IMG/VR virus record: IMGVR_UViG_3300009154_000221
Location: 1 to 27,173 of that record
Direction: 5' to 3' (one strand)
From: a virus
Length of the DNA stretch: 27,173 nt
Shown here: piece after piece, positions 1 through 27,173 of the stretch
Layout of the letters: each line of letters begins with the position of its first letter
Position numbering within the stretch: the stretch's first letter is position 1
Made by a program: the position numbers and the translations under genes
The notes under the pieces: model-generated
The model's database searches: none
Told to the model about the DNA's origin: nothing
What the model saw: the letters and a program-made list of their open reading frames with translations, nothing else

Positions 1-1
1 G

Positions 2-265
2 AATATTCCAAATGGTATTGTTACATATACTGCTACAGCAGTGGTGACTAATAACAATGTGCCGGTATTAGGTAGTAGTTATGGTTGGTATTATGCAGCC
101 GGCAATGCATTAGTACTTACATCGATACCTACACAATTTGTTGGCACATTAAACAATATCAGTAATGCTGTAGTTGCAACTACAACTGCCAATGTGTTTA
201 CATTTGGTATTACTAACAATAGCGGTGCCAACGCAGTTGTAAATTGGGGTTACACTAAATTATAA
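2..265 (+). CDS. C-terminal part of a probable virion structural protein (partial)
   Basis: The frame is open from the window edge to a TAA at 263-265, so the 5' end lies outside; a GTG at 41 is only an internal codon. The visible 87 residues are rich in Thr, Asn, Val, Ala and Gly with alternating hydrophobic and polar residues, as in beta-rich tail-fibre, baseplate or capsid-decoration proteins. It ends WGYTKL. No enzymatic motif is seen. The next gene begins 14 bases later on the same strand, suggesting a shared late structural transcript. The structural role is inferred from composition and position only. Confidence 0.55.
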   Translation, partial: NIPNGIVTYTATAVVTNNNVPVLGSSYGWYYAAGNALVLTSIPTQFVGTLNNISNAVVATTTANVFTFGITNNSGANAVVNWGYTKL

Positions 266-268
266 ATA
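261..268 (+). promoter_or_regulatory. T4-late-like promoter box TATAAATA
   Basis: An exact match to the T4 late -10 octamer TATAAATA spans the stop codon of the upstream gene and lies 11 bases before the ATG at 280. An AAGGA Shine-Dalgarno follows at 269-273. An RNA started 5-6 nt past the box would lose part of this Shine-Dalgarno, so read-through from upstream may also serve the gene. Confidence 0.4.
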
Positions 269-279
269 AAGGATGACTA

Positions 280-1125
280 ATGGCATTGAAACAAGATCCA
301 CGAACAATAATAGATACAAGTCAGGATCATACCTTCAACCCACCTGTCACCAAAAAAGTAATATCTAGGACACTTGACGACAAATTTAATTTAGTGTGGA
401 AGGCTGATAAACTAGATACTAGAGATTACAGATATCAATTAACACAAAAAATTAATCCTGATATAGTTGACCTAAGAAGTTATTGTAGTTCAATTGAAAA
501 TCAAGGTAATCTAGGTAGCTGTACCGGACAATCTATCGCAGGTGCAATTGAATTACTAAACAAACGCAATGGTAAACCAACTGATGTTAGTAGATTGTTT
601 ATATACTATTATGAACGAGTATTGCTAGGAACAGTTAACTATGATAGTGGTGCATACATTCGTGATGGCATTAAAGCAACTAATAAGTATGGGGTAAGTT
701 TAGAATCATACTGGCCATATGATATTAGAAAATTTAAACAAGAACCAATCAATGAAGCAAAGAGTGACGCATTAAATCGTAAGGTAACACGATACGAAAG
801 AGTGGAAGACTTTAATGGATGTATTGACGCATTAAGTAATGGTTATTCAGTTATCATAGGCTTCAGTGTGTATGATAGCTTTATGTCAATGAATGTTGCC
901 AAGACCGGTATGATGCCTTATCCAAACACAAAGCGTGAAAAACTATTAGGTGGACATGCAGTGTTACTTGTTGGATACGACAAAAACAAAAAAGTATTCA
1001 TTGCAAGAAACAGTTGGGGAACAGGTTGGGGCGACAGAGGTTACTTCTATATGCCGTTTCAAGTTATTCAGAATACAAATATGAGTAGCGACTTCTGGAT
1101 TATAAAGTCAGTTTCAAACCCATAA
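280..1125 (+). CDS. Papain-fold (C1A family) cysteine protease
   Basis: 281 aa. Cysteine peptidase of the papain/cathepsin fold. The oxyanion Gln and catalytic Cys are in QGNLGSCTGQS (Q75, C81), the His is in GGHAVLLVGYD (H226), and the Asn is in ARNSWGTGWGDRGYF (N244), which is the classic C1A signature in the right order and spacing. The first 60 or so residues could be a short propeptide or a virion-attachment segment; no signal peptide is visible. An AAGGA Shine-Dalgarno precedes the ATG, and a palindromic terminator follows the stop. Placed directly after a structural-type protein, it may be a virion-associated protease or act during maturation or entry. The fold and catalytic triad are seen; the target is unknown. 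Confidence 0.9.
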   Translation: MALKQDPRTIIDTSQDHTFNPPVTKKVISRTLDDKFNLVWKADKLDTRDYRYQLTQKINPDIVDLRSYCSSIENQGNLGSCTGQSIAGAIELLNKRNGKPTDVSRLFIYYYERVLLGTVNYDSGAYIRDGIKATNKYGVSLESYWPYDIRKFKQEPINEAKSDALNRKVTRYERVEDFNGCIDALSNGYSVIIGFSVYDSFMSMNVAKTGMMPYPNTKREKLLGGHAVLLVGYDKNKKVFIARNSWGTGWGDRGYFYMPFQVIQNTNMSSDFWIIKSVSNP

Positions 1126-1149
1126 AAAAGCCCCTTAAGGGGCTTTTTT
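1124..1149. terminator. Bidirectional Rho-independent terminator
   Basis: Perfect 26-base palindrome: 11-bp arms (A-rich end plus GCCCC) around a TTAA loop, giving an oligo-T tail on both strands. It separates the convergent protease gene (+) and the small gene ending at 1148 (-). Confidence 0.93.
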
Positions 1150-1360
1150 ATTTCATCTTCTCTAGCATGTAAGTTGTGAATTTGTTTTCACACATTGCCG
1201 GAATCTCAACGAACGGATCCTCTAGAAAGAATGGACAACCTGTTTTCCATTTACCATTCTTTTTAAAGAATTGTAATTCTAACAAATCTTTTTTATCTGC
1301 TGGATTGAATTCTCTACGAGGATTAAATGATCGGCGAAAGGTAGATAGATTCATGTTCAT
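1148..1360 (-). CDS. Small hypothetical phage protein
   Basis: 70 aa, basic at the N-terminus, with aromatic and charged residues throughout and two Cys. No recognised domain. It is preferred over the overlapping plus-strand frame (1176-1385) because it is collinear with the operon that follows it and ends exactly at the shared terminator. There is no strong Shine-Dalgarno before the ATG; a small hairpin (1367-1380) lies between it and the upstream stop codon. Probably read through from the promoter at 1828-1856. Confidence 0.55.
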   Translation of the reverse strand: MNMNLSTFRRSFNPRREFNPADKKDLLELQFFKKNGKWKTGCPFFLEDPFVEIPAMCENKFTTYMLEKMK

Positions 1361-1366
1361 AGTAAG

Positions 1367-1380
1367 AGGGCCTAAGCCCT
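1367..1380 (-). repeat. Small intergenic hairpin
   Basis: AGGGC-CTAA-GCCCT, a perfect 5-bp stem with a 4-nt loop, sits in the 25-base gap between two minus-strand genes. No T-run follows it on the minus strand, so it is more likely an RNA processing or stability hairpin than a terminator. Confidence 0.4.
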
Positions 1381-1385
1381 ATTAA

Positions 1386-1763
1386 TTATTCAGCAATAGC
1401 AGACAATACATCTTCTGCGGACACTTCTTTGCTTTTTTTGCCACGTGCTTTGATAGCATCAAGACTAGGCTTAGATGCTTTAACTTTAACTGTGCCTTTG
1501 TTTGCTTCTTTTGTCTTATCCTCAAGGGTATCAGCAATAGTTGCTTGGTCACTTGCACTAGCGAACTCAGGAAGTGTAGCGAGATATTTCAATGCATCAA
1601 CCTTAGTCATCTCACTGGGCAACTCAACAAATTCTACACGCGAAGCTCCACCCTTAGTGAATTGCTTGATACGGCGAACCATGTCATCTGTGAAACGAAC
1701 CTTAGCATTACCATTGTGAATAGTGATACCGGCGACTTTGAAAGTTTGATTAGAATTAGCCAT
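1386..1763 (-). CDS. Hypothetical phage protein
   Basis: 125 aa. The N-terminal half has mixed alpha/beta character with a segment (about residues 22-50) containing FTDDMVRRIKQFTKGGASRVEF. The C-terminal half is Lys/Ala-rich and probably disordered or helical, ending in SAEDVLSAIAE. No known domain is recognised. A strong Shine-Dalgarno (AAAGGAAA) precedes the ATG, and a sigma70-type promoter lies 65 bases upstream. The low-complexity basic tail could bind nucleic acid, but that is a guess. Confidence 0.75.
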   Translation of the reverse strand: MANSNQTFKVAGITIHNGNAKVRFTDDMVRRIKQFTKGGASRVEFVELPSEMTKVDALKYLATLPEFASASDQATIADTLEDKTKEANKGTVKVKASKPSLDAIKARGKKSKEVSAEDVLSAIAE

Positions 1764-1827
1764 TGTGTTTCCTTTAAATAAAAGCTAAGTTTAAAAAATG
1801 TGCCGCTAAATTCACAGCACTGTTATA

Positions 1828-1856
1828 ATGATAACACAGATTGGCATTATTGTCAA
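1828..1856 (-). promoter_or_regulatory. Sigma70-type promoter (TTGACA-N17-TATCAT)
   Basis: -35 TTGACA at 1856-1851 and -10 TATCAT at 1833-1828, with a 17-base spacer. The -35 continues as ATAAT, a weaker form of the shared extension. It reads into the gene starting at 1763 through a leader of about 58 nt. Confidence 0.75.
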
Positions 1857-1878
1857 TCATTGTGTTACCCATTATTCG

Positions 1879-2316
1879 TTAAACGGTAACTGCTTCCCAT
1901 GAACCTGTCAGTTCATAGGGCTTGTCCCATTTGCCAATATTAACGTCTACATAGTAGGCGGTGTTAAAATAATCTGTCATTGCGTCAGATTCATCATACC
2001 AATCCGCAGCCTTAAGAGCCTTGAATGCTTCGGTCATGAATTCCTTAGCAACGCCATCATAATGATCCTGAAACCAATATGGGTTAACTTGATCGTAGCC
2101 ATTAGTGTTAGGCTTGAAGCCGCGAGCCACTTGATAAAAGTCATTGCCGCAAACACGATTGCTATTGCCAATAAAGTCAATAGTGCCAGATTTGAGTGTC
2201 AACACGATGGACATGTGATTACGGACACTCAGTGAACCTTTGACCTTGTACTTAGCCAATATTGGCTTTAGTGCTTGGGCAATTTTTTGTTTGCGTTCTT
2301 GATTCATGTAAGCCAT
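1879..2316 (-). CDS. Hypothetical phage protein, possibly LPD29-like
   Basis: 145 aa. It has a helical N-terminus (NQERKQKIAQALKPILAKYKVKG) followed by a strand-rich part with SVRNHMSIVLTLKSGTIDF, then NPYWFQDHYDG and a C-terminal YYVDVNIGKWDKPYELTG. The pattern recalls the LPD29-type domain of large polyvalent phage and plasmid proteins, but I cannot confirm this by comparison. AAGGAAA is the Shine-Dalgarno. It is a single-gene operon behind a consensus promoter at 2349-2377. Function unknown. Confidence 0.75.
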   Translation of the reverse strand: MAYMNQERKQKIAQALKPILAKYKVKGSLSVRNHMSIVLTLKSGTIDFIGNSNRVCGNDFYQVARGFKPNTNGYDQVNPYWFQDHYDGVAKEFMTEAFKALKAADWYDESDAMTDYFNTAYYVDVNIGKWDKPYELTGSWEAVTV

Positions 2317-2348
2317 TTTGTTTCCTTTTCTTTACTGTCTAAGATTCT

Positions 2349-2377
2349 ATTATAGCACCAAACCGATTTATTGTCAA
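2349..2377 (-). promoter_or_regulatory. Consensus sigma70 promoter (TTGACA-N17-TATAAT)
   Basis: Perfect -35 and -10 hexamers with a 17-base spacer and the repeated extension TTGACAATAAAT. It drives the gene at 2316. The early leader (AATCTTAGACAGT) is shared with the promoter at 3562-3590. Confidence 0.9.
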
Positions 2378-2382
2378 CCTTT

Positions 2383-2556
2383 TTACGAATTGACTGTCCT
2401 AAAAGGGCTCAATTCCTCAGCATCAGAATGAATACTTTCTACTACATCATAGACAAAGAACACCGGAACATCAAGGACCGCGGAGATAGTTGCCGGATGT
2501 GTGCCTTTTTCAAGCATGTCCTCAATCTCCATATATAAGTCTGCCATTTTACTCAT
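2383..2556 (-). CDS. Small acidic phage protein (57 aa)
   Basis: Starts MSKMADLYMEIEDMLEKG; acidic and helical, with a middle stretch THPATISAVLDVPVFFVYD that looks like a helix-turn-helix-like or phage small-regulator motif. The ATG overlaps the TGA of the upstream membrane-protein gene (ATGA), indicating translational coupling. Last gene of a four-gene operon from 3292. No family recognised; the DNA-binding idea is weak. Confidence 0.75.
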   Translation of the reverse strand: MSKMADLYMEIEDMLEKGTHPATISAVLDVPVFFVYDVVESIHSDAEELSPFRTVNS

Positions 2557-2768
2557 TTTGTATTACTCACATTAGATTTAAACAAAAAACCACACAATAC
2601 TGTCAAGCCCCAGGCTTGGAGCCAAGTAACCTGAGAGACACCTTGAACAGCGCCAACCAAACAACCATTCCATAGCATGTAGACAGGCCAACTCAATAGA
2701 AAACTGAGGGCTAGAATACCTACAATACTAACAACGATTGTACCAATAGCAAGAGAGATTGCTTTCAT
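2553..2768 (-). CDS. Small membrane protein, two predicted helices
   Basis: 71 aa from the start MKAISLAIG at 2768, chosen over an ATG 90 bases further upstream because AAAGGAA sits 6 bases before it and the longer form would overlap the neighbouring gene. Hydrophobic segments at about residues 4-28 and 35-62 suggest two transmembrane helices with a short loop. The short tail ends SNTK. Member of the 3292-2383 operon. A holin-like role is possible for any small two-helix phage protein, but nothing specific supports it. Confidence 0.75.
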   Translation of the reverse strand: MKAISLAIGTIVVSIVGILALSFLLSWPVYMLWNGCLVGAVQGVSQVTWLQAWGLTVLCGFLFKSNVSNTK

Positions 2769-2778
2769 AATTGTTCCT

Positions 2779-2994
2779 TTAACTAATAGCATGTTCAACC
2801 GGAACCGAAGTGACCTCATGCCAAAACTGATCCCAGTAAGTGTTACTGACATTTTCAAAACGAATAAACATAGATTTTTCTGCCATGTTAACTGAAGTTC
2901 CCTTCAGCAATTCCCTTAACAATTGACGCCTGCATTTACTTACAGTGGGTTCCCAATTGTCTCTGTTCGGACGAACATAGAAATATTGTGCCAT
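2779..2994 (-). CDS. Small hypothetical phage protein
   Basis: 71 aa, starting MAQYFYVRPNRDNWEPTVSK: basic N-terminal half, acidic/aromatic C-terminal half (YWDQFWHEVTSVPVE). AAGGA Shine-Dalgarno. It sits 10 bases after the 95-aa gene and 10 bases before the membrane-protein gene, in one operon. No domain recognised. Confidence 0.72.
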   Translation of the reverse strand: MAQYFYVRPNRDNWEPTVSKCRRQLLRELLKGTSVNMAEKSMFIRFENVSNTYWDQFWHEVTSVPVEHAIS

Positions 2995-3004
2995 TTTAAA
3001 TTCC

Positions 3005-3292
3005 TTAAATAACAGTTAACATACTAGCAGGGACGCGCCAGTTTGTAGCAATGAATCCGGGGTTGTTCTCACGTACAATTACGAACTTACGATTTACCTT
3101 TTCAACATTACCAATCACAGTCACACCTGAGCGTGAATTAGTGAATTTTACTTTGGAACCTTTACCCATGGCCATTTTGTTTTGGGCCGCAAGTTGTGCT
3201 CGGGCAAATTTAATCGCATCACCAATACTATTCAATTCTTCACTAGTGAAACGACCGTGAATGATAGCAGTATTAACTTCTTTGATGTTCAT
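3005..3292 (-). CDS. Conserved phage protein with an SH3/KOW-like C-terminal half
   Basis: 95 aa. Residues 1-40 are helical (KEVNTAIIHGRFTSEELNSIGDAIKFARAQLA). Residues 44-95 form a short beta-barrel-like stretch (GSKVKFTNSRSGVTVIGNVEKVNRKFVIVRE) ending in WRVPASMLTVI. This two-part design resembles a small protein found repeatedly in T4-like phages; the homology call is from memory. AAGGAG Shine-Dalgarno; first gene behind the promoter at 3322-3350. Function unknown, perhaps nucleic-acid binding. Confidence 0.78.
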   Translation of the reverse strand: MNIKEVNTAIIHGRFTSEELNSIGDAIKFARAQLAAQNKMAMGKGSKVKFTNSRSGVTVIGNVEKVNRKFVIVRENNPGFIATNWRVPASMLTVI

Positions 3293-3321
3293 GTGAACTC
3301 CTTTTGATTGAATAAGACTCT

Positions 3322-3350
3322 ATTATAGACCCAAACTGATTTATTGTCAA
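3322..3350 (-). promoter_or_regulatory. Consensus sigma70 promoter (TTGACA-N17-TATAAT)
   Basis: Perfect hexamers, 17-base spacer, extension TTGACAATAAAT, and a TTTGGGT element before the -10. It drives the four-gene operon 3292-2383. Confidence 0.92.
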
Positions 3351-3354
3351 CCTT

Positions 3355-3528
3355 TTAGTAGGTTTCTTTAATGATTTGGAATTTATCTTCTGGATACTTT
3401 TCCACAAACTCCGGTGTTTTGATGTAGTCATTCAATTCTTTTGCATTGAAAAACATTTTGGTGAAAACACTGGTATGTGATCCTTTTGGACAAACCGTGA
3501 GATACATTGATTTTGCTTTACCTGCCAT
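3355..3528 (-). CDS. Small hypothetical phage protein (57 aa)
   Basis: Starts MAGKAKSMYLTVCPKGSH and ends FQIIKETY. A strand-turn-strand N-terminus is followed by a helical KELNDYIKTPEFVEKYPEDKF stretch. AAAGGA Shine-Dalgarno with good spacing, and a consensus promoter directly upstream (3562-3590) with a leader of about 27 nt. Single-gene operon. No family recognised. Confidence 0.78.
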   Translation of the reverse strand: MAGKAKSMYLTVCPKGSHTSVFTKMFFNAKELNDYIKTPEFVEKYPEDKFQIIKETY

Positions 3529-3561
3529 TTTGTAGTCCTTTAGTTAACTGTCTAAGATTGT

Positions 3562-3590
3562 ATTATATACCCAAATTAATTTATTGTCAA
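3562..3590 (-). promoter_or_regulatory. Consensus sigma70 promoter (TTGACA-N17-TATAAT)
   Basis: Perfect hexamers, 17-base spacer and extension TTGACAATAAAT. The -35 contains the TGA stop codon of the upstream 51-aa gene (3587-3589). It drives the 57-aa gene at 3528. Confidence 0.92.
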
Positions 3591-3742
3591 ATTTCGGTGC
3601 GATTTGGATGTTTAGATTTACGTTGATAGCCCGTTTTGGGCTTAGCAACCTTAGGTTTAAACGGGGTGTTCTCACAGAAAAGAACACGGTGAGCCCTGTG
3701 TTTGGGTTCTTTAACAGTGAAGGATAGTATTTCTCTTTTCAT
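3587..3742 (-). CDS. Small basic phage protein (51 aa), leaderless
   Basis: Starts MKREILSFTVKEPKHRAH; strongly basic (Lys/Arg/His), rich in Pro in the second half, probably unstructured or nucleic-acid binding. An ATG at 3778 gives a longer frame but lies inside the -35, upstream of the likely transcription start, so the ATG at 3742 is chosen. The -10 TATAAT (3755-3750) ends 7 bases before this ATG, so the mRNA should begin at or next to the start codon, with no Shine-Dalgarno. Confidence 0.7.
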   Translation of the reverse strand: MKREILSFTVKEPKHRAHRVLFCENTPFKPKVAKPKTGYQRKSKHPNRTEI

Positions 3743-3749
3743 AACCCAT

Positions 3750-3778
3750 ATTATAGCATGAGTCTTATTTATTGTCAA
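3750..3778 (-). promoter_or_regulatory. Sigma70 promoter giving a leaderless mRNA
   Basis: TTGACA (3778-3773), 17-base spacer, TATAAT (3755-3750), extension TTGACAATAAAT. The TGA stop of the glycosyltransferase gene (3775-3777) lies within the -35 hexamer. The ATG of the next gene falls 8 bases past the -10. Confidence 0.9.
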
Positions 3779-5103
3779 CCTAAATTTTTAAGTTCTGTAC
3801 TGATGGATTCTAGCACATTGTCCCATGTTCCATTTGTCTGACGGAATAGTCTCATGCAATCATAGAATGGGCTATCGTTACGATTCATAAACCAACGCCA
3901 ATCACACCCGTAATCAGTTAACATCACCCAAGTGGGAACTCCCATTGCACCACTCAGGTGAGGGATAACTGTATCAATTGATATCACCAAATCTAGTTGG
4001 CTAATTAATCCTGCTGTATTGTAAAAGCCAGTTAAGTTTTCATGGAATGTTTTGACATTATACTTTGCTAATGTCTCCAATATTTGTTCATCCACTTCAT
4101 ATGATAGACTAATAAATTCATAATCATCATTTGTTATTGATAATAATTGTTCTAATTCAATTCTACGGAAGCGTGATATGAATGCAATCTTATTTGGACT
4201 AGACAATAATCCAATTCGTTTTTTAGTCTTGGGGCCTAACAATTGTTTCCACAACTGTTTCATACCTTCATCTACATCTAAATAAGGAGTAGAATAAGGG
4301 ATCGTATCAATGGTTGTACTAAAACATTTTGGTATATCCATCAATGCAACATGATAGTGATATGGTGGTATCTGTGCGTCAGCATTTAGTACAGTCAAGT
4401 CAGGCAAGTTATATTTAAACAAATCATACAATTGTGGTTTGGTTATAACTGTTACTTCTGCACCCTTGTCTTTTAATTGTTTTGCAAAACGAATAAATTG
4501 AACACTATCACCAAATCCCTGTTCATAGTATACGAGAACTTTCTTACCTATAATATCTTGTGATCCATCATATTCTGGCCCGGGCAAGTTAGGCTTAAGG
4601 CTTATGTCGCTTTGATAATACCAACGTGCTTCATACTTCTTCCAACCTTCAATCAAATCACCTTTCATTAAATGACTAACTGATTCGTTTAACTCATAGT
4701 TAACATTATTAGGAGTGAGACCTTGTGCTATTTGTAAAAAAGGAATAGCAAGTTCAGGTAATCCAAACTCACGCAAGGTGTTGCCGTAATTACTGTATGC
4801 TGTTGAATGTTTGGGGTCGAGAGCAAAGGTGTGTGCAAATGTAATTAATGCTTCCCTATAATGTCCCAAACTGCGTAATGCTGTTCCTCTACTTAGCCAA
4901 CTTTCAACATAGTTATGACTGCATGGTAATTCAAAGCATTCTAATGCTTCTACATCTCTACCTAACTGTGATAGTGTAATGCCAAGATTATGCCACACTA
5001 TATAATTCTGTGGCTCTTGTTCTAAAAATCTTCTGTAACATTCACTGGCTTCGTGATACTCTTTAGCCATGTAGTGAATGTTACCTTGTTCAAAGTCGTT
5101 CAT
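3775..5103 (-). CDS. TPR-repeat glycosyltransferase-like protein (GT-B, heptosyltransferase-like)
   Basis: 442 aa. Residues 1-150 hold about four tetratricopeptide repeats (for example VWHNLGITLSQLGRDVEALECF, AYSNYGNTLREFGLPELAIPF). A linker with EGWKKYEARW leads to a GT-B domain, about 185-440. This has YEQGFGDSVQFIRFAKQL and a nucleotide-sugar-site-like ISQLDLVISIDTVIPHLSGAMGVPTWVML, followed by DWRWFMNRNDSPFYDCMRLFRQ, the usual signature of TPR-linked GT9-like proteins in bacteria. It probably glycosylates a phage or host surface component. The ATG overlaps the stop of the upstream SH3-like gene (ATGA). Last gene of the 5997-3775 operon, and much larger than its neighbours, so likely acquired from a bacterium. 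Confidence 0.87.
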   Translation of the reverse strand: MNDFEQGNIHYMAKEYHEASECYRRFLEQEPQNYIVWHNLGITLSQLGRDVEALECFELPCSHNYVESWLSRGTALRSLGHYREALITFAHTFALDPKHSTAYSNYGNTLREFGLPELAIPFLQIAQGLTPNNVNYELNESVSHLMKGDLIEGWKKYEARWYYQSDISLKPNLPGPEYDGSQDIIGKKVLVYYEQGFGDSVQFIRFAKQLKDKGAEVTVITKPQLYDLFKYNLPDLTVLNADAQIPPYHYHVALMDIPKCFSTTIDTIPYSTPYLDVDEGMKQLWKQLLGPKTKKRIGLLSSPNKIAFISRFRRIELEQLLSITNDDYEFISLSYEVDEQILETLAKYNVKTFHENLTGFYNTAGLISQLDLVISIDTVIPHLSGAMGVPTWVMLTDYGCDWRWFMNRNDSPFYDCMRLFRQTNGTWDNVLESISTELKNLG

Positions 5104-5390
5104 TCTATCGTAAAATTAACTTGTTTAACTTTCTTGATAGTGAAGCTACGCCACTCTTTTTTCTCTAAATCAAATACACGCATACTTGTAGCTGATTCTT
5201 TGCGTGGTTTTGCATCCTCTTTGATTTCAACCTTAGGTAATTGGTTTGGCACTAGAGTACATTTCATTACACGCTCAGTACCATCTGATTTGGTGAATGT
5301 CACTGTACCTTCACTTACTCGCAACATACCACTTAACCATTCAGTAAACTTGTCCCAATCTTTATCGGTCCATTCTGTGGTGATGTTCAT
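5100..5390 (-). CDS. SH3 beta-barrel phage protein (DUF2693-like)
   Basis: 96 aa. Residues 1-25 are helical (WTDKDWDKFTEWLSGML). Then follow GTVTFTKSDGTERVMKCTL and, near the end, SMRVFDLEKKEWRSFTIKKVKQVNF, the pattern I associate with small SH3-fold proteins of T4-like phages. These are of unknown function and often follow the theme KKDGTxRxMxCT / VWDLExxxWRSF. Its ATG lies at the end of the upstream membrane-protein gene (overlap 5387-5390), and its stop overlaps the next start. Operon 5997-3775. Confidence 0.8.
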   Translation of the reverse strand: MNITTEWTDKDWDKFTEWLSGMLRVSEGTVTFTKSDGTERVMKCTLVPNQLPKVEIKEDAKPRKESATSMRVFDLEKKEWRSFTIKKVKQVNFTIE

Positions 5391-5710
5391 TTTGTCATTC
5401 CTAAAATAGTTTTTGCTCTAGCAACGAGTTCATCATCACTATCATCAAAAGTGTAACCTTCTTCAATTAACTTAAGAGTGTAGTATTTGTTGAAGAACAA
5501 TCCAAATACTACTGCGGTGATAATCCAAAAGGGCAAAGTTAACACATGAATGATTAAACATATTAGTGTGATTAGCAATTCACCTCGATATAGAGGAACT
5601 AACCATCCCATATTAAAGATACCTAATAAAAAGTAGCTGTAACTAAAACCTATGTATCCATCTTTAGTGATACCGGTTTTCTTGTTTATCATTTTAATTG
5701 CAGTTGTCAT
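5387..5710 (-). CDS. Small inner-membrane protein, DUF2628-like
   Basis: 107 aa. The N-terminal cytoplasmic part KMINKKTGITKDGYIGFSYSYF leads into hydrophobic segments about 24-40 and 45-72, then KYYTLKLIEEGYTFDDSDDELVARAKTILG. The order GFSYSYFLLGxF...LVPLYRGE / N-KYYxxxLIEEGYxF is typical of small DUF2628-type membrane proteins in proteobacteria and prophages. Its ATG overlaps the stop of the gene at 5710 by one base. Function unknown. Confidence 0.75.
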   Translation of the reverse strand: MTTAIKMINKKTGITKDGYIGFSYSYFLLGIFNMGWLVPLYRGELLITLICLIIHVLTLPFWIITAVVFGLFFNKYYTLKLIEEGYTFDDSDDELVARAKTILGMTK

Positions 5711-5997
5711 TATGTCATCATCCTTATTAATCCTATACTATCAATGGACACTAGCAGTAGATAGTTAGCCAGCATGCCAAAAGATTTCCTAGTCCAACTA
5801 GCCCAAGCATACAAAGCACAACCAGTAATCCAAATGGGATAAAGAGCAAGAAGCGGAGGAGTGGGGACTGTAACCGCCATAGTAATACTGCATCCAATAC
5901 TAATAGCCCATGCAAGAAGCTCAATAGCAAAGCGAATTCTGTTAGACTTAAAGTCATCTTTTATCCACGAAAAAATACCATAAAAAATATCGTTCAT
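5710..5997 (-). CDS. Small membrane protein with about three helices, leaderless
   Basis: 95 aa, starting MNDIFYGIFSWIKDDFKSNR. The amphipathic N-terminus is followed by hydrophobic segments at about 22-45, 50-67 and 75-92, with a conserved-looking TVPTPPLLALYPIW loop. A similar architecture is seen in small phage membrane proteins, but no function is known. The -10 TATAAT ends 7 bases before the ATG, so the message is probably leaderless; no Shine-Dalgarno is present. First gene of the 5997-3775 operon. Confidence 0.75.
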   Translation of the reverse strand: MNDIFYGIFSWIKDDFKSNRIRFAIELLAWAISIGCSITMAVTVPTPPLLALYPIWITGCALYAWASWTRKSFGMLANYLLLVSIDSIGLIRMMT

Positions 5998-6003
5998 ACG
6001 TGT

Positions 6004-6032
6004 ATTATAACATAATGAACGATATTGTACAA
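6004..6032 (-). promoter_or_regulatory. Promoter with TATAAT and weak -35, leaderless
   Basis: TATAAT at 6009-6004 with a -35 TTGTAC at 6032-6027 (17-base spacer). The context TATAATACACGTATG closely matches that before the GIY-YIG gene (TATAATACACTTATG). Confidence 0.72.
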
Positions 6033-6042
6033 GTTACTTTGG

Positions 6043-6360
6043 TCACTGATTACAGGTTCGTGTACGAGTAATAGTGCCATCTGAGTTTTGTGTTTCAGTC
6101 CATGGGGTACAGTTTTGATTTTGTTGAACTATAACAGGCTGTTGTTGCTGTACAACTACTGGAGGTTGCTGAACAACTACTGGTCGATTATAGATATCAT
6201 AAATTACTGCTCCAGCTAGTGCGCCGCCGAGTACAGGTCCCCAGCCCCAACCACCGCCACGATAACCACCGTGACCATAATGTCCGTGATGACCATAATG
6301 CTGTGCTGATGCTGAACCAGCTAGTAAAATCAATGATATTGCTAATATAACTTTTTTCAT
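6043..6360 (-). CDS. Secreted His/Gly- and Gln/Val-rich small protein
   Basis: 105 aa. A signal peptide is clear: MKKVILAISLILLAGSASA, with cleavage expected after ASA at residue 19. The mature protein begins with a His/Gly/Tyr-rich stretch (HYGHHGHYGHGGYRGGGWGWG), then a short hydrophobic glycine-zipper-like PVLGGALAGAVIYD, a Val/Gln/Pro repeat (PPVVVQQ, QQPVIVQQ), and a two-Cys tail CTPWTETQNSDGTITRTRTC. The layout resembles small proteobacterial periplasmic or outer-membrane-associated proteins. The His-rich part could bind metal. AGGAGA Shine-Dalgarno. Its presence in a phage suggests host-derived envelope modification. Confidence 0.8.
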   Translation of the reverse strand: MKKVILAISLILLAGSASAQHYGHHGHYGHGGYRGGGWGWGPVLGGALAGAVIYDIYNRPVVVQQPPVVVQQQQPVIVQQNQNCTPWTETQNSDGTITRTRTCNQ

Positions 6361-6392
6361 AACTATCTCCTGTGTTATACTTATATAACGTG

Positions 6393-6926
6393 TCAGACCA
6401 ATGATTCGTTGACACGGTGACTGTCGATTGCCTCTTGTAAAACAAACTCTATCATCTTATTTAGTGTAATGTCACGCTTGTGCGCTTCCTTGGCTAAATG
6501 AAGTATTAGGTCATCATCCAAATCAACTTCTATTTGTACACGGGTATCCCAATACTCACCGTTGAACATTGCTTTTGCTTTTTCTAGGAAATCTTCTTCT
6601 ACATCCAGATCAATCCACTTAACATCATCCCATGCCTGATCGGGATCGACATTGCGTTCTGTTGCTTCATTAAGGTAAGCATCTTTAAACAAAGCATTTG
6701 TCCAACGATAGGGCTTATCATAGCGTTCGTCATTGGGCCAAGCATCACGTTTAAGTGAGGCGTCAGCCTGGTATACAGTTTGATCTACAGTACTATACAA
6801 TACACTAACGTGACCATAGTCACTTTCATAGTCTAAGAATCGTGCATCAGGAAAGCATTGCCATTGATATTCAGAACCACCGGTGATTTGGTGATTCATT
6901 GCTTCGTTAATCTGGTTCAATTTCAT
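6393..6926 (-). CDS. Phage protein with a ribbon-helix-helix-like C-terminus
   Basis: 177 aa. The first 120 residues are acidic and aromatic with no recognised fold. Residues about 129-170 (RVQIEVDLDDDLILHLAKEAHKRDITLNKMIEFVLQEAI) match the beta-strand plus two-helix pattern of Arc/MetJ-type ribbon-helix-helix domains, including the DITLNK turn common in T4-like phage proteins. It could bind DNA as a dimer or act as an antitoxin-like module. The start overlaps the upstream gene by 20 bases. Confidence 0.75.
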   Translation of the reverse strand: MKLNQINEAMNHQITGGSEYQWQCFPDARFLDYESDYGHVSVLYSTVDQTVYQADASLKRDAWPNDERYDKPYRWTNALFKDAYLNEATERNVDPDQAWDDVKWIDLDVEEDFLEKAKAMFNGEYWDTRVQIEVDLDDDLILHLAKEAHKRDITLNKMIEFVLQEAIDSHRVNESLV

Positions 6927-7134
6927 GTGTGTCTTTCAAAATTTTAATACATTGTTTTTTGATATGTTCCGGAATAGAATGTAACCGTAATAATATCTCA
7001 CATTTATAACTAACAGTAATAGTTGGTTCTTCGATTTCAGGTTCTTCTAAAATCATCCAACCAAAGATCACTATTGCTATGATTATAGCAAGAATTCTCT
7101 TAACTGTCAACTCATATTTTTCCCAAAGACTCAT
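6907..7134 (-). CDS. Single-pass membrane protein
   Basis: 75 aa, MSLWEKYELTVKRILAIIIAIVIFGWMILEEPEIEEP...: one hydrophobic helix at about 12-29, then an acidic linker and a Cys-containing C-terminal part (CEILLRLHSIPEHIKKQCIKIL). A CATAAATA box 5 bases before the ATG suggests a late-type promoter and a leaderless start; an AGAGGA sequence further up is too distant to be a good Shine-Dalgarno. Function unknown. Confidence 0.7.
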   Translation of the reverse strand: MSLWEKYELTVKRILAIIIAIVIFGWMILEEPEIEEPTITVSYKCEILLRLHSIPEHIKKQCIKILKDTHEIEPD

Positions 7135-7139
7135 ATCGT

Positions 7140-7147
7140 TATTTATG
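7140..7147 (-). promoter_or_regulatory. T4-late-like box CATAAATA
   Basis: CATAAATA, 7 of 8 to the T4 late consensus, then ACGAT and the ATG at 7134. The spacing of 5 places the expected RNA start at the ATG. Confidence 0.5.
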
Positions 7148-7168
7148 AGTCCTCTGAGATATTGCTAA

Positions 7169-7450
7169 TTAATCACCCGAATCAATTTGATATCTGTCAC
7201 CGCAATGTTTACAAGTGTAGCCGGTCAAGCATCTGCCGTCTGATTTGGTTGTGTAATGATGGTTGCACGGTGCACCTTCGGCATTCAATCGTACTTCACC
7301 CTTAGGGGATCCATACATATACTGTCCACCGCAGTTATGACAACCACGTTGTGTCTTATCTTTATTCCAAGAATAAGCTTTTTCTTGTTCCGTCAAATTG
7401 ACATAACAAGTCCCGTTACATACAGGACATACTCCATATCCATCTCTCAT
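7169..7450 (-). CDS. Zinc-ribbon/DnaJ-type Cys-rich small protein
   Basis: 93 aa from MRDGYGVCPVCNGTC. Cys pairs CPVC, CHNCGG, a C..HH group and CKHCG give two likely zinc-binding sites like DnaJ central repeats or zinc ribbons. An in-frame ATG at 7462 has AAAGG directly abutting it. The ATG at 7450 has AAAGGATGG at good distance and lies right after the TAG of the 27-aa gene, so it is preferred. Probably a nucleic-acid or protein-binding accessory; function unknown. Confidence 0.75.
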   Translation of the reverse strand: MRDGYGVCPVCNGTCYVNLTEQEKAYSWNKDKTQRGCHNCGGQYMYGSPKGEVRLNAEGAPCNHHYTTKSDGRCLTGYTCKHCGDRYQIDSGD

Positions 7451-7451
7451 A

Positions 7452-7535
7452 CTAAAATCCATCCTTTAAAATTATTGCCAGACCCATCACAATGACGGGT
7501 AACATTACGATAATCAAGTTAGTAATTGCTTGCAT
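7452..7535 (-). CDS. 27-aa hydrophobic peptide, translationally coupled
   Basis: MQAITNLIIVMLPVIVMGLA plus IILKDGF: almost a single transmembrane helix. GGAG sits 7 bases before the ATG, which overlaps the TAA of the GIY-YIG gene as TAATG. The TAG stop is one base before the ATG of the zinc-ribbon gene. The tight coupling on both sides and a good Shine-Dalgarno support a real small gene. Function unknown. Confidence 0.55.
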   Translation of the reverse strand: MQAITNLIIVMLPVIVMGLAIILKDGF

Positions 7536-7873
7536 TATTTTACTCCAAATGTGTTCAATGCTGGTTGCAATGTGTTAATCAATAGTGTTTCACGCTCATG
7601 AGCAGGGCGCTTGCCACGCACAACTTCCAACTTACCGAACACAAAACGCTCGGCACCACGCTCACGCAAAGCACGAGACAGGCCCCAGTTTTTGTTCTCA
7701 GTCATAGCCCGTTGCATATGTTTTTGCATACGACGGCGTAGTGTCAAAAACACATTGCCTTTGTATGAAAGAGCAGTCAAACCAATGTAGTACTCAAGTG
7801 TTACAGTATCTTGGATAAAGTAGATAACTTGATTTCTATCAGTTCTACGCTTGCGGACGATTTTCGAGTTCAT
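7535..7873 (-). CDS. GIY-YIG endonuclease, leaderless
   Basis: 112 aa from MNSKIVRKRR at 7873. The GIY-like strand is VIYFI (16-20), followed by YYIG (28-31), the Arg-rich helix TLRRRMQKHM (R46-48, H52) and the metal-binding Glu region AHERETLLINTLQPALNT (E93/E95). These are the elements of a small free-standing GIY-YIG nuclease. Longer upstream frames cross the promoter and are rejected. The -10 TATAAT ends 6 bases before the ATG, so translation is probably leaderless. It may be a homing or host-DNA nuclease. Confidence 0.82.
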   Translation of the reverse strand: MNSKIVRKRRTDRNQVIYFIQDTVTLEYYIGLTALSYKGNVFLTLRRRMQKHMQRAMTENKNWGLSRALRERGAERFVFGKLEVVRGKRPAHERETLLINTLQPALNTFGVK

Positions 7874-7879
7874 AAGTGT

Positions 7880-7908
7880 ATTATATACCCAAATTGATTT
7901 ATTGTCAA
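7880..7908 (-). promoter_or_regulatory. Consensus sigma70 promoter giving a leaderless mRNA
   Basis: TTGACA, 17-base spacer, TATAAT, extension TTGACAATAAAT and TTTGGGTA before the -10. The ATG of the GIY-YIG gene is 7 bases past the -10. The stop of the next upstream gene is three bases before the -35. Confidence 0.92.
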
Positions 7909-7910
7909 CC

Positions 7911-8135
7911 TCAGAATGCTCGGTACAATCCAAGCATACAAATAACAACTGATACGATATTCACTACCATTTGTGCATTGTTGCGAACCCGGTAAGCCCA
8001 TGTAAGAAAGAATACAGTTCCAAAACTGAATGCTATAATGTTATATGGATCCATATTGCCCATCGAGTTCAGGATATGACCTGCTATGATGAAAACTACC
8101 CCTGTCCACTGAATGATGTCATTTGTTTTATTCAT
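7911..8135 (-). CDS. Small membrane protein with about three helices, leaderless
   Basis: 74 aa, MNKTNDIIQWTGVVFIIAGHILNSMG...: hydrophobic segments at about 9-26, 32-50 and 56-72. It has the look of a small conserved phage inner-membrane protein. The ATG at 8135 is chosen because an ATG at 8150 overlaps the -10; TATAAT ends 6 bases before the chosen start, so the mRNA is leaderless. Function unknown. Confidence 0.78.
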   Translation of the reverse strand: MNKTNDIIQWTGVVFIIAGHILNSMGNMDPYNIIAFSFGTVFFLTWAYRVRNNAQMVVNIVSVVICMLGLYRAF

Positions 8136-8141
8136 AGATGA

Positions 8142-8170
8142 ATTATACACTAAAGCCCATTTATTGTCAA
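8142..8170 (-). promoter_or_regulatory. Consensus sigma70 promoter giving a leaderless mRNA
   Basis: TTGACA (8170-8165), 17-base spacer, TATAAT (8147-8142), extension TTGACAATAAAT. The next ATG begins 7 bases past the -10. Confidence 0.92.
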
Positions 8171-8178
8171 CTGTTGGT

Positions 8179-8268
8179 AAAATCGCTAGAAGTGTATCAG
8201 AGTGCGTTCCTGAATCCTCTAGCGATTTTGAAGCCCCTGAGGGGGCAAAAGTAGTACTTTTGTTTCTT
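8179..8268 (-). terminator. Hairpin cluster ending the 9021-8289 operon
   Basis: The gap after the gene ending at 8289 holds three stems: a near-palindrome CAAAAGTA-G-TACTTTTG (8247-8263), a compact GCCCC/GGGGC hairpin (8233-8246) and a 12-bp perfect inverted repeat AAAATCGCTAGA (8179-8190 with 8218-8229, 27-nt loop). The GC hairpin is followed on the minus strand by TTCAAAAT rather than a long T-run, so termination efficiency is uncertain. Confidence 0.55.
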
Positions 8269-8288
8269 AAATATGTAGTACTAAAGTA

Positions 8289-8567
8289 TTAGTGTACTAC
8301 TTCACCTACCGAAGTATTCATATAAGTTCTAATTTCTTTATATAAATCCTTTTGAGTATATCCTAAATCGGCTAATTCTTGTATTAATGCTACAAATAAT
8401 CCATGAGTAGCAATACCGGGAATATATTCAGGATCATCATTATTATTTTCAAATTCTTCTAATAATGGTAATAAATTATCATATATAAAATCACACGCTA
8501 ATAATGCACTATTTTCTATTTGTTCTACTTCTTCACTAGTACTAACCATTTTAACTTCTTTTACCAT
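8289..8567 (-). CDS. Small acidic helical phage protein
   Basis: 92 aa from MVKEVKMVSTSEEVEQ at 8567; an internal ATG at 8549 with AAAGAAG before it is an alternative, and a longer ATG at 8600 overlaps the upstream gene heavily. Very acidic (EEFENNNDDPEYIPG) and helical, ending TQKDLYKEIRTYMNTSVGEVVH. It follows the GNAT-like gene by only 4 bases. No domain recognised. Confidence 0.68.
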   Translation of the reverse strand: MVKEVKMVSTSEEVEQIENSALLACDFIYDNLLPLLEEFENNNDDPEYIPGIATHGLFVALIQELADLGYTQKDLYKEIRTYMNTSVGEVVH

Positions 8568-8571
8568 AATA

Positions 8572-9021
8572 TTACTCACTAATTGTTTTAGTATATTCAT
8601 AGTTAATGGTTTCTATATTCTCACGGAATATAATAGCACCATTTTTTAAATGAAATCTTCTAGCCATTTCTGTTTTAGGACTTAATGTCACAAATCTATT
8701 TACACTAGGATATTGTTCCTGAATACCTTTTACCGCTTGTATTAATAAATCACGACCTTTACCGGCTTTATAACTCCATATGGTATAGAATACTGCTGTA
8801 GTTGGGACCTCAGATACATGTGATAAATCATCTACACCGGCTGGAACAAAATCATGAAAACTAACACATACCATTGCATCCGGATCATCATCATTACTAG
8901 ATAATGCCGCAACCATTCTTCCATTAGTTACTCTGAAATCAGTAGATATTTCTGGTCGTACAGGATCGTCTTTAATAAATGATAATAGTTTGTGTGTTAG
9001 GTCTGTGATAAAATGTAGCAT
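8572..9021 (-). CDS. GNAT-like acetyltransferase-fold phage protein
   Basis: 149 aa. The C-terminal half carries a GNAT-like core: TAVFYTIWSYKAGKGRDLLIQAVKGIQ, where AGKGRDLL is like the acetyl-CoA motif A, and SPKTEMARRFHLKNGAIIF, the typical motif B ending before the last strand. The N-terminal half has acidic strands with AMVCVSFHDFVPAGVDDLS. The same pattern is known to me from hypothetical proteins of marine T4-like phages. Substrate unknown; the catalytic function is unproven. AAGAGAA Shine-Dalgarno. Confidence 0.7.
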   Translation of the reverse strand: MLHFITDLTHKLLSFIKDDPVRPEISTDFRVTNGRMVAALSSNDDDPDAMVCVSFHDFVPAGVDDLSHVSEVPTTAVFYTIWSYKAGKGRDLLIQAVKGIQEQYPSVNRFVTLSPKTEMARRFHLKNGAIIFRENIETINYEYTKTISE

Positions 9022-9079
9022 GGTGTTCTCTTTTGTGTATTTATACTATATCGTAAATATACGAGTATTTAGTTTACCC

Positions 9080-9087
9080 ACTAAATA
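9080..9087 (+). promoter_or_regulatory. T4-late-like box ACTAAATA
   Basis: ACTAAATA then TGAGT then the ATG at 9093. The box overlaps the ATG at 9087, ruling that start out if this promoter is used. The same octamer lies upstream of the other plus-strand methyltransferase (16492-16499). Confidence 0.45.
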
Positions 9088-9092
9088 TGAGT

Positions 9093-9980
9093 ATGTCAGA
9101 AATATTGCAATGGTCTACTGGATTAAATGGGTACAAAAAACATACCCTGCATGATAATCATTTTACTACAGAATTAACAGAATGTCAATTTGAACCGGGT
9201 AGAAGTGTGGATGATATATTCTATGACCATTTAGTAGATTGCCCAAATAGTCCAATTGAGTTACTCTATAGCGGCGGATTGGATAGTGAACTGGTTCTTA
9301 TGTCTTTATTAAAAAATAAGATACCAGTAGAAGCAATGACTATGGTTATTACTATTAAAGGTGCAATATTGAATGTAGTGGATCTGTATTACTCAGAAAA
9401 GTTTTGTAGGGAAAATAATGTCAAACAGAATTTATTCTACTTTGATGCTATTGACTTTTATGAGAGCGGTAAGTATTTAGAGTATGCTCTGCCATTTAAA
9501 ATAACAGAACCGCATGTTCCTAGTCATTTTTGGTTAATAGAACAATGTCATAACTACCCAATCGTTGGTGGTGATTGGCCCTGGCTACAAGCAGAGAAAA
9601 ATGTGTTGAGTCCATTTAAATTGGCATTCAGTAGTTATGAACGATTCATGCAATCAAAGAGTATACCCGGTATAGGCAACATGATAAGTCACAGCTTTGA
9701 ATCTAGTTATCATTTCATTGAACAGCATTTAAAAGAACATAAGAGGGGTAATGATAAATTTCATACAGTGCCTTTCTTAAAGTACAAGATGTATGGTACA
9801 AAGGAACCTAGAATAAAAAGTTATGGTTGGGAACAATGTCCTAGAGAACTTTTTAACATTACTAAATATCAAATTGAATTATTAAAAAAACTTGGTGTCC
9901 CAAAGTCTAATATAGTTTGGGGCAATCAAGTTGCAACTTTAATTAACTCAACTGTAACATCTAATAATCTTTTTATATGA
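9093..9980 (+). CDS. PP-loop ATP pyrophosphatase (asparagine-synthase-like domain)
   Basis: 295 aa from MSEILQWSTG. The PP-loop signature SGGLDSE is at about residues 60-66, preceded by the strand ELLY, as in N-type ATP pyrophosphatases such as asparagine synthetase, NAD synthetase or tRNA/nucleobase thiolation enzymes. There is no glutaminase domain (no N-terminal Cys), so ammonia or another nucleophile would come from elsewhere. Likely to adenylate a carboxylate or carbonyl on a small molecule, peptide or base. The stop overlaps the next ATG (ATGA). It is one of two PP-loop proteins here. Confidence 0.82.
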   Translation: MSEILQWSTGLNGYKKHTLHDNHFTTELTECQFEPGRSVDDIFYDHLVDCPNSPIELLYSGGLDSELVLMSLLKNKIPVEAMTMVITIKGAILNVVDLYYSEKFCRENNVKQNLFYFDAIDFYESGKYLEYALPFKITEPHVPSHFWLIEQCHNYPIVGGDWPWLQAEKNVLSPFKLAFSSYERFMQSKSIPGIGNMISHSFESSYHFIEQHLKEHKRGNDKFHTVPFLKYKMYGTKEPRIKSYGWEQCPRELFNITKYQIELLKKLGVPKSNIVWGNQVATLINSTVTSNNLFI

Positions 9981-10552
9981 ATATCCACGAATCATTCTCA
10001 CATAGTTTAGTACAAAGCAAGTTATGGTTATGTGAAAGAATAGAACAGGTTATTGATAATGAAGGTATCAAGAATCCTGCAGTCAACATATTAGCCAGTT
10101 GGGATAGCTTATTAGCTTTTATGATGCTAACAAGACGCCCTAGATTTTATGGTATTGTTAATGCGTATGACATTGATCCAATTGCAACAGAAAATGCAAA
10201 CAAGTTATGCGACCATTGGCAATTTGAATATCCTAAGGTTTACAACCACACAAGAGACATAAACACCCTTGACTTTAGTAACACCGGAAGTGAATCTATC
10301 TTTATCAATTGTAGTGTTGACCAATTAGATAACACAAGTTGGTATGATGTTATACCTGACAACAGATTGGTATGTTTTCAAAGCACAAACTTACCTATTA
10401 ATACAATTGATTGGGATATAAAGCAAAGTTATGCTGATATGTCATTGTTCACTGAAACATATAAAGTTCAAAAACTAATTTACTGTGACTCAATTAACAT
10501 CAACTATGAGCATTTAAGATTCAAACGCCACATGATGATTGGTGTCAAGTAA
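9977..10552 (+). CDS. Class I SAM-methyltransferase-like protein
   Basis: 191 aa. The central region NILASWDSLLAFMMLTRRPRFYGIVNAYDIDPIATENANKLCDHW has the shape of motif I (degenerate, ASWDS instead of GxGxG) and the acidic motif II (YDIDP) of class I methyltransferases. The rest aligns with strands 4-7. ATGA overlap with the PP-loop gene suggests the two act together. Its 3' end overlaps the convergent gene by 8 bases. The degenerate motif I makes activity uncertain. Confidence 0.65.
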   Translation: MNIHESFSHSLVQSKLWLCERIEQVIDNEGIKNPAVNILASWDSLLAFMMLTRRPRFYGIVNAYDIDPIATENANKLCDHWQFEYPKVYNHTRDINTLDFSNTGSESIFINCSVDQLDNTSWYDVIPDNRLVCFQSTNLPINTIDWDIKQSYADMSLFTETYKVQKLIYCDSININYEHLRFKRHMMIGVK

Positions 10553-11735
10553 CATCTTTCATGTAGTACATTTTAGAATAGCATCCTAACGTGCCTTGAT
10601 ACGGATCTTCTTTGTTAAAGATATTAGCATAGTGTGTTTTCAAATAAGTCATAGCGTCACTAAAGTTGTGTGCTGACTTCCATTTATCATCTGTGGCATT
10701 TTTTAGTAGTCGCTGAAATACTTGTTCACGACCCTCAGTCTTATACTTACTCTTACCATTCTGAATACTTAGATTAATATTCCATGCCGCGCCCCTACCA
10801 GATGCAATACAAAAATCATCATAGTATTCACTGTGACTGTTGCCGCAATAATCTTTTAAAAATTCACTTGTAATTTTATTTGATTTAATTACTTTTTCAG
10901 GTCTAGTGATAGAAAAACTCGTAGGAGCGGAGCCTAATTTAGTATTAATTAATGGATCAATTTGCTCTGGTTTGTATATTACAGTAGTACCATACATTCT
11001 CTCAATATGATTTAATGTCATCCATGATTGTTTCAGATGAAGTTTAGGCATGTCCGGAGCATAATAAAACAACTCAATGTTTAGAATGTCAGTCATATAC
11101 GTTTCCATAGTCTTATCAATGACTGTAGAATAATACTTACCATCTTCTAATACAATACGTGGTTTATCAACACCTAAGATAACACCGTGATTAGGTTCAT
11201 CGGCATGCATGATGCTTTTAACATAGAAGCTAAAATTAGTTGGTTGAAAGTAACCATGTGTCAATGCACTAGCCGGTTTCTCTAGCCAATCATCTAAGAA
11301 ATAATTATCAAAATCTTCTGGACCTACATCAACTGTGGTAATCTTTGTATTTGGGTATGCTTTCAAAAACTCTTGTACTTGCGGATATATTAAACGAATC
11401 AATTCATCTTGTCGTACAGGGTTTGTTCGTAGGTTTAACAATACAATTTCATCTAATGGTATATTAAAATGATAAAAACATCTTAGAATGTGATGACTAT
11501 CACGGCCTGCGCTATAGAACAAACTTAGCTTGTTATAACGCTGACGCAATTGTGTACATCTATCATAACACAATTGATCCCATGTTTCTGTTGGTTCAAC
11601 TGTCCAGTCTAATGTGTCATATGCTTCTTCATAAAAGTAGAAGTGTGGTTTAGTTTTTAATTTGTATGCGGCTCTCCACGCATCAATTTGACTTGATGTT
11701 CTGTTTCCGTCTACGATCCAATGTGGTAAATACAT
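10545..11735 (-). CDS. PP-loop ATP pyrophosphatase-like protein
   Basis: 396 aa. The variant PP-loop FYSAGRDSHHIL has SAGRDS at 75-80, after a ~70-residue N-terminal region; the rest is not recognised in detail. The N-terminal WDQLCYDRCTQLRQRYNKLSLFYSAGRDS layout matches asparagine-synthase-like PP-loop proteins lacking the glutaminase domain. It is unlike the plus-strand PP-loop protein in sequence outside the motif. Its ATG is 1 base after the stop of TctC1, so the two are co-transcribed; no strong Shine-Dalgarno (GAAG at distance). Confidence 0.78.
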   Translation of the reverse strand: MYLPHWIVDGNRTSSQIDAWRAAYKLKTKPHFYFYEEAYDTLDWTVEPTETWDQLCYDRCTQLRQRYNKLSLFYSAGRDSHHILRCFYHFNIPLDEIVLLNLRTNPVRQDELIRLIYPQVQEFLKAYPNTKITTVDVGPEDFDNYFLDDWLEKPASALTHGYFQPTNFSFYVKSIMHADEPNHGVILGVDKPRIVLEDGKYYSTVIDKTMETYMTDILNIELFYYAPDMPKLHLKQSWMTLNHIERMYGTTVIYKPEQIDPLINTKLGSAPTSFSITRPEKVIKSNKITSEFLKDYCGNSHSEYYDDFCIASGRGAAWNINLSIQNGKSKYKTEGREQVFQRLLKNATDDKWKSAHNFSDAMTYLKTHYANIFNKEDPYQGTLGCYSKMYYMKDVT

Positions 11736-11736
11736 A

Positions 11737-12618
11737 TTATTTCTTCGCTACTGATTTTACAATGTTTCTAATTTCTTCTGTTGTATAAAACATAGGGCCC
11801 GATGACATTGATTCTAATCTGTTCAATACATCAATATCCTTGTTGCATTCGTATATTGAATTTACTAACATACTTCTTGCTTCTTTACTAGCAGAAGGGT
11901 TTACACTTAACAGAATACCCAAAGGCATTTTACTCAATTTTTTACTAAAAGTTTGTACGCTTTCGTGATTGTACTTGTTTGCTGTTCGTTTGTCAAACGT
12001 ACTGGCAATGATTTTGACCTTTCCTGATTCAATCATTGGCTTCGCTCCAATGTATGTGTCTAGTAGGATATCCAAACTACCATTCACTGTATCAGTTAAC
12101 ATGTTGACATTGTTTTTATAAGGTATAACTTGATACGGGATGTTCAACTCAGTAAACAATGTCTCAATCATAAAGTTACCTAACACTGTGCTTGAACCTG
12201 CATTGATTGGTCTAGTCTTTGATAGTGTTCTCAACTCATCAATTGTATCAGTCTTGCCTGTCTTACCTACAAACACCATTGCAATTTGATTCATGTATAC
12301 AGTTGGATTAATATCTTCTAGTAAGTCAATATTAGGAAAGCTACCCAACATGTTCAGCCCAAAATTTCCCACTAACAAGTTAGTAACCTTGTCAGTATCT
12401 TTTGCTTGCTGTAATGTGTTGATTGCTATTAAACCATTTGCACCCGGTTTGAATTCTTTTAATACATTAATCTTTTGACGTTCTAAACAACCAGTATAGG
12501 TATCCACAACTATATCAGATCCTGATCCGGGTCCAGAACTTAGTATGAATTTATACGTGTGTATTTGAGCGTGTGCAATACCAAATAATAGTAAAAATAA
12601 TGCTAATAGTTTTTTCAT
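11737..12618 (-). CDS. Bug/TctC-family periplasmic solute-binding protein (copy 1)
   Basis: 293 aa. Signal peptide MKKLLALFLLLFGIAHA (1-17), then a Bug-type core: GPGSGSDIVVDTYTGCLERQ, FKPGANGLIAINTLQQAKDTDKVTNLL and later TVNGSLDILLDTYIGAKPMIESGKVKIIAS, which match the family's PGxGxD / PGAxG / PDGYT-like / P-I-GKVK pattern. It should be secreted to the periplasm and bind a carboxylate-type ligand for a tripartite tricarboxylate transporter. It is somewhat shorter than the usual ~320 aa. The TATAAATA box 5 bases before the ATG suggests a late, leaderless message. A phage-encoded substrate-binding protein is unusual. Confidence 0.87.
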   Translation of the reverse strand: MKKLLALFLLLFGIAHAQIHTYKFILSSGPGSGSDIVVDTYTGCLERQKINVLKEFKPGANGLIAINTLQQAKDTDKVTNLLVGNFGLNMLGSFPNIDLLEDINPTVYMNQIAMVFVGKTGKTDTIDELRTLSKTRPINAGSSTVLGNFMIETLFTELNIPYQVIPYKNNVNMLTDTVNGSLDILLDTYIGAKPMIESGKVKIIASTFDKRTANKYNHESVQTFSKKLSKMPLGILLSVNPSASKEARSMLVNSIYECNKDIDVLNRLESMSSGPMFYTTEEIRNIVKSVAKK

Positions 12619-12623
12619 TCAAC

Positions 12624-12631
12624 TATTTATA
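12624..12631 (-). promoter_or_regulatory. T4-late-like box TATAAATA
   Basis: Exact TATAAATA followed by GTTGA and the ATG at 12618: the clearest case in this window of a late box 5 bases from a start codon. Confidence 0.6.
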
Positions 12632-12649
12632 TAGAGATAAAGCTCACTT

Positions 12650-12729
12650 TAGATTTCCTAGTAGCGAATTAGTACGTCAAGCCAGCAGCCGGCTACACCA
12701 CGGTAACGAGTACCGGTCCTAAGGTGATT
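12650..12729 (-). ncRNA. GC-rich structured intergenic element
   Basis: Between the APS-kinase-like gene and TctC1 lies a segment richer in G+C than its surroundings. It can fold as an outer CACC/GGTG stem enclosing a CGGTA/TACCG hairpin, followed by an AGCCG/TGGCT hairpin and an AAAG-TGAG-CTTT hairpin. No coding frame is evident. It could be a processing or attenuation element or riboswitch-like leader; I recognise no known family. Confidence 0.4.
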
Positions 12730-13533
12730 TCATTTTAAACCTAAGCTTTTACGTATATTTGTAGCACTGATATTATGTATTGCTTCGTCAAAGGTTTCTT
12801 GTTCTATTTTATAACCAACATCACGGCCATATGTAATATTCACAATGTTTGGTACTACTTGAATTTCATATTGACCTTGATAAAGCATGTCCAAATCACG
12901 CTTGATGAATGATTTTACTTTGTCAATTTCAAAAGGATTAGAACCCTGCCAACCTTGACAATCTCTAATCTGTATAACAACTTGCCCGGTTTTTGCAATA
13001 GCACGTTCGAATAATGCACGATGTCCAGCATGCCAGGGTTGCCAACGACCCAACATCTGAACTGTAGGTTTTTGCCAATCAAACACAAGGCGCAATCTAT
13101 TGTCTAGTATATGTGCGGCAATAAACTCGCCCCACTTAACAGCATTCTGTTCAGTAATTCTAAAATCATATTGTTCGGGTGGAATAAAGGCTTTGTTGGT
13201 ATCTTCGTATCTTCCTTTGTCAATTGTGTCGACCCATACAGTCCAATCTGCTTTAAAGTTGTTACGCATTTCAACTAGTGGTGCAACAAAATCACAAATA
13301 ACATAATCTACATCTGTCATGCTATCAGCCAGTTCTCGCATACGTAGACTTTGACGAACTCGACCTTCTGTACTAAAGTCCCAGTCATTGTATTTTTTAC
13401 GCACATCATCGGCGTTTAACCAACCTACACGTTTTTTATCTGCTTGTAAGTGGTCTACTATATATTGTGCTAAGTAAGTTTTACCCGCTCCAGGTAGACC
13501 CATTACTAATATTCTTTTAGAACCATGATTCAT
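12730..13533 (-). CDS. APS-kinase-like / HxGH nucleotidyltransferase fusion
   Basis: 267 aa. The N-terminal domain (1-145) is APS-kinase-like: Walker A GLPGAGKT (12-19), then LNADDVRKKYNDWDFSTEGR, the substrate-binding LDGDxxR analogue; ICDFVAPLVEMR mirrors the kinase ISPFxxxR motif; WVDT precedes a lid segment DKGRYEDTNKAF. The C-terminal domain (155-267) has HAGH (168-171) and ISATNIR (255-261), the HxGH / ISxTxxR motifs of cytidylyl/adenylyl-transferases. PAPS synthetase also joins an APS kinase to an HxGH-type ATP sulfurylase, though the transferase part here is far shorter. Strong GGAG Shine-Dalgarno; overlaps the oxygenase gene by 17 bases. Confidence 0.85.
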   Translation of the reverse strand: MNHGSKRILVMGLPGAGKTYLAQYIVDHLQADKKRVGWLNADDVRKKYNDWDFSTEGRVRQSLRMRELADSMTDVDYVICDFVAPLVEMRNNFKADWTVWVDTIDKGRYEDTNKAFIPPEQYDFRITEQNAVKWGEFIAAHILDNRLRLVFDWQKPTVQMLGRWQPWHAGHRALFERAIAKTGQVVIQIRDCQGWQGSNPFEIDKVKSFIKRDLDMLYQGQYEIQVVPNIVNITYGRDVGYKIEQETFDEAIHNISATNIRKSLGLK

Positions 13534-14209
13534 TTTTTAACTCCAATTGGTGACTGTCAAATCTCTTTAGTCTGTTTATAAATGCAGTAGTTTTCTCTGT
13601 CATAACACCTGTCAATTGAAATGTTAGTCTAGGATTATGTCCTGCATTTGCTGTACAATGAGGTATATTTTGCCAGTCAAATGTTGTTACATCGCCGGCA
13701 CGCCATTGTTGATATTGATAATTACCATATGACCAAAAGTGACCAGGCTCCCAATCATTCAATGCAATCATAACACGCATTATTTTCCATGGTTCTTCTG
13801 GTGCCCATTTTTGTAACTTATCAATATGTAAGTTCCATACTTCGCCGGGCATTTGTACATGTATACGTTCCATACAATCATCCAATGCAAACAGTTCGCT
13901 GACTTTTTGCAATGCAGGGGTCAATTTCCAATTCAAATGAGTAATAACTATTTTTGGATCTACCCCTGCACGTGTCAGATCATATTCTTCTGCTAGCAAA
14001 TCTTCTTTAGGTGGTAGTACACCTTCACCTTTATAACCGCGTGTTTCCCATGTTGCCGGTTTTACATCTTTGATGATTTCGGCTACATCATTTTTCCAGT
14101 CGTGTGTGATTCTACCTAACTTAGTTACTTTATCAACTTGTGAATCGTTCTTAAAATTATCAAAGTGATAATTACTTTTTGCTTTTGTTGTGTCCCAACT
14201 ACTAATCAT
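13517..14209 (-). CDS. 2-oxoglutarate/Fe(II)-type oxygenase (aspartyl hydroxylase-like)
   Basis: 230 aa. The metal-binding HxD is in WNLHIDKLQ. A following region PWKIMRVMIALNDWEPGHFW ... GDVTTFDWQNIPHCTANAGHNPRLTFQLTG gives the distal His and the Arg that would hold 2-oxoglutarate. The double-stranded beta-helix fold with HxD...H...R is clear; it looks like the phage aspartyl/asparaginyl hydroxylase-like group. Substrate unknown: protein, nucleic acid or glycan. AAGGA Shine-Dalgarno. Confidence 0.83.
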   Translation of the reverse strand: MISSWDTTKAKSNYHFDNFKNDSQVDKVTKLGRITHDWKNDVAEIIKDVKPATWETRGYKGEGVLPPKEDLLAEEYDLTRAGVDPKIVITHLNWKLTPALQKVSELFALDDCMERIHVQMPGEVWNLHIDKLQKWAPEEPWKIMRVMIALNDWEPGHFWSYGNYQYQQWRAGDVTTFDWQNIPHCTANAGHNPRLTFQLTGVMTEKTTAFINRLKRFDSHQLELKNESWF

Positions 14210-14838
14210 AGTGTGTCCTTTATTCCACTTACTTTTCTTACAAGACTATCTAACTCTTGTCTTTCGATACTTTTAAAATATTTGCTATTTGCATCTTCTT
14301 CTAATATGATATTTATTCTAGGATCGTCATACGCTATAGGAAAGTCTAACTGCTTAGATAAGCTTTGTAGATATTTACCCTTATACAAATACAGTAGTTC
14401 TTGGCTTATGAATACTGAATCTAATGTCATTAGATACTCAAGTGGTTCATCAAAGTCAGATAGACTAACTCTATCTCTTACTCTATGTTGTTGATGCTTT
14501 AAAATATTTTGGTCTCTGCCAATGATTGCTATTTTAACTTTGATACCAAATTTCTCTAGTGTCTCAACAAACAGTTTGTATTTGGGTATAGTAACAACCC
14601 CGTTATTTGCATAAGGGCAACTGATGCTGGTTACATAATTATCACATTTTGACCAGTCAATACTATGAACAAGACTAGGTGTATTCCAGCATTCACTAAA
14701 AGGTTCATGGTCATGTGCTATCCAATAATCAATAAGCAATTCTTTCCAACCAGATACATCTTGGTGTAGTGCTAATACTTTACTGAACACATGATTACCG
14801 GATCCTTGTGGTCCGGTAATAATTAACAGTTGTTTCAT
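14206..14838 (-). CDS. P-loop sulfotransferase-like protein
   Basis: 210 aa. Starts LLIITGPQGSGNHVFSKVLALHQDV, a Walker-A-like loop in which the Lys of GSGK is Asn. This is like the PAPS 5'-phosphosulfate loop of phage sulfotransferase-like proteins rather than an ATPase. A later AIIGRDQNILKHQQHR may be the 3'-phosphate-binding part (R-x5-S-type). The ATG overlaps the stop of the upstream sulfotransferase-like gene by 4 bases. Donor and acceptor are inferred only. Confidence 0.7.
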   Translation of the reverse strand: MKQLLIITGPQGSGNHVFSKVLALHQDVSGWKELLIDYWIAHDHEPFSECWNTPSLVHSIDWSKCDNYVTSISCPYANNGVVTIPKYKLFVETLEKFGIKVKIAIIGRDQNILKHQQHRVRDRVSLSDFDEPLEYLMTLDSVFISQELLYLYKGKYLQSLSKQLDFPIAYDDPRINIILEEDANSKYFKSIERQELDSLVRKVSGIKDTL

Positions 14839-15455
14839 ATCACTGTAACTCTTACATCTGATGCACCGTAGTCTTGATAATAATCATTAGGAGGCAATTG
14901 TATTTTTAACATCTTGCAGAGCATGTGATTAGTTAATGGAACTTTACCGGGATATTTGTAGTTTGCTTTAACTATGCCCTGATTCTGTTGTTTAATCTTC
15001 TCTGCCATGACTTTCAAGTTCTGATAGTATTCACTGTAGTCAGGGTATGTAATGTCAAAGTGACCGCACTTGACCCACCACCCTAAACACGCATCATCAG
15101 GACGATGTACTAACACGATAGGACAATCAGGCCATGTTTCTTTGATGTAATCAATATGATTGCTGAACACATGACTTTTAATGATACGTACACCTTCACC
15201 GGTAAATGCTTCATCAAAGTCACGCTCTAATGTTTCTCTATCATACATTGGTAATCGATGAAATAGTTTACCAAACTCCATGCCAGGGTCGTAGTATGCA
15301 CCTAAATGCATCAATTCCATTTTGCCACTGGCGTCATGGTAATATGTTCTAGTATCACTGTAATCTGATTGGTCAACGCTAGGACTATAGTAGATGTTCT
15401 TTACAACACTAGACCATTTACTGCCCGGTGCTCCTGCGACAAATATGTATTTCAT
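14835..15455 (-). CDS. P-loop sulfotransferase-like protein
   Basis: 206 aa. N-terminal YIFVAGAPGSKWSSVVKNIYYSP is a P-loop-like 5'-phosphosulfate loop. RIIKSHVFSNHIDYIKETWPDCPIVLVHRPDDACLGWWVKCGHF matches the KSHxF / VxRxPxD part of the sulfotransferase 3'-phosphate site. It sits beside the second sulfotransferase-like gene and three genes from the APS-kinase fusion. Transfers sulfate from PAPS to an unknown hydroxyl or amine, if active. AAGGA Shine-Dalgarno. Confidence 0.78.
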   Translation of the reverse strand: MKYIFVAGAPGSKWSSVVKNIYYSPSVDQSDYSDTRTYYHDASGKMELMHLGAYYDPGMEFGKLFHRLPMYDRETLERDFDEAFTGEGVRIIKSHVFSNHIDYIKETWPDCPIVLVHRPDDACLGWWVKCGHFDITYPDYSEYYQNLKVMAEKIKQQNQGIVKANYKYPGKVPLTNHMLCKMLKIQLPPNDYYQDYGASDVRVTVI

Positions 15456-16433
15456 TTAATCCTTAGATAGGTCAATCTTACTTAGCACAGGCAAGAATGC
15501 CGCGCGTAAATCGTCCATATGTTTTTTCAATCCTGCAGGCGTAAGTTCATCTTCTGCATAGAATATAACATTAGCATCAATGTATTCCTTGTATTCAGTG
15601 CTACGGACTGCTTTACTAAACTGTTGTTGATACCATGCAACAATATCTTTATCTGTGCCAGGTGGTAATTCAATACTCCATGCGGCATACACGTTAATGC
15701 CCGGGGCTACTGTGTTTAGTAAGGGAACATCAGGAAACTGAGGCATCTTACGTGTGCCAGTAAACCCAATTGGTTTAACTTTGCCACCTTCAATCAATGG
15801 TTTAGCAACTGCAATTGGCATGATACCAAACTCTGTGCCAGTTTTACCATCATAACTTGCTACGCTAGTAACTGCCGGTAACGGTCCGTTGAATTTAATA
15901 CTTTTGACAGCATCTTTGTTTCCATTACCCTTGTCTAGTAGATATTCAAATGCTGTTCTATGTGCTCCGCCACCAATAGCAACGTTAATGTTTCTACCTG
16001 ATTGAATGTATTTGATAAACTCTTGCGGGGTGTTGATGCCACTCTTTACACTAGCAACTAATACTAGAGGGCTCTTTCCCATTGTCAATACGTCAATGAA
16101 GCTGTCGTAGTTATACTTCTTAATATTCTTTTCCCAGATATCATTCGTTACATATGAACTCATGTGACTTGGTAAGTTGATAGTGTGTCCATCATTAGGA
16201 GCTTCTAAAAACTTGTTGTTGGCAATGACTGAATCAGCACCAGGAATATTCTGAACTACATATGTGAACTTTGGATTAGATTTCTGTACAATCTCTGCTA
16301 GTTTACGAAATGCCATTTCGTTACCAGCACCGGGAGTGTTACCAATATAAACTTGTACTGGTTTGGTTGGTTCCCATGCAAATGATAACATAGGTAATAC
16401 TGCTAATGTAAGTGTTGCTAAAATTTTTTTCAT
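15456..16433 (-). CDS. Bug/TctC-family periplasmic solute-binding protein (copy 2)
   Basis: 325 aa, standard family length. Signal peptide MKKILATLTLAVLPMLSFA (1-19), then the full Bug pattern: GNTPGAGNEMAFRKLAEIV, VVQNIPGADSVIANNKFLEAPNDGHTINLP, LPAVTSVASYDGKTGTEFGIMPIAVAKPLIEGGKVKPIGFTG and PQFPDVPLLNTVAPGINVYAAWSIELPPGT. It is more typical than copy 1 and diverged from it. Secreted to the periplasm; could feed a host tripartite tricarboxylate transporter with a C4-C6 carboxylate. First gene of the operon, with an AGGAGG Shine-Dalgarno 5 bases before the ATG. Confidence 0.93.
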   Translation of the reverse strand: MKKILATLTLAVLPMLSFAWEPTKPVQVYIGNTPGAGNEMAFRKLAEIVQKSNPKFTYVVQNIPGADSVIANNKFLEAPNDGHTINLPSHMSSYVTNDIWEKNIKKYNYDSFIDVLTMGKSPLVLVASVKSGINTPQEFIKYIQSGRNINVAIGGGAHRTAFEYLLDKGNGNKDAVKSIKFNGPLPAVTSVASYDGKTGTEFGIMPIAVAKPLIEGGKVKPIGFTGTRKMPQFPDVPLLNTVAPGINVYAAWSIELPPGTDKDIVAWYQQQFSKAVRSTEYKEYIDANVIFYAEDELTPAGLKKHMDDLRAAFLPVLSKIDLSKD

Positions 16434-16464
16434 CGTTCCTCCTAATATAAATATGATGACAATA

Positions 16465-16472
16465 TATTTATG
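16465..16472 (-). promoter_or_regulatory. Late-type CATAAATA box upstream of the 16433 operon
   Basis: CATAAATA at 16472-16465, about 31 bases before the ATG. Unlike the other late-type boxes the leader here is long enough to hold the AGGAGG Shine-Dalgarno. A plus-strand TATAAATA also lies at 16446-16453. Confidence 0.4.
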
Positions 16473-16491
16473 CCATTCAGCATAAAAATTT

Positions 16492-16499
16492 ACTAAATA
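16492..16499 (+). promoter_or_regulatory. Late-type ACTAAATA box
   Basis: ACTAAATA, identical to the box before the PP-loop gene at 9080, 13 bases before the ATG at 16513. No clear Shine-Dalgarno follows. Confidence 0.4.
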
Positions 16500-16512
16500 T
16501 AGAAAAAATCAG

Positions 16513-17241
16513 ATGAATACTAAAATTTTTAAGCTATTACAAGAAAATTTACAGCTTGCGTTCAATTTACCCAAGTACAGTAAAATTTCTATAGACGAAC
16601 AAACTATTGTGCAAGACTTACCTTGGACGCCCGCACGATATAGCAAATTCAAAGATAGTGTAGAAGCTGAATTGCATTTGCCCTGCGATTATGTAGGGAC
16701 ACTAGGTGCTATTACTAATGACTTGTCAGAACGCTATATCCTAAGATTCTTTAGTGAGATATGGAAGCCTAGAACAGGTGACTATGAGCATACTGGATGG
16801 GAACTTGCTGATGAAATCAACAAACTAAACCCGGAGAAAGTACTTGATGTTGGTTGTGGGTATCACCCATTTAAGGGTCGTATTCAGAATATTATTGGCA
16901 TTGATCCATATAACAATCAAGCTGACTATGAGGTTGACATCTTAGAATATAAAGTAAAGCCAGAAAGTCACGATGTTATAATGGCTCTTGGATCTATTAA
17001 TTTTAATTCACGTGATGAGATTGAATCACGGTTCAGTCATTGCATCAATCTATTGAAGAAGGGTGGAAAATTCTATCTACGTGCTAACCCAGGGATCACT
17101 CACAAGACAGGGCCGTATGTTGAAATATTTCCTTGGACATTTGAAGTTGTAAATGAATTTGCTGAAAAATATAATCTCAAGTTAGATACTTTTAAGAAAG
17201 ATAATAATGATAGATTATATTTTGTTTATACTAAATTATAG
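16513..17241 (+). CDS. Class I SAM-dependent methyltransferase (paralogue of 24547-25086)
   Basis: 242 aa. Motif I VLDVGCGYHPF (110-120), acidic loop IGIDPYN (129-135), and the post-I region SHDVIMALGSINF with CINLLKKGGKFYLRANPG give a clear class I SAM methyltransferase. The ~100-residue N-terminal extension is not in the paralogue. It shares GW/GYxLxxEIN, DVGCG, xIGxDxxP, DI.LCLGSI and IKKGG with that protein. Acceptor unknown. The stop is followed directly by a bidirectional hairpin terminator. Confidence 0.87.
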   Translation: MNTKIFKLLQENLQLAFNLPKYSKISIDEQTIVQDLPWTPARYSKFKDSVEAELHLPCDYVGTLGAITNDLSERYILRFFSEIWKPRTGDYEHTGWELADEINKLNPEKVLDVGCGYHPFKGRIQNIIGIDPYNNQADYEVDILEYKVKPESHDVIMALGSINFNSRDEIESRFSHCINLLKKGGKFYLRANPGITHKTGPYVEIFPWTFEVVNEFAEKYNLKLDTFKKDNNDRLYFVYTKL

Positions 17242-17247
17242 CCAAAA

Positions 17248-17271
17248 AAATAGACCCCGAAAGGTCTATTT
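17248..17271. terminator. Bidirectional terminator
   Basis: Perfect stem AAATAGACC/GGTCTATTT (9 bp, 6-nt loop CCGAAA), with a run of A to the left and T to the right. It ends the plus-strand methyltransferase gene and overlaps the stop codon of the convergent phosphoesterase gene (17271-17273). Confidence 0.88.
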
Positions 17272-17873
17272 TACATTGTGGGGCCGTTCCCACTTTTGAA
17301 TCCAACTGAACCGCCTTCTGCCTCGATACGTTTGATAACGTCTTCAAACAGGATAGGTGTAAAATCTGTTTGTTCAACACATACACAATGATAACGAACA
17401 TCGTTTTCATCACTGTATAATGTTACACCTGTCTTAGCGTCAATACCTCTAGCTTTTTTCACTCTATTAGAATGTAAGTGGCCATGAATGTTGACACCAA
17501 AACGTCCTAATGATGCCTCATGTAACGGGATGTGACTTAAAATCATACCGTTCATTACATGATACGCACGTAATTCACGGAAGTATAATCTATACTCATC
17601 ATCACGAAAGATATCGTGGTTACCACGAATCAATACCTTGTCACCGTTTAAGCGACTCAACGTAATTAATGACTTGCGGTTAATAACTACGTCACCTAAG
17701 TGATATACTTTGTCATTTGGACGAACTCGGTCGTTCCAACGCTTAATCATTTCCTCATCCATCTCATGTGGATCAGTCCATGGACGAATCTTTGTAACAC
17801 CGTCTGCTTCGGTGAATCTGCACACGCCGGCATGACCAAAGTGGGTGTCACTCGTTAAAAATACTGCTGGCAT
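17271..17873 (-). CDS. Calcineurin-like metallophosphoesterase
   Basis: 200 aa from MPAVFLTSDTHFGHAG at 17873. All five motifs are present: DTHFGH (D9, H11), LGDVV (60-61 GD), RGNHD (85-87), SH (113-114) and GHLH (131-134), typical of small YfcE-like two-metal phosphoesterases. The upstream longer ATG is rejected because the chosen start follows AGAGAGGGT and overlaps the stop of the 71-aa gene as TAATG. Substrate could be a cyclic nucleotide, phosphodiester or other phosphate ester. Terminal gene of the operon that begins with the phosphatase at 18867. Confidence 0.88.
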   Translation of the reverse strand: MPAVFLTSDTHFGHAGVCRFTEADGVTKIRPWTDPHEMDEEMIKRWNDRVRPNDKVYHLGDVVINRKSLITLSRLNGDKVLIRGNHDIFRDDEYRLYFRELRAYHVMNGMILSHIPLHEASLGRFGVNIHGHLHSNRVKKARGIDAKTGVTLYSDENDVRYHCVCVEQTDFTPILFEDVIKRIEAEGGSVGFKSGNGPTM

Positions 17874-18088
17874 TATACCCTCTCTTTCTTTACTCGTCCG
17901 ATGCGTGACGTTTTGTTCCAATCATAAGCGATGCCATCCGGACACTTACCATCACGCACACTGTCTACACCAAACATACCGCATACTTCGAATCCGTCTC
18001 CTATGATAGAAATGAATTCGTTTAATGACTTAGCATAATCCATTGCTGAATTTAAGTCTACAAATTCTAATTCTTTTACTTTAAACAT
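17873..18088 (-). CDS. Small hypothetical phage protein
   Basis: 71 aa, starting MFKVKELEFVDLNSAMDYAKSL. Mixed alpha/beta with CGMFGVDSVRDGKCPDGIAYDWNKTSRIGRVKK, a common phage small-protein pattern of unknown function. AAAGGA Shine-Dalgarno; overlaps the metallophosphoesterase start. Confidence 0.72.
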   Translation of the reverse strand: MFKVKELEFVDLNSAMDYAKSLNEFISIIGDGFEVCGMFGVDSVRDGKCPDGIAYDWNKTSRIGRVKKERV

Positions 18089-18097
18089 TTTATTCCT

Positions 18098-18406
18098 TTA
18101 CGCAACCATCCAGTGGTCGCTTTCTTTGTATTCGATGGATTCGGCACCATCATATTCATTTATTTTGAATTCTGTTCCTACCGGCATCCATTCTACTTCT
18201 AAATCTTTCATACCACCGGTGTAGATATCTGGATACTTCAATGCTACATATGTTGCCAATTCATCCCATTTTTCCTTTTCAACAAACTTTACGATTGCTG
18301 GATCAAAAAGAATTTCAGGACATTCATAGTTCCATGTGTACCATCCTGCACCGAAGCCAGGACTATACAACACTGCCACCTTACCATCTTCATTTAACTT
18401 GTTCAT
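18098..18406 (-). CDS. Hypothetical phage protein
   Basis: 102 aa, MNKLNEDGKVAVLYSPGFGAGWYTW...: the SPGFGAGWYTWN stretch looks conserved-protein-like, followed by an acidic/aromatic half. No domain recognised. ATGA overlap with the phosphatase gene; shared operon with both phosphoesterases. Confidence 0.7.
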   Translation of the reverse strand: MNKLNEDGKVAVLYSPGFGAGWYTWNYECPEILFDPAIVKFVEKEKWDELATYVALKYPDIYTGGMKDLEVEWMPVGTEFKINEYDGAESIEYKESDHWMVA

Positions 18407-18867
18407 TCTATTCTCTTAAAAGATCGCCAATCATCAATGTTTGGCTTTTCATCTTCATCATATGTCCAACCTAATGCCTTCATCATACGATGTTTGACAA
18501 GTAAGTTAGGGCTACGCCATCTTCCTACGTCTTCAAACCCCATCATAACACCAACTTCGCATACTGCACCACTACGGCATACACCTGCAAAACAATGAAC
18601 AACCACGTTCATTCTATTTTCTTTGGCATGTTGCAATAGTCTAACCAATTCGTTTGCTTGTTCTTGACTGCAACGCATTGCTTCATCTAAAGCAAAATCA
18701 TTCTTCTCAATGTCCAAGAATTCAAAATTGTGAATCTCTTTGAATTTGTGAGCAGGTGTTGGTCTCCAACTCGCAGGGTCTGTGATGCTAATCAGCATAC
18801 TATTCTCTCCGGCTTCATGATGAAATCTAGTAGGTATATCAGCGGCTGCTACATTTTCAATCCACAT
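18403..18867 (-). CDS. Protein tyrosine/dual-specificity phosphatase-like
   Basis: 154 aa. The signature HCFAGVCRSG (H91, C92, R98, S99, G100) is the HC(X5)R(S/T) motif of cysteine-based phosphatases; the strand VVVHC and helix after it fit the P-loop. A WPD-loop equivalent is not obvious; the N-terminal ITDPASWRP may contribute. Cleaves a phosphomonoester of a protein or a nucleotide. AAGGAG Shine-Dalgarno and a sigma70 promoter directly upstream; first gene of the 18867-17271 operon. Confidence 0.83.
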   Translation of the reverse strand: MWIENVAAADIPTRFHHEAGENSMLISITDPASWRPTPAHKFKEIHNFEFLDIEKNDFALDEAMRCSQEQANELVRLLQHAKENRMNVVVHCFAGVCRSGAVCEVGVMMGFEDVGRWRSPNLLVKHRMMKALGWTYDEDEKPNIDDWRSFKRIE

Positions 18868-18887
18868 ATCTAACTCCTTAATAATGT

Positions 18888-18916
18888 ATTATACTACACC
18901 TTGGATTATTAGTCAA
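18888..18916 (-). promoter_or_regulatory. Sigma70-type promoter (TTGACT-N17-TATAAT)
   Basis: -35 TTGACT (18916-18911) overlaps by one base the TAA of the upstream gene (18909-18911); -10 TATAAT at 18893-18888. Short leader of about 13 nt with AAGGAG. Confidence 0.85.
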
Positions 18917-19475
18917 CCTTGGGCAAGGGTGCTATAATTTTATGTAACCAGTGATTGTATATATTGACGTTTAATGGAGTGTCTATCCATTGCTGTAATT
19001 TTTCTATTAGATTACCTTCTAATATATCTTTAAAGAGTATGACTTTACGAATATGGCCATATTTTTTAGCAAATTTAACTCTTTGAATTCGTCTAGCGAG
19101 TTCTGTTTCATTAAATGGAGGATGAGATTTAGGAAGAATTATATGACTCCGTTCCATACACCATTTGGCATATTTATAATCAGAGTCATCAATTAAAATA
19201 GTATCTATTATATGTTGTAATCCAAAATCAAAATAATGACTACAGGTAATTGCTGTGTATTTTTTTTCTATTTCTTCTAAATATGGAGTTTTTCTAGAAC
19301 CAGAATATAATACATTTTCTGCACCATTATTTTTAATAATAGCCAACTTAAAGTGTAATCTTAATGTATTAGGCCTAGCCCGCACATCAATATTGGTTAA
19401 ATCATAATCTTTACTATCTATTACTGCGGCTAACATATCTCCTGCCGCACCAGGATTATATAATACTTGATACAT
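18909..19475 (-). CDS. P-loop phage protein, possibly sulfotransferase-like
   Basis: 188 aa, starting MYQVLYNPGAAGDMLAAVIDS. The NPGAAGD stretch resembles a P-loop-like phosphate-binding turn; TAITCSHYFDFGLQHIIDTI and later KYAKWCMERSHIILPKSHPPF echo the sulfotransferase KSH-type region. The basic stretch ARRIQRVKFAKKYG follows. This is a tentative fold call. A GATAAATA box 4 bases before the ATG suggests a late-type, leaderless start. Confidence 0.6.
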   Translation of the reverse strand: MYQVLYNPGAAGDMLAAVIDSKDYDLTNIDVRARPNTLRLHFKLAIIKNNGAENVLYSGSRKTPYLEEIEKKYTAITCSHYFDFGLQHIIDTILIDDSDYKYAKWCMERSHIILPKSHPPFNETELARRIQRVKFAKKYGHIRKVILFKDILEGNLIEKLQQWIDTPLNVNIYNHWLHKIIAPLPKVD

Positions 19476-19479
19476 AATG

Positions 19480-19487
19480 TATTTATC
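19480..19487 (-). promoter_or_regulatory. Late-type box GATAAATA
   Basis: GATAAATA then CATT then the ATG at 19475, matching the spacing seen at 12624, 21095 and 25092. Confidence 0.5.
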
Positions 19488-19491
19488 TAGG

Positions 19492-19513
19492 AAAAGGTCG
19501 TTAACGACCTTTT
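19492..19513. terminator. Perfect palindromic hairpin after tRNA-Trp
   Basis: AAAAGGTCG-TTAA-CGACCTTTT, a perfect 22-base palindrome with T-run, 5 bases past the tRNA-Trp 3' end. It should terminate the operon from 21090 and protect the next gene. Confidence 0.85.
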
Positions 19514-19518
19514 GTTTT

Positions 19519-19594
19519 TGGCATCCCGGGTAAGCCTCGAACTTACAACCCCTGGTTTTGGAGACCAGTGCTCTGCCAATTGAGCTACCGAGAT
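19519..19594 (-). tRNA. tRNA-Trp (CCA)
   Basis: 76 nt. Acceptor ATCTCGG/CCGGGAT, D arm GCTC/GAGC, anticodon arm CTGGT-CTCCAAA-ACCAG, T arm GTAAG/CTTAC, encoded CCA end. It follows the omega-subunit gene by 7 bases, so they are probably co-transcribed. Confidence 0.95.
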
Positions 19595-19601
19595 ATATTC
19601 T

Positions 19602-19823
19602 TTATGCGTTTTTTCTAATACGCTTGAGGTATTCTCTACCCACAAGTCCTGCTTCAATTTCTTGAAGTGCAGTCACAATAGGACCTGCTTTAGAGACTAG
19701 TGTAGAACGATGTCCACGCTTTAACTCTCTTACTCTATGTGAAGCGATAAGAACTAAATCAAATCGATTACCAACCATATTAACGGCGTCTTCACTTGTA
19801 TATCTTGCTCTGCTTTCAGTCAT
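19602..19823 (-). CDS. rpoZ: RNA polymerase omega-subunit homologue
   Basis: 73 aa. ARYTSEDAVNMVGNRFDLVLIASHRVREL, GPIVTALQEIEAGLVGREYLKRI match bacterial omega throughout, in particular the GNRFDLVLxAxxRxRxL and TxALxEIExGL motifs; the C-terminal tail is shorter than E. coli omega (91 aa). Omega clasps the beta-prime subunit of host RNA polymerase, so a phage copy would replace or supplement the host subunit. Strong AAGGAAG Shine-Dalgarno. In an operon with a methyltransferase, an oxygenase-like protein and tRNA-Trp. Confidence 0.92.
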   Translation of the reverse strand: MTESRARYTSEDAVNMVGNRFDLVLIASHRVRELKRGHRSTLVSKAGPIVTALQEIEAGLVGREYLKRIRKNA

Positions 19824-19834
19824 TTTCTTCCTTT

Positions 19835-20434
19835 TTAAAATTCAAACATTAATCTTTTCATTGTCTCAAAATAAATTTTAGGTCTTAATGCTAATGCAGG
19901 CCTTAATGTTAATACAACTCTTTCATTATCTGATTGTGAATTATCCCAATCGTGAAATATTTCGGTATTAAACAATATTGCTTCATTGGGCTGAGCCACC
20001 ATTGATTTAACCGGGGAGTGTTTAGTTTTATCAAATCCAACACATTCCCTTGATCCATTATGTTTAGGATCGATTTCATACATAGATAAATCTTCATCAC
20101 TATACCAGCTGGTCACACACTTATCATCTAATATTTTAGAAGTATAATTTATACTAACATGGTCAAATGATCCGTCTTTATGAGCCCTATATGTCATATG
20201 CGGCTTTGATATGAATAACGATACCCGATCAATTTCTAATGGTGGAAATTTTAAGGGAATCATACTCAGCATTTTTTTAGATTCATCTGGCTGTAATTTA
20301 TAATGAGTAAAATCTTCATTTATCTTATAAATATCCGGGGTGATTACATTGCAATAATCTATTATAGACTGTATACCGGCGTGAGTATATCTAATATAAT
20401 AAGGACTACAATCTTCAATGATTTCGTATTTCAT
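19835..20434 (-). CDS. 2OG-Fe(II) oxygenase-like protein
   Basis: 199 aa. HKDGSFDHVSINY supplies a candidate HxD; AILFNTEIFHDWDNSQSDNERVVLTLRPAL supplies the distal His and the Arg that would contact 2-oxoglutarate. The pattern HxD...H...R is consistent with the DSBH oxygenase fold, but the metal site is not confirmed. It starts 2 bases after the methyltransferase stop and 11 bases before rpoZ. Substrate unknown. Confidence 0.72.
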   Translation of the reverse strand: MKYEIIEDCSPYYIRYTHAGIQSIIDYCNVITPDIYKINEDFTHYKLQPDESKKMLSMIPLKFPPLEIDRVSLFISKPHMTYRAHKDGSFDHVSINYTSKILDDKCVTSWYSDEDLSMYEIDPKHNGSRECVGFDKTKHSPVKSMVAQPNEAILFNTEIFHDWDNSQSDNERVVLTLRPALALRPKIYFETMKRLMFEF

Positions 20435-20436
20435 GC

Positions 20437-21090
20437 TTACTCTAAAAATAATAGGTTGTTATTTTTAAATACATCTCTCCAGTATCCTGTGTTAGGTATC
20501 AGAGCCCATAATTTAGTATTTTCAAAAACTATCAATGTTCTATTTTTTTTTGTTTGATTTAATGCGACCGCAACCCCATTAAACCAGGGATGAAAATCAT
20601 CTCCTAGTAATAATCCGGTATCGGATTCATACTTTTCAATATCATGTTTAACATCCAATAATGTATGTGAAGCATCAATAAAGGTAAGATCGTAATGTTT
20701 TACTTTCTCAAAATCTTTGCTAGAAGTAGGGTGTACATTTATATTAGCATACATTTCTTCACCTATACAAAATCTAAATGCATCATGCCATCCTGTAGCT
20801 TTTGCAATTTCTCTTGCATCAGCATACATAATAGGATCGCCTAGTGCAAATTGCAAATTTTCAAACTCAATATTTAATAATGATTGGCTAGAAACAATTC
20901 TAAAATTATCAACTATATCCATGCTTACAGAAGAATTTTTACCTCTATAGAGGGCAGTAGTAGAACTACCCAAAAAACAACCTATTTCTAAAATAGAACC
21001 ATTATCAGGAACATAACCAGCCAATGTTGAAAGAATTATTAATTCTTTTTCGAGCATCCAACCCGGAATGTTTACATTGTATTTTTGCAT
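20437..21090 (-). CDS. SAM-dependent methyltransferase (Methyltransf_24 type)
   Basis: 217 aa from MQKYNVNIPGWML at 21090. Motif I ILEIGCFLGSSTTAL with VSMDIVDN following, HYDLTFIDASHTLLDVKHDIEKY and GLLLGDDFHPWFNGVAVAL are the marks of the macrocin-O-methyltransferase-like class. The upstream ATG at 21207 runs through tRNA-Gly and is rejected. A CATAAATA box 4 bases before the ATG suggests late-type, leaderless expression. Acts on a glycan or small molecule in this family; the target here is unknown. Confidence 0.85.
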   Translation of the reverse strand: MQKYNVNIPGWMLEKELIILSTLAGYVPDNGSILEIGCFLGSSTTALYRGKNSSVSMDIVDNFRIVSSQSLLNIEFENLQFALGDPIMYADAREIAKATGWHDAFRFCIGEEMYANINVHPTSSKDFEKVKHYDLTFIDASHTLLDVKHDIEKYESDTGLLLGDDFHPWFNGVAVALNQTKKNRTLIVFENTKLWALIPNTGYWRDVFKNNNLLFLE

Positions 21091-21094
21091 ATTG

Positions 21095-21102
21095 TATTTA
21101 TG
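21095..21102 (-). promoter_or_regulatory. Late-type box CATAAATA
   Basis: CATAAATA then CAAT then the ATG at 21090; it lies just past the 3' end of tRNA-Gly. Confidence 0.5.
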
Positions 21103-21110
21103 TTTATATT

Positions 21111-21186
21111 TGGAGCGGGAAATCGGGTTCGAACCGACGACATTCACGTTGGCAACGTGATGCTCTACCAACTGAGCTATTCCCGC
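21111..21186 (-). tRNA. tRNA-Gly (GCC)
   Basis: 76 nt, acceptor GCGGGAA/TTCCCGC, anticodon loop TTGCCAA, T loop GTTCGAA, encoded CCA. Confidence 0.96.
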
Positions 21187-21193
21187 ATATTCT

Positions 21194-21268
21194 TGGTACA
21201 TCGACACGGTTTCGAACCGCGGACCCTCTCCGTGTAAAGGAGACGCTCTACCCCTGAGCTATCGATGC
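21194..21268 (-). tRNA. tRNA-Val (TAC)
   Basis: 75 nt, acceptor GCATCGA/TCGATGT (G-U at the end), anticodon loop CTTTACA, encoded CCA. Confidence 0.96.
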
Positions 21269-21278
21269 ATATTTTTAT

Positions 21279-21458
21279 TTAACCCCCTTGAGAGCTGTCT
21301 TTAACTTCTGTTTCTCTAGCAATTTTTTCAAACGCTTCATCTTCATTCTTTTGATCCTCAATCATTCTTGGATCAGGCTTACGAAAGATTTTGTCATAGT
21401 TGTTTGCATATTCTTGTTGACTGACACTGTATGGTCTTGGACTAGAACCTTTGCTCAC
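21279..21458 (-). CDS. Small phage protein (59 aa, GTG start)
   Basis: Starts with GTG overlapping the TGA of the 56-aa gene (GTGA). The beginning SKGSSPRPYSVSQQEYANNYDKIFRKPDP is like a small conserved phage protein I associate with T7-like and other phages (SPRPYSV...FANNWDxIF). The rest is acidic helical. Function unknown. Confidence 0.75.
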   Translation of the reverse strand: MSKGSSPRPYSVSQQEYANNYDKIFRKPDPRMIEDQKNEDEAFEKIARETEVKDSSQGG

Positions 21459-21625
21459 TTCTTGTCCCCTTTACCCCCACTGTATGATCGCAAACCTTCT
21501 TGTGCAATCTTAGCATAGCTACGCAAAAATGAACCACGTACATGTGGATCAAGAATTTGAGCGGCTGCAATCTTTACTAGCTTACCGATTTTAACGGCTT
21601 TTGGGTCATAACCTCTGCATGTCAT
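21455..21625 (-). CDS. Small basic phage protein (56 aa)
   Basis: Starts MTCRGYDPKAVKIGKLVKIAAAQILDPHVRGSFLRSYAK; basic and helical, ending in a Gly/Lys/Asp tail. The longer frame to 21703 runs through tRNA-Pro and is rejected. AAAGGAAG Shine-Dalgarno. Coupled to the 59-aa gene by a GTGA overlap. Confidence 0.75.
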   Translation of the reverse strand: MTCRGYDPKAVKIGKLVKIAAAQILDPHVRGSFLRSYAKIAQEGLRSYSGGKGDKK

Positions 21626-21648
21626 ACTATCTTCCTTTGTTAAAAACT

Positions 21649-21725
21649 TGGTCGGAATAGTAGGATTCGAACCTACGACCTCTTGCTCCCAAAGCAAGCG
21701 CACTACCAGGCTGTGCTACACTCCG
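21649..21725 (-). tRNA. tRNA-Pro (TGG)
   Basis: 77 nt, acceptor CGGAGTG/TATTCCG with two G-U pairs, anticodon loop TTTGGGA, encoded CCA. Confidence 0.95.
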
Positions 21726-21729
21726 TAAT

Positions 21730-21803
21730 TGGATGCGGGTGACAGATTCGAACTGCCGATGCACCTGGCTTATGAGACCGGTGTGGTGACCACCCAACCC
21801 GCG
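21730..21803 (-). tRNA. CAT-anticodon tRNA, initiator-like acceptor, odd D arm
   Basis: 74 nt. Acceptor CGCGGGT/ACCCGCA has the C1xA72 mismatch of bacterial initiator tRNAs; anticodon loop CTCATAA; T arm GGCAG-TTCGAAT-CTGTC; encoded CCA. The D arm can only form a short stem with a 3-nt loop, and the anticodon stem has a mismatch or bulge. Could be initiator-like or elongator Met; functionality uncertain. Confidence 0.7.
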
Positions 21804-21807
21804 TATT

Positions 21808-22494
21808 TCACAATTCTGCATAATTAGTAATACTTGGTGGTTTAGCAAACGCATCCACATACATAATCTTACTGTTATCTTTTATTGTTAATTTATTAAT
21901 GTAATTATACACTACTTCAAAAGTTTGTTTGTATATTTCGGGATTATCGTATGTAAAATGCGGAGCTATAGCTGTTGCTATTGCACCTTTGTCATTGTGT
22001 TCGGCAAATGCCCTCATCATGTGAGCTTGCATTGCTTTGCTTCCTGCATACCCCGCATAACTTGTCCATTCATTACGATTGAACTTTACTGCCATATATG
22101 ATATAATAAAAATAATTTTACTATTTTCATTCATTCGTTTTAATGCTTCTACACCCAAAACATGAGGTATATGGCATGCAAGTCTTATATTCTCTTCCCA
22201 TCTTTTTAAGTCAACTACACTAGTAGAAGTAAAGCAATTTTCATCATTTGGATAAGAACCTGAATTGGAATTAAAAAGAATCATATCAACAGTATCAACA
22301 TCTTTGGTCACTTCATTAAATGCTTCTACTACACATTGAACACTATCAAAGTTTGCTTTGATATCATGTGGATGTCCTGTATTGTAATTCTTGTGAGATA
22401 CAATATAAACGTTATGACCATCAGTACGCATACGCAATACTAGGTCATTACCAAACTTACCGGGTTCACCTCCCCCTATTATCACTATGTTCAT
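21808..22494 (-). CDS. Short-chain dehydrogenase/reductase
   Basis: 228 aa from MNIVIIGGGEPGKFGNDLVL at 22494 (GAGGA at good distance). The N-terminal Rossmann glycine motif GGGEPGKFG, a NxG-like NSNSGS, the catalytic Ser region FIISYMAVK and the YAGSK (YxxxK) active site place it in the classical SDR family. NAD(P) oxidoreductase; substrate unknown (sugar or deoxysugar pathways are common for phage SDRs). The upstream ATG at 22545 overlaps tRNA-Ala and is rejected. Confidence 0.85.
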   Translation of the reverse strand: MNIVIIGGGEPGKFGNDLVLRMRTDGHNVYIVSHKNYNTGHPHDIKANFDSVQCVVEAFNEVTKDVDTVDMILFNSNSGSYPNDENCFTSTSVVDLKRWEENIRLACHIPHVLGVEALKRMNENSKIIFIISYMAVKFNRNEWTSYAGYAGSKAMQAHMMRAFAEHNDKGAIATAIAPHFTYDNPEIYKQTFEVVYNYINKLTIKDNSKIMYVDAFAKPPSITNYAEL

Positions 22495-22514
22495 ATTATG
22501 AGTCCTCAAGTATT

Positions 22515-22590
22515 TGGTGGAGGATACCAGGATCGAACTGGTCACCTACTGCTTGCAAAGCAGCCGCTCTCCCAAATGAGCTAATCCCCC
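22515..22590 (-). tRNA. tRNA-Ala (TGC)
   Basis: 76 nt, acceptor GGGGGAT/ATCCTCC, anticodon loop TTTGCAA, encoded CCA. Confidence 0.96.
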
Positions 22591-22664
22591 ATGTAGAAAC
22601 ACACTTGATATAGTAGCAAAAGCTATCACGGATGAACCCGAGTTTAGTCAAATATGTTTTTATA

Positions 22665-22741
22665 TGGTGCCCCAGAGGAGACTCGAACTCCTAAAATTTG
22701 GCTTCTAAGACCAACACGTATACCAATTCCGTCACCAGGGC
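22665..22741 (-). tRNA. tRNA-Leu (TAG) with a short variable arm
   Basis: 77 nt, acceptor GCCCTGG/CTGGGGC, Leu-like D arm (GACGGAATTGGTATACGTG), anticodon arm TTGGT-CTTAGAA-GCCAA, T arm AGGAG/CTCCT, encoded CCA. The variable loop is only about 5 nt, whereas bacterial leucine tRNAs normally carry a long variable stem. Confidence 0.85.
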
Positions 22742-22742
22742 A

Positions 22743-22831
22743 GTTATAATATAACACACTACGAATCTCCTTCTAAGTTATGGACCTAGCGAGTACTCCA
22801 GTTGTGTTCATGTAATGTGTTATATTATAAC
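22743..22831. repeat. 16-bp perfect inverted repeat beside tRNA-Leu
   Basis: GTTATAATATAACACA (22743-22758) and its exact complement (22816-22831) flank 57 bases. The right arm contains the -10 of the promoter below; the left arm starts one base past the tRNA 5' end. Possibly an operator-like or processing element. Confidence 0.5.
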
Positions 22832-22852
22832 ATATATCTATTTATATGTCAA
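22824..22852 (-). promoter_or_regulatory. Sigma70 promoter for the tRNA-Leu/Ala cluster
   Basis: TTGACA (22852-22847), 17-base spacer, TATAAT (22829-22824). It reads into tRNA-Leu. The -10 lies within one arm of the inverted repeat. Confidence 0.88.
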
Positions 22853-22916
22853 CTATCTTTGGATAAGAAGAACTCAGACGTATGATAACCATTTACCGGT
22901 TAGTTATTACAGAGGT

Positions 22917-23453
22917 CTAAGCCGTGTTATATATTGCTAGATCACCATAGCGTTTTAAACTACACTCTATCAATTGTTTATGTTTTTCTACATCCAAGAA
23001 ACCTTTAATATAAAGTGTTTCTCTCATAAAATCTTCCTTTACTCTATGCAAACATGCGGTAAGATTAAGCAGGTATGCTATGGGCACTTGAGGCAATATA
23101 GGAGTTATCCATTCTTTGCCATTAAATATTTCAAGCGAGTCGCATTTACCTTTTAATACTACATGATACCCAGCCGGTTCAGCTTGTGCAATGTGTTTAT
23201 ATTCATTAGATAAATTATCACCGGGATAATAATCATGGTGAGGATTAACTACTATTTGTTGAAACTTATGCGTAAATGTTGTGATATCTATTATTGGTAT
23301 TTGATCTAATAAACTTCTATATTGTTGATAGTTATTTTCTTTACCAAGAACTTCTTTTGTTTCCCAAAAATTTTGATGATAGGTATGTTGATCACCTAAC
23401 TCAAAACTAGTTTCAGTAACGTCTATATCTAGTGGAACAAATAATAATTTCAT
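22917..23453 (-). CDS. Hypothetical phage protein, possibly 2OG-oxygenase-like
   Basis: 178 aa. The middle holds QQIVVNPHHDYYPGDN (possible HxD) followed later by PQVPIAYLLNLTACLHRVKEDFMRETLYIKG, where LHRV and RET could supply the distal His and Arg. That is a weak oxygenase-like pattern without a confirmed metal site. An ATTAAATA box 4 bases before the ATG suggests a late-type start. Otherwise no domain recognised. Confidence 0.6.
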   Translation of the reverse strand: MKLLFVPLDIDVTETSFELGDQHTYHQNFWETKEVLGKENNYQQYRSLLDQIPIIDITTFTHKFQQIVVNPHHDYYPGDNLSNEYKHIAQAEPAGYHVVLKGKCDSLEIFNGKEWITPILPQVPIAYLLNLTACLHRVKEDFMRETLYIKGFLDVEKHKQLIECSLKRYGDLAIYNTA

Positions 23454-23457
23454 CTAG

Positions 23458-23465
23458 TATTTAAT
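23458..23465 (-). promoter_or_regulatory. Late-type box ATTAAATA
   Basis: ATTAAATA then CTAG then the ATG at 23453. Confidence 0.35.
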
Positions 23466-23470
23466 AACAT

Positions 23471-23544
23471 TGGAGCGGGGTAACAGAATCGAACTGTCAG
23501 CATTAGCTTGGAAGGCTAAGGTATTACCACTATACGAACCCCGC
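23471..23544 (-). tRNA. tRNA-Gly (TCC)
   Basis: 74 nt, acceptor GCGGGGT/ACCCCGC, anticodon loop CTTCCAA, encoded CCA. Together with GCC it covers the four glycine codons. Confidence 0.96.
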
Positions 23545-23556
23545 ATAAATATATTT

Positions 23557-23721
23557 ATGTACATATATGACGCTATCACAAAAACAGGACTTGTTATACA
23601 CTTATCAATGAGTGCTGAACATACATTTTACATTATGGTATTTGATATTGACAACTTCACATTGACCATGAAATTCTTCAACAACATCGAAACAGCACTT
23701 GCTTTTATACAAGCACTTTAG
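23557..23721 (+). CDS. Possible small plus-strand gene
   Basis: 54 aa, MYIYDAITKTGLVIHLSMSA...: mixed hydrophobic, ending LAFIQAL. No Shine-Dalgarno or promoter is seen, and both neighbours are minus-strand tRNA genes. Might be real but may equally be chance. Confidence 0.35.
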   Translation: MYIYDAITKTGLVIHLSMSAEHTFYIMVFDIDNFTLTMKFFNNIETALAFIQAL

Positions 23722-23726
23722 TTAAC

Positions 23727-23804
23727 TGGAGCAACGGGTCAGATTTGAACTGACGGTTTTACGGATTTGCAATCCGTTGCATTGGGCCGCTCTGCCACCG
23801 TTGC
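23727..23804 (-). tRNA. tRNA-Cys (GCA)
   Basis: 78 nt with encoded CCA; acceptor GCAACGG/CCGTTGC, anticodon loop TTGCAAA. Confidence 0.95.
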
Positions 23805-24019
23805 ATATATGCTCTGCATCCCCCGGCGGTAATTATACTGCATCAATCATCGGACTAGACGAATAATCCACGACAACATCACACACAGCTTCCACCCGCT
23901 TCCCGACAGGGACCGCTCTCGTGTTGCTAACGGCCTTTCGGTTCGAAGACTACCACCCGTAGTTGTCACACTACTTCTCATCCTGTGGGTCACAGTATCC
24001 GGAGACACCCGGAACGTTC
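23805..24019 (-). ncRNA. GC-rich hairpin-dense segment between tRNA-Ser and tRNA-Cys
   Basis: 215 bases with no coding frame that is not a tRNA shadow. It is visibly richer in G+C than the region. On the minus strand: TCCGG/CCGGA, CTGTG/CACAG, GTAGT/ACTAC and TCCC/GGGA stems in close succession, plus a CC-GAAA-GG element. Such density suggests a structured RNA transcribed through the tRNA array. Identity unknown. Confidence 0.5.
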
Positions 24020-24107
24020 TGGCGGAGTATGTAGGAATCGAACCTACCCACCGGTTGCCCAGTGACAGATTAGCAATCTGTTGCCTTAACCGCTCGGCCA
24101 ATACTCC
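24020..24107 (-). tRNA. tRNA-Ser (GCT)
   Basis: 88 nt with a long variable arm (CACTGGGCAACCGGTG), anticodon loop TTGCTAA, acceptor GGAGTAT/ATACTCC, encoded CCA. Confidence 0.96.
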
Positions 24108-24114
24108 TGATACT

Positions 24115-24191
24115 TGGTGCCTCGAACTGGACTCGAACCAGTAACCTAACGATTATGAGTCGTGTGCTCTAACCAATTGAGCTATCAAGGC
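24115..24191 (-). tRNA. tRNA with CAT anticodon, likely Ile2
   Basis: 77 nt, acceptor GCCTTGA/TCGAGGC, encoded CCA. The anticodon arm CGACTCATAATCG followed by TTAGGT strongly resembles tRNA-Ile2 (C34 becomes lysidine in the host and reads AUA), more than elongator Met. Elongator Met remains possible. Confidence 0.85.
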
Positions 24192-24197
24192 ATTGTT

Positions 24198-24282
24198 TGG
24201 TACGACTGGCCGGAATCGAACCGGCACGCTGTTGGGCGAGAGATTTTAAGTCTCTTGTGTCTACCTATTTCACCACAGTCGC
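24198..24282 (-). tRNA. tRNA-Leu (TAA)
   Basis: 85 nt with a normal long variable arm, anticodon loop CTTAAAA, acceptor GCGACTG/CAGTCGT, encoded CCA. Confidence 0.96.
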
Positions 24283-24295
24283 AAATCTTGTTACT

Positions 24296-24324
24296 ATTAT
24301 ATATCATAATAGATTTGTTGTCAA
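24296..24324 (-). promoter_or_regulatory. Sigma70 promoter for the Leu-Ile2-Ser tRNAs
   Basis: TTGACA (24324-24319), 17-base spacer, TATAAT (24301-24296), extension TTGACAACAAAT. It starts transcription just before tRNA-Leu(TAA). Confidence 0.9.
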
Positions 24325-24333
24325 TGAATTTGT

Positions 24334-24535
24334 AAGTAGTATCACCATCGTTATTGATACCATTCACCCGTGTAATAAAGTCGACCGGGACTCGGTACGC
24401 TACTTGGGATTCATCCAGCTGATACGCCATCATGTATGCCGATCCCACTCAAGCGATCAGCCGGGCATCGAACCCGCAACCTTCTACTAACTCAGTCCTT
24501 CGAAGAAACCTCATTAGCGTGACTTCACTTGCTAA
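24334..24535 (-). ncRNA. Hairpin-dense segment downstream of the methyltransferase gene
   Basis: About 200 bases with no convincing gene. Stems on the minus strand: TTAGC(GTGA/TCAC)GCTAA; CGGG-TTCGATG-CCCG, which mimics a tRNA T arm; GGGAT/ATCCC enclosing ATAC/GTAT; and AAGTA/TACTT enclosing ACCG/CGGT and GTATCA/TGATAC, directly stacked. The regular stacking suggests a folded RNA. A tRNA remnant inside it is possible. Confidence 0.5.
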
Positions 24536-24546
24536 CACTTACAAAA

Positions 24547-25086
24547 CTATTTTTTCCACCACCAAACCAATCGTTCAACTGTTGGAAAATTTTTATTGAT
24601 ATCTAAAACAATTGGTTTACAAACTGATAAGTTCAACTTATTAGTCCATTCATAAAATGTTTTATAACTTAATCTATGTTTAGTACCAAAATTAGATATA
24701 TAATCTTCATTATGACCTATATAATCTAAAAATGGTTGCATTCTTACTACAATATATCCACCGGGCTTGATCCAACTTACAATTTTTTCTACATCATAGA
24801 ATTGATTTTCTACGGGTTTATATTGTATGGAACCTAAACAAAGTGCGATATCTATTGATTCTTTTTCAAAGACGACATCATTTACTGAAGCCTGCATATC
24901 ACTATTTGGATATGGATCAGCGTCAAAGCCAATCAAATTATGTATTTTGTCCTTGAAAAGATTTTCCCCACATCCCACATCAATTACTTTTTGCGGAAAT
25001 AAGGAATTTACCTCTTCAATTAAATTGTAACCTGAATATGTGAATCCACGCATTCTAGTATCATTGTAAATATAAGCTTCATTCAT
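24547..25086 (-). CDS. SAM-dependent methyltransferase (paralogue of 16513-17241)
   Basis: 179 aa. Motif I VIDVGCGENLF (34-44), FDADPYPNSD, then SIDIALCLGSIQYKP and IVSWIKPGGYIVVRMQPF. Clear class I methyltransferase, collinear with the second half of the 16513 protein but lacking its N-terminal ~80 residues. A GATAAATA box 5 bases before the ATG; it begins 15 bases past the end of tRNA-Asp. Target unknown. Confidence 0.86.
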   Translation of the reverse strand: MNEAYIYNDTRMRGFTYSGYNLIEEVNSLFPQKVIDVGCGENLFKDKIHNLIGFDADPYPNSDMQASVNDVVFEKESIDIALCLGSIQYKPVENQFYDVEKIVSWIKPGGYIVVRMQPFLDYIGHNEDYISNFGTKHRLSYKTFYEWTNKLNLSVCKPIVLDINKNFPTVERLVWWWKK

Positions 25087-25091
25087 GAAGA

Positions 25092-25099
25092 TATTTATC
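25092..25099 (-). promoter_or_regulatory. Late-type box GATAAATA
   Basis: GATAAATA then TCTTC then the ATG at 25086; spacing 5, as at 12624 and 7140. Confidence 0.55.
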
Positions 25100-25101
25100 G
25101 A

Positions 25102-25176
25102 TGGCGACTCGTGGGAGAATCGAACTCCCGTAATCGGATAGACAATCCGAAGTAATGACCATTATACGAACGAGCC
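25102..25176 (-). tRNA. tRNA-Asp (GTC)
   Basis: 75 nt, acceptor GGCTCGT/ACGAGTC, anticodon loop TTGTCTA, encoded CCA. Confidence 0.96.
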
Positions 25177-25260
25177 TAAATTAGTAGTAGTTTCTATATC
25201 ACCCATTGAAACTAATAAACATTGAGAAAGAGCTTGCGTAGCAAGATTTCTATTTGTTCT

Positions 25261-25344
25261 TGGTGGAGACGGTTGGAGTTGAACCAACAGTGCCGAAGCG
25301 GAAGATTTACAGTCTCCTGGGGTTACCAATTTTCCTACATCTCC
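25261..25344 (-). tRNA. tRNA-Tyr (GTA)
   Basis: 84 nt with a long variable arm (TTCCGCTTCGGCACT area), anticodon loop CTGTAAA, acceptor GGAGATG/CGTCTCC, encoded CCA. Confidence 0.96.
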
Positions 25345-25552
25345 AAATTAGGATAAGCTACTTGTTTCCACACAAGCCCTTAATTGAGCGGTTACTCTGT
25401 CCATCTCTTTTATTCTATATGTCTGTGTGCAGAGAGATACTGCCTATCAGAGTCTGCCGGGGTAGTTTCCATCCCTGCTCTTACGGTTTTCTGCCACCGG
25501 ATCTCTATCGCTAATCAAACGCTACTTTGACGAAAGTAGTAACGGGATTCTT
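25345..25552 (-). ncRNA. Structured segment between tRNA-Glu and tRNA-Tyr
   Basis: 208 bases with no open frame. A 7-bp CTACTTT-CGTC-AAAGTAG hairpin follows tRNA-Glu, then CGGT/ACCG, GGG/CCC and CTTGT/ACAAG stems. It may be the 3' continuation of the large RNA at 25629-26067, with tRNA-Glu embedded. Confidence 0.5.
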
Positions 25553-25627
25553 TGGAAGAGCTACGGGGAATCGAACCCCGCTTGCCTGGATGAAAACCAG
25601 ATGTCCTAACCGATAGACGATAGCTCC
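25553..25627 (-). tRNA. tRNA-Glu (TTC)
   Basis: 75 nt, acceptor GGAGCTA/TAGCTCT, anticodon TTC, encoded CCA. It sits one base past the closing stem of the structured RNA and could be processed from the same transcript. Confidence 0.95.
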
Positions 25628-25628
25628 A

Positions 25629-26067
25629 TGTTATTAGTTTTGCTGACGCACTGTTTGCTATGCTCAACGGAATTGCCAGCTGGACGTACCGTTTATATAC
25701 ATAGTTACTCAGGGTTGACGTTTCCCCCATGGCTTACATCAGCAAAACTAATAACACTCTATATGAAAACACATTATGGGAACTACATTCGTCTGTCCAG
25801 GACCGTCTCCTGTACCCCGGCTTGTACACCGGGAACTCTGAACTTCGTCATTACTGCCTAACTGCCCGTCACGTTCATAACTTTCGTTATCATACGCTTC
25901 ATGATGTATGTCTTGGCGTGTATCCGTCGATACCCTTATAACCTTCGTACACCCTAACGGATCAGGTAACCCTTAATATGTTTACATATAGAGCCCTGAA
26001 CTTAACAGGGATATATGAATTCTAAATTTTAAAGAACTCTTGCAACTACTCTATCGTTTGTTGCTAT
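25629..26067 (-). ncRNA. Large ornate structured RNA (GOLLD/ROOL-like candidate)
   Basis: About 440 bases without a coding frame, starting at the promoter at 26074. Many successive perfect stems: CCCTG/CAGGG, ATATG/CATAT, GTATC/GATAC, CATAC/GTATG, a GAAA-tetraloop ATAAC/GTTAT, CCCGG/CCGGG and CAGGA/TCCTG. Then an 18-bp TGTTATTAGTTTTGCTGA closing stem (25629-25646 with 25739-25756) encloses nested CTATG/CATAG and AACGG/CCGTT. It abuts tRNA-Glu. GOLLD and ROOL RNAs are giant phage-borne RNAs near tRNAs; the class assignment is a hypothesis. Confidence 0.6.
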
Positions 26068-26073
26068 GTGTCT

Positions 26074-26102
26074 ATTATAACACCTTTACCATTTATTGTC
26101 AA
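26074..26102 (-). promoter_or_regulatory. Consensus sigma70 promoter for the structured RNA
   Basis: TTGACA, 17-base spacer, TATAAT, extension TTGACAATAAAT; start expected near 26067. Confidence 0.92.
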
Positions 26103-26155
26103 ATTCTTTTTTGTGTCTCTGTGTCCGAGAACTTGTTCAATCAATCTAAGTATCT

Positions 26156-26184
26156 ATTATAGCACCAACTTGATTTATTGTCAA
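26156..26184 (-). promoter_or_regulatory. Second, tandem sigma70 promoter
   Basis: TTGACA (26184-26179), 17-base spacer, TATAAT (26161-26156), extension TTGACAATAAAT. It lies 82 bases upstream of the promoter at 26074 and in the same direction, with nothing coding between, so the structured RNA and tRNA-Glu appear to have two starts. Confidence 0.9.
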
Positions 26185-26219
26185 ACTTTGTGTTGTTGTA
26201 TTTTTACAACACCTGTTAT

Positions 26220-26294
26220 TGGTCCGGCGTAAGGGAATCGAACCCCTATAAACACTTTAGAAGAATGTTGTCCTATCCGTTGAACGAACGCCAG
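26220..26294 (-). tRNA. tRNA-Arg (TCT)
   Basis: 75 nt, acceptor CTGGCGT/ACGCCGG, anticodon loop CTTCTAA, encoded CCA. Confidence 0.95.
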
Positions 26295-26315
26295 ATATAT
26301 TTCTTACTTGTCTCT

Positions 26316-26344
26316 ATTATAGAGGATTGTTGATTTGTTGTCAA
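26316..26344 (-). promoter_or_regulatory. Sigma70 promoter for tRNA-Arg
   Basis: TTGACA (26344-26339), 17-base spacer, TATAAT (26321-26316), extension TTGACAACAAAT, immediately before tRNA-Arg. Confidence 0.9.
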
Positions 26345-26365
26345 GTTTGACAACAACTATTTGAA

Positions 26366-26441
26366 TGGCTCCTCAAGATGGGATCGAACCACCGACATTC
26401 TGATTAACAGTCAGACGCAACTACCGCTGTGCTATTGAGGA
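26366..26441 (-). tRNA. tRNA-Asn (GTT)
   Basis: 76 nt, acceptor TCCTCAA/TTGAGGA, anticodon loop CTGTTAA, encoded CCA. Confidence 0.96.
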
Positions 26442-26448
26442 ATATTTT

Positions 26449-26524
26449 TGGTGCCCACACCATGATTCGAACACGGCACCTACGCATTACAAGTGCGTTG
26501 CTCTACCAAATGAGCTATGTGGGC
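26449..26524 (-). tRNA. tRNA-Thr (TGT)
   Basis: 76 nt, acceptor GCCCACA/TGTGGGC, anticodon loop CTTGTAA, encoded CCA. Confidence 0.96.
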
Positions 26525-26555
26525 TTGTGTCTTACGACATGTTTATTTAACAGCT

Positions 26556-26584
26556 ATTGTATCATAGGAAAACTTTTATGTCAA
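26556..26584 (-). promoter_or_regulatory. Sigma70 promoter for tRNA-Thr/Asn
   Basis: TTGACA (26584-26579), 17-base spacer, TACAAT (26561-26556). The -35 ends two bases past the stop of the HNH gene (26586). Confidence 0.85.
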
Positions 26585-26585
26585 C

Positions 26586-27146
26586 CTATGATAGCAATAT
26601 TCTGCTGTGTTTGGGAACACCTGCAAGCAAGTATTCCATTTGGTCAGCAAGAATTGTTCTATGTTGTAGAATCATATTTTCGTAGTGGTTTGGGATATAC
26701 GGAGTGTATAATAATTCCATACGGGAATCTTTCAATGTCTTATGACCTTTTTTGCTGTTACAATCTTTGCATGCCGTAACAACGTTCATCCAGGTGTTTT
26801 CGCCACCTTTACTTTTTGGATGAATATGGTCTCTACTTAACGCATGGTAGTTAGCAAAGTATTCTCCGCAATATGCACAAACGTGTCTGTCACGACCAAA
26901 CAATGTTTTATTAGTTAGTGCCACACATGAATGTTTATATGGATTGAATCCATGACCTTTGATAGCAATAATGCTATTAGCTTCCAAGTAACTTAATGTA
27001 CCGTCATTTTGCATACCACCACGATATTTAGCCACAATATTGCCCATACTCCATGCAATGGCATCTTTTGCTTTATAGGTAATTGCGTCATCATTTGATA
27101 TCCATTGCCGGGGAACTCCCGAGATATCTAGTGCTAGAACAGCCAT
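26586..27146 (-). CDS. HNH endonuclease
   Basis: 186 aa from MAVLALDISGVPRQW at 27146, preceded by AAGGAG; an ATG at 27173 at the window edge gives a longer frame without such a site. The HNH core is CAYCG ... SRDHIHPKSKGGENTWMNVVTACKDCNSKKG, with Cys pairs C90/C93 and C126/C129 holding a structural zinc and DH (106-107) and N (121) in the catalytic motif. The N-terminal part VPRQWISNDDAITYKAKDAIAWSMG resembles other phage HNH proteins. Likely a free-standing or homing endonuclease that nicks host or rival-phage DNA. Confidence 0.9.
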   Translation of the reverse strand: MAVLALDISGVPRQWISNDDAITYKAKDAIAWSMGNIVAKYRGGMQNDGTLSYLEANSIIAIKGHGFNPYKHSCVALTNKTLFGRDRHVCAYCGEYFANYHALSRDHIHPKSKGGENTWMNVVTACKDCNSKKGHKTLKDSRMELLYTPYIPNHYENMILQHRTILADQMEYLLAGVPKHSRILLS

Positions 27147-27173
27147 GTAGTACTCCTTTTCTGTTATTATCAC

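Follow-up and report, generated by a model that had tools for sequence, protein, structure and literature searches.

A structured RNA family absent from Rfam 15 that uncultured bacteriophages often carry fused to the start of a tRNA array

The 724 nucleotides that lead up to the tRNA-Tyr gene in the tRNA array of a phage (25345-26068, minus strand) are probably, at a probability of about 0.6, the head of a tRNA transcription unit that would be antiterminated in the manner of rRNA operons and that carries a new RNA family, called R1 here, which is probably released by tRNA processing. The window, which is the whole 27-kb stretch of DNA analysed, is an IMG/VR virus record with an array of 18 tRNAs on its minus strand. 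R1 is a phage non-coding RNA family that is absent from Rfam 15 and distinct from GOLLD and ROOL but shares their home. It is carried by uncultured bacteriophages, some of them very large, and is often fused to the start of a tRNA array. The original prediction had placed at 25345-26067 a gene-free, phage-borne RNA that is strongly structured, has a promoter of its own, and includes a tRNA-Glu, and both the coordinates and this description proved correct. In the direction of transcription the locus is laid out as promoters, boxA, hairpin, R1, module B, tRNA-Glu, and module C:

26184..26156, minus strand: upstream promoter, TTGACA-17-TATAAT, 12/12, with TG before the -10
26102..26074, minus strand: proximal promoter, TTGACA-17-TATAAT, 12/12, with TG before the -10
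26027..26037, minus strand: boxA GTTCTTTAAAA, a full match to the consensus GYTCTTTAANA
25985..26017, minus strand: hairpin hp1 behind boxA, whose 3' strand (25991-25985, CTATATG) doubles as the 5' strand of helix P1
25757..25995, minus strand: R1 domain of about 239 nt, 140 bits with the R1 covariance model, this copy being in the model seed
25628..25757, minus strand: module B, an 18-bp perfect closing stem (25756-25739 with 25646-25629) and inner helices, ending at the 5' end of tRNA-Glu
25553..25627, minus strand: tRNA-Glu (UUC)
25345..25552, minus strand: module C, a conserved 208-nt element between tRNA-Glu and tRNA-Tyr
25261..25344, minus strand: tRNA-Tyr, the next gene of the array

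The predicted start at a consensus promoter was borne out by two perfect promoters, and a transcript from the proximal one would begin at about 26067. The tRNA array region of the window has five perfect (12/12) sigma-70 promoters on the minus strand, at 26344, 26184, 26102, 24324, and 22852. By means of the HNH protein whose gene adjoins the array, related loci were collected from viral contigs (the best 80 of 152), many of them in the order HNH, Thr, Asn, Arg, RNA, Glu, RNA, Tyr, Asp. In an alignment of the window with 12 relatives, compensatory changes are visible, the promoter regions are conserved, and GTTCTTTAAAA is invariant a short way past the start site. The TTGACA of the proximal promoter is retained in all 13 sequences. 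The upstream promoter region is visible in 12 of the 13, the window included (the slice of L009 ends earlier), and its -10 is frequently TATACT.

The roughly 440 structured bases that had been proposed (25628-26068, 441 nt) have a minimum free energy of -138.7 kcal/mol compared to -105.6 +/- 5.2 kcal/mol for 100 dinucleotide shuffles, none of which was as good (z = -6.4). The hairpin with the GAAA tetraloop (ATAAC-GAAA-GTTAT) and the 18-bp stem immediately before tRNA-Glu are present as described. The further structured stretch suggested behind the tRNA, which is module C, fared differently by method: its single-sequence fold does not stand out (z = 0.0, 97 of 200 shuffles equally good), and comparison supports it weakly, 5 of the 43 predicted pairs having two-sided changes among 23 aligned sequences including the window (mean column identity 83%). 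Open reading frames crossing the segment are short ones only, and the covariation together with the length differences between relatives argues against coding.

R1 is a real RNA that folds into a branched domain closed by P1. The structure drawn by hand comprises 56 pairs: the closing helix P1 (25991-25975 with 25775-25759 in the window), the long-range helix P2, P3 and P4 within P2 (P4 of the window has a GAAA loop), and P5/P6 after the invariant GUAAUGA. The covariation that had been proposed as a check on homologues is strong. In an alignment of 41 divergent homologues, 86.6% of the cells are paired and two-sided changes are found in 44 of the 56 pairs; none of 500 shuffles reached the native covariation, and slid controls gave 35-46%. 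These 41 were drawn from 53 chosen sequences, and several of the 12 omitted (L074, L075, L178, L182, L183, L194, L229, L230, L233, L245, L253, L267) are divergent. Because the alignment was seeded with the exact motif GGT[CT]ACCTNNNCCGTTAGG, the 5' side of P2 is partly fixed in it. However, P2 varies on both sides in an alignment of 57 distinct rows found with the covariance model in 76 sources, which includes copies without the seed motif; here two-sided changes occur in 49 of the 56 pairs and 89.4% are paired, in an alignment that was fitted to the structure and includes a few weak partial matches. All R1 sequences come from metagenome virus contigs and none from an isolate, which might suggest a chance structure or an assembly artefact. 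This is refuted by the many separate contigs and by a covariation that shuffling did not reproduce. In the window, a covariance search with the filters off yielded 280 matches at E<=10, of which the true R1 scored 140 bits and the runner-up 20.8 bits; everything below R1 is taken as chance or low complexity.

Related loci were also gathered by a scan for the leader pattern (82 stretches) and a scan for the motif GGTYACCTNNNCCGTTAGG (at least 119 stretches), from which L221, L243, and L258 were set aside as chance-like. The motif scan showed that the inner domain of R1 is also found outside tRNA arrays, directly downstream of a promoter. The covariance model was then run on 75 virus records, selected for having the leader, the motif, or the HNH gene. 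It matched 54 of these, exactly once in 52, a copy number that is a lower bound because records may be fragments. The 21 negative records include relatives that share the boxA leader. In one of the two remaining records (G053) the match consists of two weak fragments side by side (29 bits) on a short-insert leader and is probably no true copy. The other (G075, IMGVR_UViG_3300027749_002876, with L002, L015, L084, and L086) has 524 kb, two tRNA arrays, and two R1 matches; one of its arrays is 99.9% identical to the window across the 1041 nt compared, and the record is possibly a bin of several phages. Outside the 75 records, L268 has two tandem copies (77-532, minus strand). By eye, pairing is possible between the 3' strand of P1 in its first copy and the 5' strand of P1 in its second.

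Searches by sequence yielded little. With the whole 724-nt stretch, blastn returned 492 records, and the 20 matches listed covered only tRNA-Glu and the edges; with the 121-nt 5' part it returned 31 records, weak and at E of about 1 among the 25 matches listed. Three diverse R1 copies had no blastn match at E<=0.1, the copy of L186 had none in E. coli genomes or plasmids, and the exact R1 pattern was absent from GTDB genomes. The covariance model did not find R1 in three named large phages, in a search that had no positive control.

The window also encodes two TctC-type tricarboxylate receptors (Pfam PF03401; 11737-12618 and 15456-16433), on what is a phage contig, and a papain-family cysteine protease (PF00112; 280-1125). 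A host among the Betaproteobacteria is only hinted at by the TctC receptors and the beta tmRNA model, which also matches 5 of 14 control genomes below the cut-off. A genome scan with the TctC protein of the window found no relative. The tmRNA model RF01850 matched in 18 of 21 large related records tested, in 10 of them above the cut-off, and the tmRNA genes of L180 and L182 were also matched by the permuted-tmRNA model.

The original prediction had likened the segment to GOLLD or ROOL. This identity was rejected because the Rfam models are silent on the segment outside the tRNA while the GOLLD model works in relatives. At the gathering thresholds Rfam 15 (4227 models) matched only tRNAs in the whole window, and cmscan of 25180-26220 at E<=5 gave four matches, two being the tRNAs and two sub-threshold ones on tRNA-Glu; the ROOL model (RF03087), like all other families, had no match to this region off the tRNAs. 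Rfam scans of 17 related loci at gathering, eight at E<=1, and five short-insert loci at E<=0.5 had no match on R1: tRNA or tmRNA scored above the cut-off, and the rest were sub-threshold. The ROOL model was also run on 25 relatives, with 0/25 matches and without any positive control matching. In contrast, the GOLLD model (RF02032, 416 positions, gathering threshold 150 bits) found GOLLD at 201-226 bits in eight of the 75 related records (5 of 25 large ones and 3 of 50 further ones), always as a separate element. The GOLLD-bearing records are L291-L295, G044, G051, and G059, and R1 is present too in five.

That the segment might still belong to GOLLD or ROOL, or form the less conserved 5' part of a GOLLD, is largely refuted. 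The niche is the same, namely phage tRNA islands with an HNH gene nearby, a tRNA lies within the transcript, and R1 is followed by a GOLLD of the same strand after about 0.8 kb in G003, 1.9 kb in G002, 2.7 kb in G016, and 7 kb in G059; in G019 a circular record would place it 2.8 kb downstream, a linear one at the opposite end. However, 49 of the 54 records with R1 have no GOLLD, some of them with R1 behind its own promoter and no tRNA in the few kb examined, and several tRNAs separate the two elements in G002.

GOLLD is described in PMC12286853 as a large, structured, phage-borne RNA of tRNA islands that sometimes has an internal tRNA, and R1 too is phage-borne, structured, and located in tRNA islands. 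In mycobacteria an HNH gene is reported beside GOLLD and tRNA clusters (PMC9569102), as one adjoins the tRNA array of the window. However, many GOLLD RNAs exceed 800 nt according to PMC12286853, while R1 has about 240 nt and the whole stretch 724 nt, and the two can share one array as separate elements. ROOL is likewise presented there as a phage or prophage RNA near tRNA islands with no function known (PMC12286853), a location that R1 shares. A literature search on phage structured RNAs, boxA, and RNase P leaders found nothing describing R1, and one for papers joining phage, boxA, tRNA operon, and antitermination found none; subscription papers and preprints were mostly outside the coverage of both. 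GOLLD forms a 14-subunit RNA nanocage.

The main argument for R1 being the functional molecule is that the same P1-closed unit occurs in two settings, bounded by a promoter or by tRNAs. Running the model on 168 hand-picked sources gave 152 matches, 146 of usable length and 114 non-duplicate, kinship being ignored. These 114 copies divide into 80 with a boxA-like site, 17 with a promoter only, 16 others, and one that is cut. Of the 80 copies with a boxA-like site, 75 have a tRNA no more than 250 nt downstream, and among the 84 tRNA-linked copies of all classes the gap is 12 nt or less in 47. The tRNA behind R1 is Glu, Asp, Leu, Ser, Tyr, or Met. For 15 of the 17 promoter-only copies, no more than 6 nt separate the end of the -10 from the start of R1, so the RNA would begin at or just inside P1. 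In 10 of the 17, another promoter comes next, its -10 ending at a position from 1 nt upstream to 39 nt downstream of the R1 3' boundary. The 17 include the second tandem copy of L268, which has a tRNA downstream. Some standalone loci have their own promoter and no tRNA in the few kb examined. The occurrence of R1 with a 5' promoter but away from tRNAs argues that the functional unit is R1 and not a tRNA leader.

The same settings bear on two other roles. It is very unlikely that R1 is a riboswitch-like cis-regulator of the next gene: some copies do precede small protein genes, and a binding pocket is suggested by the compact junctions, whose unpaired bases include invariant ones, but what lies downstream varies between six kinds of tRNA and small genes that often have their own promoter. 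HDV-like ribozymes are known beside phage tRNAs, a precedent that, with the branched core, the many invariant bases, and the tRNA neighbours, could point to a ribozyme that for example trims tRNA precursors. We consider this highly improbable, as no Rfam ribozyme model matches R1, the tRNA-linked copies are separated from the tRNA by anything between about 0 nt and the examined limit of 250 nt, and standalone copies have no tRNA close by.

The boxA of the window agrees with the consensus GYTCTTTAANA at 11 of 11 positions; this gammaproteobacterial consensus, based on rRNA and suhB of E. coli (PMC5725501), may not be that of the host. Exact matches are found twice in the window, one being 26027-26037. 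An exact boxA lies 25-60 nt upstream of R1 in 63 of 84 tRNA-linked copies compared to 0 of 24 others, again ignoring kinship and with six copies near contig ends dropped, while the background is 11 in 22,087 same-strand windows of 35 nt. The other 21 tRNA-linked copies have no exact boxA. An rrn-type boxA binds NusB/S10 and suppresses Rho termination. As in the rrn leaders, the site is close to tandem strong promoters and stands before a long untranslated RNA, but here this is R1 with phage tRNAs instead of rRNA, and hp1 shares a strand with a long-range helix.

Since hp1 and P1 have one strand in common, they are mutually exclusive helices. In 80 of 94 leaders the minimum free energy fold pairs at least five of the seven shared-strand bases with upstream sequence, and the loops are of the GNRA or the UUAAGUU type. 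In several lineages all three strands co-vary, for example CATATGA/TCATATG/CATATGA in L193 and AAGTAGT/ACTACTT/AAGTAGT in L256. A first test of strand sharing (113 rows, some of them false) found best 7-mer partners with 4-7 of 7 bases paired, mostly 6, where shuffled strands lead to an expectation of 5.0, and it discriminates poorly because the sequence is AT-rich and the register free. In a second test on 94 rows, 19 having been dropped as false by eye, the native strands scored 5.8/7 compared to 4.7/7 with strands swapped between classes, and 77 of the 94 were higher. This swap control gives moderate support to strand sharing. With tests of this strength, the idea of a switch rests mainly on the single rows L193, L253, L256, L051, L041, and L074, in each of which the three strands vary in concert.

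Rather than as the one giant RNA that had been expected, the segment is better described as several separable modules, each with a distribution of its own: the boxA leader, R1, module B, tRNA-Glu, and module C. Either B or C may be missing. Among 16 sequences of module B two-sided changes occur in 9 of 38 pairs. L009, L041, L067, and L161 have another module at this position downstream of P1 (in L009 with the sequence TATTATTAAGTGTTATC...). Unlike versions of the tRNA-Glu gene in the window and its relatives alternate within otherwise matching flanks, and these genes look as if they were exchanged by recombination. In 22 of the 94 leaders P1 encloses an insert of only 36-107 nt, whereas R1-sized inserts have 177-293 nt. 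Examples of short inserts are L017, where tRNA-Glu follows directly after P1, L046, L049, L051, L068, L069, L100, L123, and others; several recur across contigs and appear structured by eye. Thus, P1 behaves as a frame for interchangeable contents. As R1 is replaced by a short insert in these leaders and missing in 21 of the 75 records, it must be dispensable.

The boxA leader might also be taken to mean that R1 acts purely in cis, as a large put- or nut-like RNA that together with boxA and hp1 modifies RNA polymerase and antiterminates the downstream array. The lambda nut site and the HK022 put RNA have a boxA, a short spacer, and a hairpin with a GNRA-like loop near the start of the transcript, and the boxA, spacer, and hairpin of the leader, often with a GNRA-type loop, resemble a nut site. 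R1 is also near the start of its transcripts, and the short-insert leaders retain boxA, hp1, and P1. However, here hp1 excludes P1, and R1 is single in 52 of 54 matching records, whereas several operons would be expected to carry an element that acts in cis. In addition, 10 of the 17 promoter-only copies have another promoter at or just past their 3' end, which leaves little to antiterminate, and R1 is missing in the 22 short-insert leaders, which are otherwise similar. A purely cis-acting R1 is therefore unlikely.

According to our preferred reading, the tandem sigma-70 promoters, as judged from their sequences, would start the transcript, and boxA, about 30 nt into it, would recruit the NusB/S10 antitermination complex of the host, as on rRNA operons. 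Antitermination is suggested by a boxA that is exact and specific to its context. The polymerase could thereby pass hundreds of untranslated structured bases into the tRNAs. R1, whose branched P1-closed fold is shown by covariation, could then be freed by RNase P: where tRNAs follow, P1 or an additional stem module often abuts the 5' side of the tRNA, and RNase P cleavage there would create the 3' end of R1 as well, or a cut close to it. In the window, module B stands between R1 and the tRNA, which counts against release of R1 by RNase P. That genomes have one R1 copy speaks for action in trans, and the neighbouring tRNAs, tmRNA, and sometimes GOLLD suggest, without proof, a role in translation during infection.

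A more far-reaching version can be offered only tentatively. The P1 of the rRNA-style boxA leader may be a frame for exchangeable cassettes, R1 or unrelated short inserts, which would be freed by tRNA processing. The exchange from hp1 to P1 might signal complete transcription, and the freed RNA would act in trans on the translation machinery of the host.

Large phage RNAs of tRNA islands that have been named are few, GOLLD and ROOL, and their functions are not known (PMC12286853). To these, R1 adds a well-supported family and two sister modules on more than 100 viral contigs. As R1 occurs with and without an attached tRNA, comparison reveals where it starts and ends. The boxA offers a concrete, testable idea of how such RNAs may be transcribed. 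Given that contigs with R1 sometimes also have GOLLD, the tRNA island of phages looks like a depot of several distinct structured RNAs.
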